Origin: a bacterium
GTDB lineage: Bacteria; Armatimonadota; Zipacnadia; Zipacnadales; UBA11051
Direction of reading: 5' to 3'
Assembly: GCA_021372615.1 (NCBI GenBank)
Contig: JAJFUB010000109.1
Span: forward strand, 1-64,000
Length of the DNA stretch: 64,000 nucleotides
Part shown: one piece after another, positions 1 through 64,000 of the stretch
How the letters are laid out: each line of letters begins with the position of its first letter
Numbering within the stretch: the first letter of the stretch is position 1
Notes under the pieces: model-generated
What the model was told of the DNA's origin: nothing
Database searches by the model: none
The model's input: only the letters and a program-made list of their open reading frames with translations
Program-made: the position numbers and the translations under genes

Positions 1-21
1 GTGGGGGGGCCCCCGCCGCCG

Positions 22-59
22 GTCGTGGGGCCCGTCGCACACGGCGCGACACCCACGAC
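22..59. repeat. Intergenic hairpin at the left edge
   Basis: GTCGTGGG at 22-29 pairs with CCCACGAC at 52-59, and an inner GTCGC at 34-38 pairs with GCGAC at 46-50. The central text (cgcacacggcgcg) resembles the hairpin at 45271-45295, so both may belong to one dispersed repeat family. No gene was recognised in bases 1-182. Confidence 0.6.
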
Positions 60-182
60 CTGTTCCCCGACTCGTACAGACCTCAGCAACCCCCTGTCCG
101 CTCGGATCGGTCTTCCCCCTGGGGAGGAATGTGCCTGGTCCTGTTGAACCTCCCCGCGTCGCTCCATCAGTGGAGGCCCCCC

Positions 183-2795
183 ATGAAGGCTGACGAGATC
201 CGCGAACGTCTGCACGGCTGCGAGATCCTGATCGTGCCGTACTGCCATGCCGATTGGGCCTGGACACACACGCGCCAGTGGCATGTGCTGCGGTACGTGC
301 ATGCCTTCGAGCGCGTGCTGGAGATCATGCGCGACGCGCCGGGCTTCCGCTGGTACTTTGATACGTATGTCACGGAACTCAGGACGCTGCTGGACCTGCG
401 GCCCGACCTGCTGCCGGAGCTGCAGCAGCGTGTGGCCGAGGGGCGCATCGCCATCTGTGGCGGCTTCGCCAACGTGCGGCCCAACATGGTCGGGGAGGAG
501 ACGTTCGTGCGCAGCCTGGTTCTGGGCCGCCGTCGCTTTGCGGCGCTGTTCCCCGACGCCGACCTCTCCACCCATGCCGACATCGTGGACGTGGCTCTGG
601 GGCACCCGCAGGTGCCGCAGCTAATGAAGCTGGGCGGCTACCGGTACGCGCGCTTCTGGCGGCCGCAGGCGGGCCTGACCGAGGGCGGGGTGCCGTACGA
701 GTGGGTGTGGCGTGGTCTCGACGGTAGCGAGGTTCTGTGCAGCCGGGGGTGCTACGGCGGGCTGTGCAGCCCGGACGCTCTGGCGAGCAGCTACCGGGAA
801 GACTGGGCCGGCGCCGTCGAGCATATCTGGCGGACGGAACTGGAGCTGGCGGCGCGCCACTCACCGACCGGCGTCCTGTGGGTCAGCCAGGGCATGGACG
901 ATGCGCTCCCGTTGGCCTCGCACGGCGGCGACACCCCGATTGACGTGCCGGGTTTCATGGCGGAGTGGAACCGGCGCGAGCAGGCGCCGATGCGTTTCGC
1001 GACGCCAGTGGAGTTCTTCGCGGCCCTGGAAGCGCGCCGCGACCGGGTCCCCACCGTCACCGGCACGCTGGACCCGTGTGACGTATGCTACAACGCGGCC
1101 TGGGCCGGCTCCCACGGCCTGTGGCGGAAGCGGGTGGTGGCCGATGGCGAGATCGTGGCGGCGCAGCTGTGGCAGACGCTCTTGGCGCGTGGGGGCGCGT
1201 GTCCTCACGCGCCCGACGCGGGCATGGGGACATGCCCGCCCACGCGGAACGATGGCGCGTCCGGCACGTCCGCGCCCACGCAGTTCGATGCGTTGTGGGA
1301 GAACGTGCTGCTCTTCTCGGCGCACGCGACGCAGTGGCTCTTCCAGCGCGACTTTGACGAGCTGGATGAGCTGGCCGACACCACGATACTGACGGCGCGG
1401 CAACAGCGCCGACGGGCGCTGGAGGCGTTGGCGAGCCAGGCGCAGCAGCCGGCGCAGGCTGCGGCCGTGGTGTTCAACGGCCTGCCCTATGCGCGGCAGG
1501 AGATCGTGCCGGTGCTGCTGACGCACTCGACCGGGCTACCGCAGGGCCTGCAGGTGCGGGACGGTGAGGGGCGGCCTCTGCGGCACCAGGTTCTCACACC
1601 GATGGAGTATGCCGGGCGGATCTGGGAGGCGGAGACGCTCGTAGAAGTTGAGGTGCCGGCGTGTGGGTACACGACCGTATCGTGGCAAGCAGTCGCTCAG
1701 GCGCCGGCCGAGGCGGGGGAGAGGGCCCCGCAGATGGACAACGGGTTGGTCAGCCTGAAGCTCGAGGGCAACGCCGTCGCCGCAGTGGAATGGCAGGGGG
1801 AGGCGTGGCGCGGGCGGGTGCCGTTCGGCGGTCTGCGGCTCTATGATGTGGACGTGAGCGGGCCGCTGCACGTGGGGTCCATCCTGGGCATACACGAGCC
1901 GCAGTGGGGGGAGGTGTGCGTGGTGGAGCAGGGCCCGCTGCGCTGGCGAGCCCTGACCGAGGGGACGGTCGGGCCACATGCGTTGCGGCTGGAGACGAGC
2001 CTGTATGCGGGTCAGCCCCGCATCGAGTTCAGCCTGACCGTGGAGTGGGCCGGGCATGCCGGCTTCCTGGCTTCGCTGTGCCCGCTGCCGTTCGACGGTA
2101 CGCTGGAGGGCGACACGCCTTTCGGGGCCGAGGTGAAGGCACTCGACGACATCCAGTACGGCAGCATTGCCGGGCATCGCTCCGACAACATCGAGCGGCT
2201 GCGGGAGGGGATGTTCTACGCCAAGTCATTCGTCAGTCTGAGCGATGGGCGGCGCGGCGTGACGTACGTGAGCCATGATGGCGACCGCTACTTCATCCGC
2301 GATGCGCAGGAGCGGTCGCTGGCGCAGATCCTGATCAACAGCGTCGGGCCGATCACGGCCGGGTGGGAGCAGCACGTCAACCGCCAGACCAAGGGGCGGG
2401 GGCGGCACGAGTTCCACTGGAGCATCATCCTCCACGAAGGCGACTGGCGGCAGGCCGGGATGCGGCAGGTGGCCGACCGGCTGCGGCAGCCGGTGGAGGT
2501 GCTGCTGCCGGGCGCATCCGGGAGCGGTGCGCCCACGCGTTCGCTACTGAGCCTGGAGCCCGCGCATGTGGTGCTGAGCGCGCTGTACGAGGAAGACGGG
2601 GCGGTGCTGGTGCGCCTGTGGGAGAGTGAGGGGCAGGCGGCGCAAGTGCGGCTGACGCTGCCGTGGGCTCCGGCCGCGGCGGAGGTCGTGGACTTCAACG
2701 GGACGCCGATGGACGCCGCGAGCCCGGAGATCGCCGGGCAGGAGCTACGCTTCGCGCTGCGGCCCTGGGAGATCGTCACGCTGCGGCTGTCGTAG
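183..2795 (+). CDS. Glycoside hydrolase family 38-like alpha-mannosidase
   Basis: Predicted cytoplasmic glycosidase of about 870 residues, without a signal peptide. The N-terminus carries PYCHADWAW with His22 and Asp24, matching the GH38 metal-binding H-x-D-x-x-W motif. Near residue 138, DVALGHPQVPQLMKLGGY matches the GH38 nucleophile-Asp region (D-x7-Q-x-P-Q). The C-terminal half is beta-rich, as in GH38 enzymes. I chose ATG183 because GGAGG at 172-176 precedes it by about six bases. An upstream in-frame ATG at 129 directly abuts its own purine-rich stretch. Two unusual Gly/Ala/Pro/Thr-rich segments (about residues 336-366 and 776-785) coincide with palindromic repeats in the DNA. The substrate is not certain; alpha-mannosides are the family default. 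Confidence 0.75.
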   Translation: MKADEIRERLHGCEILIVPYCHADWAWTHTRQWHVLRYVHAFERVLEIMRDAPGFRWYFDTYVTELRTLLDLRPDLLPELQQRVAEGRIAICGGFANVRPNMVGEETFVRSLVLGRRRFAALFPDADLSTHADIVDVALGHPQVPQLMKLGGYRYARFWRPQAGLTEGGVPYEWVWRGLDGSEVLCSRGCYGGLCSPDALASSYREDWAGAVEHIWRTELELAARHSPTGVLWVSQGMDDALPLASHGGDTPIDVPGFMAEWNRREQAPMRFATPVEFFAALEARRDRVPTVTGTLDPCDVCYNAAWAGSHGLWRKRVVADGEIVAAQLWQTLLARGGACPHAPDAGMGTCPPTRNDGASGTSAPTQFDALWENVLLFSAHATQWLFQRDFDELDELADTTILTARQQRRRALEALASQAQQPAQAAAVVFNGLPYARQEIVPVLLTHSTGLPQGLQVRDGEGRPLRHQVLTPMEYAGRIWEAETLVEVEVPACGYTTVSWQAVAQAPAEAGERAPQMDNGLVSLKLEGNAVAAVEWQGEAWRGRVPFGGLRLYDVDVSGPLHVGSILGIHEPQWGEVCVVEQGPLRWRALTEGTVGPHALRLETSLYAGQPRIEFSLTVEWAGHAGFLASLCPLPFDGTLEGDTPFGAEVKALDDIQYGSIAGHRSDNIERLREGMFYAKSFVSLSDGRRGVTYVSHDGDRYFIRDAQERSLAQILINSVGPITAGWEQHVNRQTKGRGRHEFHWSIILHEGDWRQAGMRQVADRLRQPVEVLLPGASGSGAPTRSLLSLEPAHVVLSALYEEDGAVLVRLWESEGQAAQVRLTLPWAPAAAEVVDFNGTPMDAASPEIAGQELRFALRPWEIVTLRLS
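1189..1279. repeat. Three GTGG-palindrome (REP-like) units inside the GH38 gene
   Basis: Unit 1 (1189-1213) is GTGG followed by a palindrome with arms GGCGCGTG/CACGCGCC. Unit 2 (1218-1243) is in the opposite orientation, with arms GCGGGCATG/CATGCCCGC and ending CCAC. Unit 3 (1254-1279) has the same orientation as unit 2 and also ends CCAC. Units 1 and 2 form an inverted pair separated by four bases. All are translated in frame into a Gly/Ala/Pro/Thr-rich stretch. Confidence 0.7.
2510..2536. repeat. Fourth REP-like unit inside the GH38 gene
   Basis: On the minus strand this reads GTGG followed by a palindrome with arms GGCGCA and TGCGCC. It is translated as a short Gly/Ser/Ala/Pro-rich linker near the GH38 C-terminus. 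It has the same architecture as the units at 1189-1279. Confidence 0.55.
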
Positions 2796-2817
2796 GCGCA
2801 ACGAGGCCGGAACACAA

Positions 2818-2848
2818 GTGGGGCGCTCTCCGGCGGAGGGCGCCCCAC
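2818..2848. terminator. Strong hairpin between convergent genes
   Basis: GTGGGGCGC pairs with GCGCCCCAC, with a further inner CTCC/GGAG stem. It lies between the convergent GH38 gene and the gene ending at 2869, where a bidirectional terminator would be expected. There is no T-run, so it may instead be a GTGG-type repeat. Confidence 0.5.
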
Positions 2849-2868
2849 GATCGTGTCTGGCTGGCGGT

Positions 2869-4923
2869 CTACTGGCGCTGCAGGCGGTTGGGCGGCGCGA
2901 CCGTCTGCTCCAGGCGGAGCTGGCCGCCCAGGGCGGCCCAGTTCAGCGGGCCGATGCGGTGCAGTTGGCCGGCGGTCAACAACTGCTGGATGTCCGGCCG
3001 CGTGTCAGCGCCGCCGGGGTGGAAGCGGCGAAGCTGCAGCCGCAGACGGATCGGCTGGGCGCCGGGGGCGCTGAGCAGCTCGATGGCGCTGCGGTCGGCG
3101 CTGAGCGAGGCGGCCAGCGGCGTGGCGCCCAGGCCCGTGAAGCTGTCGCCCTGCAACTGGCGCTCCTCGGCCTGGCCGATGGGCGCGATGATCCGGATCT
3201 GCTGCAGGCCGGAGCCCTGCGGGTCGGGTAGCGTGGCCTGGGCGTTGAGTTGAGCAAGCTGACTGAAGCCCACGCGGAGGGAGGCGCCGCTGAGGCTGAG
3301 CTGGAGCATGCCGCCGCGGGAGAAGCACGTGAGCTGCCGCGTCTGCCCGCCGGCATTGGGGATGGTGAAGGCGAGCGAGCGGCCAGCGGCCTGTTGCAGC
3401 AAGAAGATGCGGGGGAAGGTGGCGGGGACGGGGCCGAGGCCCATCTCCGGCTCGACCTCCAGCAGACCCGGCACGCCCGCGCCCTCGGCGCCGCCCCGAC
3501 CGGCCTCATCCGTGATGATGAGCCCGGCCACCCGCGGGACCTCAAAGCGGACGGCGCGTGTGGCCCCCGAGCCCTCGGCGGCGCTGTCTGCAGGCCCGAC
3601 GCCGGCCGGGAGCAGCGGCTGGCCGGTGAGCAGGTGTGGGTCGTAGCAGCGGGTTCGCCAGTAGGTATGGTAGCTGAAGGAGCCCGTATCCCAGTTGGTC
3701 ACGCCATGGTCGGGGTCGGGAGCGTCCGTATCGGTCTCGGCGTACGGGTTGTTGTTGTCGTAGAAGCAGAACCTGCGGCTGGCGCCATCCACCTCGGTGG
3801 CGAAGGTCACAACGGCGTGGCCATAGAGGGTGTTCTGGACCGGCCGGCCCTGCATGTTGAGCATGTTCCGAGCGTAGTCCCACGCCGTCTTGTTGTCCTG
3901 GTTGGCGCGCTGGGTCGCGATGTGGGTGGCCATGGGCTCCACCGCCTGCTGGCCCTGCAGGGACTCCACCGCCTCCATGGAGGTCGTGTTCCAGGCCAGC
4001 GTCCAGGCGCCCCAGGTGACGTTGCTGCCTACCCAGTCCGCGTGCATGACGTTGCTGAGGGCGGAGGTGTTGCCATAGTGGGTGAACTCGCGCAGGCGCA
4101 GGCTGAGCTGGGACATGCCATAGCAGTTGCCATTCTGGCCGATGGTCTTGTAGGTGCTGTCATACCAGGTCTGGGCGCTGGGGCGGTGGGTGCCGTCGGC
4201 GAACTCGACGTTGCTCTGCCCGAAGCAGGACCTGTAGACGCTCCACGAGATGTTGGGGTCGCCGAAGTTCGGGAAGCTCAGGCCGTGTACGCCGCGGTAG
4301 CCGCGCTCGGCGACGATCTTGAGCGTACGCACGGCGCTCGTCTCACCAGCGCTGGGCTTGTGCACAGTGATGTTCACGGTGGAACCCAGCGTGGCGGTGT
4401 CAGGGATGCGGAAGAGGATTATGGTGTTGGCCCAGTAGTAGGTGTTCGGGGCAGCGACGCCGTTGATCTGGACGATGCAATCGTTGGTGAAGTTGGCGCC
4501 CACCGCGGCCGCCACCCCGCCTGGCGTGCCGCCCGACGCCGGGGCGACCTCCGTGAGGCGCACCTTGAGCAGCACCCGCACGAGGCTGATGTCCACGCGC
4601 TCCAGCACGGCCTGCGCCTTCGCCCGCGGCAACACCACACCCGGGATACCAAGGGTGTCGGCCAGCTTCGGGTCCAGCATGGCCGCCGCCGTCTGCTGGA
4701 CGTCGAGGGGCAGTTGCCCGTAGGTGGCCGTCAGTCGCTCGCGCACGGCCGGGGTGAGCTTGTACGTCTGCAGTGAGTTGGCGAAGTTGAGCTTCAGCGC
4801 CTGGGCGTTGAGTTGTGCCGCCGGGCGCAGCAGGGACGGGTTGCGCGGCGCCGCCAGGGCCAGGCCCGCCGTGCACACGAGCACGAACAGGAGCGCAACA
4901 CCTCTCTTGGGCAGATTCGGCAT
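2869..4923 (-). CDS. Secreted protein with IPT/TIG-like domain and possible cysteine-peptidase core
   Basis: The product has 684 residues and a Sec signal peptide (hydrophobic residues about 9-25, ending ALAA). Around residues 125-190 there is a beta-sandwich-like segment similar to IPT/TIG repeats. Next comes NGNCYGMS with Cys267, YGHAVVTF with His369, and FYDNNNP with Asp389/Asn390. The order Cys, His, Asp/Asn and their spacing match papain-like or transglutaminase-like peptidases. I infer a secreted peptidase-like domain but did not assign a named family. The C-terminal 250 residues look beta-rich. The start ATG4923 has GGGAGGT (4931-4937) seven bases upstream; an upstream GTG at 4932 overlaps that site and was rejected. 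Confidence 0.6.
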   Translation of the reverse strand: MPNLPKRGVALLFVLVCTAGLALAAPRNPSLLRPAAQLNAQALKLNFANSLQTYKLTPAVRERLTATYGQLPLDVQQTAAAMLDPKLADTLGIPGVVLPRAKAQAVLERVDISLVRVLLKVRLTEVAPASGGTPGGVAAAVGANFTNDCIVQINGVAAPNTYYWANTIILFRIPDTATLGSTVNITVHKPSAGETSAVRTLKIVAERGYRGVHGLSFPNFGDPNISWSVYRSCFGQSNVEFADGTHRPSAQTWYDSTYKTIGQNGNCYGMSQLSLRLREFTHYGNTSALSNVMHADWVGSNVTWGAWTLAWNTTSMEAVESLQGQQAVEPMATHIATQRANQDNKTAWDYARNMLNMQGRPVQNTLYGHAVVTFATEVDGASRRFCFYDNNNPYAETDTDAPDPDHGVTNWDTGSFSYHTYWRTRCYDPHLLTGQPLLPAGVGPADSAAEGSGATRAVRFEVPRVAGLIITDEAGRGGAEGAGVPGLLEVEPEMGLGPVPATFPRIFLLQQAAGRSLAFTIPNAGGQTRQLTCFSRGGMLQLSLSGASLRVGFSQLAQLNAQATLPDPQGSGLQQIRIIAPIGQAEERQLQGDSFTGLGATPLAASLSADRSAIELLSAPGAQPIRLRLQLRRFHPGGADTRPDIQQLLTAGQLHRIGPLNWAALGGQLRLEQTVAPPNRLQRQ

Positions 4924-4964
4924 GCAGACCACCTCCCATCAGTAGTCGGACACACGTGCCGCCA

Positions 4965-6458
4965 TCAGGCGCCGTAGTAGTCGCTCAGACTCTCCAGGGC
5001 CCGGCGATAGCGCGCGTACTGCTCGTCGTAGAAGCCGCGGTCGGCAGACGGCTCGACCGTGGCCTGAGCGCCGGTCATCCGCTCCTGCGCCTCACTCAAA
5101 CTGGAGTATACCCCGGCCCCGAGCATGGCGAACATGGCCGCGCCGACCACGGTGGCCTCCTTCTGCTCGATGGTAATCATCGGCAGGCCGGTGACATCGG
5201 CGCGGAGCTGGTTCCACAGGGCGTTCTTGCTGCCGCCGCCGACCACGCGCACCAACTCGGGCTGCGCACCCACCGAGGACCGCAGCACCTCGAGGGCGTG
5301 GCGGAACTGGTAGGTGAGGCCCTCCAGCACCCCCCGGTAGACCTGCCCCGGGGTCGTGGTGATGTTCAGGCCCAGGACCGTGCCCTGGGTGTGGTAGCGC
5401 TTGGCCGGGCCGGTGGAGGAGACGAAGCTGGGCAGGACGCTGACCCCGCCCGCCCCCGGGCCCGCCTCGGAGGCCTCGGCCGCCAGCTTGGCATAGGCCG
5501 CCTCACCTGTGCCGAGGTCGTGGTAGAAGTAGTCGCGGATCCATTCCAGCACGCCGGAGCCCATCATCAGGAGCTGGGGGTTGTAGACCCCCGGCACGGC
5601 GTCACATTCCACGAGCACCCCGTCCTCAAACCCCTGGCGCGTGGCCTGGAAGTTGCCCTGGCGGAGCATCAGGATCTCCCACGTGCCCGAGGAGAGGATC
5701 GCCTCCCCGGCCTGGGCGCCCGAGCCAATGGCGGCGAACTGCGTGTCGTGGCCGGCGGCGACGACAGGTATGCCGGAGGGGAGGCCGGTAGCCATGGCGG
5801 CCGCGGCCGACAGGTGGCCGATGACGTCGCCCGGCAGCACCCAGCGCGGGAAGAACGACGGCTCCAGGCCGGCTAGCTTCAGCAGGGGCGCGGACCAGTC
5901 GCCCTGCGCCATGTCCATGGCCATCATCGTGCCGGCCGCGGTGCGCTCGATGGAGCGCTCGCCGCACAGCAGGAACGACAGCAGGCCGGGCATCATCAGC
6001 CACTGCGTGCCGTCGAGAGTCTGCGGCTCGTGCTCGCGCAGCCAGATGAGCTTGAGCAGCGTGTTGAAGGGGATGATCTGGTAGCCGGTCGTGGCGTAGA
6101 AGTCCCACGCGGGCAGATAGTCGTCGAGGTGTTTGATGATCTCCTCGGTGCGGTTGTCCTGCCAGCAGATGGGGGGATAGGCGAGCGAGCCATCCGGCCG
6201 CACAGGCGCGCCATCGGCGCCCCAGGTGGTCAGGTTGACCGCCCGGATGTCGTCAGCCTGGTTGGCGACCTCGTGGCACACCTCGCAGATCTTGCCCCAC
6301 AGCGCCTCCATGTCCCAGATGATATGGCCGCGGGGCTGGCCGGGCTGGGCTACCGGCTCGTTCGGGCGGCCGGCGCTGGCCACGATCTGGCCGTTCTCAT
6401 CCACGGCGATGGCGCGGAGGTTGGTGGAACCACAGTCAATGACGACGACGCGGGGCAT
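4965..6458 (-). CDS. fucK: L-fuculokinase (FGGY carbohydrate kinase)
   Basis: Phosphorylates L-fuculose to L-fuculose 1-phosphate in the cytoplasm. The 497-residue length is typical of FGGY kinases. Motifs resembling E. coli FucK rather than xylulokinase include VIDCGSTNLRAIAV at the N-terminus, AGHDTQFA (catalytic Asp region), SSGTWEILM, GVLEWIRDYF and VGGGSKNALWNQL. The start ATG6458 fits family N-termini and has AAGGGTGA upstream. Fucose isomerase and fuculose-1-phosphate aldolase genes were not found nearby, but a GH29 fucosidase lies at 58643. A related sugar such as L-rhamnulose cannot be excluded. Confidence 0.82.
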   Translation of the reverse strand: MPRVVVIDCGSTNLRAIAVDENGQIVASAGRPNEPVAQPGQPRGHIIWDMEALWGKICEVCHEVANQADDIRAVNLTTWGADGAPVRPDGSLAYPPICWQDNRTEEIIKHLDDYLPAWDFYATTGYQIIPFNTLLKLIWLREHEPQTLDGTQWLMMPGLLSFLLCGERSIERTAAGTMMAMDMAQGDWSAPLLKLAGLEPSFFPRWVLPGDVIGHLSAAAAMATGLPSGIPVVAAGHDTQFAAIGSGAQAGEAILSSGTWEILMLRQGNFQATRQGFEDGVLVECDAVPGVYNPQLLMMGSGVLEWIRDYFYHDLGTGEAAYAKLAAEASEAGPGAGGVSVLPSFVSSTGPAKRYHTQGTVLGLNITTTPGQVYRGVLEGLTYQFRHALEVLRSSVGAQPELVRVVGGGSKNALWNQLRADVTGLPMITIEQKEATVVGAAMFAMLGAGVYSSLSEAQERMTGAQATVEPSADRGFYDEQYARYRRALESLSDYYGA

Positions 6459-6634
6459 AGGATCACCCTTCTTGTCGGGGGTATCGGTGCAGCCTACACG
6501 AGAGTATTCCGCGCGCAAGCGACGGCCCCTCCTGGCGAGTGCTCGTGGGAAGGACAGAAGGAAAGTGGTAAGACATCGCGAAGTATTCTGTGGCACCTGC
6601 CGGAGGACAGCACCACACTAAGGAGGCACGCAAG

Positions 6635-7294
6635 ATGAGACGTGGCTTCACGCTGATCGAGTTGCTGGTTGTCATTGCGATCATCGCCATCCTGGCGGCG
6701 ATCCTGTTCCCCGTGTTCGCCAAGGCCCGCGAGAAGGCGCGGCAGACGAGCTGCTTGAGCAATGTCAAGCAGTTGGCCCTGGCGCTCATCCAGTACGCTC
6801 AGGACTACGACGAGCGCATGGCCGCCTATCTCCCGCCATGGACCAACCCCGCGACGCCGGGCGGATACACGGACTGGTGGAGCGGGATGTACCCGTATGT
6901 GAAGAACGTTCAGTGCTACGTCTGCCCCAGCTACCCCCGCACATTGACAACCTGGACGTACAATAGCCACGTGTTCCCGCTGATGCCCTCATACGGGATG
7001 AACCAGTCGCTATACGGCATTGCGCTGGCCAGCATCCGCTACCCGGCTGACTGCATCGCCCTGGGTGATGCCTGCCATCCCATGGGCGGCGACTGGCGGA
7101 TCGCCTGGCCGAAGTGCCCCTCGGTTCTGCCCGGATCGGGGAACCCGTGCACGGTCCGCACCACGCCCTCGGCGCAGGAGCCGTCCACCGTCCACAACGG
7201 TGGCTCGAACTGCGCCATGTGTGACGGCCACGCCAAGTGGCTCAAGTCCACCACCATCTACGACAACGCCTCGGGCAAGTACTTCGCCCCGTAG
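6635..7294 (+). CDS. Type II pseudopilin-like protein with H-x9-DG motif (DUF1559-type)
   Basis: The 219-residue product begins [16 protein letters not shown], a class III prepilin leader that would be cleaved after the Gly and methylated at Phe, followed by one N-terminal transmembrane helix. After the helix come [14 protein letters not shown] and QDYDE. Near the C-terminus [18 protein letters not shown] fits the H-x9-DG signature. ATG6635 follows AAGGAGG with good spacing. Such proteins occur in large paralogous families in Armatimonadota and Planctomycetota; their role is unclear, but a surface pseudopilin is likely. Confidence 0.85.
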
Positions 7295-7313
7295 CTGGTG
7301 GTCGTGAGGCGAC

Positions 7314-7349
7314 GAAGCCCGTGGGCCATGTGGTCCACGGGCTTCTTTG
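7314..7349 (+). terminator. Rho-independent terminator after the pseudopilin gene
   Basis: GAAGCCCGTGG at 7314-7324 pairs perfectly with CCACGGGCTTC at 7335-7345 around a ten-base loop, followed by a short T-run at 7346-7348. It lies 20 bases after the pseudopilin stop codon. Confidence 0.85.
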
Positions 7350-7362
7350 TGGGTGACGGCTT

Positions 7363-7455
7363 GCGGCTCTGGAAAGCCGCGCTCCAGACGGCTGCCGGCT
7401 GGAAGCCGGCGCTCCTACGGCTACGGCTGCGGGCTGGAAAGCCCGCGGTCCCTAC
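7363..7455. repeat. Three tandem REP-like palindromes
   Basis: Units lie at 7363-7389, 7394-7418 and 7429-7455. On the minus strand the last two read GTAG, a short GGAC/GAGC-type spacer, then a GC-rich palindrome with a TTCCA centre. The first unit is degenerate. The last unit supplies the TAG stop codon of the beta-helix gene ending at 7452. Confidence 0.7.
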
Positions 7456-10106
7456 GGCTGCTTCGCGGTGGTCAGCTTCAGGTTGTCCAGGTAGAAGACC
7501 GCGGTGTCCGTGGCGTTGCTGACAAAGCCCATCCAGGTGAACTGTTTCCACTTGGGGTCGCAGGGCAGCTTGTCGAAGCGGCGGGGCTCCTGGCCCGGGA
7601 CGGTCACGGTGAGGGTCCACGTGCCGTCGGCGGCCTTGCCGAGGCCCGCGGTGATCTCGAAGTGGATCCACTGACCGTGCGGGAGCGTCATGAGAGTCTG
7701 TTTGCCGGCCGATAGCTCTCCGGCCGCGTTGACGCCCGTGCTCGGTCCCACGCGGTAGGGGGAGGAGGAGTCGCGCCATTCGTGCCAGACCAGCGCGCCC
7801 GTCTCCAGGCGCAGGTCGAAGCTGCAGGTCGCGAGGCCCTCGCGGATGTTGGGCGAGTAAAAGATGTGCGGGTTCCAGGGCTGATCGAGGCCGGGCGCGT
7901 CGGTGAACTTGAGGCTGCGCTTCCCCGAGGCGGCCTGCTCGTCGGTGACGCGGATCGTGGCGCTGCCGGCCTCGCCGTGGGTATAGGCCAGATCGGCGTT
8001 GGCCTTGAGCGGGGTGGACTCGAAGCCGTCGTTGAGCGACAGCGGCGGGGCCTGGGCGCGACGCGGCATGGCGAAGGCGTCGCGCTTGATGCTCCGCGCC
8101 AGCTTCACGAGTTCCGGCGGGCCGGTGAGGCCGGCCTGGCGCACATCAACCGGCTTGAAGCCGAGCTTGAGGGCCGGGGAGTCGGGCTGCAGGTTGAAGT
8201 TGTAGTGGGCGGCGTCCACGAACTTGGGGTCGGTGATCAGCGAGTGGACGTCCTCGCCCTTGGCCTGCCAGGCCGCGAAGTCCAGGCCCAGCGGGAACGA
8301 CAGTTCGTCGCCGGCGGTGTTGTAGTAGATGTTGTAGTCGGCCACGAGGTCGCTCTCCCGCTGGAAGAGCGCGCCCTCCTCGTAGTAGACGATGTTGTGG
8401 TCGAGGGTGAGGCTGGATTGCTTGTCACGCCGCCCCAGGTGGATCTGGCTGTCGCGGCCGAAAGCGAAGATGTTGTTGCGGGCGATGTCGTCGCGCCCGT
8501 AGTGGACGGTCAGGCCGCCCGAGGCTGTGCGGTAGACGACGTTGTTCTCGATCAGGATCTGGCTGCTGCCCTCGTCGGGGTAGATGCCACCCGCGCCGTA
8601 GCCCTCTTCCCAGTCCCAGATGTCGTGGATGAGGTTGTTGCGCACGACCGTACCCGGTGAGATGCCGAGGGTGTAGATGGCGGCCATGTCGCACAGCCGC
8701 CCGCGGCCGGCATGGTGGATGTAGTTGTACTCGATCTGGTTGCGGTGGTGCTTGGTCGGGCCAAAGCCCCAACTCCATCCGCAGGAGATGCCCGTGTAGT
8801 TCAGGTCGCAGATCTCGTTGTGGGCGACGATGTTGTCGCTGGCGTGGCCGACCCACACGCCTACCGCCCCGTAGAAGTCGCGGCCCAGGTCGCGGATGAG
8901 GTTGTCAGACACGGTGTTGAAGCCGGTCTCACTGATCTCATTGGGGATGCCGCCGGTGCCCAGGCGGACGCCGCCGGCCGAGCAGTCGTGGATGTAGCTG
9001 TGGGTGACAGCATTATTGCGGCAGGCGTTCTCGAACCACACGGCATAGTTGCCCAGCCCGGCGATCTCGCAGTTGTCAATGACGCAGTTGCGCGCGCCGT
9101 TGGCCTGGAAGGCGGCCCTGACGGTCACGGCGGCCTGCCAGTCGGAATGCCCCTCCGGCTCCAGGACGTAGTTCGTGTGCTGGAGACTCAGGTTCTGGAA
9201 GCGTATCCTCTCGACGAGCAGCCCGGCTGCCGCATCGCCCTGCAGCACCACGAGCTGGGTGACGACCGGCGCGACGACCTCGGCCTTCTTCATGTCCTCG
9301 CCGGGGCGCGGCAGGTAGTAGAGCGTGTCGCGGGCGGTGTCGAGGTACCACTCGCCGGGCGCATCCAGGGCGGCGCGCACGTTCTCGACGTAGTAGCGCT
9401 GGTTGCCCCAGAAGGGCCACTTCATCTCGCCGGTCAGGACGGCCGTGGTGCCGGCCTCATCCACGGACTTGAGGCGCAGCATGCCCGTCTCCCAGTGGTA
9501 GAAGACGATGACATTGCCACCGGCCACGTCGGGCCAGTTGGCCAGGTCGCCGGGCTTGAAGCGGAAGGCCTGCTTGGACGAGTCCCGCTCCTTGCCGCCT
9601 TCGGCGAACGGCAGGGCCTTGCCGACGATGCGGAAGTAGCCTTTGTTGGGGCTACGGGCCAGCGTGGCGCGGCGGCCGTTGACGAACAGGAGGCGCAGGT
9701 CCTTGAGGCCGCCCGCGGGCGCGGCCCACAGGCCGGGGGCCTGCTGTTTCCAGCCGGTGATGGCCCGCCCACCGGAGATGACGGCGTGCTGGCCCGGAGC
9801 GGCAGTGAAGGTGAGGTCCGAGTCCTGGGGCTGGAGGGTGAGCGGCTCGGTGAGGCGGTAAGTTCCCGCGGCCAGCTCAACCGTGGCCGGACCGGTGCGG
9901 CCGGCGGCGCGCAGGTTGCGGACGGCATCGCGGGCGGCGGACACTGTGGCGAGAGGGCCGTCCGTGTGAGCGGCGTTGGGGCGGGCCAACGTGCCCGACC
10001 AGCGGTCGTTGCCCGCCAGCGATACGTAGAGCTTCAGGGGTGTGGGCGCCGCCACGGCCGCCACGGCGGCCACGAGTAGCACGGCCAGGCAGAGCAGACG
10101 GACCAT
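7452..10106 (-). CDS. Secreted right-handed beta-helix protein, GH141-like
   Basis: The 884-residue product has a signal peptide (MVRLLCLAVLLVAAVAAVAA). After cleavage it starts LYVSLAGNDRWSGTLARPN and DGPLATVSAARDAVRNLR, the standard opening of large bacterial beta-helix enzymes grouped with GH141 (fucosidase and xylanase activities are known). Residues about 250-620 contain many N-x-I/V repeats typical of a parallel beta-helix. The last 200 residues resemble a concanavalin-like jelly roll. ATG10106 follows AGGAGGG. The stop codon lies in a REP-like GTAG. The GH141 label is from recall of the family pattern; a pectate-lyase-like or other beta-helix enzyme is possible. Confidence 0.68.
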   Translation of the reverse strand: MVRLLCLAVLLVAAVAAVAAPTPLKLYVSLAGNDRWSGTLARPNAAHTDGPLATVSAARDAVRNLRAAGRTGPATVELAAGTYRLTEPLTLQPQDSDLTFTAAPGQHAVISGGRAITGWKQQAPGLWAAPAGGLKDLRLLFVNGRRATLARSPNKGYFRIVGKALPFAEGGKERDSSKQAFRFKPGDLANWPDVAGGNVIVFYHWETGMLRLKSVDEAGTTAVLTGEMKWPFWGNQRYYVENVRAALDAPGEWYLDTARDTLYYLPRPGEDMKKAEVVAPVVTQLVVLQGDAAAGLLVERIRFQNLSLQHTNYVLEPEGHSDWQAAVTVRAAFQANGARNCVIDNCEIAGLGNYAVWFENACRNNAVTHSYIHDCSAGGVRLGTGGIPNEISETGFNTVSDNLIRDLGRDFYGAVGVWVGHASDNIVAHNEICDLNYTGISCGWSWGFGPTKHHRNQIEYNYIHHAGRGRLCDMAAIYTLGISPGTVVRNNLIHDIWDWEEGYGAGGIYPDEGSSQILIENNVVYRTASGGLTVHYGRDDIARNNIFAFGRDSQIHLGRRDKQSSLTLDHNIVYYEEGALFQRESDLVADYNIYYNTAGDELSFPLGLDFAAWQAKGEDVHSLITDPKFVDAAHYNFNLQPDSPALKLGFKPVDVRQAGLTGPPELVKLARSIKRDAFAMPRRAQAPPLSLNDGFESTPLKANADLAYTHGEAGSATIRVTDEQAASGKRSLKFTDAPGLDQPWNPHIFYSPNIREGLATCSFDLRLETGALVWHEWRDSSSPYRVGPSTGVNAAGELSAGKQTLMTLPHGQWIHFEITAGLGKAADGTWTLTVTVPGQEPRRFDKLPCDPKWKQFTWMGFVSNATDTAVFYLDNLKLTTAKQP

Positions 10107-10131
10107 AGGGGCCCTCCTGAGACTGGGATAG

Positions 10132-10153
10132 GTGCGGGAAGCCCCCGCGCTAC
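10132..10153. repeat. REP-like palindrome carrying the ACT gene stop codon
   Basis: On the minus strand this reads GTAG followed by an imperfect palindrome with arms GCGGG and CCCGC. The TAG within GTAG is the stop codon of the ACT gene ending at 10150. Confidence 0.6.
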
Positions 10154-10605
10154 AGGGCGTAGACTTCCTCTGCCGGCAGGATGGGGATGTCCGCCGCCTG
10201 CATCGCGGCGATGGTCTGGTCGAGCGCTTCGTCCGCCACGCGGAAGACGACGACGGCGTCGCCCTCACGGCGCACGAAGAAGGCGTACATGTACTCGACG
10301 TTGATCCCGGACTCCTCGAGCAGCTTGAGCACGCCGCCGAGGCCGCCGGGACGGTCGGGGATCTGCAGGGCGATGACCGCCGTGGAGCCGACCGAGAAGC
10401 CACCGTCCTGGAGCACGCTGGTGGCGCGCGCGGGGTCATTGACGATCAGGCGCAGGATGCCGAAGTCCGAAGTGTCCGCGATGCACAGGGCGCGGATGTT
10501 GATGTCGTTTGCGCCGAGGGTACTGCAGACCTCGGCGAGGCGGCCGGACTTGTTCTCCAGGAACACCGAGACTTGCTGAACGATCTTGGGGGTGTTGGAC
10601 ATCAT
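10150..10605 (-). CDS. Tandem ACT-domain protein
   Basis: The 151-residue protein is made of two ACT domains. The first (about residues 5-72) includes VFLENKSGRLAEVCSTLGAN; the second (about 75-145) includes QIPDRPGGLGGVLKLLEESG. ACT domains bind amino acids as regulatory ligands. Paired ACT proteins commonly sit beside paaK and indolepyruvate oxidoreductase genes, as here, so an aromatic or branched-chain amino acid sensor for this operon is likely. Two adjacent ATG codons (10605 and 10602) follow GGGAG; the first is used here. Confidence 0.85.
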   Translation of the reverse strand: MMSNTPKIVQQVSVFLENKSGRLAEVCSTLGANDINIRALCIADTSDFGILRLIVNDPARATSVLQDGGFSVGSTAVIALQIPDRPGGLGGVLKLLEESGINVEYMYAFFVRREGDAVVVFRVADEALDQTIAAMQAADIPILPAEEVYAL

Positions 10606-10626
10606 GTACTCTCCCTCTGCGTGGTC

Positions 10627-10647
10627 GCGGCCGGTGACCGCTCCTAC
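10627..10647. repeat. REP-like palindrome between paaK1 and the ACT gene
   Basis: On the minus strand this reads GTAGGAGCGGTCACCGGCC. It matches the unit repeated three times at 13338-13433 in the same operon, so one family has inserted in two junctions of this operon. Confidence 0.65.
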
Positions 10648-10691
10648 ACCTGCCACCATGCGAATGGGTTCTGCTGTACGGCTATGGCTCA

Positions 10692-11996
10692 CTACGCCTT
10701 GTCACGTAGGTCAATGACGCGCTTGGCCTTGCCGACGCTACGCTCGATGGTCTTGGGCTCCACGAGCTTGACCTTGACGCTGATGCCGAGCGTGGAGCGG
10801 ATCTTGGCGCCGATCTCCTGCTCCAGGTGCTCGAGCCCGGCGATGGTGTCGGAGAAGAACTGCGGCGACACCTCGACCTGCACCTCCAGGGCGTCCAGGC
10901 GTCCGGCGCGGGTCAGCACGAGCTGGTACTGCGGCTCGACGCCCTTGACGCCGGTGAGGACGTGCTCGATCTGGCTGGGGAAGACGTTGACCCCGCGGAT
11001 GATGAGCATGTCATCGGTGCGGCCGGTAATGCGCGAGATGCGCGGGTGGGTGCGGCCGCACGGGCAGGGCTCGTAGTGCAGGGCGCTGATGTCGCGCGTG
11101 CGGTAGCGGATGACCGGGAACGCGCGCTTGGTGAGCGTCGTGAAGACCAGCTCGCCAACCTGCCCCTCGGGCAGCGGCTGCAGGGTCTCCGGGTCAATGA
11201 CCTCGGGGTAGAAGTGGTCATCGAAGACGTGCATGGTGCCCTTGCACTCGCACTCGGCGGCCACGCCGGGGCCGATGATCTCCGTCAGACCATAGATGTC
11301 GTGGGCGGACAGGCCGAACTTGGCCTCGACGGCTGCCCGGGCGCCCTCGCTCCACGCCTCGGCCCCGAATATCCCGGCGCGCAGGCGGAAGTCATCCGCC
11401 CCGAGGCCGGCATCCTCGGCAGCGTCCGCGAGGGTCAGGGCGTAGGAGGGCGTGCAGCCGAGCATCGTCGCGCCCAGGTCGCGCATCATCAGCAACTGGC
11501 GCTCCGTGTTGCCCGAGGACATCGGGATGACGGTGCAGCCGAGGCGCTCGCCACCGTAGTGCAGGCCGAGGCCGCCGGTGAACAGGCCGTAGCCATAGGC
11601 GATCTGCAGGATGTCACGCGAAGTGCCGCCCCCCATGGCGAGGGTACGGGCAATGGTCTCAGCCCATATCCCCTCCAGGTCGCCCTTGGTGTAGCCGACG
11701 ACGATGGGCTTGCCGGTGGTGCCGCTGGAGGCGTGGACGCGCACGACCTCGTCCAGCGGCGTGGCGAACATGCCGGTGGGGTAGGTATCGCGCAGATCGT
11801 TCTTGACGGTGAACGGCAGGCCTGGCAAGTCGTCGAGCGACTGGATGTCATCCGGCGTGATCCTGGCCTCCCGCCAGCGCTCGCGATAGAAGGGGACAGC
11901 AGCCCAGAGCCGGGCGAGTTGCTCGCGCAAGCGGAAGAGCTGGAGCTTGCGCCGCTCCTCAACGTCCATGCATTCATGCTTGGGGTCCCAGATCAT
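10692..11996 (-). CDS. paaK: Phenylacetate-CoA ligase family protein (copy 1)
   Basis: ATP-dependent acyl/aryl-CoA ligase (AMP-forming) of 434 residues. VHASSGTTGKPIVVGYT near residue 85 is the AMP-binding motif. YGLTEIIGPGVAAEC and the C-terminal ITGRTDDMLIIRGVNVFPSQ are typical of PaaK. In gene neighbourhoods with IorAB it is thought to interconvert aryl or acyl acids and CoA thioesters. ATG11996 follows AGGAGG. It lies last but one in the operon, just ahead of the ACT gene. Confidence 0.87.
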   Translation of the reverse strand: MIWDPKHECMDVEERRKLQLFRLREQLARLWAAVPFYRERWREARITPDDIQSLDDLPGLPFTVKNDLRDTYPTGMFATPLDEVVRVHASSGTTGKPIVVGYTKGDLEGIWAETIARTLAMGGGTSRDILQIAYGYGLFTGGLGLHYGGERLGCTVIPMSSGNTERQLLMMRDLGATMLGCTPSYALTLADAAEDAGLGADDFRLRAGIFGAEAWSEGARAAVEAKFGLSAHDIYGLTEIIGPGVAAECECKGTMHVFDDHFYPEVIDPETLQPLPEGQVGELVFTTLTKRAFPVIRYRTRDISALHYEPCPCGRTHPRISRITGRTDDMLIIRGVNVFPSQIEHVLTGVKGVEPQYQLVLTRAGRLDALEVQVEVSPQFFSDTIAGLEHLEQEIGAKIRSTLGISVKVKLVEPKTIERSVGKAKRVIDLRDKA

Positions 11997-12059
11997 AGGG
12001 GGCCTCCTGCGTCTGCGGGTATGAGGTGCGTAGTCATGATGCCTCAGGCCAGGGAACGC

Positions 12060-12461
12060 TCAACGTGGAGGCTGGGCGTCCGACTCCACGGGAATGTACA
12101 TCACATCCGCGACCTCGGCGAAGTGGCGATCGCCTGTCACCAGCGTTGCCCCCAGGTGGTGCGCCGTGGCATAGATGACTGCGTCGGCGGTTGCCAGATG
12201 GTGTCGCTTCCCCAGTCTGGCCGCGGCGAGTGCAATCTCATCACTCAGCTCGACGACGGTGTGAGAGCGAAGGTGAGCCGCGATGCGGTCGGCTTCGTCC
12301 TCCCCGCGCTCGCGCTCAACGTACCGGTAGACCTCATAGAGCACAAGGGTCGGGACGAACACACCGTCCTCGCCGGAGATCGTGTCCATGAAGGAGTGCT
12401 GCCTCGGGCCTCCGGCCACGATCTCCACCCAGCCGGACGAATCCATGACGATCATGCCCAT
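12060..12461 (-). CDS. vapC: VapC-type PIN-domain toxin
   Basis: The 133-residue PIN-domain ribonuclease keeps the acidic residues expected for metal binding: Asp in MIVMDSSGW, Glu in LVLYEVYRYV, Asp in TADAVIYAT and Asp in VTGDRHF. Family members cleave RNA, often tRNA or rRNA. It overlaps the vapB gene by ten bases, which implies translational coupling. Start is ATG12461, though the in-frame ATG six bases later is also possible. The module lies between iorB and paaK1 in the same direction as the metabolic genes. Confidence 0.87.
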   Translation of the reverse strand: MGMIVMDSSGWVEIVAGGPRQHSFMDTISGEDGVFVPTLVLYEVYRYVERERGEDEADRIAAHLRSHTVVELSDEIALAAARLGKRHHLATADAVIYATAHHLGATLVTGDRHFAEVADVMYIPVESDAQPPR

Positions 12462-12661
12462 TCGCCCTCGTCCCGAAGCCCTTCCCCGGTCAGTCCTGGC
12501 AATGACCCCGCGATGTCCTCTAGGGTCGGTACCGGGGCCAAGCAGAGCACCCCATCCTTGACTGTGATAGTGAGCTTCTGTCCCGGAGTAAGCTTGATCT
12601 GCATGCGGACACTTCTCGGGATCGATATCTGGTATTTTGACGACAAGGTAACTGCTTGCAT
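12452..12661 (-). CDS. vapB: VapB-type AbrB/MazE-fold antitoxin
   Basis: The 69-residue protein begins MQAVTLSSKYQISIPRSVR, the swapped-hairpin AbrB/SpoVT DNA-binding fold, followed by LTPGQKLTITVKDG. The acidic C-terminal tail (LPGLTGEGLRDEGEWA) would wrap the toxin. It precedes vapC with a ten-base overlap and would repress the module promoter. It is not required for the surrounding aryl-acid pathway. Confidence 0.87.
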   Translation of the reverse strand: MQAVTLSSKYQISIPRSVRMQIKLTPGQKLTITVKDGVLCLAPVPTLEDIAGSLPGLTGEGLRDEGEWA

Positions 12662-12719
12662 TCTGCCACCTGCCTTACGTCTTTGTTCGATGGCATTATG
12701 CAGGCGGACACGGTTGCTG

Positions 12720-13301
12720 TCAACCCGCCAAGTCCACGCCCCGCTGCAGTGCCGCCAGGTTGACTGCCAGCGCCTTGGGTTTCACCGTCAGGCGCACGGC
12801 TTCCTGCATGACGGCGGGTGCAATTCCCAGCGCGGGGCACGCTGCGCCCAGCAGGACGATGTTCGCCGCGCGTGGCTCGCCCAGGTCGCAGGCTGTGTCA
12901 AAGGCCGGCACGACCAGCACCCGGCGGCCGCTGCTCTGCAGGCGCTCCAGCGCGTCCTCGGGGTAGACACCCCCGCCCAGGGCCACGGTCATCGGCACGA
13001 TGCGCCGGGGGTCCACGACGACCGTGCCGCCGGGCCGGACCTGCGGCAGCGCGCGCAGGGCCTCCAGTACCTCGAAGCCCAGGAGCACGTCCACCTCGCC
13101 CTCGGGGATGGTGGGGGAGAAGATCGGCTGGTCGGGCGAGAAGCGCAGGTGGCTCTCGACGCTGCCGCCGCGCTGGCTCATGCCGTGGATCTCGCTCTTC
13201 TTGATCTGCCAGTCCTGCAGCAGGCACGCCTGGGCCAGCGCCTGGGAGGCGGTGATGGTCCCCTGGCCGCCGACGCCGTTGAGAAGTACGTTGGTGATCA
13301 T
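12720..13301 (-). CDS. iorB: Indolepyruvate:ferredoxin oxidoreductase beta subunit
   Basis: The 193-residue pyruvate ferredoxin oxidoreductase gamma-type domain begins ITNVLLNGVGGQGTITAS and contains IHGMSQRGGSVESHLRF, both diagnostic for IorB. With IorA it oxidatively decarboxylates arylpyruvates to aryl-acetyl-CoA, passing electrons to ferredoxin. ATG13301 fits the family N-terminus, although the Shine-Dalgarno site (GAGAC) is weak. The preceding 143 bases hold three REP-like repeats that separate it from iorA. Confidence 0.88.
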   Translation of the reverse strand: MITNVLLNGVGGQGTITASQALAQACLLQDWQIKKSEIHGMSQRGGSVESHLRFSPDQPIFSPTIPEGEVDVLLGFEVLEALRALPQVRPGGTVVVDPRRIVPMTVALGGGVYPEDALERLQSSGRRVLVVPAFDTACDLGEPRAANIVLLGAACPALGIAPAVMQEAVRLTVKPKALAVNLAALQRGVDLAG

Positions 13302-13337
13302 GTGAGTCTCGTTGGTGATTGATGGTTGACTGATGGC

Positions 13338-13433
13338 GTGGGAGCGGTCACCGACCGCGACCGTAGCGGTCGGTGACCGCTCCCACGGCGGGTGCTGGTA
13401 GGCCTGGCGATCGCGGTCGGTGACCGCTCCCAC
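13338..13433. repeat. Three REP-like units between iorA and iorB
   Basis: Unit 1 (13338-13358) is GTGGGAGCGGTCACCGACCGC. Unit 2 (13366-13386, also flanked by GTAG) and unit 3 (13413-13433) are its reverse complement, GCGGTCGGTGACCGCTCCC plus AC. Units 1 and 2 make an inverted pair. Each could form a stable stem in the ior mRNA. Confidence 0.75.
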
Positions 13434-13444
13434 GGCAACTACTG

Positions 13445-15271
13445 CTAGGCCTCGCCGATGGCGCCCTTCGGGCAGACCTGCGCGCACAGCGTGCAGCCGG
13501 TGCACAGGGCCGCGTCAATCGCGGGTTGCTGCTTGCCGTTCTCCAGCGTCCGCGCGGAGATGGCGGGACAGCCCAGGCGCAGGCAGGCGCCGCACTGGAT
13601 GCAGCGCGTCTCGTCCACGACGTGGACCGGGCCGCGGTCGCGCGTGATGAGCACGCAGGGGCGACGGGCGATGAGCACCGCCGGGCCGTCGCTCTCCAGC
13701 GCCTCGCGGATGGCCGCCTCCGTCGCCTGCAGGTCAGCGGGCTCGAAGACCTGGACGTGCGCGACGCCAGTGCCCCGACAGAGCGCCTCCAGATCCACCT
13801 TGCCGCCCGACCGGCCCGGCAGCGTCGTGCCGGTGCCCGGGTGGTCCTGACCGCCGGTCATGGCCGTGGTCGAGTTGTCCAGGATGATGACGACCGAGGG
13901 ACTCTGGTTGTAGACGATGTTGAGCAGGCCAGTCATACCGCTGTGCATGAACGTCGAGTCGCCGATCACGGCGACCGCCTTCTGCTTGCCGCCACAGGCC
14001 TGATTGATGCCGTGCACCATGCCGATGCCCCCGCCCATGCACAGGCAGGTGTGCAGGGCCTGCAGGGGCGGCAGCGTGCCGAGCGTGTAGCAGCCGATAT
14101 CGCCATCCACGAACACCTTGAGCTTGCGGAGGGTGTGGAAGACGCCACGATGCGGGCAGCCGGGGCAGAGCTGGGGCGGGCGGGTGGGGAGGCCCTCACC
14201 CCCGGCCCCTCCCCCAGGGGGGGAGGGGAGAACGGCTTCGTTCGCCCCTGACTCCCCCTCTCCCTCTGGGAGAGGGGGTAGGGGGGTGAGGGCGGCGCGC
14301 ACTCGTGCCGGCGACAGCTCGTCTATCTGTAGGCTCTCGGGCAGGGGCTCGACGGTCACGCCCAGTGCGCGGATGCTCTCGGTAAGGTACGGGTCCAACT
14401 CCTCGATCACGACGAGCCGGCGCACGGTGGCCGCGAAGCTGCGGATGAGCTGCTCAGGCAGCGGCCAGGTCATGCCGAGCTTCAGGAAGGAAGCCTCCGG
14501 GGCGACCTCGCGGGCGTACTGGTACGCGATGCCGGCGGCGATGATGCCGATCTCCGGCGAGCCGGGGATGAGCTGGTTGACCGGCGCGGTCTCGTTCCAG
14601 GCGCGGAGGGCCGCCGTGCGCTCGGCGATGACGCGGCGGCGGGCGCGCGCCCGGGCCGGAATCATCACGTACTTCTCGGCCTCGGGGGTGGGCACGGTGT
14701 TGGGCGGGCGCTGCTCGCGCTCGCCGGTGATGACCACGCCATCCGAATGCGCCAGACGGGTCGTGACGCGCAGCAGGACCAGCGTGTCGTGGCGCTCGCT
14801 CAGCTCGAAGGCCAGCTTCGTGAAGTCCAGCGCCTCCTGGGCATCGGCCGGCTCAAGCATCGGCACCTTGGCCGCGCGCGCATACTGCCGGTTGTCCTGC
14901 TCGTTCTGCGAGCTGTGCATCTGCGGGTCGTCGGCGGACAGGACCACCACGCCGCCCTTCACGCCGGTGTAGGAGAGCGTGAAGAAGGGATCGGCGGCGA
15001 CGTTGAGGCCCACGTGCTTCATCGTGACGATACAGCGGGCCCCGGTGAGGGAGGCCCCGGCGGCAGCTTCGAGGGCGCCCTTCTCGTTGACGGCCCATTC
15101 GGTGTAGGCGGGCTGGAAGCCGGCGCTACTGGCCTGTGCGCTGAGCCTCGCCAACGTCGGCAAGACCTCCGAGGACGGGGTGCCGGGGTAGCCGCTGCCG
15201 AAGGTGCAGCCGGCCTCCCAGGCCCCGTGGGCGATGGCTTCATTGCCGGACATCAGGTGTTTCTGGGACAT
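13445..15271 (-). CDS. iorA: Indolepyruvate:ferredoxin oxidoreductase alpha subunit
   Basis: The 608-residue thiamine-diphosphate enzyme starts MSQKHLMSGNEAIAHGAW. It has the N-terminal pyrimidine-binding half and a TPP-binding half beginning LCPGCPHRGVFHTLRKL and containing GDSTFMHSGMTGLLN. At the C-terminus there are two [4Fe-4S] motifs, CIQCGACLRLGCP and CTGCTLCAQVCP. The linker between the halves holds about 34 extra residues rich in Pro, Gly and Glu, encoded by an inverted-repeat element at 14191-14294. ATG15271 fits the family; an upstream GTG at 15295 would overlap hepT. Confidence 0.9.
   Translation of the reverse strand: MSQKHLMSGNEAIAHGAWEAGCTFGSGYPGTPSSEVLPTLARLSAQASSAGFQPAYTEWAVNEKGALEAAAGASLTGARCIVTMKHVGLNVAADPFFTLSYTGVKGGVVVLSADDPQMHSSQNEQDNRQYARAAKVPMLEPADAQEALDFTKLAFELSERHDTLVLLRVTTRLAHSDGVVITGEREQRPPNTVPTPEAEKYVMIPARARARRRVIAERTAALRAWNETAPVNQLIPGSPEIGIIAAGIAYQYAREVAPEASFLKLGMTWPLPEQLIRSFAATVRRLVVIEELDPYLTESIRALGVTVEPLPESLQIDELSPARVRAALTPLPPLPEGEGESGANEAVLPSPPGGGAGGEGLPTRPPQLCPGCPHRGVFHTLRKLKVFVDGDIGCYTLGTLPPLQALHTCLCMGGGIGMVHGINQACGGKQKAVAVIGDSTFMHSGMTGLLNIVYNQSPSVVIILDNSTTAMTGGQDHPGTGTTLPGRSGGKVDLEALCRGTGVAHVQVFEPADLQATEAAIREALESDGPAVLIARRPCVLITRDRGPVHVVDETRCIQCGACLRLGCPAISARTLENGKQQPAIDAALCTGCTLCAQVCPKGAIGEA
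14191..14294. repeat. Palindromic element translated in frame inside iorA
   Basis: The left end CCCTCACCCCCGGCCCCTCC and the right end (GGGAGAGGGGG, then GGGTGAGGG) are inverted copies. The internal GGGGAGAACGGCT also occurs at 59988-60000. The element of about 102 bases keeps the reading frame and encodes about 34 residues in the linker of IorA. The same element family is intergenic at 59936-60098. Confidence 0.75.
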
Positions 15272-15291
15272 GCCTTCAGCTTTCCAGCCTT

Positions 15292-15633
15292 TCACTCAGT
15301 ACGTGCGAGGACTGCCTCAACCGCCTCGATCAGTTCCGGGAGGCGTGTCTGGATCGTGTCCCACACAATGTTCAGGTCAACGTCGAAGTAGCCATGAATC
15401 AGTCGGTTGCGGAGCGCGATGGTCTTCGCCCAAGGGATGCCGGGCTCCGCCTGGCGAAGTTCAGACGACACACCCGTCGCTGCTTCCCCGACCAGCTCCA
15501 GCAAGTGGATCAGCGCGAAGCGGAGCGCGTCGTCGGTGTTCATGTCAGCGCGCGAACGGCCAGCAGAGAGTTCAAGCGCCTTACGCGCGGCTTCCAGAAT
15601 ATGCTGCAAGCGGGCGCGATCACTCTTGGGCAT
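15292..15633 (-). CDS. hepT: HepT-type HEPN toxin
   Basis: The 113-residue all-alpha protein carries RNRLIHGYF near residue 85, the R-x4-6-H-x-Y motif of HEPN RNases. It is paired with a minimal nucleotidyltransferase (mntA), whose start-proximal partner overlaps it by 14 bases. In studied systems the nucleotidyltransferase AMPylates the HepT tyrosine to neutralise it. It ends only 20 bases before iorA starts. Confidence 0.87.
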   Translation of the reverse strand: MPKSDRARLQHILEAARKALELSAGRSRADMNTDDALRFALIHLLELVGEAATGVSSELRQAEPGIPWAKTIALRNRLIHGYFDVDLNIVWDTIQTRLPELIEAVEAVLARTE

Positions 15634-15928
15634 ACTGCACCTCCGCGCCCGCCAGCACTTCGTCGCGGAAGAACTTGCTGAGCGAGTTGGGCGTGTTGAT
15701 CTCCACGCGCCGCCCGCCAAGCATCGCCGATAGCTCTTCCTCCATATCGAAGAGCATGAAGAAGTCAATGGTGTGACCGGGCTCGAACTCGACCAGCACG
15801 TCCACGTCGCTATCGTCGCGGAAATCCGGTCGCAGGATCGAGCCAAACAGCGATAGGCGCTTGATGTGATGACGTTGGCAGAAGCCACCCAACGCCTGCT
15901 CCGGGATCGCGATGCCATGATAGGTCAT
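15620..15928 (-). CDS. mntA: MntA-type nucleotidyltransferase antitoxin
   Basis: The 102-residue minimal nucleotidyltransferase carries LFGSILRPDFRDDSDVDVLV (residues about 27-46), matching the GSx10DxD active site. It probably AMPylates the HepT toxin encoded immediately downstream with a 14-base overlap. ATG15928 follows GGAGG at good spacing, whereas the longer reading frame upstream runs into paaK2. It starts 25 bases after the end of paaK2. Confidence 0.87.
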   Translation of the reverse strand: MTYHGIAIPEQALGGFCQRHHIKRLSLFGSILRPDFRDDSDVDVLVEFEPGHTIDFFMLFDMEEELSAMLGGRRVEINTPNSLSKFFRDEVLAGAEVQYAQE

Positions 15929-15953
15929 GTTCGTTCCTCCGTCCCGTCTGCCC

Positions 15954-17252
15954 CTACTTCGTCCTCTCATCAATCACGCGCACGGCCTTGCCCTCACTAA
16001 CCGGCAGGGCGTGCGGTTGGTGGATCTCGACTTTCGGCGTGAACAGCAGTTCGCTCTTCAGGTCAGCCACGATGCGCTCGCGGAGTGCCTCGACCTTGCG
16101 CATCTCGTCGAAGAACGTGCCGGGGCGTAGCTCGACCTGCACGATCATGTCATCCATCTCGTTGGTGGTCTGCAGGCGGATGAGGTAGTTGCTGCCGACC
16201 TCTTCGATGCCCATGAGTACGCGCTCGACTTGCAGCGGGTAGAGGTTCACCCCGCGCACGATGAGCATGTCATCGCTGCGGCCGGTGATGCGCTCGATGC
16301 GGCGGTGGACCCGACCGCACAGGCATTCGCCGGCCTTCAGGCTGGTGATGTCGCGGGTGCGGTAGCGCAGCAGCGGCATGGCCTGGCGGTTGAGGCTGGT
16401 GAGGACCATCTCGCCGGCCTCGCCCTCGGGCATCGGCTCCTGCGTCTCCGGGTCAATGATCTCGACGAGGTAATGGTCCTCGCGTACGTGGAGGCCGTCC
16501 TGGGCGGGGCACTCAATGGCCACGCCGGGGCCGGCCATCTCCGAGAGGCCGTAGCAGTTGTGGATCTTGACATGCAGCATCTGCTCGACGCGCTGGCGGG
16601 TCTTCTCGGTGTGCGGCTCGGCGCCGATGAAGCCGATGCGCAGCGCCAGATCGCGCTCGATGTCTATGCCGTTCTCCTCGCAGTAGTGGACTACGCGCAG
16701 CGCGTACGAGGGGAGAATGTGGACGCCGGTGGTCTGGAACTCGCGCATGAGCTGCACTTGCCGGGCGGTGTTGCCCGAGCCGGCGGGGATGGTCATGCAG
16801 CCGAGCAGCTCCGAGCCGTAGTGGAAGCCCAGGCCGCCGGTGAACAGGCCGTAGCCCATCATGTTCTGGAAGACGTCCTCGTTCGTCAGGCCGGCGGCGA
16901 TCATGCCACGCGCGACGCACTCGGCCCAGTAGCGCAGGTCGTCGGCGGTGTGGTAGACGGCGGTGGCGACGCCGGTGGTGCCCGACGAGTAGTGCATGCG
17001 GACGACTTGCGCCCGCGGCACGGCCAGCATCCCATAGGGCATGCTGGCGCGCAGGTCGTTCTTGGTCGTGAAGGGCAGGCGGTGCAGATCGTCGAGGCCC
17101 TTGATGGAGGCGGGGTCGAGGCCCATCTCAGCCAATTTGGCGGCATAGAAGGGCGCGTTGGCCGCGCGAGAGACGGCCTGCGGCAGGCGCTCGTCCTGCA
17201 GGGCCAGGATCTCGTCACGGGTCAGGAAGTCGTGCTGGGTGTAGTCAGACAT
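15954..17252 (-). CDS. paaK: Phenylacetate-CoA ligase family protein (copy 2)
   Basis: The 432-residue AMP-forming ligase contains MHYSSGTTGVATAVYHTADD, CYGLSEMAGPGVAIEC and ITGRSDDMLIVRGVNLYPLQ. It is a divergent paralogue of the protein at 10692. This is the first gene of the minus-strand aryl-acid operon. Two copies may handle different acyl substrates. AGAGGAG lies about 12 bases before ATG17252, a long spacing, so the start is moderately sure. Confidence 0.86.
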   Translation of the reverse strand: MSDYTQHDFLTRDEILALQDERLPQAVSRAANAPFYAAKLAEMGLDPASIKGLDDLHRLPFTTKNDLRASMPYGMLAVPRAQVVRMHYSSGTTGVATAVYHTADDLRYWAECVARGMIAAGLTNEDVFQNMMGYGLFTGGLGFHYGSELLGCMTIPAGSGNTARQVQLMREFQTTGVHILPSYALRVVHYCEENGIDIERDLALRIGFIGAEPHTEKTRQRVEQMLHVKIHNCYGLSEMAGPGVAIECPAQDGLHVREDHYLVEIIDPETQEPMPEGEAGEMVLTSLNRQAMPLLRYRTRDITSLKAGECLCGRVHRRIERITGRSDDMLIVRGVNLYPLQVERVLMGIEEVGSNYLIRLQTTNEMDDMIVQVELRPGTFFDEMRKVEALRERIVADLKSELLFTPKVEIHQPHALPVSEGKAVRVIDERTK

Positions 17253-17384
17253 GCAAACGAAGGCTCCTCTGGGGCGCCTACAGGGAAGCGCGGAGCCTCC
17301 GGTTCACCACCTTGGTTTGTTTGTGGAGAGTGTAAGGGTCAGAATACCCGAACCGGCGAGGCGTGACAAGGGGCCGGGGGGCCT

Positions 17385-17411
17385 GTGGAGCGGGGTACGC
17401 CCCCGCCCCAC
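17385..17411. repeat. REP-like palindrome with GTGG at both ends
   Basis: The sequence runs GTGGAGCGGGGTACG, then CCCCCGCCCCAC. It is closely related to the inverted pair at 29683-29757. It lies in the 185-base gap between paaK2 and the gene ending at 17438; no other feature was seen in that gap. Confidence 0.65.
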
Positions 17412-17437
17412 AGGTCTGAGTGCTGGCAGATCGGCCC

Positions 17438-19387
17438 TCAAGGCGTGATCTCGTACACCTTCAACTCGAACGGCTTGAACTGCGCCGTCCAGTGGGGCGC
17501 CTTCGGCTTGATGACCTCGTCGCCCAGCTTGATGCTCGACGGCTTGCGGTCCGTGACGAACGTCGCCTCGTGCTCCTGGTTCTCGTCGTTGACGGCGAAC
17601 AGGTAGGCCGTCTTGCCGACCTGACGAACCGTGAAGTGCAGCCAGTCCTGCTGCAGCGTCGTGACATGCAACCGGGGCTCGATGGACAGCAGCACCGGCG
17701 CCCACTGCTTGACTTCGGCCGCCACGCGCTTAGCCTCGGCCCAGCGCTGGTCGAAGACCGCCGGCTCCTTCTTCAGGTCGAACCACGAGTAGTAGATCAG
17801 CCCGGTCGCGCCCTCGGTGAGGCACTGCCAGGTCATCGAGCGCAGCTCGTCATATGTAGGCGGGCGCAGGTCCTTCTTCTCCTCCTCGGTCTTCTTGTAG
17901 CAGGCCCAGTTCATCACCTGCGGGACCTGCCAGACTGGGCGGCTGCCCATGACGCTTTCCACCGAGCGCTCCGTGTAGTACGCGGCGCGGCGGGCCGGCG
18001 CCATGGGGATCGGGTACGGGTCGGTGCCGAGCACGTCGAAGGTCTTGCGGTACAGCTCCAGTTGGCCGACCTGGTAGAGCACAATCCAGGTGGGGTGGTC
18101 CGGGTCGAGCGTCTCCATCCACTCCTGGTGGGCCTCCAGGCGCGACATGTAGTCCAGGGACAACTCGTCATTGAGATACCACGCCAGCAGGGCCGGGTGG
18201 TTGCGGAACTGCTTTGTCTTGTCCGCCATGAACGGCCGCTCGTCGTTCTGGCTCTGGATGGCCTTCGGGCACCAGGTGGTGCCATAGTAGGCGTCCTTGA
18301 GGGTGTAGATGATCTTCAGGTTCAGGCTCTGCAGCAGGTCCATCTTCTCCGGGGTGGCCCCGCCGTAGGGCATCACGCAGTTGAAGGCGCTGTCGGCGTA
18401 CTGCTTCAACTCGGCCTCATTCAGGCCGCTGAAGTACATCCCCAGAGGCAGGAACGGCTTGCCGTTGACGATGAGGCGGTTGTGCTCGTCAATGTAGGCG
18501 GGACGCTTCTGCAGGTCGCCCTCAGCCAGGACGGTCAGGCGGTACTGATCCGAGTCCAGGAGTTGGCGGTCGTCGTGACGGCGCAGGAAGATGCGCAGCG
18601 TGTAGTCCGCCGGCTCGAGGCCCTTCGTGGCGAAGCCGACCCGCGGGGCATTGTCGGCGAGTATCAGGCGCGTGGCCCTGGCCGGGGTGATCTCACCGCG
18701 CTTGAGGAGCAGAACCGACAGCTCGGTCTGGCGCGGGGTGAGGTCATAGTCGTCGAGGCGCAGTTGCGCGGCCAGCTCGATCCGCTTGGTCTCGGGGGTG
18801 ACCAGGCCCCGGTAGTTGGGCTTCAGGAGCATTGTGCGCATCGGCGGTTCGGTGTAGCGCTTCACCTCGACGTCGTCCCACCAGGCTTTGCCGGTCATGC
18901 CCTTGCGCAGGTAGCAGACGACGCTGCATCGGGCGTTCTCGGGGATGCGGCCGGTAGTGCCGCTGACTCGCGTCCAGTCCTTCGTGCCCTTGATCCCGCC
19001 GGGATAGGAGCCGCCGAGGTACTGGCCGTCCGGGCTCCACCACTCCAGGCAGATGGTCGCGCCGCTGTCATTGCCGACCACGTTCTCGCATTTCACCCAG
19101 ACGCTGAACTCGTATATGCGGCCAGCCTGCAAAGGCAGCGGGTGGCCGCACAAGGCGTACTTGCCCGCGTCGGCGTTGACGAACTGCAGGGCCCCCGTGC
19201 CGGTGCGGACCGGGGACGTGACACAGCTGTAGACATCAGCCGGGCCGCTCCAGCCCTCGGGCTGGCCGTTGGCCCCCTTGACCTCGAAGCCGGGGTTGGT
19301 GACGAGGTTGGGCAGGTCGGCGGCGAAGCCAGCGGCGGCGAGCGAGAGGACGGCGCAGAGCAGTAGGACGCGGGTAGCCATGTGCAT
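17438..19387 (-). CDS. Secreted carbohydrate-active TIM-barrel protein with CBM-like domain
   Basis: The 649-residue protein has a signal peptide (VLLLCAVLSLAAAGFAA). Next is a CBM-like jelly roll (NLVTNPGFEVKG to WWDDVEVKRY, about residues 26-175). A beta-sandwich follows, then a TIM barrel from about residue 300. The barrel holds NHPALLAWYLNDEL, where Glu could be the acid/base as in clan GH-A. A short C-terminal beta domain ends the protein. It resembles GH2/GH5-type barrels but I cannot name a family. AAGGAG precedes two close ATGs (19387, 19381); the first is used. Confidence 0.6.
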   Translation of the reverse strand: MHMATRVLLLCAVLSLAAAGFAADLPNLVTNPGFEVKGANGQPEGWSGPADVYSCVTSPVRTGTGALQFVNADAGKYALCGHPLPLQAGRIYEFSVWVKCENVVGNDSGATICLEWWSPDGQYLGGSYPGGIKGTKDWTRVSGTTGRIPENARCSVVCYLRKGMTGKAWWDDVEVKRYTEPPMRTMLLKPNYRGLVTPETKRIELAAQLRLDDYDLTPRQTELSVLLLKRGEITPARATRLILADNAPRVGFATKGLEPADYTLRIFLRRHDDRQLLDSDQYRLTVLAEGDLQKRPAYIDEHNRLIVNGKPFLPLGMYFSGLNEAELKQYADSAFNCVMPYGGATPEKMDLLQSLNLKIIYTLKDAYYGTTWCPKAIQSQNDERPFMADKTKQFRNHPALLAWYLNDELSLDYMSRLEAHQEWMETLDPDHPTWIVLYQVGQLELYRKTFDVLGTDPYPIPMAPARRAAYYTERSVESVMGSRPVWQVPQVMNWACYKKTEEEKKDLRPPTYDELRSMTWQCLTEGATGLIYYSWFDLKKEPAVFDQRWAEAKRVAAEVKQWAPVLLSIEPRLHVTTLQQDWLHFTVRQVGKTAYLFAVNDENQEHEATFVTDRKPSSIKLGDEVIKPKAPHWTAQFKPFELKVYEITP

Positions 19388-19406
19388 TCGACTCCTTGCG
19401 ATTATC

Positions 19407-19814
19407 CCGGCGGCCCCTTCGGGGCGCGGGGGGTATCAGGCGACGTCTCCCGTGGGCTTCCGCCCACGGCTACGGACGGCGGGCCCTTCGGGCCGGACGG
19501 CAACGGCAAGGCGCCGCGACGAACGCCATGGGCGTGCGCTATGTGCCATGTGTCATGCCATGTGTCATGCCATGTGTCATGCCATGTGCCATGTGCCATG
19601 TGCCATGTGCCATGTGCCATGTGCCGTGCGCCGTGCGCCGTGCGCCGTGCGCCGTGCGCCGTGCGCCGTGCGCCGTGCGCCGTGCGCCGTGCGCCGTGCG
19701 CCGTGCGCCGTGCGCCGTGCGCCCGCGAAGCGGGCCACCGTATGTAGCCGTGGGCGGGAGCCCACGGTTCGGTGCAGCCCCCTCGCGACCTCGGCGCCCC
19801 GGAGGGGCCGCCGG
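19407..19814. repeat. Nested inverted repeats enclosing a heptanucleotide array
   Basis: This 430-base gap has no recognised gene. The outer repeat at 19407-19427 is CCGGCGGCCCCTTCGGGGCG plus C, and its inverted copy at 19794-19814 has one mismatch. The inner repeat at 19450-19473 (GTAG plus palindrome on the minus strand) has an inverted copy at 19744-19767, again with one mismatch. The tandem array lies between the inner copies. Confidence 0.8.
19545..19723. repeat. Tandem 12-mer and 7-mer repeat array
   Basis: Three copies of GCCATGTGTCAT (19545-19580) are followed by six copies of GCCATGT (19581-19622) and 14 perfect copies of GCCGTGC (19623-19720). The two heptamers differ at two positions. 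All reading frames stay open through it, so apparent ORFs here are artefacts of the repeat. Confidence 0.95.
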
Positions 19815-19818
19815 TGGT

Positions 19819-22041
19819 TCAGTAGAACAGCTCAATCGTCGTCAGACGGTCCACCGGGCTGTCGTCCACAGTGACCCAACCGTACCCCTCCTCATACCCC
19901 TTCTCGAAACCCTGGTCGCTGCCGTTGACGGCGACCCGTTCTGGCTCACGGATGCCGTGGAAGTTCACGTCGAGCGACCGCACCATCGGCGCGTCGGGGT
20001 ACGTCCCCTCCGGCGCCCGGATCTTCACTACCAGGCGCTTGTCGGTCTGCTCGTACGACGCGCGGGTGGTGCGGAAGTGCCCCTGCTCGTGACCGAAGGT
20101 GAGGCCGTCATCCTCGTACAGCACCGTCTCGCCGCGCTCGGCGGGCCAGAGGCTGTAGCCCTGGGCGTAGGCGCGGTCGTCGCCAACGTAGGCGTGCGAA
20201 CGGTCATAGCGATGCTCGGCTTCATCCACCGGGAGGATCGCGCCGTGGCGCACCAGCAGCGCACCGTGTTCCTCGCGGTCCCTCAACTGCACCCAGCGCC
20301 CGCCCTGGAGCGGTTTCTCTCCGAGGCTGTCGTAGTGGTGCCACAGGCCCTCGGGCAGGTAGAGCTCATCGGCGAAACAGGCGGCGAGCAGATCGTCGCC
20401 GAGCATGAACTGCCGTAGGCACTTGGGCGCCTCGGGATCACGGGGCCACATGAGTGGCATGGGGCGCATCATGGGCACGCCAGTGCGGTACGCCTGCCAG
20501 GCAGCCGTGTACAAGTAGGGGATGAGGTCATAGCGCATGTTGGCGTAGCGGCGGAAGAACCCCTCCAGCTCCTCGCCCTGGAACCACGGGTGGCGGAAGT
20601 AGTTCCACGAGTTGAGCTGCGCCCAGGGGAGCAGGAAGCCGAAGTGGATGCCCGCCTTGGTGGTTACTTCCATGTCCACGGTGTTCATGCCGTGGCCTGA
20701 CAGCGCCATGTTCAGGCACCCGACCAGGGGGCCCTCCTCGCCGCCGGTGTCGCCGGTCCAGGTAGCTGTCCAGCGCTGCAGCCCCGCCCAGCCGGCGACG
20801 GTGAAGCCGAAGGGGCGGCGGCCTGTGTGCGCGGCGAAGCCCTCGTACATCTGCTGGGAGTAGAGCATGGGGTACAGGTTGTGCATCTCGTCATCCCGCA
20901 TGCCATTGCCGTACAGGCGGTCGGGGTGGTCGAGGACCTGGTTGCTGCCGTCCTGCTTGAACCACTCGACGCCCTGGTCCACGAAGTCCTTGAGGTGCTC
21001 GAACCACGCCTCGTCGGGCTTGGTGAGCTGGTCCATGCGGCGAGCGGCGGCGAGATGCTCATCCTGCTCGAAGCCGCGCTTCTCGGCGGTGTCCGCACTG
21101 GCGCTCGCCTGCGACTGCACGCGGCGCTCGGCCTCGTACGAGACATCGTAGTCCATGCACAGCCACAGGCCCGGCTTGAAGCCCATGCGCCGCGCCGCGC
21201 GCATGAAGGTGTAGCGGCCCGGCGTGCGGTCGTAGCCGGGGACGGGGAAGCGGTCTTTGCTCCAGTCCTTGGTGATCGAGAAGTCGTAGTTCTTCTCCAT
21301 CCAGCCGGGCTCGAGGCTGATGGCGTCGCACGGGATGTCGCGGTCACGGAACTTCAGGCAGTCCTCCATGAACTCACGGTCGTTGGCCTGGGTCCGGCAG
21401 ATGAACCAGAGCCCGAAGGCCCACTTGGGCGGCAGCGGCGGCTTGCCCGTGATGTCCGTGTAGCGCTCGATGATCTCCAGGGGCGAGGGGCCGTGGATGA
21501 AGTAGTAGTCCAGGCAGCCGGCCGGCTGTCGGAAGCCGAACCAGTCGGGCGATGAGTGGCCCAGGTCCACGATCAGCCGCCGCGTGGTGTTGACCAGCAG
21601 CCCGAAGCCGTCGGGCGTCCAGACGACGGGGATGGGGATGTAGCCGGTGACATTGCGGACCCACAGGTCGCCCAGCGTGCCGCGGAGTTCCAGGCGCTCG
21701 CGCTGCTGGTCGCCCAGGCCGAAGAACGTGCGGTCCGGCGGCAGTATGAAGCGCGCTTCGGTGAGGCCCTCGTCCACGGTCGGCGGCTCAGCGCTGCGGA
21801 GCAGTTCTTTGCCCGCAGCATCCGCGATGGCCACGGAGCCGTCGGCCTTGTGCATCGTGACCGTGAGGACATCGGAGCGCACGGTCAGCTCGGCGTCGGT
21901 CTCGTCGGTGCGGACGGGGACTTCCGGCCAGTCATCGCGGAAGAAGCCGTAGCGGATCAGCGGCTGCTCGGGCGGGGTCTCACCGTCGTACTGGCGGAGG
22001 CGGACGATCGCGGGGGTGAGGAAGTCAATTCGCGTAGGCAT
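19819..22041 (-). CDS. Glycoside hydrolase family 31 (alpha-glucosidase/alpha-xylosidase type)
   Basis: The 740-residue enzyme has no signal peptide and is probably cytoplasmic. An N-terminal beta-sandwich is followed by a TIM barrel. WFKQDGSNQV near Asp364 matches the GH31 nucleophile region. WTGDTGGEEG with Asp431 matches the acid/base region. FGLGDQQRERLELRG and RYTDITGKPPLPPKWAFG are typical GH31 landmarks. The C-terminus is a beta domain. ATG22041 follows GGAGACC. The exact sugar specificity cannot be read from the sequence. Confidence 0.87.
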   Translation of the reverse strand: MPTRIDFLTPAIVRLRQYDGETPPEQPLIRYGFFRDDWPEVPVRTDETDAELTVRSDVLTVTMHKADGSVAIADAAGKELLRSAEPPTVDEGLTEARFILPPDRTFFGLGDQQRERLELRGTLGDLWVRNVTGYIPIPVVWTPDGFGLLVNTTRRLIVDLGHSSPDWFGFRQPAGCLDYYFIHGPSPLEIIERYTDITGKPPLPPKWAFGLWFICRTQANDREFMEDCLKFRDRDIPCDAISLEPGWMEKNYDFSITKDWSKDRFPVPGYDRTPGRYTFMRAARRMGFKPGLWLCMDYDVSYEAERRVQSQASASADTAEKRGFEQDEHLAAARRMDQLTKPDEAWFEHLKDFVDQGVEWFKQDGSNQVLDHPDRLYGNGMRDDEMHNLYPMLYSQQMYEGFAAHTGRRPFGFTVAGWAGLQRWTATWTGDTGGEEGPLVGCLNMALSGHGMNTVDMEVTTKAGIHFGFLLPWAQLNSWNYFRHPWFQGEELEGFFRRYANMRYDLIPYLYTAAWQAYRTGVPMMRPMPLMWPRDPEAPKCLRQFMLGDDLLAACFADELYLPEGLWHHYDSLGEKPLQGGRWVQLRDREEHGALLVRHGAILPVDEAEHRYDRSHAYVGDDRAYAQGYSLWPAERGETVLYEDDGLTFGHEQGHFRTTRASYEQTDKRLVVKIRAPEGTYPDAPMVRSLDVNFHGIREPERVAVNGSDQGFEKGYEEGYGWVTVDDSPVDRLTTIELFY

Positions 22042-22176
22042 GGTGGTCTCCTGAAGTGTGGCAACAGCAGCAGGGGCAGGCGGGGGCGCCTGCCCGATAG
22101 GGTCGTGTCAGTTGTTCGCGGCCGGGTTCCTATCCGCCTCCGCCCTTGGCCCGGCGCCCTCTCCCGTCCCCCGAAT

Positions 22177-22204
22177 CCCCAATCCCCAATCCCCAATCCC
22201 CAAT
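22177..22204. repeat. Four tandem copies of CCCCAAT
   Basis: Perfect heptamer repeats lie just downstream of the DUF6599-like gene end. They form a second, independent heptanucleotide repeat in this window. Confidence 0.85.
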
Positions 22205-22206
22205 CC

Positions 22207-23175
22207 CTACCTCACAATCCGGATGCTCGTGGCCGTGATGCGCAAGAGGCCTTCGGCGGTGTCGGGGTCGTGGACACCAAGGGCCAGAATGAGATAGCGG
22301 CTCTCCTGCACCAGGTAGGTCAGGCCGAACTGCTCGGAGGTGATGGTCTGGGCCTGCCGGCCGAGCAAGGCCAATGGCGTGCCGCCGCCGCCCGGGGCCA
22401 GCAGGGCGGCCACCTCACGGTACGCCTGGCGCGCCGCCTCGTCGGTGCCATACCGGAGCAGCGCCAACTGCAGTTGCGTGCCGTTCTCGAGGTAGTCGGC
22501 CACCAGGCCATCCCCCAACGCCGGGTTCGCGAGCAGGTCGCGCCGGTAGTAGCGCAGGGAGTTGGTGACTTGCCGGGCCTCGGGCATCAGGCGCATCATC
22601 AGCGGCAGGGGGCCGGGGAGGGGCAGGACGCTCATGACGGCCTCGGCGGCAGCCTCAGCGGTGGCCCGCGCCGGGGTGGCGGTGGGCGGCGGGGTCGTCC
22701 GCACGTAGAAGGTGTCGCGCCACACGTGATGCTGAGTGCCCGTCCAGTAGGAGATGGCCTTCAGGTTGGCCGCCTCCGAGGTCGGGGTGCGGAAGTGGGC
22801 GAAGGCGCCGAAGGCATCCAGCGGATCGGCGAACCGGAGCACCTCGACCACGACGGGGTCGTGCGGCGTCTCCGGGATGAGCTGGAGGCGCACTCCCCAG
22901 TCGAAGCGGTAGCTCAGGACGACGGGAGCCACCTCCGGCGGCAGCAGTGCTGAGGCGGCCTGTCCCGCCGCAGTCTGCGAGTCCGGAGCCATCGTCCAGC
23001 CCTTCAGGCGGGCCGGCAGCGGCTTCAGCCGCGCCAGGAGCTCCTCCGGGGTGGCGGGGTAGGTGGCCGGCTCGGTCTCGGACTGGGCCAGGCTGAGGGC
23101 CGCCCCGCCGAGGAGGGCCAGTAGGATTGCCACAGCCCGGCGACATGACCGCAGGCCAATCCGCGTGTGCATCAT
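22207..23175 (-). CDS. Exported DUF6599-like protein
   Basis: The 322-residue protein starts MMHTRIGLRSCRRAVAILLALLG..., a signal peptide ending near SLA. The mature part includes VLSYRFDWGVRLQLIPE, VEVLRFADPLDAFGAFAHFR and LTYLVQESRYLILALGV. This pattern resembles DUF6599 proteins, whose function is unknown. The paired ATG codons at 23175 and 23172 follow AGGTG. It is transcribed away from the cobalamin-controlled operon. Confidence 0.55.
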   Translation of the reverse strand: MMHTRIGLRSCRRAVAILLALLGGAALSLAQSETEPATYPATPEELLARLKPLPARLKGWTMAPDSQTAAGQAASALLPPEVAPVVLSYRFDWGVRLQLIPETPHDPVVVEVLRFADPLDAFGAFAHFRTPTSEAANLKAISYWTGTQHHVWRDTFYVRTTPPPTATPARATAEAAAEAVMSVLPLPGPLPLMMRLMPEARQVTNSLRYYRRDLLANPALGDGLVADYLENGTQLQLALLRYGTDEAARQAYREVAALLAPGGGGTPLALLGRQAQTITSEQFGLTYLVQESRYLILALGVHDPDTAEGLLRITATSIRIVR

Positions 23176-23282
23176 CGCACCTGCTTCCGGGAGGCAGCTT
23201 CGGGCTGCCATCGCCCCACAGACGGTAGTTCGTCCGGCGACGTGGTTTGACCTGTGCCGGGGAGGTGGTTGTGTTGCGCCGC

Positions 23283-23311
23283 TTGACGGTGGCGGCGGGG
23301 GAGGCTACAAT
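23283..23311 (+). promoter_or_regulatory. Sigma-70 type promoter of the btu operon
   Basis: TTGACG (23283-23288) and TACAAT (23306-23311) are separated by 17 bases. The start point would lie just before the cobalamin riboswitch. Confidence 0.7.
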
Positions 23312-23317
23312 CGCCGC

Positions 23318-23485
23318 TGACATCACATCGGGAAGCTGGTGCAAGTCCAGCGCTGCCCCGCAACCGTGATCGGGGACGAAAGCCACACCGCGGTCGGCAT
23401 GGCCGAACGCAGGCCACCGGGCAACCGCCCGGGAAGGCGTGGCCGGTAGGATGATCCGAAAGCCGGGATACCATCTGGCGTAACC
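23318..23485 (+). promoter_or_regulatory. Cobalamin (B12) riboswitch
   Basis: The segment contains GGTGCAAGTCCAGCGCTGCC, then CCCGCAACCGTGA and a distal AAGCCGGGATACC. These are the conserved core pieces of the cobalamin aptamer in the right order and spacing. It lies in the leader of an ABC transporter operon and is followed by an intrinsic terminator, consistent with transcriptional control. The exact ends are approximate. Confidence 0.9.
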
Positions 23486-23540
23486 CAGTCATTCCTCGAG
23501 GGCGGGAATGGCGGCTGCTTTGTGAGACTGCCCTGAGATC

Positions 23541-23567
23541 GTCCGCCGATCTCCCCGGCGGTCTTTT
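23541..23567 (+). terminator. Riboswitch-controlled terminator before btuF
   Basis: CCGCCG (23543-23548) pairs with CGGCGG (23556-23561) and is followed by TCTTTT. It ends about eight bases before the Shine-Dalgarno site CAGGAG (23575-23580) of btuF. Confidence 0.8.
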
Positions 23568-23584
23568 GTGCTTACAGGAGCCGT

Positions 23585-24553
23585 ATGATACGCAAGCGCT
23601 TCACCGTGCTGATGGTCGCCGCAGCGGTTGTGGCTGTCTCAGGCTGCACGAGGCAGTCCCCGCCGCCCGCGCCGGTCGGCACCCCGGGGCCCCAGGCCTC
23701 GTCCGGCTTCCCCCTGACCGTGACCGACGCGCTCGGCCAGCAGGTCACGCTGCCGCGCCCCCCGCAGCGCATCATCAGCCTGGCCCCCAGCCTCACCGAG
23801 ATCATCTTCGCCCTGGGCCTGGGTGAGCGGCTGGTCGGCGTCACCGAGTTCTGCCTGTACCCGCCCGAGGCGCTGCGCAAGGAGAAGATCGGGGGGTATG
23901 TGAACGCCAGCCAGGAGAAGATCGTGTCGCTCCGGCCGGACATCGTACTTGCCACGCGCGGCACCCCGACAGGCTTCATGGACGGCCTGCGGAAGTTCGG
24001 CCTGGCGGTCATGGCCGTGGACCAGACCAGCTACGGGCAGGTCATCGCCAGCATGGAGAGCATCGCGCAGGTGTGCGGCGTGCCCGAGGCCGGGCGCAAG
24101 CTCGGCGGTGAGCTGCGGCATGTGCGGCAGGAAATCACGGCCAAGACGCAGCCCCTGCGCGCCGACCAGCGCCCTCGCGCGCTGCTCGTATTGTCTCTGC
24201 AGCCGCTGTTTGTGGGCGGCCCCGGCAGCTTCCAGCGCGAGATGCTCGAAGCGTGCGGGGCGAGTGAAGTGTCGGGCCTGCAGAAGCCCTTCGGCGCCCT
24301 GTCCGAGGAGGCCGTCGTGGCAGCCGACCCGCAGGTCGTGATCTTCCCCAGCAATGACAATGGCCAGACCGTGACCGTGGACGGACAGCTCAAGCGTCTG
24401 CGGGCCAGCGCCGCCTGGCGCAGTGTGGCGGCGGTCAAGAACGGTCGCGTCGTCGTCGTCAACGTGGACTACATCAGCATCCCCGGGCCGAGGCTGGTGC
24501 TGGGGTTCCGCGAGCTGGCCCGGCAACTGCACCCGGAGCTGTTCGCGCCATGA
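23585..24553 (+). CDS. btuF: Cobalamin ABC transporter substrate-binding lipoprotein
   Basis: The 322-residue lipoprotein carries a lipobox VSGC with Cys21. The body is a BtuF/FhuD-like periplasmic-binding fold with PQRIISLAPSLTEIIFALGL and GERLVGVTEF. It would capture cobalamin or cobinamide outside the inner membrane and deliver it to the permease. ATG23585 follows CAGGAG by four bases. It overlaps btuD by an ATGA junction. The upstream B12 riboswitch favours corrinoid over iron-siderophore as substrate. Confidence 0.9.
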   Translation: MIRKRFTVLMVAAAVVAVSGCTRQSPPPAPVGTPGPQASSGFPLTVTDALGQQVTLPRPPQRIISLAPSLTEIIFALGLGERLVGVTEFCLYPPEALRKEKIGGYVNASQEKIVSLRPDIVLATRGTPTGFMDGLRKFGLAVMAVDQTSYGQVIASMESIAQVCGVPEAGRKLGGELRHVRQEITAKTQPLRADQRPRALLVLSLQPLFVGGPGSFQREMLEACGASEVSGLQKPFGALSEEAVVAADPQVVIFPSNDNGQTVTVDGQLKRLRASAAWRSVAAVKNGRVVVVNVDYISIPGPRLVLGFRELARQLHPELFAP

Positions 24554-25359
24554 CCGACGCCCCCGGCCCCCTGCTCCGGCTGCAGCACCTGAGCGCGTCC
24601 TACGACGTGCGGGAAGTGCTGCGCGGGCTGGACCTGGAGATCCCGGTGGGGCAACTGGTGGGCCTGCTGGGGCCGAACGGGTCGGGGAAGAGCACGCTCC
24701 TGCGGGTCATCGCCGGGCTGCTGGGGGCCTCACACGGCACGGTGGCGCTGGCGGGGCGGAACCTGGCACAGTACGGCGCCCGCGAGCGCGCACGGCGGGT
24801 GGCGCTGGTGCCCCAGTCCGTCGCTCTCCCCTTCGCTTTCTCCGTCTTCGATGTCGTCGCCATGGGCCGCCACCCGCACCTGGGACTGCTCGGGGCCGCC
24901 GGGCAGCGTGACTTCGCGGTCATCCACGAGGCGCTGCGGCAGACCGACTGCCTCGATCTACAGGAGCGGCTGGCGACGGAGCTGAGCGGGGGTGAGCTGC
25001 AGCGGGTCATCATCGCCCGGGCGCTGGCGCAGGAGCCGCAACTGCTCCTGCTCGACGAGCCTACCGCGCACCTGGACCTGAACCACCAACTCGACATCGC
25101 GCGCCTGCTGCGGCAACTGAACCGCGAGCACGCGATCACCGTGCTGTGGGTGTCGCACGATGTGAACCTGGCGGCGGAGTTCTGCGACCGGCTGGTGATG
25201 CTGCAGGCCGGGCAGATCGTGGCCGACGGCCCGCCGGAGGCTGTCGTGACCAGCGACATCGTGGAGCGCGTGTACGGCCTGCGGGCGCCGGTCAACCCCA
25301 ACCCGCTCTCCGGGAGGCCGCAGATTGTGCTCAGTGGCGCCGGGGGGGACGCACCATGA
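24550..25359 (+). CDS. btuD: Cobalamin ABC transporter ATPase
   Basis: The 269-residue FecE/BtuD-type ATPase has Walker A GPNGSGKST (residues 41-49), signature LSGGELQRV, and Walker B LLLLDEPTAHLD, plus a switch His in VSHDVNLA. It powers corrinoid import with BtuC and BtuF. Both its start and its stop overlap neighbours through ATGA junctions, indicating tight coupling. Confidence 0.92.
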   Translation: MTDAPGPLLRLQHLSASYDVREVLRGLDLEIPVGQLVGLLGPNGSGKSTLLRVIAGLLGASHGTVALAGRNLAQYGARERARRVALVPQSVALPFAFSVFDVVAMGRHPHLGLLGAAGQRDFAVIHEALRQTDCLDLQERLATELSGGELQRVIIARALAQEPQLLLLDEPTAHLDLNHQLDIARLLRQLNREHAITVLWVSHDVNLAAEFCDRLVMLQAGQIVADGPPEAVVTSDIVERVYGLRAPVNPNPLSGRPQIVLSGAGGDAP

Positions 25360-26399
25360 TCTCTCCCGCGCGGCGGCGTCGCGTCGCGGTGCTGATCGTG
25401 CTGCTGGCAGTGCTGCTGCTGGCCGCGAGTGTCTTGTCCCTGGGCATCGGGGTGGCACACCAGTCGCCATCGGAGGTCATGCGGGCGCTGGCGGACGGGG
25501 CGCGCGGGGTGCTGACCGGGGCGCCTGTGCCGGCCGATGAGGCCCACACGGTCGTGCTGGACCTGCGCCTGCCCCGGCTGCTGCTGGCAGTGCTCGTAGG
25601 CGTCTGCCTGGCGCTGTCGGGCGCGATCATGCAGGCGCTGTTTCACAACTCGCTGGCCGATCCGTACATCCTGGGCGTGTCCTCGGGGGCGGCGTTGGGG
25701 GCGGTGGCAGCGATGATGTTGGGCGGTCTCGCCGCAGTGGCGGCGGTCTCGGTCCCTGGCCTGGCCTTCGTCGGCGCCCTGTTGGTGGTGTTCGTAGTCT
25801 ACGCGCTGGCCCAGCGGGGCGGGCGGGTGCAGACGGGCACGCTGCTGCTGACCGGCATTGCCGTCGGCTCGCTGATCTCGGCCCTCACGTCCTTCCTGAT
25901 GATGGTGATGGACGAGGACCTGCGGACGGTGCTCTTCTGGCTGCTGGGGGGGCTGAGCGGGCGGAGCTGGCCCGCCGTGGGCACGATCCTGCCGGCGGCA
26001 GTGGTGGGGTTGGCCTGTGCGCTGGTGGCGGTGCGGGCGCTGAACCTGCTGCTGCTGGGGGATGAAGCGGCGGCGAGCCTGGGGTTGAACCTGCAGCTAG
26101 CCAAGCGACTACTGCTGGCGCTGGCGTCACTGCTGGCGGCGGCGGCTGTGGCCGTCAGCGGCATCATCGCCTTCGTTGGGCTGGTGGTGCCGCATGTGAC
26201 GCGGCTGCTGGTGGGGCCGGATCACCGCACTCTGGTGCCGGTATCGGCGCTGCTGGGGGCGCTGCTGATGGTCCTGGCCGACACGCTGGCCCGGACGGTC
26301 CTGGCGCCGACGGAGCTGCCCCTCGGGATCATTACCAGTGCGTTGGGATGCCCGTTCTTCCTGTACCTGCTGCGGACGCAGGGGCGGCAGGGGATGTAG
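25356..26399 (+). CDS. btuC: Cobalamin ABC transporter permease (FecCD family)
   Basis: The 347-residue polytopic membrane protein has about ten hydrophobic helices. FecCD-family markers include LRLPRLLLAVLVGVCLALSG, GVSSGAALGAV and FVGLVVPHVTRLLVGPDHR. The start ATG25356 overlaps the btuD stop; a longer reading frame upstream runs inside btuD and was rejected. Confidence 0.92.
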   Translation: MISPARRRRVAVLIVLLAVLLLAASVLSLGIGVAHQSPSEVMRALADGARGVLTGAPVPADEAHTVVLDLRLPRLLLAVLVGVCLALSGAIMQALFHNSLADPYILGVSSGAALGAVAAMMLGGLAAVAAVSVPGLAFVGALLVVFVVYALAQRGGRVQTGTLLLTGIAVGSLISALTSFLMMVMDEDLRTVLFWLLGGLSGRSWPAVGTILPAAVVGLACALVAVRALNLLLLGDEAAASLGLNLQLAKRLLLALASLLAAAAVAVSGIIAFVGLVVPHVTRLLVGPDHRTLVPVSALLGALLMVLADTLARTVLAPTELPLGIITSALGCPFFLYLLRTQGRQGM

Positions 26400-26453
26400 C
26401 AGAGGGGACTGTCCCCGCAGGGGGCTGTCCCCATCCTGCAGGGCCAAGTGGCA

Positions 26454-26508
26454 ATGGGGTCAGCCCCCGGCGGATTGCCTGCGGCAACCCACCGGGGACA
26501 GACCCCAT
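26454..26508. repeat. Long hairpin downstream of btuC
   Basis: GGGGTCAGCCCCCGGCGG plus ATTGCC (26456-26479) pairs with the 24 bases at 26483-26506 with a few mismatches, around a TGC loop. Upstream at 26404-26432 there are further GGGGACTGTCCCC-like palindromes. No T-run follows, so a role as the btu terminator is uncertain. Confidence 0.7.
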
Positions 26509-26529
26509 CCTCGCGACCGCCTGCCAAGC

Positions 26530-26781
26530 TTACTGACGTGGCGCGCCGACGGGCTGCGGCTGGGGGGCCGCCGGACGCGGGGCGGCCTGTGCCGCCGGGG
26601 CCTGCGCGACCTGCGCCGGCGCCGTCTGAGCCGGGCGGCGCATCAGGACGCTCACCTGCGGCGCGGTGCCGGTGATGCCGATGCAGTCGAAGCCCTTGGC
26701 CACCATCTCCGCGATCCGCTCGTTGAAGTGCCCTACCTTCGCCCCGCCCTGTTCCACGACCTGATACTCGAATTGCGCCAT
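26530..26781 (-). CDS. Small DUF4177-like protein with Ala/Pro/Gln tail
   Basis: The 83-residue protein has an N-terminal half (MAQFEYQVVEQGG to VSVLMRR) resembling DUF4177 domains, which carry an alpha-helix and a short sheet. The C-terminal 33 residues are Ala/Pro/Gln-rich and probably unstructured. ATG26781 follows GGAAGGTGA. No function is known; it lies alone between the btu operon and the isomerase gene. Confidence 0.6.
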   Translation of the reverse strand: MAQFEYQVVEQGGAKVGHFNERIAEMVAKGFDCIGITGTAPQVSVLMRRPAQTAPAQVAQAPAAQAAPRPAAPQPQPVGAPRQ

Positions 26782-26968
26782 TGCGATCACCTTCCGGGTC
26801 AGACATTCCCAAACGTCAAGAGGTGGGGGAGGGGCGCCCCGTGACGGGGGCTCCCGCCCCCGCCTAGATTGGGCCGCGCCTCCGGCGCTCAACGGCGCGC
26901 CACCCCGTCATCTGCCCATCTCCCCATCGCGCCATCGCCTCATCCCGCCGTGGCCCCATCGCGGCCCC

Positions 26969-27790
26969 CTACAGGCTCAGGATCTTGTCCATCGCGCCGC
27001 TGGTGGCCTGGAGCAGGTACTCCGGGAAGTACTGGTACGGCGGCATCATCTCGGCCGTGACCGCACCCTTGTACTTGATGGCCTTGAGGGCTTTCATCAC
27101 CGCGTCCCACGGCACGTCGCCCTCCAGCAGGTCCACGAAGCCGTCCAGATCGGCGATGCTGCGCTTGAAGTCCTTGAAGTGCACCGCGCTGATGCGGTCG
27201 CCCAGGATACGGATCCACTGGTCCGGATAGCCGCTGGCCAGGACGTTGCCCACGTCGAAGTACGCCTTGACCATCGGGCTGCCGCACGCGTCCACAAAGT
27301 TGCGGAACTCCAGGGGCGACAGCAGGAACTTGTTCCAGACATACTCGATGCCAATGGTGACCCCGGTCTTCTCGGCCTCGGGCACCATCTTCTTGATGAC
27401 CTCCAGGCTCTTCTCCCAGGCCACATCGTAGGGCAGATCAGGCGTGACCGTGCAGGGGATGGTCAGGGCTGTCGTGGCGCCGATGGCCTTGGCCAGTTGC
27501 AGCGACTTCTTGCAGATGTCCAGGCCGACCTTGTTGATCTTGCCGCCGTCGAGGACCATCGGCTGCGACCAGTACAGGCCGGTGGCGAAGGTGGGCGTCT
27601 GCAGACCGATCTTGTCGGCCATCTGCTTGATGGCCTTGATCTCGGCCGCCGTCGTCTTCATGTTGATCTCGGCGTCGGGGCCCTCCAGCGTCAACTCAAT
27701 GGCCTCAAAGCCGGACGCCTTGGCCAGCTTCATGCGGTCCTTGAGCTTCATGCCGCCCGGGAACGACCAGTAACTGATGGACTTTATCAT
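26969..27790 (-). CDS. Xylose isomerase-like TIM-barrel sugar isomerase/epimerase
   Basis: The 273-residue AP endonuclease family 2 / xylose isomerase-like barrel has metal-ligand candidates Glu in TIGIEYVWN, Asp in AYFDVGN, His in AVHFKDFK and Glu in VTAEMMPP. Such enzymes isomerise or epimerise free sugars and inositol derivatives in the cytoplasm. It is followed downstream in the same direction from a Gfo/Idh/MocA gene, a frequent pairing. GGAGGG lies about ten bases before ATG27790. Confidence 0.85.
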   Translation of the reverse strand: MIKSISYWSFPGGMKLKDRMKLAKASGFEAIELTLEGPDAEINMKTTAAEIKAIKQMADKIGLQTPTFATGLYWSQPMVLDGGKINKVGLDICKKSLQLAKAIGATTALTIPCTVTPDLPYDVAWEKSLEVIKKMVPEAEKTGVTIGIEYVWNKFLLSPLEFRNFVDACGSPMVKAYFDVGNVLASGYPDQWIRILGDRISAVHFKDFKRSIADLDGFVDLLEGDVPWDAVMKALKAIKYKGAVTAEMMPPYQYFPEYLLQATSGAMDKILSL

Positions 27791-27825
27791 CTGTCATGCC
27801 CTCCTACGGGTATGGTTCCGATTGT

Positions 27826-27902
27826 GTAGTGGCGCGATTCATCGCGCCGGGTGTCGCCAGATGCGTCGCAGGGCCAACGGGCGCGATGAATCGCGCCGCT
27901 AC
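27826..27902. repeat. Inverted pair of REP-like units
   Basis: Unit 1 (27826-27848) reads GTAG, then TGGCGCGATTCATCGCGCC. Unit 2 (27880-27902) is the reverse complement with one difference and ends CTAC. On the minus strand, unit 2 supplies the TAG stop of the Gfo/Idh/MocA gene ending at 27899. Confidence 0.8.
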
Positions 27903-29104
27903 ATCGCCGTTTCGATGCGGTCCTGATATCGGTGCAGGGATCCGTCCAGCACCTCCGCGACCGTGACTTTGCGTCCGGCGGTCGCCGACTCGAGGATGGC
28001 TTGCGTGACAGCCAGGGCGCGGAGGCCCTGGGCGCCGTCGGCTTCGGGCGGAGCTTCGCGGGCCACGGCCCGGGCGAAGCTGTAGAACTCCGCCGCCAGC
28101 AGCTTGCGGTCGGTCTCGGGGTAGGGGAAGGAGTACTGCGACGGGCGGTCGCCGAACAACTGCGTCTCGATCTCGTTGAGCTGGTAGGACGGCGTGAGTT
28201 CCAGCATCTTGTCGGCAGGCACCTCGTTGCGCTCACGGGAGAGCGTCAGCGGGGCGCCGGTACGGTCGCCGGGCAGGTTGAGCGTGCCGGCGGTGCCGAA
28301 GATCGTGCGCTGGCCAAACGTGTGGCCGGGGCTGGCGAAGCTGATGGTCAGGTGGCCCTGCGCGCCGCTCTCGAAGGCCAGGGCGGCCGTGCAGGCGTCC
28401 TCGGCGTCCACGTCCACGGTCACTTCGGTGCCGTCGTACTCCTTGCCGGCGCGCAGGAAGTGCACCAGTTGGGCCTCGCCGGCCACCGTGGCCACCGGCC
28501 CCATGAGGCTCTCGAGGATGTAGAGGGCGTGGATGCCCACGTCCAGCAGCACACCGCCCGCCGCGAGTTTGTGGCGCCAGGCGGTGCCGATGATCGTGTA
28601 TGCCGAGCCGATGGCGAGCTGCAGAGCGAAGCTCGGGTGGCCGATGAGCCCGTCCCTGATGCAGGCCCTGGCGAGGCGGTTGATCGGGTCGTGGCGGTTG
28701 TTCTCGGCTGTGGCCAGGACGCGTCCGTGACTCGCGGCTGCCTCGACCATGCGCTGCCCGCGCGCCACGGTAATGGCCAGGGGCTTCTCGCACAAGACGT
28801 CCAGACCGGCCTCCAGCAGGCCGACCACCAGCCCATCGTGGGAGCGTGGATCGGTGACGACATCGGCGGCTTGCAGGTCAGGCTGGTCGCGCAGCGCCTG
28901 CGCCAGGTCGGTGTAGACGACCGGCCGGGCCCCGAGGAGTTGCTCGGCCTCGGCCGCAACCTTCTCGGCCAAGTCCAGCCGCCGGTCGCAGACCGCGGTC
29001 AGGCGCACATGGCCCGGCCAGACGCGCTGCAATTCCCCCAGGCCGCGCACGTGGCGCGCGCCCATCATGCCACAGCCGACGAGGAGCAGGTTGATTGGTT
29101 CCAT
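27899..29104 (-). CDS. Gfo/Idh/MocA family NAD(P)-dependent oxidoreductase
   Basis: The 401-residue protein begins INLLLVGCGMMGARHVRGL, a Rossmann G-x-G-x-x-G motif, and holds VLCEKPLAIT with the family catalytic Lys in EKP. GGVLLDVGIHALYILESLMG is the C-terminal domain signature. It probably oxidises a sugar or inositol. ATG29104 overlaps the stop of the upstream DJ-1 gene (TGATG), so the two are coupled. Confidence 0.87.
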   Translation of the reverse strand: MEPINLLLVGCGMMGARHVRGLGELQRVWPGHVRLTAVCDRRLDLAEKVAAEAEQLLGARPVVYTDLAQALRDQPDLQAADVVTDPRSHDGLVVGLLEAGLDVLCEKPLAITVARGQRMVEAAASHGRVLATAENNRHDPINRLARACIRDGLIGHPSFALQLAIGSAYTIIGTAWRHKLAAGGVLLDVGIHALYILESLMGPVATVAGEAQLVHFLRAGKEYDGTEVTVDVDAEDACTAALAFESGAQGHLTISFASPGHTFGQRTIFGTAGTLNLPGDRTGAPLTLSRERNEVPADKMLELTPSYQLNEIETQLFGDRPSQYSFPYPETDRKLLAAEFYSFARAVAREAPPEADGAQGLRALAVTQAILESATAGRKVTVAEVLDGSLHRYQDRIETAM

Positions 29105-29670
29105 CAGGCCTTGCCATCCCGGAAGGCGTTCAGTTGCTTCATGAACTCCCGCATCCACGGCGCGTTGTCGTGGAACGTGCGGGCGCTGACGATGTTGCCA
29201 TCCACCACGCACGGCTCGTCCACATAGGTGGCGCCGCAGACCTCGGCGTCGTAGGCGCACTTGGCGACGGTGGTCACCCGCTTGCCCCGGATGACGCCGG
29301 CCTTGGCCACGATCTCGATGCCGTGGCAGACCACCGCGATGGGCTTGCCCGCGGTGGCGAAGTGGCGCGTGATGCGCATCAGGTCCTCGTCGTAGCGGAT
29401 GTACTCAGGGGCCCGACCGCCCGAGAGGATGAGCCCGACGTATTCCTCCTCGCGGATGTCGCGGAAGGCGATGTCAGCGGCGAAGTTGTAGCCTTTGGAC
29501 TCCTGGGTGATGTCCCAGTCGGCCGGTTTGTCGTGCTGGACGAGGTGGTAGACGCGCTTCTGGGGGGCGGCCACCCAGCACTGGTAGCCGTCCTCCTGGA
29601 CGCGGTAGTACGGGTAGAGCGTGTCCGTGACTTCCGCGGCCTCGCCGATGACGAGCAGGACTTTCTGCAT
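29104..29670 (-). CDS. DJ-1/PfpI family protein
   Basis: The 188-residue alpha/beta protein shows the nucleophile elbow IAVVCHGIEI with Cys115 and the partner Glu in LILSGGRAPEY. Family roles include deglycase, peptidase and stress protection; which applies cannot be told. ATG29670 follows AGGAGAC. It is co-transcribed with the oxidoreductase downstream. Confidence 0.85.
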   Translation of the reverse strand: MQKVLLVIGEAAEVTDTLYPYYRVQEDGYQCWVAAPQKRVYHLVQHDKPADWDITQESKGYNFAADIAFRDIREEEYVGLILSGGRAPEYIRYDEDLMRITRHFATAGKPIAVVCHGIEIVAKAGVIRGKRVTTVAKCAYDAEVCGATYVDEPCVVDGNIVSARTFHDNAPWMREFMKQLNAFRDGKA

Positions 29671-29682
29671 TGGGTGTCTCCT

Positions 29683-29757
29683 GTAGGGCGGGGGCTTGTA
29701 CCCCGCCCTGCCGTCTGCATCGTGCCACGCGGGGCGGGGTACGAGCCCCCGCCCCAC
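29683..29757. repeat. Inverted pair of REP-like units
   Basis: Unit 1 (29683-29708) begins GTAGGGCGGGGGCTTGTACC. Unit 2 (29731-29757) is its near-perfect reverse complement and ends CCCCAC (GTGG on the minus strand). The single unit at 17385 belongs to the same family. Confidence 0.8.
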
Positions 29758-29765
29758 AACATCAC

Positions 29766-30602
29766 CTACACTCCAGCCGCCTCGGCCGCGGCTTGCATCA
29801 CACCATAGCAGTGCCGCGCCGCGCCCCAGACGTCATACTCCGGCTTCGACCAGACCATCGTGCTGATCTCGAGTGTGATGACCTCGCGCCAGCCGTACTG
29901 GTGCATGGCGGCGACGTACTCGACCAGGTCGAGCTGTCCCGTCCCTGGCAGGACGAGGGCGAAGCTGCCATCGTCGTGGCGGACGGCGTCGGTGACGTGT
30001 GTGTGGGCGGTGTAGGGCAGGAGGCGCTGGACGGCCTCGGTGATGCCCTCGCCGGCCAGGAAGAGATGGACGATGTCGAAGTGCAGGCGTAAGCGCGCGC
30101 TACCGACGGTGTCCAGCAGCCAGGTGATACGGTCGGAGCAGTTGACGGCAGCGCCGGTGTGGGCTTCGCCGGCGAGGATGAAGTCGTGCTCCCCGGCCAG
30201 GGCGGCGTAGTCGCCCAACAGGTCCAGCATGCGTCCCCGGACCTGCTCCCACTGGTCGCGGCCGGCGCCGAAGCCGATCGCGAGGACGGGGGGCTCGCCC
30301 ATGCCCAGGTCACGCGCCAGTTGCGCCGCCGTGGCAGCGCGCTGCAGGTTGACTCGATGGGCGTCATCGTCGGGGGTGAAGATCGAGCCGAGCATGAAGA
30401 GGGCAGGGAGGCGCAGGCCAGAGTCGGCGACTAGTTGTCGCAGATGTGCCCGGCGTGGCCCGTCGAAGTCGCCCAGGTCGCCCCGGTCGCGGTTGGGGCC
30501 GATGCAGATCTCGACGCCCCTATATCCCAGTGCCGCCAGGCCGGGAAGCGCTTCCTCCAGGGGGACGGTGGGCATGGCATAGGTGCCGTAGGCGAACTCC
30601 AT
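29766..30602 (-). CDS. Xylose isomerase-like TIM-barrel protein (second)
   Basis: The 278-residue barrel begins FAYGTYAMPTVPLEEALPGL. Metal-ligand candidates are Glu in LAGEAHTG, Asp in LHFDIVHLF, His in HTHVTDA and Glu in ITLEIST. It probably acts on a free or oxidised sugar. Its first 83 bases overlap the C-terminus of the zinc-ribbon reading frame on the same strand. GGAAAGG precedes ATG30602. Confidence 0.82.
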   Translation of the reverse strand: MEFAYGTYAMPTVPLEEALPGLAALGYRGVEICIGPNRDRGDLGDFDGPRRAHLRQLVADSGLRLPALFMLGSIFTPDDDAHRVNLQRAATAAQLARDLGMGEPPVLAIGFGAGRDQWEQVRGRMLDLLGDYAALAGEHDFILAGEAHTGAAVNCSDRITWLLDTVGSARLRLHFDIVHLFLAGEGITEAVQRLLPYTAHTHVTDAVRHDDGSFALVLPGTGQLDLVEYVAAMHQYGWREVITLEISTMVWSKPEYDVWGAARHCYGVMQAAAEAAGV

Positions 30603-31038
30603 GTCGTGTGCCTTTCCGGGCGGTCGTGTCGGCTACTGCCGAGGCGCTGTCGGCCCTGCCGGCGGACATCTGGTGATAGCGTGGCAAGTTGCCGCTGTCA
30701 TCCGCTCCCCCGCAGGACGATTCGCCTGTGCGGGCGGGGAGGACCATGGTCACGCGCGCGGCAGGATGAGGGCGCTCGACCAGCTTGCGGGAGCGCATGA
30801 ACGCAAAGAGCTGGGCGCCCACGATGATGAGCAAGCCGATCAGGATGACAATGAGCAGCCAGATGACCTCTGGGGACAAGCCGGCCTTGCGCTTGCCGTA
30901 GACGTAGCGGCGGCCGCGCGTCGCGCGCTTGACCAGCACGGTCTCCAGCGGCGCCCGGCAGTGCGGACAGGTCAGGTCCTCGTGCTGAACCATCTCGCCA
31001 CACTTGGGGCACTCGAGCCGTTCGGTAGGCTTGTGCAT
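30520..31038 (-). CDS. Zinc-ribbon protein with one transmembrane helix
   Basis: The N-terminus has CPKCGEMVQHEDLTCPHC (residues about 10-27), a two-knuckle zinc ribbon. One helix lies at about residues 56-80 (VIWLLIVILIGLLIIVGAQL). The rest is basic and low in recognisable structure, and its last 83 bases run into the following gene, which suggests the natural stop may have been lost. ATG31038 follows AGGAG. Function unknown; membrane-anchored regulatory or assembly roles are possible. Confidence 0.6.
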   Translation of the reverse strand: MHKPTERLECPKCGEMVQHEDLTCPHCRAPLETVLVKRATRGRRYVYGKRKAGLSPEVIWLLIVILIGLLIIVGAQLFAFMRSRKLVERPHPAARVTMVLPARTGESSCGGADDSGNLPRYHQMSAGRADSASAVADTTARKGTRHGVRLRHLCHAHRPPGGSASRPGGTGI

Positions 31039-31225
31039 GGGCCCGCTCCTGCGACGTGACTGCCACGCCCCTTCGCCGACCCTCACCGCGACTCCTTCTC
31101 GGGTGTTACCAGGCGTTGCGCATCGGTTACGGCATGGTGCGCGGCGGGGTCTTCAGGCTGCAGAGCGCGGGCCGATGATGCTGGTACGCCAGAGGCGATC
31201 GCTGCCGGTGATGAGGTGTCCAACG

Positions 31226-32230
31226 ATGGGGATTGACGCAAGCACTGCTGCGGTCCGTGCGGCCGAGACGTCACGGCTGCCAGACATGCTGCCCCAGGCG
31301 CACACGCCCCTCGAGGTGCTGTGCGCGCTCGCCGAGGACGGGATGCCGTGCGGCCTGGACCTGTGGGCCATGGCGGTGACCCGCTGCGACGTACCGGAGG
31401 TGTACCTGTGCACCGAGGCCCCGGTGGACCCGGACTGCGCCGCCAGCCAACTGGCGCACTTCGTAGCCTCGGCCTCGGCACTGCCCTGTGAGGGCGATCT
31501 GCTCATGCCCGACTGGTCGCAGGCGGCGCAACGAGTGGTGTGCCTCGCCCCCCAGCAGCCCGCACACACCGGCGAGCTGGCCGAGTATCGTGACACGCAC
31601 CTGCCCACCGGGGACCAGACGGGTGTCATCATTCGGGCCGCCAACCTGGCGGCCGCCGACGAAGCGACCCCCACCCCCGCGTGGGACCGTCTGCCGATGA
31701 TGGTGCAGTACGCCGCGCCGTACCTGCGTTCCATGAGCCTGGTGGACCCGGACACGACCCGGGGCATGATTGACGTGGAGAGCGGCATGTATAGCTGGCC
31801 CTACTTCATGGACGCCATCGAGCGGGAGGTGGACCGCTCCCGGCGCTACCAGAGCGAACTGTCCCTGGCCGTCGTGGAGTTGAAGGCCATGCGGGTGCTG
31901 GGCGAGATCCCAGGCGATCTGCATCGCCGGATAGGGTCTCATATCGTGGCGAATGTGCGCCGATCGGATATCGTGGGCCGGGTCGGCAAGCGCACGTATG
32001 CCGTCTTCTTCCACGGCACCGGTCCCCGCCCCGCGCTGATCGCCGCCGGGCGCATCGCCGAGGCGCTGGGCGCCGATGGGGCCATCGCCGGCATCGTGTC
32101 CTTCAGCCTCGGGGTGAGCGGGTGGGAGAAAAGCGGGCCGCTAGAGGTCGGCACGCTGATGTCGCAGGCGGGGGAGGCAGCGGCCGAGGCAGCTTTGATC
32201 GCCCCCGGCAGTGCCTTCGTGTACGTCTGA
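31226..32230 (+). CDS. Degenerate GGDEF-domain protein
   Basis: The 334-residue protein has a unique N-terminal half. The C-terminal half follows the GGDEF fold pattern: DVESGMYSWPYFMDAIEREV (DxLTGLxNRRxF-like), then RRSDIVGRVGKRTYAVFFHG. The catalytic GG[DE]EF loop is replaced by VGKRTY, so cyclase activity is unlikely. ATG31226 follows GAGGTG; in-frame ATGs at 31175 and 31211 are alternatives. A sensory or scaffolding role is inferred. Confidence 0.55.
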   Translation: MGIDASTAAVRAAETSRLPDMLPQAHTPLEVLCALAEDGMPCGLDLWAMAVTRCDVPEVYLCTEAPVDPDCAASQLAHFVASASALPCEGDLLMPDWSQAAQRVVCLAPQQPAHTGELAEYRDTHLPTGDQTGVIIRAANLAAADEATPTPAWDRLPMMVQYAAPYLRSMSLVDPDTTRGMIDVESGMYSWPYFMDAIEREVDRSRRYQSELSLAVVELKAMRVLGEIPGDLHRRIGSHIVANVRRSDIVGRVGKRTYAVFFHGTGPRPALIAAGRIAEALGADGAIAGIVSFSLGVSGWEKSGPLEVGTLMSQAGEAAAEAALIAPGSAFVYV

Positions 32231-32274
32231 GGCCCGCGGTGTCGGACCCATAGGGCCGGTGCGTGGCTCCCATA

Positions 32275-32302
32275 TTGACATTTGCGCCCCCGCTGGTATA
32301 AT
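32275..32302 (+). promoter_or_regulatory. groESL sigma-70 promoter
   Basis: TTGACA (32275-32280) and TATAAT (32297-32302) are separated by 16 bases, with a TGG extension just ahead of the -10 element. The CIRCE operator starts eight bases downstream. Confidence 0.88.
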
Positions 32303-32309
32303 GCCCTCG

Positions 32310-32336
32310 TTAGCACTCTACTCTATCGAGTGCTAA
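32310..32336 (+). promoter_or_regulatory. CIRCE operator (HrcA binding site)
   Basis: The sequence is TTAGCACTC, nine spacer bases, then GAGTGCTAA, an exact match to the CIRCE consensus. HrcA bound here would block transcription of groES-groEL until heat shock. Confidence 0.97.
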
Positions 32337-32452
32337 TTCTCTCAGACACCCGCGGATGGTATGTCCGCTCGGCCGGAAGCAGGCCGAATCCTGTACGGCC
32401 CGGAGCCCAACCCCGCTCCGGAGCCTTTCCATTTCAAGGTGGTGCGTAGCCT

Positions 32453-34388
<1,936 letters not shown>

Positions 34389-34429
34389 CGGCGAACGGCG
34401 AAAACAGAAGAACGGAAGAACGGAATGAC

Positions 34430-34463
34430 GGGGCGCGCCGGAAGATCGGCGCGCCCCTGTTTT
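34430..34463 (+). terminator. Rho-independent terminator after groEL
   Basis: GGGGCGCGCCG (34430-34440) pairs with CGGCGCGCCCC (34447-34457) around a GAAGAT loop, followed by TGTTTT. Confidence 0.92.
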
Positions 34464-34481
34464 CTGTGGTGACGGCTGTAT

Positions 34482-34506
34482 CAAACATTTGTTTGTGTGG
34501 TATAAT
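34482..34506 (+). promoter_or_regulatory. uvrB promoter with LexA-like box
   Basis: CAAACATTTGTTTG (34482-34495) is an inverted repeat resembling the Gram-positive-type LexA box (CGAAC-N4-GTTCG), with G to A and C to T changes in each arm. Six bases on is TATAAT (34501-34506), preceded by TGG. The operator would overlap the promoter spacer. Confidence 0.6.
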
Positions 34507-34590
34507 GCACAACTGGTCTCCCGGCCAGTGCGCGCCGCTGAGGGGGCCTGCCGTTCACTCCCAACTCTCAACTCCGAACTGTCAACCCAC

Positions 34591-36573
34591 ATGCCCCAGT
34601 TCCAGATCATCTCCGACTACGAACCCAAGGGCGACCAGCCCGCGGCCATTGAGGGCCTCACGGCTGGCTTGCAGCGCGGCGACAAGGAGCAGATCCTGCT
34701 CGGCGTCACCGGCTCGGGCAAGACCTACATGATCGCCAACGTGATCGAGCGCGTGCAGCGGCCGACACTCGTGCTGGCGCACAACAAGACCCTGGCCGGT
34801 CAGCTCGCCATGGAGTTCAAGGAGTTCTTCCCGAACAACGCCTGCGAGTATTTCGTCTCCTACTACGACTACTACCAGCCCGAAGCGTACCTGCCCCAGA
34901 CCGACACCTACATCGAGAAGGACTCGCAGATCAACGAGGAGATTGACCGGCTGCGGCACTCGGCCACGCAGTCACTGCGCGAGCGGCGCGACACCATCGT
35001 CGTCGCCAGCGTCTCGTGCATCTTCGGGCTCGGCTCGCCCGAGCAGTACGAGGAGATCGTGCTGGCGGTGCGGGTGGGGCAGGAAGTAGACCGGGACGAG
35101 ATGCTGCGCCAACTCGTGCGGATGCAGTTCTCGCGCAATGACATCGGTCTGGACCGGGGCACCTTCCGCGTGCGCGGCGACGTCATCGAGGTCCACCCCG
35201 TGGATCAGGACGTGATCGTGCGCCTGGAGCTGTTCGGCGACGAGGTGGAGCGCATCTGCCTGGTGGACCAACTCACCGGGGAGATACTCGAAGGCCGCGA
35301 CCACATCACCATCTACCCGGCCACGCACTTCGTCGCCTCGCGCGAGCGCCTCGAAGGGGCGCTGCAGACCATCGAGGCGGAGCTGCAGGAGCGCCTGGCG
35401 CTGTTCCACCGCGAGAACAAGCTGCTGGAAGCCCAGCGGCTCGAACAGCGGACACGCTACGACATGGAGATGATCCGCGAGATCGGCTACTGCTCGGGGA
35501 TCGAGAACTACTCGCGCCACCTGGACGGCCGCGAGGCGGGGCAGTCGCCCTTCACGCTGCTCGACTACTTCCCGCAGGACTTCCTGGTCATCGTGGACGA
35601 GTCGCACCAGACGATCCCGCAACTGCGGGCCATGTACGAGGGCGACCGCTCGCGCAAGGAGAGCCTGGTCAACTTCGGCTTCCGCCTGCCCTCGGCGTTC
35701 GACAACCGCCCCCTGACCTTCCGCGAATGGGAAGAGCGGATCGGGCAGGTCGTGTACATGTCGGCCACGCCCGGGCCGTACGAGCTGGCGCGGGCTACCC
35801 AGATCGTCGAGTGCGTCGTGCGGCCCACCGGCCTGCTCGACCCCGAGGTCGAGATCCGGCCCACGCAGGGGCAGATAGACGACCTCGTCGCTGAGATCCG
35901 TAAGCGCGTGGAGAACGAGCAGCGCGTGCTGGTCACGACGCTGACCAAGCGCATGGCCGAAGACCTCACGGACTACCTGGCCGAGTTGGGCATCCGCGTA
36001 CACTACCTGCACTCCGACATCGAGACCCTGGACCGCCACGAGCTGCTGCGCAACTTGCGGCTGGGCGAGTACGACGTGCTGGTCGGGATCAACCTGTTGC
36101 GCGAGGGGCTGGACCTGCCGGAAGTGTCGCTCGTGGCGATCCTCGATGCCGACAAGGAGGGCTTCCTGCGGTCGGAGACGTCGCTGGTGCAGACCATGGG
36201 CCGGGCCTCGCGCCATGTCGAGGGCCGGGTCATCATGTATGCCGACACGAAGACCGAGGCCATGCGGGCGGCCATCAGTGAGGTGGAGCGCCGCCGCAAG
36301 AAGCAGCGGAAGTACAACGAAGAGCACGGCATCGTGCCACAGAGCATCCACAAGGCCGTGCGCGACACGATCCGGGCGACGCAGGAAGTGCAGGAGGCGG
36401 CGCGGCGGTTCATTGGCGAGGACGCAGCCAAGAAGCTACGGGCGGAGGACCTCGAGGAGGTCATCGCGGCGCTGGAGAGCGAAATGCACGAGGCGGCGGC
36501 GGAGTTGGACTTCGAGCGCGCCGCGGAGCTGCGCGACGAGATCAAGGAACTGAAGGCGTTACTGGCCGAATAG
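34591..36573 (+). CDS. uvrB: Excinuclease ABC subunit B
   Basis: The 660-residue nucleotide-excision repair helicase has Walker A GVTGSGKT (residues 38-45), the beta-hairpin region [12 protein letters not shown], the DExx motif [27 protein letters not shown] and a C-terminal UVR domain. It verifies DNA damage with UvrA and recruits UvrC. I chose ATG34591 because the family starts [17 protein letters not shown]; the 34-residue upstream extension crosses the promoter. The Shine-Dalgarno site is poor. Confidence 0.97.
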
Positions 36574-36605
36574 CAGTCTGCCGTGCGCGCGCGAAGACCA
36601 TGCAC

Positions 36606-38993
36606 ATGCCCCGGCGCCTCGCCAACTCAGCCCTCGCCATGGCCGGCCTCGTCTTCGTCCTGGCCCTCGCCCTGCGCCTGATCTACCTGCATGGCCTGCA
36701 GACCAACCCCACGTTCGCCCAGCCCCTCATGGATGCCGCCTATCACGACCAGTGGGCGCGGCGGCTTGCCGCCGGCGACTGGCTGGGGCGCGAGGTCTTC
36801 TTCCGCGCGCCCCTCTACCCGTACTGCCTCGGGGGGCTGTACGCCGTCTTCGGCCCGAACCCCGTGGCGGCGCGTGTCGTGCAGTTCGCGCTGGGAGCGC
36901 TCACGTGCGCGCTGACGTGCCTCCTGGGCTGGCGCGTCGGGGGGCGCGGCGTCGGGCGCGTGGCGGGCCTGGGGGCGGCGGCGTACGGGCCCCTGATCTA
37001 CTTCGACGGTGAGTTGCTGCTGCCGGTGCTGGAGACGCTCTTGGGGACGGCGCTGCTGCTGGCGTTGGCGGGGGCGCTGGAGAGCAGGATGTCGCAGCCA
37101 ACAGCAGCCTCCGCTGCCCCCAACGATCGCCCAGTGCCGGCGTCTCGCCGGCCCTGGGTCGTGGCGGGCCTCCTCCTGGGCCTGTTTGCCATCACCCGCC
37201 CAAACATCCTCGCTTTCCTGCCCATGCTGGTCGTGTACCTGGCCGTTCGCCTGGGCCTGCGCCGGGCGGTGGTGCCCGTGGCGGCGCTGGTGCTCGCGAC
37301 GGCGCTGCTCATCGCCCCAGTGAGCATCCGCAATGCCGTGGTGGGCCACGATCGGGTGCTGATCTCCTCGCAGGGGGGACTGAACCTCTACATCGGTAAC
37401 AACCCCGAGGCGGACGGGACCTCGGCCGTCGTGCCCGGGACGCGGGCAACGTGGTGGGGCGGCTATCGGGACGCCAACGCCATCGCCGAGCGGGAGATGC
37501 GGCACCCCCTCAGGCCGTCCGAGGTGTCGGCGTACTGGACCCGGCGGACGGTCGAGTTCATCACCTCCGAGCCGGGCGCGTGGCTGCGGCTCATGGGGCG
37601 CAAGACGTTCCTGCTTTGGTACGGGCACGAGCTGGGCAACAACGCCGAGGAGTACGCGGCGACGTGGTTCTCACCGCTGCTGGCGGCGCTGATGGGCATG
37701 ATCGGGCCGCTGCGCTACCCGTTCGGCTTGCTCGGGCCGCTGGCGCTGGTGGGGATGGGCCTGGCAGTCTATGGTCGCGAGCGGCGCCTGACGCCGCTGA
37801 GCCTGTACGTGCTGGTCTACAGCGCCTCGATCATCGCCTTCTTCGTCTGCGCGCGGTACCGCATGCCCCTGGTGCCGGCGCTGCTGGTGCTGGCGGCGTA
37901 CGGGGTGGTGTCGGGGGTGAAGCTGGCACAGGAGCACCGCCTCAAGCCGCTGGTCGTGGCGGGTGTGGCCGCCGTGGCGCTGGTGGTGCTGCTCAACACC
38001 GACCTGTACCACCGGGGGCAGATTGACTACGCCAAGGCCTACCTGGACCTGGGGCAGGCGTACCTGCAGGCCGGACGGCTCGACGAGGCCGAGCGCGACA
38101 TGCGCCGGGCGGTCGCGGCCAATGGCGAACGGCTGGAGCCGCGCCTGGCGCTGGCCAACTGCCTGATCCAGGCTGGACGCCCCGCTGAGGCCCGCGAGTG
38201 GGTCGAGCCCGTTGTGGCGCAGCAGCCGGGCCGTTGGGACGCCCTGGTGATCCTGGCCGATGCGCTGGCCGCCGAACGCCATGACGCCGCGGCGGTGCCG
38301 TACTACGAGCGGGCCCTGGAGCTCGACCCCAGCGGGGCGGAGGCGGTGATGCGGCTGGCGCGGAGTCTGCAGCGCCTGGGGCGCACTGCCGAGGCGGAGC
38401 GCGTGCTGGCCGGCGGCCCGACCCGCGTGGCGGGGGGCGAGTTGGTGCCGCTGACGCAAGCGCGGTTGGCGCTGGACCGCGGCGACGCCCGGGAGGCCGT
38501 CCGACTGGCGCAGGAAGCCCTGAAGCTGGCACCGGAGCTGATCGCGGCCCGGCGGGTGCTGATGCTGGCGTACGGGCGGCTGGGGCAGCTTGACCAGGCG
38601 CGGCCAAACGCCGAGGCAATCCTGCGGGAACACCCCGATGATGTCGAGGCGCTGACTGTGATGGCGAAGCTGTGCCTGGCCGGCAACCGGATGGCCGAGG
38701 CGGTGCCCCTGCTGCAGCGGGTCACGGCGGCCGATCCGGCGCGGGGTGAGGCCTGGGGCGATCTGGCGGTGGCCCTGTCCTTCACGGGTGACCTGCAGGG
38801 GGCGATCCGTGCCGCCGAGCAGGCCCTGAAGCTCGATCCCACTGACAGCAAGGCCCGGTTCACGAAGGCCGGATGCCTGCTGGACATGGGGCGCAAGCAG
38901 GAAGCGGCGGCGGAATGCCGAACGCTCCTGAAGCACGACCCCGGTTTCGCGCCGGCGCAGAAGATGCTGGAATTCCTGCAACGCAAGGCATGA
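36606..38993 (+). CDS. Membrane glycosyltransferase-like protein with TPR domain
   Basis: The 795-residue protein has about ten transmembrane helices in residues 1-460, with PLMDAAYHDQWARRLAAGD and FFRAPLYPYCLGGLYAVFG, like ArnT/PMT-type (GT39/GT83) glycosyltransferases. TPR repeats follow in residues about 470-790. It probably transfers a lipid-linked sugar at the membrane, with TPRs for partner binding. It starts 32 bases after uvrB. Another ATG six bases upstream is equally possible. Confidence 0.7.
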   Translation: MPRRLANSALAMAGLVFVLALALRLIYLHGLQTNPTFAQPLMDAAYHDQWARRLAAGDWLGREVFFRAPLYPYCLGGLYAVFGPNPVAARVVQFALGALTCALTCLLGWRVGGRGVGRVAGLGAAAYGPLIYFDGELLLPVLETLLGTALLLALAGALESRMSQPTAASAAPNDRPVPASRRPWVVAGLLLGLFAITRPNILAFLPMLVVYLAVRLGLRRAVVPVAALVLATALLIAPVSIRNAVVGHDRVLISSQGGLNLYIGNNPEADGTSAVVPGTRATWWGGYRDANAIAEREMRHPLRPSEVSAYWTRRTVEFITSEPGAWLRLMGRKTFLLWYGHELGNNAEEYAATWFSPLLAALMGMIGPLRYPFGLLGPLALVGMGLAVYGRERRLTPLSLYVLVYSASIIAFFVCARYRMPLVPALLVLAAYGVVSGVKLAQEHRLKPLVVAGVAAVALVVLLNTDLYHRGQIDYAKAYLDLGQAYLQAGRLDEAERDMRRAVAANGERLEPRLALANCLIQAGRPAEAREWVEPVVAQQPGRWDALVILADALAAERHDAAAVPYYERALELDPSGAEAVMRLARSLQRLGRTAEAERVLAGGPTRVAGGELVPLTQARLALDRGDAREAVRLAQEALKLAPELIAARRVLMLAYGRLGQLDQARPNAEAILREHPDDVEALTVMAKLCLAGNRMAEAVPLLQRVTAADPARGEAWGDLAVALSFTGDLQGAIRAAEQALKLDPTDSKARFTKAGCLLDMGRKQEAAAECRTLLKHDPGFAPAQKMLEFLQRKA

Positions 38994-39006
38994 CCGAAAG
39001 GCAACG

Positions 39007-40524
39007 ATGCGCGTGAGTCTCCTGCGGCGGGGCGTGCAGTTCCTCTCCCTGCTGCTCTTCCTGGGTCTGCTGGCCAAGACCACATGGCCCCTGGCGCCCT
39101 GGCCGGCAGGGCTGGAGCTGCCACGGCACCTCTTCCTGAGCCTCGATCCCCTCGCCGCCCTGTGCGTGCTGCTGTCGCCCTATCGCTCGTGGGCTGTGCT
39201 GCATGTCTTCTGGCCCGCGCTGGTGGTCCTGGCGGCTACGGTGGTGTTCGGGCGCTTCTTCTGCGGGTGGCTATGCCCTCTGGGGGCGTGCATCGAGGGT
39301 GCGGACAACGGGCTCGCGCGGGCGCGGAAGCGGCGGACTCGGGCGGTCCGGGACGTCCCGCCCCACGCGGTCAAATACCTGCTGCTGGCCCTGGTGCTGG
39401 CCGCCGCCCTGTTCGGCATGCACCTGTTCTGGGTGCTGGACCCCCTGCCGGCCTTCACGCGCGCCTATGCCGTGGTCCTGGACAGCCAGGGGAGAGACGC
39501 CTACAACGCGATGGTACCCCTGCTGCGCGAGGTGGGGCTGCGCGCTCGGCCGGTGGCGGAGCGCCCCTTCGCACTCGCTGCGGTGACGGGGTCGGCATTC
39601 CTGCTGATCCTGCTAGGCGGCCTCATCGGGACCCGCGTCTGGTGCCGCAGCCTGTGCCCGCTCGGGGCGCTGCTCGGCGTGGTGGGGCGCCTTGGCCTAT
39701 GGCGGCGCAGGGCCGGAGAGGGCTGCAACGCCTGCGGGCGCTGCGCGCACTCGTGCCCCATGCACGCCATCCCGACGGCGGCGCCGACGCAGACGCGACA
39801 GGCCGAGTGCATCCAGTGCTACGAGTGCGTGGCCGCGTGTCCGGGCAAGGGCAACACACTCGCGTTGGGCCGCACGCCGGTCGTGTCCACCGTGGACGTG
39901 GGGCGGCGGCAGCTTCTGGCGGCGGCAGGGACCGGGCTGGCCTATGGCGGGCTGACGTACTGGGGGATCATCCCCCGCTTCGCGACGCGGCGGCTGATCC
40001 GCCCCCCCGGGGCCATCGTGCGGGGCGCCGGCGGAGCGCTGCGGGGCCTGATGACTGAGGGTGAGTTCCGCAGCAAGTGCCTGCGTTGCGGCCAGTGCAT
40101 GAAGGCCTGCATCACCGGCGGGCTGCAGCCGGCCGTGACCGAGGCGGGGCTGGACGGCTTCTACACCCCGGTCCTCAAACCGCGCGTCGGCTGGTGCGAA
40201 CAGAGCTGCCGAGCCTGCGGCGAGGTGTGCCCCAGTGGGGCGCTGGTGACGTTCAGTGCCGAGGAGAAGCCGTTCATTCGCATTGGGGAAGCGCACCTCG
40301 ACCAGGGGCGCTGCCTGGCGTGGGGGATGGGGGAGGCGTATCGCGAGTGCCTGGTATGCAACGAGCACTGCTCGTATGGCTCGATTGTGCTGGTGGATGA
40401 GGACGGGTGTCGGCGGCCGTATGTCAGCAGCGATGTGTGCGTCGGGTGCGGGCAGTGTGAGAATGCCTGCCCGGTCCAGCCCACGGCGGCGATCACCGTG
40501 TCGCGCCGGGGGCCGAGGGTCTGA
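39007..40524 (+). CDS. NapH/NapG-like membrane iron-sulfur protein fusion
   Basis: The 505-residue protein begins with about four membrane helices bearing CGWLCPLGAC and CRSLCPLGAL, typical of NapH/YccM. Ferredoxin-type motifs CNACGRCAHSCP, CIQCYECVAACP, CLRCGQCMKACI, CEQSCRACGEVCP and CVGCGQCENACP follow. It resembles NapH and NapG fused, and would move electrons from quinol to a periplasmic or membrane acceptor. No terminal reductase is nearby. AAAGG precedes ATG39007; it follows the previous gene by 13 bases. Confidence 0.8.
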   Translation: MRVSLLRRGVQFLSLLLFLGLLAKTTWPLAPWPAGLELPRHLFLSLDPLAALCVLLSPYRSWAVLHVFWPALVVLAATVVFGRFFCGWLCPLGACIEGADNGLARARKRRTRAVRDVPPHAVKYLLLALVLAAALFGMHLFWVLDPLPAFTRAYAVVLDSQGRDAYNAMVPLLREVGLRARPVAERPFALAAVTGSAFLLILLGGLIGTRVWCRSLCPLGALLGVVGRLGLWRRRAGEGCNACGRCAHSCPMHAIPTAAPTQTRQAECIQCYECVAACPGKGNTLALGRTPVVSTVDVGRRQLLAAAGTGLAYGGLTYWGIIPRFATRRLIRPPGAIVRGAGGALRGLMTEGEFRSKCLRCGQCMKACITGGLQPAVTEAGLDGFYTPVLKPRVGWCEQSCRACGEVCPSGALVTFSAEEKPFIRIGEAHLDQGRCLAWGMGEAYRECLVCNEHCSYGSIVLVDEDGCRRPYVSSDVCVGCGQCENACPVQPTAAITVSRRGPRV

Positions 40525-40591
40525 CGCGAGCAGGGCGTCGCCGCACCGGCCGGGGGCCCGGGCGGCGTGCAGCAGCCGGGAGGTGGTCTCT

Positions 40592-42289
40592 GTGAACGAC
40601 GACAGCAGCGGTGCGCTCGGTGTCATCACCGAGCTGGATGTCGAGGTCCCCATGCGGGACGGTGTGATCCTGCGTGCGAACGTCTTCCGACCAGACATGC
40701 CGGGCCAGTTCCCGGCCATCCTGACCCGCACGCCGTACAACAAGGGTGGGGGCTGTGACCTGCGGTTCGTGCGAGCAGGCTACGTGGTGGTCATCCAGGA
40801 CTGCCGCGGCCGCTACGCCTCCGACGGCGAGTTCCAGTCCTTCCATACGCCACACAGCCACGAAGCCGAGGACGGTTACGACAGCGTCGAATGGCTGGCC
40901 GCGCAGCCGTACTGCAACAGCCAGGTGGGGCTGATGGGGTCGTCGTATCCCGGCTGGCTGGCCTGGGAGGCCGCCTCGGCGCAGCCGCCGCACCTGGTGG
41001 CGATGTCGGCCTGCACCATCCCCGTCGAACTCACTGATCTGGACTTTCCGGGAGGCTTCCGGCCCGGCCGTCGCCTGCACTGGTGGCTCAACTCGATCGC
41101 CCCTGATCTGCGCCGGCGGGCCGGCTGGCCGCCGCCCCATGACACGCAACTGAGCCGTGAACTGTGGCTGCGCCCCTACGGCGACATGTGGATGTCCTTC
41201 CTGCCCTGGCGGGACCTCGCGGACGCCATCCCGCCGCCGCTGGGTGAGCAGGTGCGAGCCTGGTTCGCCGACCCGCTGACGCCCGTGTGGCGCTTTGGCG
41301 AGAAGCACCGGCAGGTGCGGGTGCCCAACCTGGACTTCACCGGCTACTACGACCACTGCTGGTCGGCCGGGCACATGAGCAGCATGCAGCAGCATGGGGC
41401 CACTGCAGTGGCCCGCGAGCAGACGAAGGTGGTCATCGGTCCGTGGAACCACGGCGGCCGCGGCAGCCGCAAGTGTGGGGAGATAGACTTCGGGCCCCAG
41501 GCCGAGGTGGACATGGGGCTGATGGCCCTGCAGTGGTTCGACCACTGGCTCAAAGGGGCGGACAACGGCGTCGAGCGGTGGCCGGCCTGCCGGTACTTCG
41601 TGATGGGCGCGGGGCAGTGGCAGGACAGCGCCACATGGCCGCCACCGGCGGCACGGGAGAAAGTGCTATACCTGGGGGGCGATGGGACCGGCCGTCCTGT
41701 TGCCGCCGCCGGGACGCTCGGAGCGGAGCCCCCGGCGGAGGACCGTCCAGACCGGTACGTCTACGACCCGCGCGATCCGGTGCGCACGCTGTGGACGGAG
41801 GCCCTGTTCACGCTGGCGTCTGACCGCCGGCAGTTGGACCACCGGCCCGACATCCTCCACTACCTGACCGAGCCACTGGCTGAAGACCTGACCGTTGCCG
41901 GGTGCCCGGAGGTGGTGCTGCATGCGTCGTCCTCCGCGCCGGACACGGACTTCTTCGCCCGGCTGGTGGACGACGACCCGGACGGCCTCGCCCTGGAGGT
42001 CTGCTATGGCTTTGTGCGGGCGCGGCACCGGCACGGTCTGGACCAGGAGGAACTGCTCATCCCTGGCGAGGTAGCGGAGTTGCCCATCCGCCTGGGGCCG
42101 ACGGCGGTCACGTTCCGGGCCGGCCACCGCATTCGCCTGGAGGTCACGAGCAGCGATTTCCCGAACCACGACCGGAACCACAACACGGGCGGCGACGACC
42201 TGTCGGAGACTGAGCTGGTGACCGCCCGACAGGCGGTGCACCACTCACGTGAGCATCCCTCCCGGCTGGTGCTGCCTGTGCAGTCGTAG
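40592..42289 (+). CDS. CocE/NonD family hydrolase
   Basis: The 565-residue alpha/beta hydrolase shows GSSYPG (residues 116-121, nucleophile Ser118) and DCRGRYASDGEF. A C-terminal jelly-roll follows, as in Xaa-Pro dipeptidyl-peptidase and CocE esterases, with TEPLAEDLTVAGCPEVVLH. VIGPWNHGG probably carries the catalytic His. The GTG start at 40592 is chosen because GGGAGGT lies seven bases upstream. Substrate unknown; acyl ester or peptide hydrolysis is expected. Confidence 0.82.
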   Translation: MNDDSSGALGVITELDVEVPMRDGVILRANVFRPDMPGQFPAILTRTPYNKGGGCDLRFVRAGYVVVIQDCRGRYASDGEFQSFHTPHSHEAEDGYDSVEWLAAQPYCNSQVGLMGSSYPGWLAWEAASAQPPHLVAMSACTIPVELTDLDFPGGFRPGRRLHWWLNSIAPDLRRRAGWPPPHDTQLSRELWLRPYGDMWMSFLPWRDLADAIPPPLGEQVRAWFADPLTPVWRFGEKHRQVRVPNLDFTGYYDHCWSAGHMSSMQQHGATAVAREQTKVVIGPWNHGGRGSRKCGEIDFGPQAEVDMGLMALQWFDHWLKGADNGVERWPACRYFVMGAGQWQDSATWPPPAAREKVLYLGGDGTGRPVAAAGTLGAEPPAEDRPDRYVYDPRDPVRTLWTEALFTLASDRRQLDHRPDILHYLTEPLAEDLTVAGCPEVVLHASSSAPDTDFFARLVDDDPDGLALEVCYGFVRARHRHGLDQEELLIPGEVAELPIRLGPTAVTFRAGHRIRLEVTSSDFPNHDRNHNTGGDDLSETELVTARQAVHHSREHPSRLVLPVQS

Positions 42290-42338
42290 GCGGGGCGTCA
42301 GACGCCTCGCGGAGCGTAGTCTTGCTGGAGGAAGTCAG

Positions 42339-43229
42339 ATGAAAGTGCTCATCACGGGGGCGGGCGGAGGCGTGGCCCGTCACGTCATAGCCGCCCTGGA
42401 GGCCGACCACGAGCTGCGGCTGGTGGACTGCGTGGACCCCGAGGAGGCCACGGTGTTTGGGGGCCCGTTGCGGCAGAAGGTGCCGCTGCGCACCAGGTGG
42501 CCCTATGTCCGCGCCGATATCCTCGACGAGGAGGCCATGCTGCGGGCCTGCGAGGGCATGGAGGCAGTGATTCACCTGGCGGCCATCCCCACGGGTCATC
42601 CCGACGAGGGCAAGGCCGTGATGATGGTCAACGCCGTGGGGACGTACGTCGTCGTGGACGCGGCACGGAAGGCAGGCGTGCGGCGGTTCTTCTGCGCTTC
42701 GAGCATCAACGCCTTCGGCACGATCTACTGGCGCCTGAGCGGCCGGCCGTCGCCGTACACGACGATGCCGCTGACGGAGGACTTCCAGACGGTCGAGGAG
42801 GACCCGTACAGCCTGAGCAAGCGCGTGAACGAGGAGACGTGCGCCACGTTCACGCGCGCCTATGGCATCACGACGGCGGCCTTCCGATTCGCCGGGGTGC
42901 GGGGACAGGAAGGCTATGAGCAGCTGCGGGACAGCCTGGCTCCGACGATGGCGTGGAACGACGATCTGTTCCAGTGGGTCCACGCAGCGGACGTCGCGGG
43001 TGGGATCAAGGCGGCGCTGGAATGCCCGACACTGCCGGACTTCGGCGTCTACACCCTCTCCGGGCCCGACACGCGCTGCCCGGAGCCGACGATGGAGATC
43101 CTGGAGCGCTTCCGGCCGGACCTGGCGGCGAGCCCGACCGAGGAGTTGCCCGGCCGGACCCCGCTGATGTCCATCACCAGGGCGCGGCGGACGTTCGGGT
43201 ATGACCGGCGATACTGGCTGATCGAGTAG
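42339..43229 (+). CDS. NAD-dependent epimerase/dehydratase (extended SDR)
   Basis: The 296-residue extended SDR starts MKVLITGAGGGVARHVIAAL with the Rossmann G-x-x-G-x-x-G pattern. VIHLAAIP, the Ser in FFCASSIN, and YSLSKRVNE (Tyr-x3-Lys) complete the catalytic set. It resembles uronate dehydrogenase and sugar epimerases. GGAGGA precedes ATG42339. Confidence 0.84.
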   Translation: MKVLITGAGGGVARHVIAALEADHELRLVDCVDPEEATVFGGPLRQKVPLRTRWPYVRADILDEEAMLRACEGMEAVIHLAAIPTGHPDEGKAVMMVNAVGTYVVVDAARKAGVRRFFCASSINAFGTIYWRLSGRPSPYTTMPLTEDFQTVEEDPYSLSKRVNEETCATFTRAYGITTAAFRFAGVRGQEGYEQLRDSLAPTMAWNDDLFQWVHAADVAGGIKAALECPTLPDFGVYTLSGPDTRCPEPTMEILERFRPDLAASPTEELPGRTPLMSITRARRTFGYDRRYWLIE

Positions 43230-43271
43230 AATGCTCCGCGACGCCTTGCCTTCCGCTCCCTGACTACCGCC

Positions 43272-45257
43272 ATGTCGGTGCCCACTGTTCCCCAACTGGT
43301 CGCTGAGCACTCGGGCGCGCACGCCGCTGCTCCTGCACGTGCGCGTGTGACCGTGCGGGCGATCGTCCTGGGCGCTCTGCTCATCCCCCTCAATGTCTAC
43401 TGGGTGATGATGGTCGAGGGCATCTGGCACAGCGGCCATCCCTCGGTCATGGCCCTGCCCTGGGGGGCGGTGTTCAACCTCGTCATCCTGCTGCTGGTCA
43501 ACGTGCTGCTGCGCCGGTTCGCCCCCCGCCATGCCTTCACCCAGGCCGAACTCATCACCATCTACACCATGGTCGCCATCGCGGTCATGCTTGCGGGACA
43601 TGACACGCTGCAGTTGGGCGTGCCCAACATGTCGTATGGCTGGTGGTTCGCCACCGAGGCCAACCACTGGGAGCAACTCTTCCACGAGTACCTGCCGCGC
43701 TTCCTGACCGTCAGTGACGAGGCGGTGCTGAAGCCCTACTACAGCGGCGACAGCACGCTCTACACGCGGCAGCATCTGATGGCGTGGGTCGGTCCGGCCC
43801 TGTGGTGGGTGGGGATCGTGCTGGCGGTCGGGGTGGTGATGGTCGGCCTGAACGTCATCATGCGGCGACAGTGGACCGAGAACGAGCGGCTGGGCTACCC
43901 CATCGTGCAGTTGCCGCTGGCCATGACGGCCGAGGGCGGCAGCCGCGCGTTCTATGCCAGCCGCATGCTGTGGCTCGGCATCGCCATCGCCGCGGCCATA
44001 GACCTGTCCAACGGGCTGCACCACTTCTGGCCCGCCTGGTTCAGCTTCGACGTGCGGCATGACAGCCCCAAGCACTTCATTGACACGCGGCCGTGGGACA
44101 AGCCGTGGAGCGCCATGGGGCGCATTGACTTCCCCCTGTATCCCTTCTGCATCGCCCTGGGCTTCCTCATTCCGCTGGACCTGTGCTTCTCGATGTGGTT
44201 CTTCTTCATCGTGCGCAAGCTCATGCAGGTGTGGGCGGTGGCGCTGCCGATCCGCATGATGCCGGGGCTGCCGTACTTCGGCGAGCAGTCCTTCGGGGCG
44301 TGGTTCGCGCTGGGCGTGTACGGCCTCTGGGTGGCGCGACGGCACCTGGCGCGGTTGGGGCGACGGCTGTGGCGCGGGGCGCTCGACGACACCACCGCCG
44401 AGGGCGACCCGATGAGCTACCGCGCGGCCGTCGGCGCCATGGGCCTCGGCCTGGTGTTCCTGCTGTGGGTGACGATGAAGGCCGGCATGAGCTTGCCCGC
44501 CACGCTGCTATTGTATGGCTTCGGCTTCCTCATCCACCTGACGGTGACACGGGTGCGGGCGGAGCTGGGGCCGCCGGCCCACGAGATGGCCGGCAACATG
44601 AACGCCGTGACCCTCGGCACCATCTTCGCGGGCACCAAGGGCCTCGGGGCGCGCAGCCTCACCATCTTCCCGCTGTTCTGGTGGTTCACGGGACGGGGCT
44701 ACCGCACCACGCCGATGCCGGTGCAACTCGAGGGCTTCAAGATGGCGGAGGTGTCGGGGGCCGAGCCGCAGCGCCTGGCCGTGGGCATGGCCCTGGCCCT
44801 CGGGCTGGGGGCGCTGTTCACCTACTGGTCGGCCATCCACCTGACCTACCAGTATGGCACGACGCCCCTGGTCGGCCACAACGGCGGGCAGTGGTCGGAA
44901 CTGGCTTCGTGGCTGAACTACCCCAAGGACCCGAGCTGGCAGCGGATGCTGTTCATCGGCCTGGGCGGGGCGGCGACGGTCGGCATGATGTGGATGCGGA
45001 TGAACTTCCTGTGGTGGCCGCTGCACCCGGCCGGCTACGCCCTGGGCGCGCTCTTCGGGACGGACTACTTCTGGAGCTGCCTGCTGATTGCCTGGCTCAT
45101 CAAGTGGGCGATCCTGCGCTGGGGCGGCCACAAGACCCACCGGAACTTCATGCCCATGGTCTACGGGGTCATCCTCGGGGAGTACTTTGTGGGGGCCTTC
45201 TGGAGCGCACTCAGCGTAATCCTCAAGGAGCGGATCTACGACTTCTCGCCGGGGTAG
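43272..45257 (+). CDS. DUF6785-family polytopic membrane protein
   Basis: The 661-residue protein has 12 or more predicted transmembrane helices. Features such as RQWTENERLGYPIVQLPLAM, LGPPAHEMAGNMNAVTLGTI and a C-terminal WAILRWGGHKTHRNFMPMVYG resemble DUF6785/DUF6784 proteins, distant relatives of oligopeptide transporters. It may import glycan fragments or peptides. No clear Shine-Dalgarno site precedes ATG43272. It follows the SDR gene in the same direction. Confidence 0.7.
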   Translation: MSVPTVPQLVAEHSGAHAAAPARARVTVRAIVLGALLIPLNVYWVMMVEGIWHSGHPSVMALPWGAVFNLVILLLVNVLLRRFAPRHAFTQAELITIYTMVAIAVMLAGHDTLQLGVPNMSYGWWFATEANHWEQLFHEYLPRFLTVSDEAVLKPYYSGDSTLYTRQHLMAWVGPALWWVGIVLAVGVVMVGLNVIMRRQWTENERLGYPIVQLPLAMTAEGGSRAFYASRMLWLGIAIAAAIDLSNGLHHFWPAWFSFDVRHDSPKHFIDTRPWDKPWSAMGRIDFPLYPFCIALGFLIPLDLCFSMWFFFIVRKLMQVWAVALPIRMMPGLPYFGEQSFGAWFALGVYGLWVARRHLARLGRRLWRGALDDTTAEGDPMSYRAAVGAMGLGLVFLLWVTMKAGMSLPATLLLYGFGFLIHLTVTRVRAELGPPAHEMAGNMNAVTLGTIFAGTKGLGARSLTIFPLFWWFTGRGYRTTPMPVQLEGFKMAEVSGAEPQRLAVGMALALGLGALFTYWSAIHLTYQYGTTPLVGHNGGQWSELASWLNYPKDPSWQRMLFIGLGGAATVGMMWMRMNFLWWPLHPAGYALGALFGTDYFWSCLLIAWLIKWAILRWGGHKTHRNFMPMVYGVILGEYFVGAFWSALSVILKERIYDFSPG

Positions 45258-45270
45258 CCGTTGAGGCCAT

Positions 45271-45295
45271 GGGTGCCGCACACGGCGCGGCACCC
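45271..45295. terminator. Hairpin between convergent genes
   Basis: GGGTGCCG (45271-45278) pairs with CGGCACCC (45288-45295). It separates the DUF6785 gene and galT, which converge here. No T-run is seen; its core resembles the hairpin at 22-59. Confidence 0.5.
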
Positions 45296-45301
45296 GCCGC
45301 C

Positions 45302-46327
45302 TCATACGAGCCCGCGCAACGTTTCCGCCGCTGCCTCGGGAGTGATGTCCCGCTGCGGCGTCCCCAGCATCTCGAACCCCACCATGAACTTGCGCACCGT
45401 CGCTGAGCGCAGCAGGGGCGGGTAGAAGTGCGCGTGCAGGTGCCAGAAGGGGTACTCCCCGCCGTCGGTGGGCTGCTGGTGCCAGCCCATCGAGTAGGGG
45501 AAGCTGACCTTGAAGAGCCTGTCATAGGCGCCGGTGAGGGTGCTGAGCAACTCCGCCATGCCGCGGCGCTGGTCGGGGGAGAGGACTGGGATGTCGGCGC
45601 AGTGGGCGCGGGCGACGACGAGCGTCTCATACGGCCAGCAGGCCCAGAAGGGCACCACGGCTATGAAGTGGTCATTGGCGCACACGATGCGCTCGCCGCG
45701 CTGCAGCTCCAGCGCCGCGTAGTCACACAGCAGGCAGGAGTCACGGTCGCGCCGATAGGCCTCCTGGCGGGCCAGCTCCTTGGCCGGCTCGTTGGGGAGA
45801 TGGCGCGTCGCCCAGATCTGGCCATGCGGGTGCGGGTTGCTGCAGCCCATCATGGGGCCCTTGTTCTCAAAGACCTGCACGTAGCCGATCTCCGGCCGCG
45901 CCCCGATCTCCGCCGTCTGCTCGGCCCACACGTTCACCACCGGCAGAATCTGCTCCGGCCTCATCTGGGCGAGGGTCAGGTTGTGCTTCGGCGAAAAGCA
46001 GATGACGCGGCACAGGCCCTGCTCGGCGCTGGCGAGCAGCAGGTCACCCTCGCGGACCTCCCCCTCCGGCGTGTCCGGCAGCAACGCCGCGAAGTCGTTG
46101 TTGAAGACGTACGTGCTTTCGTACTTCGGGTTCACACTGCCATCGGCGCGAGTGTTGCCTGGGCAGAGGTAGCATTGGGGGTCATACTCCGGCCGCGTGT
46201 CGGGCGGCACGTCCTCCACCTGCCCCGACCACGGGCGCTTGGTGCGGTGGGGTGACACGAGGACCCACTCGCCCGTCAGGGCGTTGAAGCGGCGGTGCGG
46301 ATGGTCGGTCAGAGAGAAGGTGGACAC
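45302..46327 (-). CDS. galT: Galactose-1-phosphate uridylyltransferase
   Basis: The 341-residue enzyme transfers UMP from UDP-glucose to galactose 1-phosphate (Leloir pathway). [10 protein letters not shown] holds His168, the uridylylated nucleophile. CYLCPGN and DSCLLCDYA supply metal-binding cysteines. GTG46327 gives the canonical [20 protein letters not shown] start and has CGGAG upstream; an upstream ATG adds 33 residues with no homology. Confidence 0.95.
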
Positions 46328-46441
46328 AGGCAGACTCCGTAGGAGGGGAATGGCGGACCGCAAGACGGCGAGGGTGAGTTCGCCGCGCGGGGCAAGGAGG
46401 CCTGCCCCTCCCTGCCCGCGAGCCACGTGCGCGTCAGCATA

Positions 46442-47200
46442 CTAGGGCGTGCCATAGCGCATCAGCGCGCTCACATCCCGTGCCGTCAGCAGCACAAACG
46501 GCAGGACGATCAGCCCCTTGCTGATGATCTCACCGACGACGATCACGCCAACATAGACGCCAATCGCCTTCCCGGTCTTCATGCCGCTGCTCTCGCGCAG
46601 CGCGAAGAAGTTGAGGAACAGCCCCCAGGCCATGATCAGCATCGTGAGCAAGCCGCCGGCAATGATCCAGGGGAACGCCCCGGTCTGCTGGAGGTAGGAG
46701 ATGACCTGGCTAGCCTGGAGGTTCCCAAGCGATCCCAGGAAGTGTCCGAGGAGGCCATCGGTCCACATCAGACCGGCCAGCGCGAAGGGCAAGCGGCCGA
46801 CGGCCGACATGGCGAAGTAGTCTACCAGACGACGCGGACCCGAGCCGAAGACCGCGCCGGCAACCCAGAAGAGCACTGCCACCACCAGCCAGTCCATCAC
46901 CGGGAGAGTCGCGATCGCCCAGACGGGGAAGGGGGGCCCGGTGTACGGCGGCTCCGCGTGAGCCTCTACGCCGGGAGTCCGCCACATCTGCACCGGGGCT
47001 CCGGTCCCCACGTGCAAGTCTGCAATCCCGTCGAAACGCACACCTCCGTGTGCCGCCAGGAGCACTGTCGCCGCGACTACCAGCAGACCGACAAGGAGGG
47101 CTGAGCCGCCCGACAGCAGTGTGAAGGGGTTGACCAGAAGCATCCCTCGACTCGTCGCCTCGTCCCTTCTGAGGAACTCGCGTACCACTTCGTCACTCAT
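46442..47200 (-). CDS. Yip1-like membrane protein
   Basis: The 252-residue protein has about five transmembrane helices, with a Yip1-style arrangement and internal PFALAGLMW and GGLLTMLIMAWGLFLNF segments. Function unknown. It starts with ATG47200, overlapping the DUF2089 regulator gene by eight bases, so the two are coupled. Confidence 0.6.
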   Translation of the reverse strand: MSDEVVREFLRRDEATSRGMLLVNPFTLLSGGSALLVGLLVVAATVLLAAHGGVRFDGIADLHVGTGAPVQMWRTPGVEAHAEPPYTGPPFPVWAIATLPVMDWLVVAVLFWVAGAVFGSGPRRLVDYFAMSAVGRLPFALAGLMWTDGLLGHFLGSLGNLQASQVISYLQQTGAFPWIIAGGLLTMLIMAWGLFLNFFALRESSGMKTGKAIGVYVGVIVVGEIISKGLIVLPFVLLTARDVSALMRYGTP

Positions 47201-47480
47201 CGGTCTCACCTGCTCCCTCGATCTGCTCGATGTGGGCGATCAACTCGTTGAGGCGGTTGCGCACGGTGGGGTAGCTCACCCCGTAGCGCCGCGCAATCTC
47301 CTTGAGGCTGCCGCTGGACTTGACGAACTCCAGGATGAACTGCTGCTCCTCCCGGGGCAAGCGCGCCAGCGTGCCCATCGTCAGGTTCCCTTCCACGGCA
47401 ATCTCGCACTTGGCGCACCACAGCCGCTGGATGTTCAGCGGCCCACCGCAACTGGGACAACTGCCGACTACCGAAGCCAT
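47193..47480 (-). CDS. DUF2089-family transcriptional regulator
   Basis: The 95-residue protein carries an N-terminal zinc ribbon (CPSCGGPLNIQRLWCAKC) and a C-terminal helix-turn-helix (SLKEIARRYGVSYPTVRNRL). The family is thought to bind DNA. It probably controls the downstream membrane protein and itself. AAAGGAGG lies about 12 bases before ATG47480. Confidence 0.88.
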   Translation of the reverse strand: MASVVGSCPSCGGPLNIQRLWCAKCEIAVEGNLTMGTLARLPREEQQFILEFVKSSGSLKEIARRYGVSYPTVRNRLNELIAHIEQIEGAGETDE

Positions 47481-47513
47481 GTCTAGTCATCGCCTCCTTT
47501 CATGCATCACACG

Positions 47514-47548
47514 ATAGCGATAATATAGCGAGCAATCACGAATGTCAA
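47514..47548 (-). promoter_or_regulatory. DUF2089 operon promoter with direct repeat
   Basis: On the minus strand, TTGACA (47543-47548) and TATTAT (47520-47525) lie 17 bases apart. The plus strand shows two direct copies of ATAGCGA around the -10 region, a possible operator. Confidence 0.7.
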
Positions 47549-47681
47549 GCGGACGATAAAGAAAACAGAAGTGCAGGTGCACACACCTCTGGTGTGGAAG
47601 CAGGCACCGTGGGACGGGCTCGCGGCCGCAACGCCGGCCTGTGCCCCCCCAGATCCCCCAACCCGAAGGGAGACGTACCGG

Positions 47682-48824
47682 ATGGACAAGCTGCGCATCG
47701 GTGTCATCGGAGTCTGCGGACGCGGCGGCATCGCGAACAACTGGCACAACAACAAGCGCTCGGAGGTCGTCGGCGGCGCTGACGTGTCCGAGGCCGCGCT
47801 CGCGAACTTCAGGGAGCGCATGGGTGAGGACGTGTTCACGACGCTGGAGTACCGGCGCCTGCTGGAGCGCGATGACGTGGACGCCATCGCCGTGACCGCC
47901 CCGGACTTCATGCACGAGGAGCTGGCCTGCGCGGCGCTGGAGGCCGGGAAGCACGTCTTTTGCGAAAAGCCCCTGGCCATCTCGACGGCCGGGTGCGACC
48001 GCATCCTGCGCACCTGGAAGGTCTCCGGCAAGCACCTGATGGTCGGCTTCAACATGCGATACATGAACATCTTCCGCGTGATGAAGGAGATCATTGACAC
48101 GGGAACCATCGGCGAAATCAAGGCGGCGTGGTGCCGGCATTTCGTCGGCCACGGGCGCACGTTCTACTTCCAGGACTGGCACGCCACCCGCCAGGGCAGC
48201 AACACGCTGCTGCTGCAGAAGGGCAGCCACGACCTTGACATGATCCACTGGCTGACCGGGCAATACAGCAAGCGTGTGGCCGCCTTCGGCGGGCTGGACA
48301 TGTTCGGGGGCGACAAGCCCAACGACCTGCGCTGCCCGGACTGCGACGAGGCGGACACCTGCTGGGAAGTGGCCGACCCGAGCTGCTCGCGCAACCAGTG
48401 CTGCTTCCGGCAGGAAGTGGATGTCGAGGACAACCATGTGATGATCATGGAGCTGGACGGGGGCATCAAGGCCAGCTACCTGCAGTGCCACTTCACGCCC
48501 GACTACCACCGCAACTACACGATCATCGGCACCGAGGGCCGGGTGGAGAACTCCGAGCCCGAGGGCAAGGTGTGGGTAAAGATGCGGCGGGCAAACACCT
48601 GGAAGGAGTTGGCCGACCGCACCTATGAGATCCGTCCGGCGATGGGCGGCCACGGCGGCGCCGACCCGGTCATCACCGAGGACTTCCTGGACATGGTGCT
48701 GGAGGGCAAGGAGCCACTGGCGACGCCGCTGGCCGGCCGCATGAGCGTAGCGGCAGGCTGCGCGGGCGCGGACTCGCTGCGGAGCGGCGGACAGGTGCAG
48801 GAGGTGCCGGAGGTCGCGTGGTAG
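47682..48824 (+). CDS. Gfo/Idh/MocA oxidoreductase with cysteine-rich insertion
   Basis: The 380-residue protein starts KLRIGVIGVCGRGGIANNW and contains HVFCEKPLAIS with the catalytic Lys. Around residues 216-245 is a stretch with six cysteines, CPDCDEADTCWEVADPSC and nearby NQCCF, that is not part of the usual fold and may bind a metal. Substrate unknown. AAGGGAG precedes ATG47682 by ten bases. It overlaps the next gene by seven bases. Confidence 0.85.
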   Translation: MDKLRIGVIGVCGRGGIANNWHNNKRSEVVGGADVSEAALANFRERMGEDVFTTLEYRRLLERDDVDAIAVTAPDFMHEELACAALEAGKHVFCEKPLAISTAGCDRILRTWKVSGKHLMVGFNMRYMNIFRVMKEIIDTGTIGEIKAAWCRHFVGHGRTFYFQDWHATRQGSNTLLLQKGSHDLDMIHWLTGQYSKRVAAFGGLDMFGGDKPNDLRCPDCDEADTCWEVADPSCSRNQCCFRQEVDVEDNHVMIMELDGGIKASYLQCHFTPDYHRNYTIIGTEGRVENSEPEGKVWVKMRRANTWKELADRTYEIRPAMGGHGGADPVITEDFLDMVLEGKEPLATPLAGRMSVAAGCAGADSLRSGGQVQEVPEVAW

Positions 48825-49675
48825 GTTCGCTTCTAGGGCGACTGCTGATCGGGATGGTGGCGGCGGGGGTTCTCGCCGCCACCTGCGTTCGCGCCGACGG
48901 GAAGATGGTCTTCACCGACGGCCTGCTACAGGGCTGTGACGGGCTCTTTGACGACTGGGGCGCGGTGTGCCGGGCGGGGCAGCCGGTCGTGTGTGTGGTG
49001 GCGGCGCGGCACCCGGAGCCCCTGCGGTCGGCCCTGCACGAGCCCACGCAGGGGCATGGGTACCTGCCGTACCTCGAGACCACCCGCCAGCTTGCAGAGC
49101 GGCTGTCGGGGCTGCCGGCGGTGGTGGTGCACTACCTGCAGCTTGAGGACCAGCCGCCGGCACCGACCATCTGCCGGGCGCTGCTGCTGACGGCGCTGGA
49201 CCGGAGTGTCAGTGCCGAGCACACGGGCAGGCTGCGGGCACTGATCCGCACCACCGACATCCCCATCCTCGGCTTCTGCGGCGGGCTGCAGCTCATCGGC
49301 GAAGCGTTCGGGGCCAGGAGCGAGCGGCTGCGGTCGCTGCGCCCGGGCGAAGCCGACCCCATGCCGACGTACTACCCCGGCACCTTCAAGGAGGTCGGTT
49401 TCCTGCCGGTGCGAATCGTGAAGCCCGACCCGCTCTTCGCGGGGCTGGGCAGCACTCTCATCGTGCGCGAGGTCCACGCCTTCGGGCTGAGCAGTCTGCC
49501 GCCGGAACTGGAGTGCCTCGCGGCGACGGACGAGTGTCCCGTGCAGGTCGTCCGCCACAAGACGAAGCTGATCGTCGGGACACAGTTCCATGCGGAGCGC
49601 TTCGACTCCGGACACCCGGATGGTGGGCGCCTGATCGGCAATTTCCTCGCACTCGCGGGGCTAAGGGCGCCCTAA
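48818..49675 (+). CDS. Class I glutamine amidotransferase-like protein with N-terminal hydrophobic signal
   Basis: The 285-residue protein has a hydrophobic N-terminus (LLGRLLIGMVAAGVLAATC) resembling a signal peptide. The body is a GATase-like alpha/beta fold: ILGFCGGLQLIG with nucleophile Cys154, and GTQFHAERFD with His258 and Glu260, so the triad is intact. An exported enzyme of this fold would be unusual. GTG48818 follows GGAGGT closely; ATG48854 is an alternative start. Confidence 0.7.
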   Translation: MVGSLLGRLLIGMVAAGVLAATCVRADGKMVFTDGLLQGCDGLFDDWGAVCRAGQPVVCVVAARHPEPLRSALHEPTQGHGYLPYLETTRQLAERLSGLPAVVVHYLQLEDQPPAPTICRALLLTALDRSVSAEHTGRLRALIRTTDIPILGFCGGLQLIGEAFGARSERLRSLRPGEADPMPTYYPGTFKEVGFLPVRIVKPDPLFAGLGSTLIVREVHAFGLSSLPPELECLAATDECPVQVVRHKTKLIVGTQFHAERFDSGHPDGGRLIGNFLALAGLRAP

Positions 49676-49700
49676 CGCCGCCCCGTGAACGGAGTGGTCG

Positions 49701-49729
49701 TTGACGCACTTGGCGGATTGGTGTACCAT
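49701..49729 (+). promoter_or_regulatory. Cold-shock gene promoter
   Basis: TTGACG (49701-49706) and TACCAT (49724-49729) are 17 bases apart. The start codon is about 140 bases downstream, giving a long leader. Confidence 0.5.
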
Positions 49730-49878
49730 AGTGTCAACGGCGGCGTGTGCCGCCCAAAAAAGCGTGACGTACTTGATGGTGGATACGATACTTGCCGGCT
49801 TGTCTGGGATACTCTCCCGTCCAGGTCTCGCTGCAGGTGCGAAACCAGCGAGTACCGAGAGAGAACGGAGCAAAGAGT

Positions 49879-50085
49879 ATGCCTACCGGCAAAGTGAAGT
49901 GGTTCAACGACAGCAAGGGGTACGGTTTCATCGAGTACGACGGGGGGCCGGACGTGTTCGTGCATTTCTCGGCTCTCAGTGGTGAGGGCTACCGCACCCT
50001 GGCCGAAGGCGCCAGCGTCGAGTTCGAGATCGTCAGCGACGCCAAGGGTCCGCGAGCCGACAAGGTCACCATCCTGAACGACTAG
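49879..50085 (+). CDS. Cold-shock protein (CspA family)
   Basis: The 68-residue OB-fold protein binds RNA and single-stranded DNA. It has [18 protein letters not shown] (RNP1) and DVFVHFSAL (RNP2). CGGAG precedes ATG49879. The leader before it is about 140 bases, as in thermoregulated csp mRNAs. A terminator follows at 50104. Confidence 0.97.
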
Positions 50086-50103
50086 CGTCATCGGGCCGAC
50101 CCG

Positions 50104-50141
50104 AACGCCCCCGGTGCTTTGTGCATCCGGGGGCGTTTTGC
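50104..50141 (+). terminator. Rho-independent terminator after the cold-shock gene
   Basis: AACGCCCCCGG (50104-50114) pairs with CCGGGGGCGTT (50127-50137), followed by TTTG. Confidence 0.92.
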
Positions 50142-50261
50142 GTTAGGCAAAGCAGTTGAGGGCGAAGGTGTCAGGCGAACTCCCAATGTCTGTGTTCGGC
50201 GGAAGCAGGAATGTCCCACGATGGTGGCGAACATCCACGCAGCGCACTCAGGAGGTGACAG

Positions 50262-50885
50262 ATGGACCCGACTAGGCTGGCCCAGTTGACCGACTACGTG
50301 AAGCAGTCGCGAGCCGCCGGACAGACGTACGACCAGGTGAGAGCCGCAGTCCTGGGGGGCGGGTGGAGCGAGGATGAGGTAAACGAGTACCTGCCGGCAG
50401 CATGGGCACAGACCGAGCCGGCCGCGGCGCCACCGCCCGTGGCACCCCCGGCAGTTGCCCCGCCGGTGGCCGCACCCGTAACGCCCGTGACGCCAGCCGT
50501 ACCGCCGACTTACGCCGCGCCGATGGCCCCGGCCTATGCCCCGGCCTCGGACGGCAACACTTCCGGCAACCCGGCCATGCCCGTGCCGCCGGAAGTCGAG
50601 CAGATGGGCTGGAGCTGGGGCGGCTTCGGGCTGAACTGGATCTGGGGCATCGGGAACAAGGTCTGGATCGCGCTGCTGGCGCTGATCCCCTGCGTCAACA
50701 TCGGTATCGCGATCTGGCTGGGTATCGCCGGCCACAAGCTCGCCTGGCAGAACCGCCACTTTGACAGCATGCAGCAGTACAAGGAGACGATGAAGGCCTG
50801 GAACATGTGGGGCATCATCATCTTCCTCGTGAGCATCGCGCTGAACATCCTGAGCGCGATCATCCAGGCGATGGCGAAACACTAG
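50262..50885 (+). CDS. Small membrane protein with proline-rich linker
   Basis: The 207-residue protein begins with a helical domain (LAQLTDYVKQSRAAGQTYDQ). A Pro/Ala/Val-rich linker spans about residues 47-95. Two transmembrane helices lie at about residues 130-155 and 182-205. Function unknown. Terminator-like sequence flanks it on both sides, so it is likely monocistronic. Confidence 0.75.
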   Translation: MDPTRLAQLTDYVKQSRAAGQTYDQVRAAVLGGGWSEDEVNEYLPAAWAQTEPAAAPPPVAPPAVAPPVAAPVTPVTPAVPPTYAAPMAPAYAPASDGNTSGNPAMPVPPEVEQMGWSWGGFGLNWIWGIGNKVWIALLALIPCVNIGIAIWLGIAGHKLAWQNRHFDSMQQYKETMKAWNMWGIIIFLVSIALNILSAIIQAMAKH

Positions 50886-50904
50886 CTGAGCCTCGGAGAA
50901 GCGA

Positions 50905-50933
50905 CCACGCCCGGCCAGTCTGGCCGGGCGTGG
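50905..50933. terminator. Bidirectional terminator hairpin
   Basis: CCACGCCCGGCCA (50905-50917) pairs with TGGCCGGGCGTGG (50921-50933) around GTC. It lies between the convergent small membrane protein gene and the large secreted protein gene. No clear T-run follows. Confidence 0.6.
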
Positions 50934-50951
50934 TGATTCGTGGGGATAGGC

Positions 50952-53900
50952 TTACTGCTGTGGCGCCGGACCGGCGGTGCGCAGGACCGATGAGCCCGCC
51001 GGCAACTGGATCGTCTCGGTCAGCTTGAAGCCCTCGACATGCGGGTTGGGCCGCACCTGGACCGTCAGCGGCTTCGCGGTCGGGTTGTGTATCTCCACCT
51101 CCCAGGTCTTCCAGTCCTGCGAGCGGGCGACGCTGATAACCACCTGCGGGCTGTCGCAGATCAGCGGGTGACCAATGAACAGGCGCTTGCCCTCGTCCTC
51201 GGTCCGCAGCACGGCGTAGCCCGTGTCCTTTTCCACCGGGATGATCCGCGTCTTGCCGCTGCCGTCCTGGACCTGCAGCACGGCGCTCCAGGTGTCCGTC
51301 AGGCCCGCGATTTGCGCGCCCAGGTTGCCGGGCAGGCTGGCCACGCCCGTGAGCTTGCCCCGGAAGCACTGGCCCTGGCTCGCGTCCAGGTCCAGCACGG
51401 CGCCCTGGGCCGTCACCTTCCCCTGCTCGGCCACCACCTGGTAGGCCGGCGGGCCGCTGAGGCCGTAGTCGGCGGCGACTTGCGCCGCCAGCTTGTCCGG
51501 CTCGGGCACGAGCCGGTTCATGCCGACCAGCAGCAGCTTCGCCGTGAGCTTCGTCCCTCTCGCCACCGTTCCCGCCGGGGTCTTGATCCCCACCTGGTGG
51601 TTGATGCCATCGCCCCACAGGACGAGACCATCGGTGAGGCTGTAGACGGCCAGCGAGCCGAAGACGCTATGCAGGATGCCGATGTAGTCGCCGCGGTTGA
51701 AGCGCGTGACGGCCATGGGGTGGCCGGCGAGCTTGACCAGTTCCGTCTGCCTGCCGCCCACGACCATGAGGCGCTGGGACTTATCGGTCTGGCCGGGCCA
51801 GCCGCCGATGGTGCCGAGGCCGAACGTGAAGGGCTGGTCGGCCCTCACGGGGATATCCCGGAGGGTCTCGAAGGTCTGATCCCACAGGTAGGCCGCAATG
51901 CCGTCAGGCTTGGGCAGGTAGAAGGTGCAGCGTGCCGTGGTTCTGAGGTACTGCGAGGGCTTGACGGGATAGAGCGTGTGCCAGACGTGGATGACGGGCT
52001 TGGCATCCACGGGGAAGACGCCATCGAGGATGCGGTCGCCGATGAGCACCTCCGACGAGGAGACCACGCGGTAGGGCTGCACGTGGGGCGAGCCCTCGAG
52101 GTCGCCGACGAGGCGGCGCGACCAGCCCATTGAGTCCGGCGCCTTGCCATCGAAGATCACGAACGGGTTGAGCGAGAGCTGCGGGTGGTTCTCGGGCGAG
52201 CCATCGTAGCTCATGGCCCCCGAGCCGAGCTTGCTGTCGAACACGAACGTGCCGACGGGCCGCACGCGGCCGTTCCACGGGCCCTTGTCCGGGACGCACG
52301 TGTCGGCGCCATAGCTGACGAAGTAGTCCGAGCCATCCGCTCGGCGCTGCATGCTGTACAGGAGCTGGTTGTTGCGGTCGGCGCACTGCTGGTCGCGCAG
52401 CAGCCACGAGTCGCAGAAGATGTCGCGGCTGAGGGCCTCGTGGCCCTTGCCGTCCAGGGCGTAGACCCAGATGTACTTCTGGCGCTCCTTGGGCAGCGTC
52501 GTCCGGAAGGCAAACTCGGCCTTGCCGCCGGGCCGGAAGGTGCGGATGGCGGTGTCGCCGTCCATGAGCCGGACTTCCTGCAAGCCGTCGGGCGACGTGA
52601 CCTTCAGGCTCACGGGCCACTCCTGCAGCGCGGGGTTGTAGATGTTGCCCTGGGCGTCGGTGTCGCCGCGCGGCATGGTCAGCTCGATGATCGGGCCATT
52701 GGTAACGGATGTGGAGCCGAAGCACGGGGCGCCGGGGAAGAGGTTGCGGGCGCTGCGACCGCCGAGGGTGTTGAAGAGTGTGTTGAGCATCTTGGTGCCG
52801 TCGGCGCCGATGATGTTCTGATAGAGCGCGCCCGAGGCCACCAGCCCGATCTCGTCGGCACTCTGCATCAGCACCAGCGCCTGCGGCCACAGCGTCTGGC
52901 CGTTGCGCGCCTCCTGGCCGTAGGCGTCCACCATGCGTTCGAGCGTCTTGCCGCCCTGCTGGGTGACGACAGCCATGGCGTTGACATCGCGGGTGTCGAA
53001 GTGCGGGTAAGGGTTCTGGCCAAACAGGTACCAGCCGGCGCAGTTCTCGAAGCCCAGGAGCTGGTACAGCCATGTCTGCTCGGCGCAGACGCCCTCCTTG
53101 TCGGGCCCGCGCGGATAGACCTTCAGGCGGCGCTGGTCGTCCAGGAAGAGCCGCGAAGGGAGCTTCACCCGGTCGCCGATGACGTACTCGTGGTTGCCAT
53201 CCGAGTTCTGGTACGTGACGCCGGGGATGGCGAGGAAGTCCGCCGTGGAGAGCCGCCGGCAATCGCGCTTGAGGCTCTCAAAGCCGTCCGGCTTCAGCTG
53301 CGCCATGGCCTCGAGGAAGACGATGAAGTCCAGTCCGGCAGCCCGGGCCTTCTGCACGTACTCCTCGGGCGTGCTGGCGCCGATGGAGTACGTCGTGCGC
53401 GCTCCGATGACGCCCCGGTGGAGCTTCCAGGCGGTCGTGAACGCCTGGGGCGGCACCGGGCGCAGGGCCAGCGGAGCGGTCGCGACACCGTCGGCGTTCT
53501 CGCCCAGCCACTTGAGGGTGTTCAGGATGAAGCGCACGAGGCCATTGGGCCGGCCATCGAAGGCGCGGCGCATGTAGCTCTCGTAGATGTCCCGGTCCCC
53601 GTCGGTCCTCATGGCGCGCGCGAAGATGATGTCCGGGCGCTGGCCGAAGTAGGCGACGCGGCCCTGGCCCATCTGCCGCACCCCGGCGAGGGGGACGTCG
53701 GCGGCGAAGCCTTCCGGGCGCGAGCCCTTGTCCACTTCCTCCAGGCCCAGGAGTGTGGGCTGGGAGCTGGTGCCGGGGCCGGCGCTCAGCACGACCTGCC
53801 AGTCGGCGTTCGGCAGGAAGGGCAGGACGCCGGCGAGGCTCTCCATGCTCACGCTGGACTGGTAAGGCAGGCCGGCGACGCCGTCGTTGAGTGGCGCGGC

Positions 53901-54869
53901 GACTCTGTCTGTGTACGTGAAGTAGTCACTGCCCCAGTTGCCGAAATGCTTGGCGGCCTTGGCGTCAGAGATGGTCTTCTCGAACAGAATGCGCGTGCCG
54001 AAGCGCTCAGCCAGGTAGTAGTGGAGCGTCATGGCGGTGATGACTTGCCCGCTGCTCTGCGTGAGCAGCAGGCCGCCGCCCTGATTGACGTAGTCCACCA
54101 GCATGTCGGCGATGGCCGCATCGGCATCCAGGACATCGGAGCGCGTGGGGAAGCCGGTGAGGAACACGACACGGCACTGCTTGAGCAGCTCCGGGGTGAG
54201 GTTGTCCCACTGCTCGAAGGAGATCCTCTCCCACCCGGCCTTCGGCAACTCGTCCTTCCACAGGTATGACAGATCGCTACGGTCAAGGCCCACGAAGAGC
54301 AGGCGACTGGACTTGCCGCCTGTGGCCAGCTCGCGGCGCACGAGACTGACATCGTCGAACCGGAACTGGCCCTGCTTGCTGACGCGGAGTTCGAGCTGGA
54401 TGTCGCGCGTCCCGGCCGGCACGTCGAGGTCGTGCTTCACTTCCTGCCAGTCGCGGGCTGGGTCGAGCGTGAAGACCTGCCCGCCGCGCGGTTGTCCTTT
54501 GCCGTCCACGATGGCGATGTAGCTGAGGATGAGCTGGGCCGGGGCGTCCGGGGCACGGTACCACAGCGCCACTTGGTCCGGGGCCTGGTTGTCGTCGGCG
54601 ACGCGGACATGCTGGGCCCAGGACACGTAGACCTTCGGCTGCTGACCCACCGTGATCTGCGCGGCCTTCAGGCCGCTGTGGTAGTCCACCGCCTCAATCT
54701 CCCCGCGGGCGAAGTCCTGCCCGTGATCCACGAAGGCCCACCCCTGGTAGGCGTTGGCGGCGGCGGGCTCCTCGAAACCGGGGTTCTTGACGAGGTTGCC
54801 CTCGCCCTGCTGGGCAGCGGCAGCGCCGACGAGGAGAAGAGCACACAGGATGGTAGGCCAGTGGTGCAT
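50952..54869 (-). CDS. Very large secreted protein with CBM, GATase-like and degenerate PHP-like domains
   Basis: The 1305-residue protein has a signal peptide (MHHWPTILCALLLVGAAAA). The next domain is a carbohydrate-binding-like jelly roll to about residue 180. A glutamine-amidotransferase-like alpha/beta segment runs from about 190 to 460 (LLFVGLDRSDLSYLWKDELP, GGGLLLTQSSGQ). A segment at about 490-570 (STPEEYVQKARAAGLDFIVF, then FLAIPGVTY) resembles PHP-type phosphoesterases but lacks the usual HxH motif. The remaining 700 residues are beta-rich. Function unknown; glycan-related surface activity is plausible. AAGGAG precedes ATG54869. Confidence 0.6.
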   Translation of the reverse strand: MHHWPTILCALLLVGAAAAQQGEGNLVKNPGFEEPAAANAYQGWAFVDHGQDFARGEIEAVDYHSGLKAAQITVGQQPKVYVSWAQHVRVADDNQAPDQVALWYRAPDAPAQLILSYIAIVDGKGQPRGGQVFTLDPARDWQEVKHDLDVPAGTRDIQLELRVSKQGQFRFDDVSLVRRELATGGKSSRLLFVGLDRSDLSYLWKDELPKAGWERISFEQWDNLTPELLKQCRVVFLTGFPTRSDVLDADAAIADMLVDYVNQGGGLLLTQSSGQVITAMTLHYYLAERFGTRILFEKTISDAKAAKHFGNWGSDYFTYTDRVAAPLNDGVAGLPYQSSVSMESLAGVLPFLPNADWQVVLSAGPGTSSQPTLLGLEEVDKGSRPEGFAADVPLAGVRQMGQGRVAYFGQRPDIIFARAMRTDGDRDIYESYMRRAFDGRPNGLVRFILNTLKWLGENADGVATAPLALRPVPPQAFTTAWKLHRGVIGARTTYSIGASTPEEYVQKARAAGLDFIVFLEAMAQLKPDGFESLKRDCRRLSTADFLAIPGVTYQNSDGNHEYVIGDRVKLPSRLFLDDQRRLKVYPRGPDKEGVCAEQTWLYQLLGFENCAGWYLFGQNPYPHFDTRDVNAMAVVTQQGGKTLERMVDAYGQEARNGQTLWPQALVLMQSADEIGLVASGALYQNIIGADGTKMLNTLFNTLGGRSARNLFPGAPCFGSTSVTNGPIIELTMPRGDTDAQGNIYNPALQEWPVSLKVTSPDGLQEVRLMDGDTAIRTFRPGGKAEFAFRTTLPKERQKYIWVYALDGKGHEALSRDIFCDSWLLRDQQCADRNNQLLYSMQRRADGSDYFVSYGADTCVPDKGPWNGRVRPVGTFVFDSKLGSGAMSYDGSPENHPQLSLNPFVIFDGKAPDSMGWSRRLVGDLEGSPHVQPYRVVSSSEVLIGDRILDGVFPVDAKPVIHVWHTLYPVKPSQYLRTTARCTFYLPKPDGIAAYLWDQTFETLRDIPVRADQPFTFGLGTIGGWPGQTDKSQRLMVVGGRQTELVKLAGHPMAVTRFNRGDYIGILHSVFGSLAVYSLTDGLVLWGDGINHQVGIKTPAGTVARGTKLTAKLLLVGMNRLVPEPDKLAAQVAADYGLSGPPAYQVVAEQGKVTAQGAVLDLDASQGQCFRGKLTGVASLPGNLGAQIAGLTDTWSAVLQVQDGSGKTRIIPVEKDTGYAVLRTEDEGKRLFIGHPLICDSPQVVISVARSQDWKTWEVEIHNPTAKPLTVQVRPNPHVEGFKLTETIQLPAGSSVLRTAGPAPQQ

Positions 54870-54984
54870 GTGCGGGGCTCCTTGGTTGCTGCCTTAGGGT
54901 TCAGCCCGGTGGCGCGACAGACCTGCAGGTCTCGCGGCGCGCGGCCGGGAAGAACACCCGAACTCTGTCGTCAGGACCACCGCC

Positions 54985-57900
54985 ATGAAACCACGTCTCT
55001 GCTGTCTGGTGCTACTTGTCGCTACCGTTGCCTGGGCGCAGGCGAAGCTGCCCCTCGGCTTCGACACCGATCCCGGCTGGGAGATGCGCCCCAGCTACCT
55101 GGCCAACCCGACGGCGAAAGCGCAGCTTGTCGCTGCCAGCGGGGTCAACACGCTCCAAGTCGACGAGACCGGCAAGGGCATGAAGTGGGAGCTGCCCCTG
55201 CAGCCCTTCGACTCGGGCTACTACCCGTATCTCGTGGTGCGCTACAGGGCGCAGAACCTGGGCGGGGGCGGCTACAGCCTGTGGGCGTTCGATGGCAGCC
55301 GGGAAGGGCTGGAGATCATCAATCCGCGCGATCTAGCGGCTGACGGGCAGTGGCATGACCTGGCGGTGGACCTGGTACAGCGCGGCGTGACCGGGGCGGT
55401 GCGGGCGCTGGTGGTGGAAGTCCAGTGCAAGCAGGCCCCGGCGTACCTGGCGTTTGACACGATCGCCCTGCAGGATGACATCCCGGCAGGGGCCAAGGTC
55501 GTCCCAGCCGCGCCGCCGGAGGCCAAGGAAGCGGTCGTGAAGCTGACGGACCTGCCGTTGCCCAAGGCCGAGCCGGACTGGCTGGCGGCCGATGCGGCGC
55601 GCTACGGGATTGACGTGGCCGAGGGGGCCGTGCACCTGTGGGCCGAGGGGCAGGACGCGGGGATGAAGTTCTCGACGAAGCTCAGGGAGCCCCTGGACCT
55701 GTCGCCGTTCCGCTTTGCGGCGGTGCGCTACAAGGCACGGGGCACGGCACCGTGGGGCGACTACTGTGTGTGGCTGGGCAGCGGCGGGGGCGGGATGCCC
55801 GACCGGTTCGCCCGGCCGCTGGACCTGCGTGCCCTGAAGGCCGACGGCGAGTGGCATGTGGCGATCACGCCGCTGGGCGAGGACTTCAAGGCTGTGGACA
55901 TGGCCCTGCAGGTCTCCACAGCCCAGACGCGCGGCGACGTGTGGATAGACAGCATTCGCTTCTCGACCAAGCGCCCGTTGCTGGAGATGGCCGATGTGTT
56001 GCCGTACCGGAGCGGCTGGGAGAACAGCAAGCTGGCGCAGTTCCGCACGGTTGACCTGACACCCGTGGCGAACGCGCCGGCCGAGGCGAAGCTGCGGGCC
56101 AACGGCCTCAAGTCGTGGCTCCCCGCCGGCAAGCTGACCACGCGCGGCATTCCGTTCAGTGTCCTGTCCGGGGCCAAGGACGTGTTGCAGACGCCGCCGG
56201 ACATCGCGCAGACGGCCAGCGTGCCCGTCGGCGGCAAGGCGGCGACGGAGGCGTACCTGCTGCTCCTGTCGCGCCTGCCCTCGACCGATGCGGCGAGGAT
56301 GGGCGACCCCGTGCCGATGGACGTGTTCCGCAACCCGGAGCGCTTCCGCGTGCGCGTTGAGTATGCGGACGGGATGAGCGACGAAATGTTCCCGCTGGCG
56401 TGCGGGTCGGGGCAGTTCGAGGTGTCGCGCGGCCCGGACGTGTACTGTCTGACCGGCCTGCGCAGCCAGCCGATCCAGCGCCTGAGCCTCATCAACCGCA
56501 TGGAGAGCGGGAGCTTCCTGCTGGCGGCGGTGACGCTGAATGAGGGGAAGCCCGCGATGGTGGCGCCGGCCGTGCAGGCGCTCCCACCGGCGCCGAAGCC
56601 CATGGTCTTCGCAATGCCCGTGCCGCAGGCTGCCATCAAGCCCATCACGGGCGGGTACTTCATCCAGAGCCGCAACCTGTGCCTGGACCTGCAGACCGAA
56701 GGGGGGCTGGCCGTCCGTCGCCTGGGGTCGCCGTACAACACGATCGTCAAGCTGGCGGTGCAGCCCGGGCCGCTGTTCGAGATCGCAGACGGGAAGACGC
56801 TGCTGGACTCGACGCAGGTGACGGTCGGCACGCCGAAGCTGGAGGGGCGGACGCTGACCATCCCGGTCGACGGCCGGCCCGGCGGGGCCGCTGTGGCGGG
56901 GCAGTTGGTTGTGACGCTGGAGGACGACCAGGTGCTGATGCGGCTCGACGTGGCGAACGTCGGCTCGACCGTCATCAAGCCGATCGTCAACTTCCCCCTG
57001 CTGCGCGGCATGAAGATCGGCAGCGTAGACGACACGTGGTATCTGTACTGCCGCAAGGGCGGGCTCGTCAGCAACCGCCCGACGGCGCAGCGGAAGGCCT
57101 ATGGCGGCGAATACCCGCTGCAGGTCGCGGACGTCTTCAACCCCCAGAGCGGTGGGCTGGCGCTGCTGACCTATGACCTGAACGACGTCTACCGCTTCTG
57201 GAACATGAGCAAAGACGCTGAGGGCGTGACGTGGAAGATGGAGTACTGGCAGCAGGAGGTGCAGCCGGGCGCCAAGATCGAGACAGTGCCCACCGCCCTG
57301 CGCGGGCACTTCGGTGACTGGCGCGCGGCGCTGGGCATGTACCGGCAGTGGGCGCAATCCTGGTTCAGGCCCCAGGTCCCCCGCAAACGCTGGTTCCAGG
57401 AGGTCTTCTACTACCAGCAGGCCCTCGCGTGGAGCCAACTGCGCGACCCGAAGACCGGGCAGTGGCGCATGTCCGAGCGCATCCAGCGCTGCAAGGACGC
57501 CTTCGGCTGCCTGGACTACCTGCATGTCTTCGATTTCGGCGACAGCCGCAAGTATGGGCGCGTAGGCGACTACAACCACTATGACGAGCTGGGCGGGCTG
57601 CCGGCCATGCGCGCGGCCTTCAAGGAAGCCCAGGACCAGGGCGTGCGGATGGGCGTGTACATCGAGGGCTACCTGTGCGACAACCGCGGCGTGTGGGGCA
57701 GCCAGAACGTCGCGGCCAACTGCATCCGCCTGCAGGACGGCTCGCCGATGATGTGGCCGGGCTCGAAGACCGAAACGATGATGTGCGCGGCGGCGCTGCC
57801 GTGGCGGCAGCACCTGGCCGACACGTACAAGCGCGTCGCGGCCGAGCTGCAGCCCGATGGCATGTACATTGACCAGTACGGCTTCGTCAACCCCGGCAAG

Positions 57901-58599
57901 ACCTGCTGGTCGCGCGAGCACGGGCACCCCGTCCCCGCGGCGCCGATCCGCGGCGAGGCCGGGACGACACAGGCCATCCGCGCCGCCATGCCGCCGCAGA
58001 CGGCGAACCTGACCGAAGAGACGCCGAACGATGTCCATGCCCAGTACCAGGACGGCGCGCTGGGCTATTCGGTCGTGAGTGACGACCCCGTCCTCGCGCC
58101 GCACCGCGTGGACCTGTTCCGCTTCATGTTCCCGGACTTCAAGGTCTTCCAACTCGTCAGCTACAACCCGTTCATCGAAGGCGGCTGGGACCTGCTGAAG
58201 TGGCCATTCTTCAACGGCGAGGCGATCTGGCTGCACCAGGACCCGCAGCGCGACTACTGCGACGAGGCGCGGAACTTCCTGAAGCAGAGCTTCGCGATCC
58301 TGCACAAGTACGACGAGGCCTTCTGCTCGGACAAGGTCGCTCCGCTGGTGCCGACCCTCATGCCCACGGTGTATGCGAACCAGTTCACCGGGAAGCAGAC
58401 GACGGTGTGGACGCTGTTCAACGCGGAGTTCCACACGATGCGGGGCGACCTGCTAAGCATCCCGCACCAGGCCGGGACGCGCTATGTGAATGCCTTCACC
58501 GGCGCAGTGATCAAGCCCCGGATCGTGAAGGGGCAGGCGATCATCCCGGTGGCCATCGGGCCGCGGGATGTGGGGTGTGTGGCGGCGGAACGGCCCTAA
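54985..58599 (+). CDS. Large secreted glycoside-hydrolase-like protein (DUF6259-type)
   Basis: The 1204-residue protein has a signal peptide (CCLVLLVATVAWAQA). Two jelly-roll-like CBM domains span about residues 20-180 and 190-330. A beta-sandwich follows, then a TIM barrel in about residues 780-1130 with DYLHVFDFGDSRKYGRVGDY, YIEGYLCDNRGVW, DGMYIDQYGF (candidate catalytic Asp) and NLTEETPND. The barrel resembles GH36/DUF6259-type enzymes. Substrate unknown. It is divergent from the gene at 50952. Confidence 0.65.
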   Translation: MKPRLCCLVLLVATVAWAQAKLPLGFDTDPGWEMRPSYLANPTAKAQLVAASGVNTLQVDETGKGMKWELPLQPFDSGYYPYLVVRYRAQNLGGGGYSLWAFDGSREGLEIINPRDLAADGQWHDLAVDLVQRGVTGAVRALVVEVQCKQAPAYLAFDTIALQDDIPAGAKVVPAAPPEAKEAVVKLTDLPLPKAEPDWLAADAARYGIDVAEGAVHLWAEGQDAGMKFSTKLREPLDLSPFRFAAVRYKARGTAPWGDYCVWLGSGGGGMPDRFARPLDLRALKADGEWHVAITPLGEDFKAVDMALQVSTAQTRGDVWIDSIRFSTKRPLLEMADVLPYRSGWENSKLAQFRTVDLTPVANAPAEAKLRANGLKSWLPAGKLTTRGIPFSVLSGAKDVLQTPPDIAQTASVPVGGKAATEAYLLLLSRLPSTDAARMGDPVPMDVFRNPERFRVRVEYADGMSDEMFPLACGSGQFEVSRGPDVYCLTGLRSQPIQRLSLINRMESGSFLLAAVTLNEGKPAMVAPAVQALPPAPKPMVFAMPVPQAAIKPITGGYFIQSRNLCLDLQTEGGLAVRRLGSPYNTIVKLAVQPGPLFEIADGKTLLDSTQVTVGTPKLEGRTLTIPVDGRPGGAAVAGQLVVTLEDDQVLMRLDVANVGSTVIKPIVNFPLLRGMKIGSVDDTWYLYCRKGGLVSNRPTAQRKAYGGEYPLQVADVFNPQSGGLALLTYDLNDVYRFWNMSKDAEGVTWKMEYWQQEVQPGAKIETVPTALRGHFGDWRAALGMYRQWAQSWFRPQVPRKRWFQEVFYYQQALAWSQLRDPKTGQWRMSERIQRCKDAFGCLDYLHVFDFGDSRKYGRVGDYNHYDELGGLPAMRAAFKEAQDQGVRMGVYIEGYLCDNRGVWGSQNVAANCIRLQDGSPMMWPGSKTETMMCAAALPWRQHLADTYKRVAAELQPDGMYIDQYGFVNPGKTCWSREHGHPVPAAPIRGEAGTTQAIRAAMPPQTANLTEETPNDVHAQYQDGALGYSVVSDDPVLAPHRVDLFRFMFPDFKVFQLVSYNPFIEGGWDLLKWPFFNGEAIWLHQDPQRDYCDEARNFLKQSFAILHKYDEAFCSDKVAPLVPTLMPTVYANQFTGKQTTVWTLFNAEFHTMRGDLLSIPHQAGTRYVNAFTGAVIKPRIVKGQAIIPVAIGPRDVGCVAAERP

Positions 58600-58605
58600 C
58601 GGCTT

Positions 58606-58623
58606 GCGGGTCTGGAGACCCGC
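58606..58623. repeat. Short palindrome between genes
   Basis: GCGGGTCTGGAGACCCGC is an 18-base hairpin with the TCCA/TGGA centre seen in the 7363-7455 repeats, but it lacks the GTAG tetranucleotide. Confidence 0.5.
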
Positions 58624-58642
58624 GTTCCAGGAAAGGCACTTC

Positions 58643-59926
58643 ATGCACCACTTCGGCGACGGACGTGACTGGTTCTTCGAGAAGCGCTTCGGGATGTTCG
58701 TGCACTGGGGCATCTATGCCGTGGCCGGGTGGCATGAGCAGATGCAGTGGCGTGGGCGCGTGCCGCGGGCCGAGTATGTGAAGCTCGCGGAACGCTGGAA
58801 CCCGGTGAAGTTCGACCCCGACGCCTGGCTCGATCTGGCCGAGGAAGTCGGGATGCGTTACCTCTGCCTGACGACCAAGCACCACGACGGCTTCTGCCTG
58901 TTCGACACGAAGCTGACGGACTTCAACACGATGAACACGCCGTACGGCAGGGACCTCGTGGGGATGCTGGCCGAGGCGTGCCACCGGCGCGACTTCCCGC
59001 TCTGCCTGTACTACTCGTGCGCGGACTGGCACCAGCCGAACTACCCCAACGAGGGGCGGCACCACGAGCTTCCGCCGCAGCCGGGCGATGAGCCGGACCT
59101 GATGAAGTACCTCGACTTCCTGCGCGGCCAAGTGCGCGAGCTGTGCACGAACTACGGCAAGATCCACGGCTTCTGGTGGGACATGAATGTGCCCCAGCAC
59201 GTGGACCCGAGCATCAACCAACTGATCCGCGACCTGCAGCCGGGGATCGTCATCAACAACCGCGGCTATGACGAGGGCGACTTCGGCACTCCGGAGCGCG
59301 ACTACGACCCTTCGGGCGAGGAAGTCCTGACCTTCGACCGGCCCACCGAGGCCTGCCAATCCGTCGGCCTGGAGAGCTGGGGCTGGCGCGTGGACGAGGA
59401 CTACTACACCGATCGGCACCTGATCCGCAGCATTGACCGCTACCTGGCGCGCGGGGCCAACTACTTGCTCAACGTCGGCCCCACCGGCGAGGGTGAGATC
59501 GCGCCCGTGCAGCAGGACATCCTGCGGCGCGTGGGGCATTGGTACAACACGGTCCAGGAGTCACTGCTCGACGTCGAGCCCGCCTCGGCGCTGACCGAGA
59601 ACCGGCAGGTGCTGCTGACGCGGCGCGGCAACACGGTCTATGTGCACCTGCACCGCGACCCGGTGACTGACGCAGTGAAGCTCAAGCCAATCCAGACGCC
59701 GCCGGTGCGGGCGACGCTGCTGAACGACGGGCGGCCGGTCGAGTGCGCGGTGGACGTGCTGCCCAGCGAGCATGTGACGCAGACCCCATGCCTGCACCTC
59801 AAGCGGCTGCCGGTGAACGAGCTGTGCAATGAGGTGCTGGTGGTGAAGCTGGAGTTCGCGGACGGGGAGTTCGCGAGCGGGGAGGCGCGCGAGACGGCGG
59901 GTGGGGTGGATGTGAATGTGATGTAG
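58643..59926 (+). CDS. GH29 alpha-L-fucosidase
   Basis: The 427-residue enzyme shows FGMFVHWGIYAVAGWHEQ, TTKHHDGFCLFDTKLTDFN, and GFWWDMNV with Asp180, the family nucleophile. It releases L-fucose from glycans. There is no signal peptide, so it may act on imported oligosaccharides. A C-terminal beta domain follows. GGAAAGG precedes ATG58643. Together with fucK it supports fucose use. Confidence 0.92.
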   Translation: MHHFGDGRDWFFEKRFGMFVHWGIYAVAGWHEQMQWRGRVPRAEYVKLAERWNPVKFDPDAWLDLAEEVGMRYLCLTTKHHDGFCLFDTKLTDFNTMNTPYGRDLVGMLAEACHRRDFPLCLYYSCADWHQPNYPNEGRHHELPPQPGDEPDLMKYLDFLRGQVRELCTNYGKIHGFWWDMNVPQHVDPSINQLIRDLQPGIVINNRGYDEGDFGTPERDYDPSGEEVLTFDRPTEACQSVGLESWGWRVDEDYYTDRHLIRSIDRYLARGANYLLNVGPTGEGEIAPVQQDILRRVGHWYNTVQESLLDVEPASALTENRQVLLTRRGNTVYVHLHRDPVTDAVKLKPIQTPPVRATLLNDGRPVECAVDVLPSEHVTQTPCLHLKRLPVNELCNEVLVVKLEFADGEFASGEARETAGGVDVNVM

Positions 59927-59935
59927 GTGACGGAG

Positions 59936-60098
59936 GGCCTCACCCCCGGCCCCTCTCCCGCGCGCATACGACTGCGCGCCGGAGAGGGGAGAACGGCTCT
60001 GGGGCGGCACGCTGTGCCTGCGGAGCCACCAAGGTGGCGGACGGTGCCCCTCTCCGGGCGCTTGCGCAGCAAGCGGCGGGAGAGGGGTAGGGGTGAGG
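59936..60098. repeat. Palindromic element between GH29 and beta-helix genes
   Basis: The left end CCTCACCCCCGGCCCCTCTC and right end GGGAGAGGGGTAGGGGTGAGG are inverted. Two internal hairpins occur. GGGGAGAACGGCT is shared with the iorA insertion at 14191-14294. It occupies most of the 234-base gap before ATG60161; nothing else was seen there. Confidence 0.75.
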
Positions 60099-60160
60099 AG
60101 AAGGTCAGTGCCGTGAGACGTGCGCCAGCGGCGCACATGCCGTTCCCATCGGAGGGAATC

Positions 60161-63133
60161 ATGCGACACTTGGTACTGCTGGCCGCGCTCGTGTCATCCA
60201 TCGCCCTTGCCCAGCCGGAGGGGGCATGGCTGAACGTCCTGGACTGCGGCGCCTCGGGCTCCAAGTTCCAGACCAAGGCTACTCTCACAGCGGGCTCCAA
60301 GGACATCAGCGTGGCCGATCCGGGCGACTTCAAGGTCGGTCAGGGCGTCATGGTCTCCCGCGCGGACATCAAGATCAGCCACGGGACGCTGTGGGGCCCG
60401 CGGGCCAAGTACGCCGCCAGCAAGGCGCTCGCGGATACGGTGCAGGTGCGCGGCTACGATGGGTCGCTGGGAAGCTGGACCGTCTACATCCTCGACATTG
60501 ACGGGGCGAACCCGGCCACCTTCCGTTGGAGTGACGACCTGACGCGGACCTGGAAGCAGAGCAAGGTGCCGATCACGCACGACTGGCAGCCGCTGAACGG
60601 CGGCACAGAGGTCAAGTTCGGCGAACTGGATTGGGACAGTGGGTATGCGGTGACGTTCAGCGCGCGGGATCAGTTGCTGACCGTCATCGAGAAGATCGAG
60701 GGCAAGACGGTGACGCTGCGCGATGCGCCGACGCGCGGGGCTGACGATGCCGTGGTGCGGCACAACGACACCGAGGCGCTGCAAGCCGCGATTGACCGGG
60801 GGCTCAAGGAGAAGCGGAACGTCTTCTTCCCCGCCGGATGGTACATGCTCGCCCGCCCGCTGGTCGTGCAGAATGCCGAGGGCATTGTCCTCCAAGGCCT
60901 CAACGGTGTGGACAGCGTCCTGGACATCAGCGAGGGCGAGGGGGCGTGCTTCAACCTCAAGGACGGCAAGGAAGTCACCATCCGCAACTTCCGCATGCTA
61001 GGAAACACCGGCTTTGACGCGCGCGACCAGGCGGGGTCGCTGCGGCTCATGGGCGCTCTGGCCGTATGGGGCTTCTACCTCAAGCCCAGCCACGGCATGA
61101 CCGTGTCCAACACCGAGCGGGTGTTGCTGGAGAACTGTCATGCCTCCAAGATGAGCGGCGAATGCTTCTACTCCGGCGGACGCTCGCGGACCTGGAACCA
61201 ACCGGAACCGAAGCAGTACACCAAGGAGATCACGTACCTGCGCTGCTCGGTTACGGATAGCGGCCGCAACGCCTTCAACAACAATGACATGGCCGAGAAC
61301 ACGAGCGTGTTGTACTGCCGGGTGGTGGATGTGGGCGGCTGCACGTGGGAGGGGGCGTCGCGGTTCGTGCGGTTCATTGGCAACTACGTGCGCAACGCCG
61401 GCACGGTGGCGATGGGCAACATCCGCAGCCGCGACGAGCGCTACGAGCAGCTCGGCTCGGGCCAGCACATCATCGCCGATAATGTGTTCGAGGGCAACAT
61501 CTGCTATGGCGGGGCAGCCATCCGCGCCGCTGCCGGCGCCTCGCAGGTCGTGATCCGCAACAACCTGTTCATCAACTTCGGCTCCAGCGGCGTGGACATT
61601 AGTGGGGTGAACAGCAATCGTGACCTCACCGCCGGCATCGCTACAGTCAGCGACAACATCTTCGACATGACCGACGTGACCGGCCAGTCCAAGGCGCGCA
61701 CCAGCGTGCTCGTGAGCGGCTCGCATGTCACCGTCAGCAACAACCAGTTCTATGTGCGTGGCGCGATGGACCCGGCCGTGACAGCCATTGACCTGCGCGA
61801 GCCGGCCGTCAACCTCAGCGTGCACGACAACCTCATCCGCAACTGCGGGAAGGGGCTGAGCGTCGGCCTCGGCAGTGGGCGGATCACGGAAGTCGTGAGC
61901 CCGACCAGTTTCGTGGTCGCGGGGACCATCCCCCTGGAGCGGCGCCAGTCGCACCGCTACCGGGGCTGGGGCGTCAGCTTCATCCGCGGCGGCAACCGCA
62001 TCGGGCGGGGCACGATCAAGGAGTTCGACCCCGAGACCTGCCAGTTCATCCTCGACAAGCCCTTCGATCTGAAGGTGGGGGACAGCGTTGAGGTCTTCCC
62101 GACCGCCGGGGCCAACTGGAGCCTGACCGCGAACACGATCACCAGTTGCGTGCAGCCGGTCACACTCGATGGCTATGGCAGCCTGACCTCGCGCTTCGCC
62201 GACAACCTCATCTCCCGCGGTGAGACACCAGCGAAGGAGGCGGTCGCCGTCAGGGGCGCGTTCGACCTGACCGGCAATCACTTCAGCGGCTTCACTGACG
62301 AGGGCAGCGCGGCCCTGTCGCTGTACCCGGACCGCTTCGGCAAGCCGCTGCCGCTGCAAGTGCGCGACAACATCTTCGAGACCTGCGGCAATCCCGTGGC
62401 CGAGAGCGTCAAGGGCCTCTGGGACGCGTGCCGGGCGGAGGGCAATGTCTTCCAGAACTGCACCGCCAAGCCGGTGCAGAAGGCCCTGCCGCCGCAGACC
62501 GTGACGGCAGTGCTGCGCAAGGTTGAGGCGCCGGCGGCGCCGATCCTCAAGGCGCCGAAGCTGGCGAAGGCGATCAAGCTCGACGGCGATGTCAGCGAGT
62601 GGCCATGGGCGGACAAGACGCGGGTGGCAACGTTGCAGCAGGACGCGATGGGCGCCCCGATCAGCGGTCCGAAGGGGGCCATCATGGCCGCGCGCGACGC
62701 GCAGTTCCTGTACGTGGCGGTTTGCGTGAACACACTGCCGAACTACAAGCTGACACTGAGTGGCGCGCCGTACTCTGGCGACGGCATGGAGATCGCCTAT
62801 CAGAGCGGCGATCCGCAGGTGAGTTCGCCCATCCTCGTGCAGTGGGGTGGCGCGGACGGAGCGCGGAGCCTCGTGGCCGTGGGCGGTGCGGACGCCGCGC
62901 AGAGCGCCGCGCTGGACAAGCTCACCCAGTACGCCGCCAAGCAGGGCAAGGACCAGTGGACGGCCGAGTGGCGGCTGCCGCTGAGTGTCCTGGGCCCGAA
63001 GTTCGCGCAGGTCAAGCGGCTGCGGTTCAACCTGGGCCTCCGCCACCACAATGCCGACCTGTGGATCGCCTGGGTCGGCACGGGAGCGGAGATCTTCCGG
63101 GTGGACCGGGCAGGGGTCGTAGAACTATGGTAG
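60161..63133 (+). CDS. Secreted beta-helix protein with CBM9-like tail
   Basis: The 990-residue protein has a signal peptide (HLVLLAALVSSIALAQ). The N-terminal section opens LNVLDCGASGSKFQTKATLT, typical of pectate lyase superfamily enzymes, followed by parallel beta-helix repeats to about residue 770. The last 200 residues (KAIKLDGDVSEWPWADKTRV) resemble CBM9 or DOMON-type carbohydrate-binding domains. ATG60161 follows CGGAGGG. Polysaccharide lyase or hydrolase activity is inferred; the family is not certain. Confidence 0.75.
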   Translation: MRHLVLLAALVSSIALAQPEGAWLNVLDCGASGSKFQTKATLTAGSKDISVADPGDFKVGQGVMVSRADIKISHGTLWGPRAKYAASKALADTVQVRGYDGSLGSWTVYILDIDGANPATFRWSDDLTRTWKQSKVPITHDWQPLNGGTEVKFGELDWDSGYAVTFSARDQLLTVIEKIEGKTVTLRDAPTRGADDAVVRHNDTEALQAAIDRGLKEKRNVFFPAGWYMLARPLVVQNAEGIVLQGLNGVDSVLDISEGEGACFNLKDGKEVTIRNFRMLGNTGFDARDQAGSLRLMGALAVWGFYLKPSHGMTVSNTERVLLENCHASKMSGECFYSGGRSRTWNQPEPKQYTKEITYLRCSVTDSGRNAFNNNDMAENTSVLYCRVVDVGGCTWEGASRFVRFIGNYVRNAGTVAMGNIRSRDERYEQLGSGQHIIADNVFEGNICYGGAAIRAAAGASQVVIRNNLFINFGSSGVDISGVNSNRDLTAGIATVSDNIFDMTDVTGQSKARTSVLVSGSHVTVSNNQFYVRGAMDPAVTAIDLREPAVNLSVHDNLIRNCGKGLSVGLGSGRITEVVSPTSFVVAGTIPLERRQSHRYRGWGVSFIRGGNRIGRGTIKEFDPETCQFILDKPFDLKVGDSVEVFPTAGANWSLTANTITSCVQPVTLDGYGSLTSRFADNLISRGETPAKEAVAVRGAFDLTGNHFSGFTDEGSAALSLYPDRFGKPLPLQVRDNIFETCGNPVAESVKGLWDACRAEGNVFQNCTAKPVQKALPPQTVTAVLRKVEAPAAPILKAPKLAKAIKLDGDVSEWPWADKTRVATLQQDAMGAPISGPKGAIMAARDAQFLYVAVCVNTLPNYKLTLSGAPYSGDGMEIAYQSGDPQVSSPILVQWGGADGARSLVAVGGADAAQSAALDKLTQYAAKQGKDQWTAEWRLPLSVLGPKFAQVKRLRFNLGLRHHNADLWIAWVGTGAEIFRVDRAGVVELW

Positions 63134-63199
63134 GCTGACTGTGCCCGCTCGCCGGGCATAGCGGCCGCCCCAACTCGCTGGGCGGAGAGAGCGCACTGT

Positions 63200-63781
63200 A
63201 TGGATGAGCTTACGGCCATGATCCGGGCGAAGTCCGGCAGACCCCCTGTCTCGCGCGACGCAGATGGCCTGCGATCACAGCTGGGCTACGATGTGGCCTC
63301 GATGCGCGCCGGCGGGCACGATCCGGCTATCATCCGAGAGCATGAAGCTCTCAATGAGGGGCTGGAGTCGTTCATTGCTCACCCTCAATTCGGGAGGTAC
63401 CTCGGTGGCCTGACGCCCGGGGAGATGTACGAAGCCTCCGGCGTTCGTGTGCTACCGTTGGACGCGATCCGGGAGGAGATCCAGGAGCTTACACCTGGGA
63501 CACGGATCTTCCCGTACGGCTACATGCCATTCGCCACCTCCATCGGTGGGAACGCGGTCTGCTTCCATGCTCCGACAGGCGACGTGGTGTGGGCAGATCA
63601 CGACAGCTTCGGCACGGACGAGATCAACTACCAGGACAGGAGTACGGGCGAGTACCGCTTCGTCCCGTTCACCCCCGACCATGTTGCGCAGGCAGTCGTT
63701 CCACTCGCAGATGACTTCTACGCGTTCCTCAGGGATTTGGTGCTTGACCGCCTGGAGACCAGACTCAATGAGCTCGACTGA
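63200..63781 (+). CDS. SUKH (SMI1/KNR4)-like protein
   Basis: The 193-residue protein contains FPYGYMPFATSIGGNAVCFH followed by VVWADHDSFG, resembling SUKH-fold proteins. The family includes toxin immunity proteins and regulatory adaptors. No toxin gene was recognised nearby. GGAGAG precedes ATG63200. Function unknown. Confidence 0.6.
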   Translation: MDELTAMIRAKSGRPPVSRDADGLRSQLGYDVASMRAGGHDPAIIREHEALNEGLESFIAHPQFGRYLGGLTPGEMYEASGVRVLPLDAIREEIQELTPGTRIFPYGYMPFATSIGGNAVCFHAPTGDVVWADHDSFGTDEINYQDRSTGEYRFVPFTPDHVAQAVVPLADDFYAFLRDLVLDRLETRLNELD

Positions 63782-63823
63782 GGCCCTGCCGTCGCGTCGC
63801 CTCGGAGCCCGTCAGGAGCAAAG

Positions 63824-64000
63824 ATGAACCCAGTCCGTTTCGCCCTGGTCGGCACTGGCGGCCGGGGACAGATCTATGTGGATGTGCTCAAGCGCATGGC
63901 CGAGCCGCGGGCCGTGTGGACCGCCATGTGTGACCGCAACGAGGAAGTCCTGAACGCCTTCTGCGACCGCAACGCGCTCACGGATGTCCCGCGCCTGACC
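63824..64000 (+). CDS. Gfo/Idh/MocA oxidoreductase, N-terminal fragment (runs off the window)
   Basis: The 59 visible residues start MNPVRFALVGTGGRGQIYVD, the Rossmann nucleotide-binding motif of this family. CAGGAG precedes ATG63824. The gene continues past the window edge. Confidence 0.85.
   Translation, partial: MNPVRFALVGTGGRGQIYVDVLKRMAEPRAVWTAMCDRNEEVLNAFCDRNALTDVPRLT

Follow-up and report, generated by a model that had tools for sequence, protein, structure and literature searches.

The iorA gene occupies positions 13445-15295 of the minus strand of the window, that is, of the whole 64,000-nucleotide stretch of DNA analysed here, and encodes a protein of 616 aa with POR_N, TPP_enzyme_C and Fer4 domains. 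A 102-bp palindrome (14192-14293, no strand assigned) separates the coding region of the POR_N half from that of the TPP/ferredoxin half and is translated in frame as the peptide ALTPLPPLPEGEGESGANEAVLPSPPGGGAGGEG. The original prediction of a palindrome of about 102 bases with inverted ends, in frame inside an open iorA reading frame, is therefore borne out. The arms (14192-14228 and 14257-14293) are 70% complementary, and the outer ends read CCCTCACCCCC (14193-14203) and GGGGGTGAGGG. As single-stranded DNA, and considering Watson-Crick folding only, the palindrome has a predicted energy of -45.1 kcal/mol (z = -6.4), which none of 200 shuffled sequences equalled. A second, intergenic copy was found where the same prediction had placed it, at about 59936-60098 (no strand assigned), beginning right behind a TAG stop. 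Both window copies contain GGGGAGAACGGCT and the exact 18-mer CCTCACCCCCGGCCCCTC, at 14194 and 59938; this 18-mer has three matches with up to three mismatches, a count reached in 0 of 100 shuffles. Two ORFs upstream of iorA (15292-15973, minus strand) resemble a HEPN-MNT pair, that is, a minimal nucleotidyltransferase and a HEPN protein. Just downstream of iorA, at 13334-13455, there is a member of another palindrome family, GGAGCGGTCACCGACCGCGACC, with 25-nt arms that are 96% complementary; this family also occurs at 10623-10650, and a similar sequence adjoins a TM (the motif described below) in genome G000 (C18:14624).

The insert is absent from IorA in all 24 orthologues compared, which come from genomes of the same order. 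Most of them have a variable linker of 12-13 residues between ...ELSPARVRAAL and LPxRPPxLCxGCPHR, where the IorA of the window carries 32-34 residues encoded by the element. Hence, the palindrome is an in-frame, lineage-specific insertion rather than a universal linker, with a net gain of about 20 residues. The expectation that the element adds about 34 residues holds for what it encodes but not for the gain in length, as the usual 12-13-residue linker is missing. The palindrome would have landed in this variable linker and replaced about 12 residues. The insert would survive because the C-rich sequence reads without stops in several frames and yields a loop rich in Pro, Gly and Glu (LTPxPLPxGEG). 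This loop is probably disordered, and the protein may tolerate it as a flexible loop. Peptides of the element were found neither in solved structures nor in the literature searched.

BoxC repeats were already known in the 1990s. We found that the iorA element is an inverted pair of this motif, also known as PIT or intrastrand triplex motif (TM), and does not represent a new family. The consensus of the motif is CCCTCNCCC N3-6 GGGNGAGGG N3 GGGNGAGGG (PMC4666352). The right half of the iorA element fits it as CCCTCTCCC-TCT-GGGAGAGGG(GG)-TAG-(GG)GGGTGAGGG, and the left half fits it on the minus strand with the loop CCG and longer G runs. By comparison with the published TM types, the half-element at 14192-14228 (minus strand) is type-B-like, with the third strand CCCTCACCCC and the loop CGG/CCG, and that at 14254-14293 (plus strand) is type-A-like, reading CCCTCTCCC-TCT-GGGAGAGGG...TAG...GGGGTGAGGG with a 3-nt hairpin loop (PMC4666352). 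Each of the five inverted TM pairs of E. coli likewise joins one type A and one type B unit (PMC4666352). Both window copies show this pairing of a CCG-loop half with a TAG/TA-loop half, the second one as a variable-loop inverted pair, although it is not universal, as the copies on contigs C169 and C171 have two CCG halves each. An exact 35-mer of the TM motif is present in 107 stretches of the GTDB collection, from many phyla; the taxa include Pseudomonas, Thiotrichaceae, Chloroflexi, Planctomycetota, cyanobacteria, Geobacter, Geothermobacter, Verrucomicrobia and Aminicenantes, among others. The original prediction had likened the palindrome to the elements of Rickettsia, arising in an unrelated lineage. 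This stands insofar as the insert is lineage-specific, is translated in frame and has several in-frame intragenic relatives in the genome, but the family itself is not restricted to a lineage, as it is the BoxC/PIT/TM of E. coli and cyanobacteria, identical over 35 nucleotides in many phyla. No family of Rfam was accepted for the element, which gave only microRNA-type chance matches under the gathering scores and a weak match to whalefall-1. A comparison with 50,697 phage records returned no match, so spread by phages is not supported.

The palindrome in iorA is one of about 36 TM copies located in the genome of the window, 7-8 of which lie in frame inside genes. To call coding flanks in this genome, we trained a codon-usage model on the sequence of the window. 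In six cases, the flanks are coding in one frame on both sides with no stop in between: IorA, a protein on C169, a GATase1-like protein (C85), an alpha-2-macroglobulin (C46), a heparinase (C90) and a GH123 protein (C132). PrmA, at a contig end, has a seventh copy immediately ahead of its motif I, and an ABC ATPase carries an eighth, with a variable loop, in its C-terminal part. The comparison with relatives covered IorA, the C169 and C85 proteins, alpha-2-macroglobulin, GH123 and the ABC ATPase. The insert is missing from the homologues of the C169 protein (n=18), of alpha-2-macroglobulin (n=11) and of the C85 protein (n=13); in GH123 a loop is replaced at the insert site, and the ABC ATPase has an insertion of 18 aa whose flanks are well conserved. 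Copies with the 3-nt loop are in frame more often than variable-loop copies (7/12 vs 1/20, p = 0.0016). Two pattern matches, on C55 and at C80:71777, were discarded as chance 21-mers in real genes. Runs of AACGGC/AACGGCGACGG often come after the intergenic copies of G000 (e.g. L028, L081 and L010).

A similar picture was obtained in other bacteria. We classified 116 copies from 107 loci of 46 other genomes, belonging to many phyla, with codon models made for each genome. Coding flanks on one strand were called for 40 copies, of which 38 preserve the reading frame (35 are open, 3 have a stop) and 2 are frameshifted; given an expectation of one third, this bias has p about 3e-16, in a sample that was picked by one exact motif rather than at random and in which copies within one gene are not independent. 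Embedded copies are thus strongly biased towards the reading frame, and the rarity of frame-breaking insertions presumably reflects their removal by selection. At the Pseudomonas loci no copy was in frame and open, as in E. coli, where all 23 TM copies of strain MG1655 are intergenic (Holder et al. 2015, PMC4666352). Pfam assigned many of the regions that surround or span the element to known host families, with many restriction-modification (R-M) genes among them: Type ISP, HsdM, HsdS, HsdR, Eco57I, and N6 and N4 methylases. In an isolate of Pseudanabaena galeata with complete plasmids, several TM pairs lie within annotated, intact methyltransferase CDSs, WP_281009502.1, which adjoins the DISARM gene drmD, and WP_281009867.1.

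Some of these host genes hold more than a TM pair. A Vsr-like endonuclease domain, DUF559 (PF04480), is found between TM units in HsdM of Geothermobacter, in HsdS of a Pseudanabaenaceae MAG, in a Type ISP enzyme of Thiomargarita and in an Eco57I-type methylase of G001, from the window's own family. The TM-flanked proteins are members of the family that includes PDB 3hrl and E. coli ycjD, and the Thiomargarita copy matches 3hrl at 2e-23. In 18 TM-carrying genomes, 16 of the 21 strong DUF559 matches have a TM within 150 nt, 10 of them on both sides, vs none of the 30 Y1_Tnp (RAYT) genes of the same genomes (p = 3e-9). When DUF559 genes of relatives were chosen without regard to TMs, 9 of 27 had a TM, 6 of them on both sides; control loci totalling 391 kb held 7 motif halves. 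Hairpins with a stem of at least 7 stood on both sides of 14 of these 27 genes vs 0 of 33 other genes. The remaining 18 of the 27 are without TMs, and about half of the set lack hairpins on both sides. TM and DUF559 are thus tightly linked physically, in orientations that vary between outward and inward. Many of the flanking hairpins are other C-rich palindromes, such as CCCCCTCCCTTCAGGGAGGGGG around the DUF559 gene on C67 of the window's own genome; another DUF559 gene of this genome, on C80, lies between two TM-type pairs. In complete replicons of isolates, DUF559 is adjoined by TM-like or other C-rich palindromes in Synechocystis, Pseudanabaena, Picosynechococcus, Deinococcus, Sphingomonas and Azospirillum. 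Two DUF559 ORFs of Gallionellaceae (L338 and L345) are flanked by another translated repeat (PPNPPLEKGG / PPFPKGGPGGI), which suggests that DUF559 pairs with several palindrome families. The E. coli gene ycjD has two TM-type sequences, on its right side only. The sapF-ycjD-fabI region (L386) is present in about 62% of 5,426 E. coli genomes; strains devoid of ycjD have other genes there and offer no clean empty site, and an efflux operon comes after sapF in the two such cases inspected. Two TM-carrying genomes, of a Chromatiaceae bacterium and of Pseudomonas alcaligenes, gave no DUF559 match; either TMs can persist or spread in a genome that has no DUF559 gene of its own, or the drafts are incomplete. 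We found no paper joining DUF559 with these repeats, BoxC or ycjD in a literature search that excluded subscription papers and preprints, where a prior description is possible; of the 14 papers found to mention DUF559, none dealt with repeats or mobility in its listed title or abstract.

Some sites exist in alternative states, with a TM pair or with TM-DUF559-TM. In orthologous Type ISP genes, one site is occupied by a TM pair in Thiotrichaceae (L116) and by TM-DUF559-TM in Thiomargarita (L156), with common outer junctions and the inner (A)ATCTTCACTCCCC in both; another site of these genes is filled in L116 and empty in L156. At one site of an MmeI-like methylase gene of cyanobacterial plasmids, Planktothrix has no TM, P. 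galeata has a TM pair and Synechocystis B12 has TM-DUF559-TM, with the gene split. The Planktothrix protein (L401) carries another translated repeat (VILSETKDLSG / AQNDKNN) where P. galeata has the TM pair. In Sphingomonas, sufB and sufC are separated by DUF559 and palindromes; in Xanthomonas, which lacks the unit there, the two genes adjoin. The peptide YRGG(F/Y)xFxGLV, between TM and DUF559, is common to unrelated host genes of Geothermobacter, Pseudanabaenaceae and Verrucomicrobia, as expected if the whole TM-DUF559 unit moves. No clean target-site duplication was seen at the compared sites; one filled site (L116) has a possible GATT repeat, and the flanks elsewhere are too diverged.

Based on these observations, the iorA insert is probably a non-autonomous, MITE-like palindrome derived from a DUF559-encoding element and inserted in frame in a variable linker. 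Like a MITE, it has terminal inverted repeats, a short body and no transposase gene, and the TM-DUF559-TM units with common junctions are candidates for its autonomous parent. The autonomous form would most likely consist of a small Vsr-like DUF559 endonuclease gene between two TMs. The endonuclease may cut or nick the target as well as the structured ends of the TMs, after which repair would copy in the unit or an internal-deletion derivative of it. Short TM pairs could accordingly be seen as putative deletion derivatives. Cleavage and transfer, like the direction of change at the two-state sites (DUF559 loss or gain), are what we infer from sequence comparisons. That DUF559 mobilises the repeats appears reasonably likely. 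More broadly, we lean, with some reserve, towards the view that BoxC/PIT/TM and related C-rich palindromes are the ends of pan-bacterial small mobile elements with a Vsr-like DUF559 enzyme, which repeatedly enter genes in frame, above all those of R-M and other defence systems, leaving behind short palindromes that are translated.

The linkage could also arise if DUF559 and TMs shared a habitat, both accumulating in R-M and defence genes while something else spreads the TMs. Part of the co-location may stem from such sharing. Many host genes in other genomes are indeed related to R-M, BREX or DISARM, and Y1 transposases of the same genomes likewise tend to carry their own hairpins at the flanks (8/26); by itself, counting hairpins is therefore not a specific test. 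We nevertheless consider this explanation unlikely, since in many phyla DUF559 has TM halves within tens of nucleotides on each side, TM-like or other C-rich palindromes also border it outside defence genes (sufB-sufC and hpa genes), the TM pair and TM-DUF559-TM are alternatives at two sites, and no TM lies within 600 nt of any of the 30 Y1 genes.

The repeats might also do without a dedicated enzyme, which would extend the view of Holder et al. 2015 on genomic instability: the triplex-forming sequence would stall replication and be copied through template switching or the repair of breaks. Stable TM triplexes have been obtained in vitro and the TM loci of E. coli are hypervariable (PMC4666352), and the inserts replace host residues with no clear duplication, as this scenario would have it. 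However, it leaves the tight flanking of DUF559, the identity of the motif across phyla and the two-state sites unexplained, and we rate it as quite improbable. The 2015 survey itself neither linked TMs to mobile elements nor proposed a mobiliser (PMC4666352).

It is highly unlikely that the insert is an adaptive linker, kept for IorA function and mobile only incidentally. The insert does lie where the two IorA halves meet, in an intact ORF, but 24 of 24 orthologues manage without it and similar peptides occupy variable loops of unrelated proteins. Spread by a RAYT or another Y1 (TnpA_REP-type) transposase, as thought for REP elements, is scarcely credible either. REP/REPIN are the classic small bacterial palindromes, and the genome of the window has seven Y1_Tnp matches, but no TM occurs in about 1.5 kb of flanks of these genes, nor within 600 nt of the 30 Y1 genes of TM-carrying genomes, and we rejected RAYT as the mobiliser on these grounds. 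An artefact of assembly or binning is almost inconceivable, for although the genome is a draft of 171 contigs with 2.9% contamination and one copy (C160) lies at a contig end, several in-frame copies are independent and the same pattern recurs in the complete P. galeata plasmids, in intact annotated CDSs.

A mobile element with a linked DUF559 nuclease, the reading we prefer, can be set beside several known systems. The iorA element shares with BoxC/PIT/TM the C-rich stem, the hairpin, the second G-rich strand GGGTGAGGG, the inverted pairs and the combination of one type-A-like and one type-B-like half, and differs in that many copies are in frame inside genes, unlike those of E. coli MG1655 (PMC4666352). 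Rickettsia palindromic elements (RPE) are also palindromes of about 100-150 bp that enter unrelated genes in frame and are translated (PMC10969869). The passages considered there mention no RPE-linked endonuclease. The host phyla differ, and the likeness that we see is one of working. REP/REPIN elements with RAYT (PMC3116915, PMC3733652, PMC8266576) have a comparable way of working, with a small gene flanked by inverted palindromes, scattered non-autonomous pairs and a palindrome that varies by lineage; the putative TM enzyme is, however, a Vsr-like DUF559 nuclease and not a Y1 HUH transposase, and TM copies occur inside genes. If DUF559 is the enzyme of these elements, they would form a small-palindrome system distinct from both REP-RAYT and classic transposase-driven MITEs. 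The linked nuclease offers a testable mobiliser for BoxC and hints at a role of the DUF559/YcjD family, which has been little studied. With Vsr-like homing endonucleases and inteins, a conserved host gene, often that of a DNA enzyme, contains an in-frame nuclease domain. In the TM system, by contrast, the TM pair stays in the predicted protein and insertion takes place at many sites. Palindromic repeats thus remodel proteins in frame outside Rickettsia as well, in many phyla, and translated TM repeats explain stray PLPxGEG-type peptides in predicted proteins.

Other repeats are present in the window. Tandem 7-bp units (GCCATGT / GCCGTGC) at 19544-19734 are flanked by a 36-nt inverted repeat (19450-19485 and 19732-19767), and a REP-like inverted repeat, GGCGCGATTCATCGCGCC, with 29-nt arms that are 90% complementary, lies at 27825-27903.
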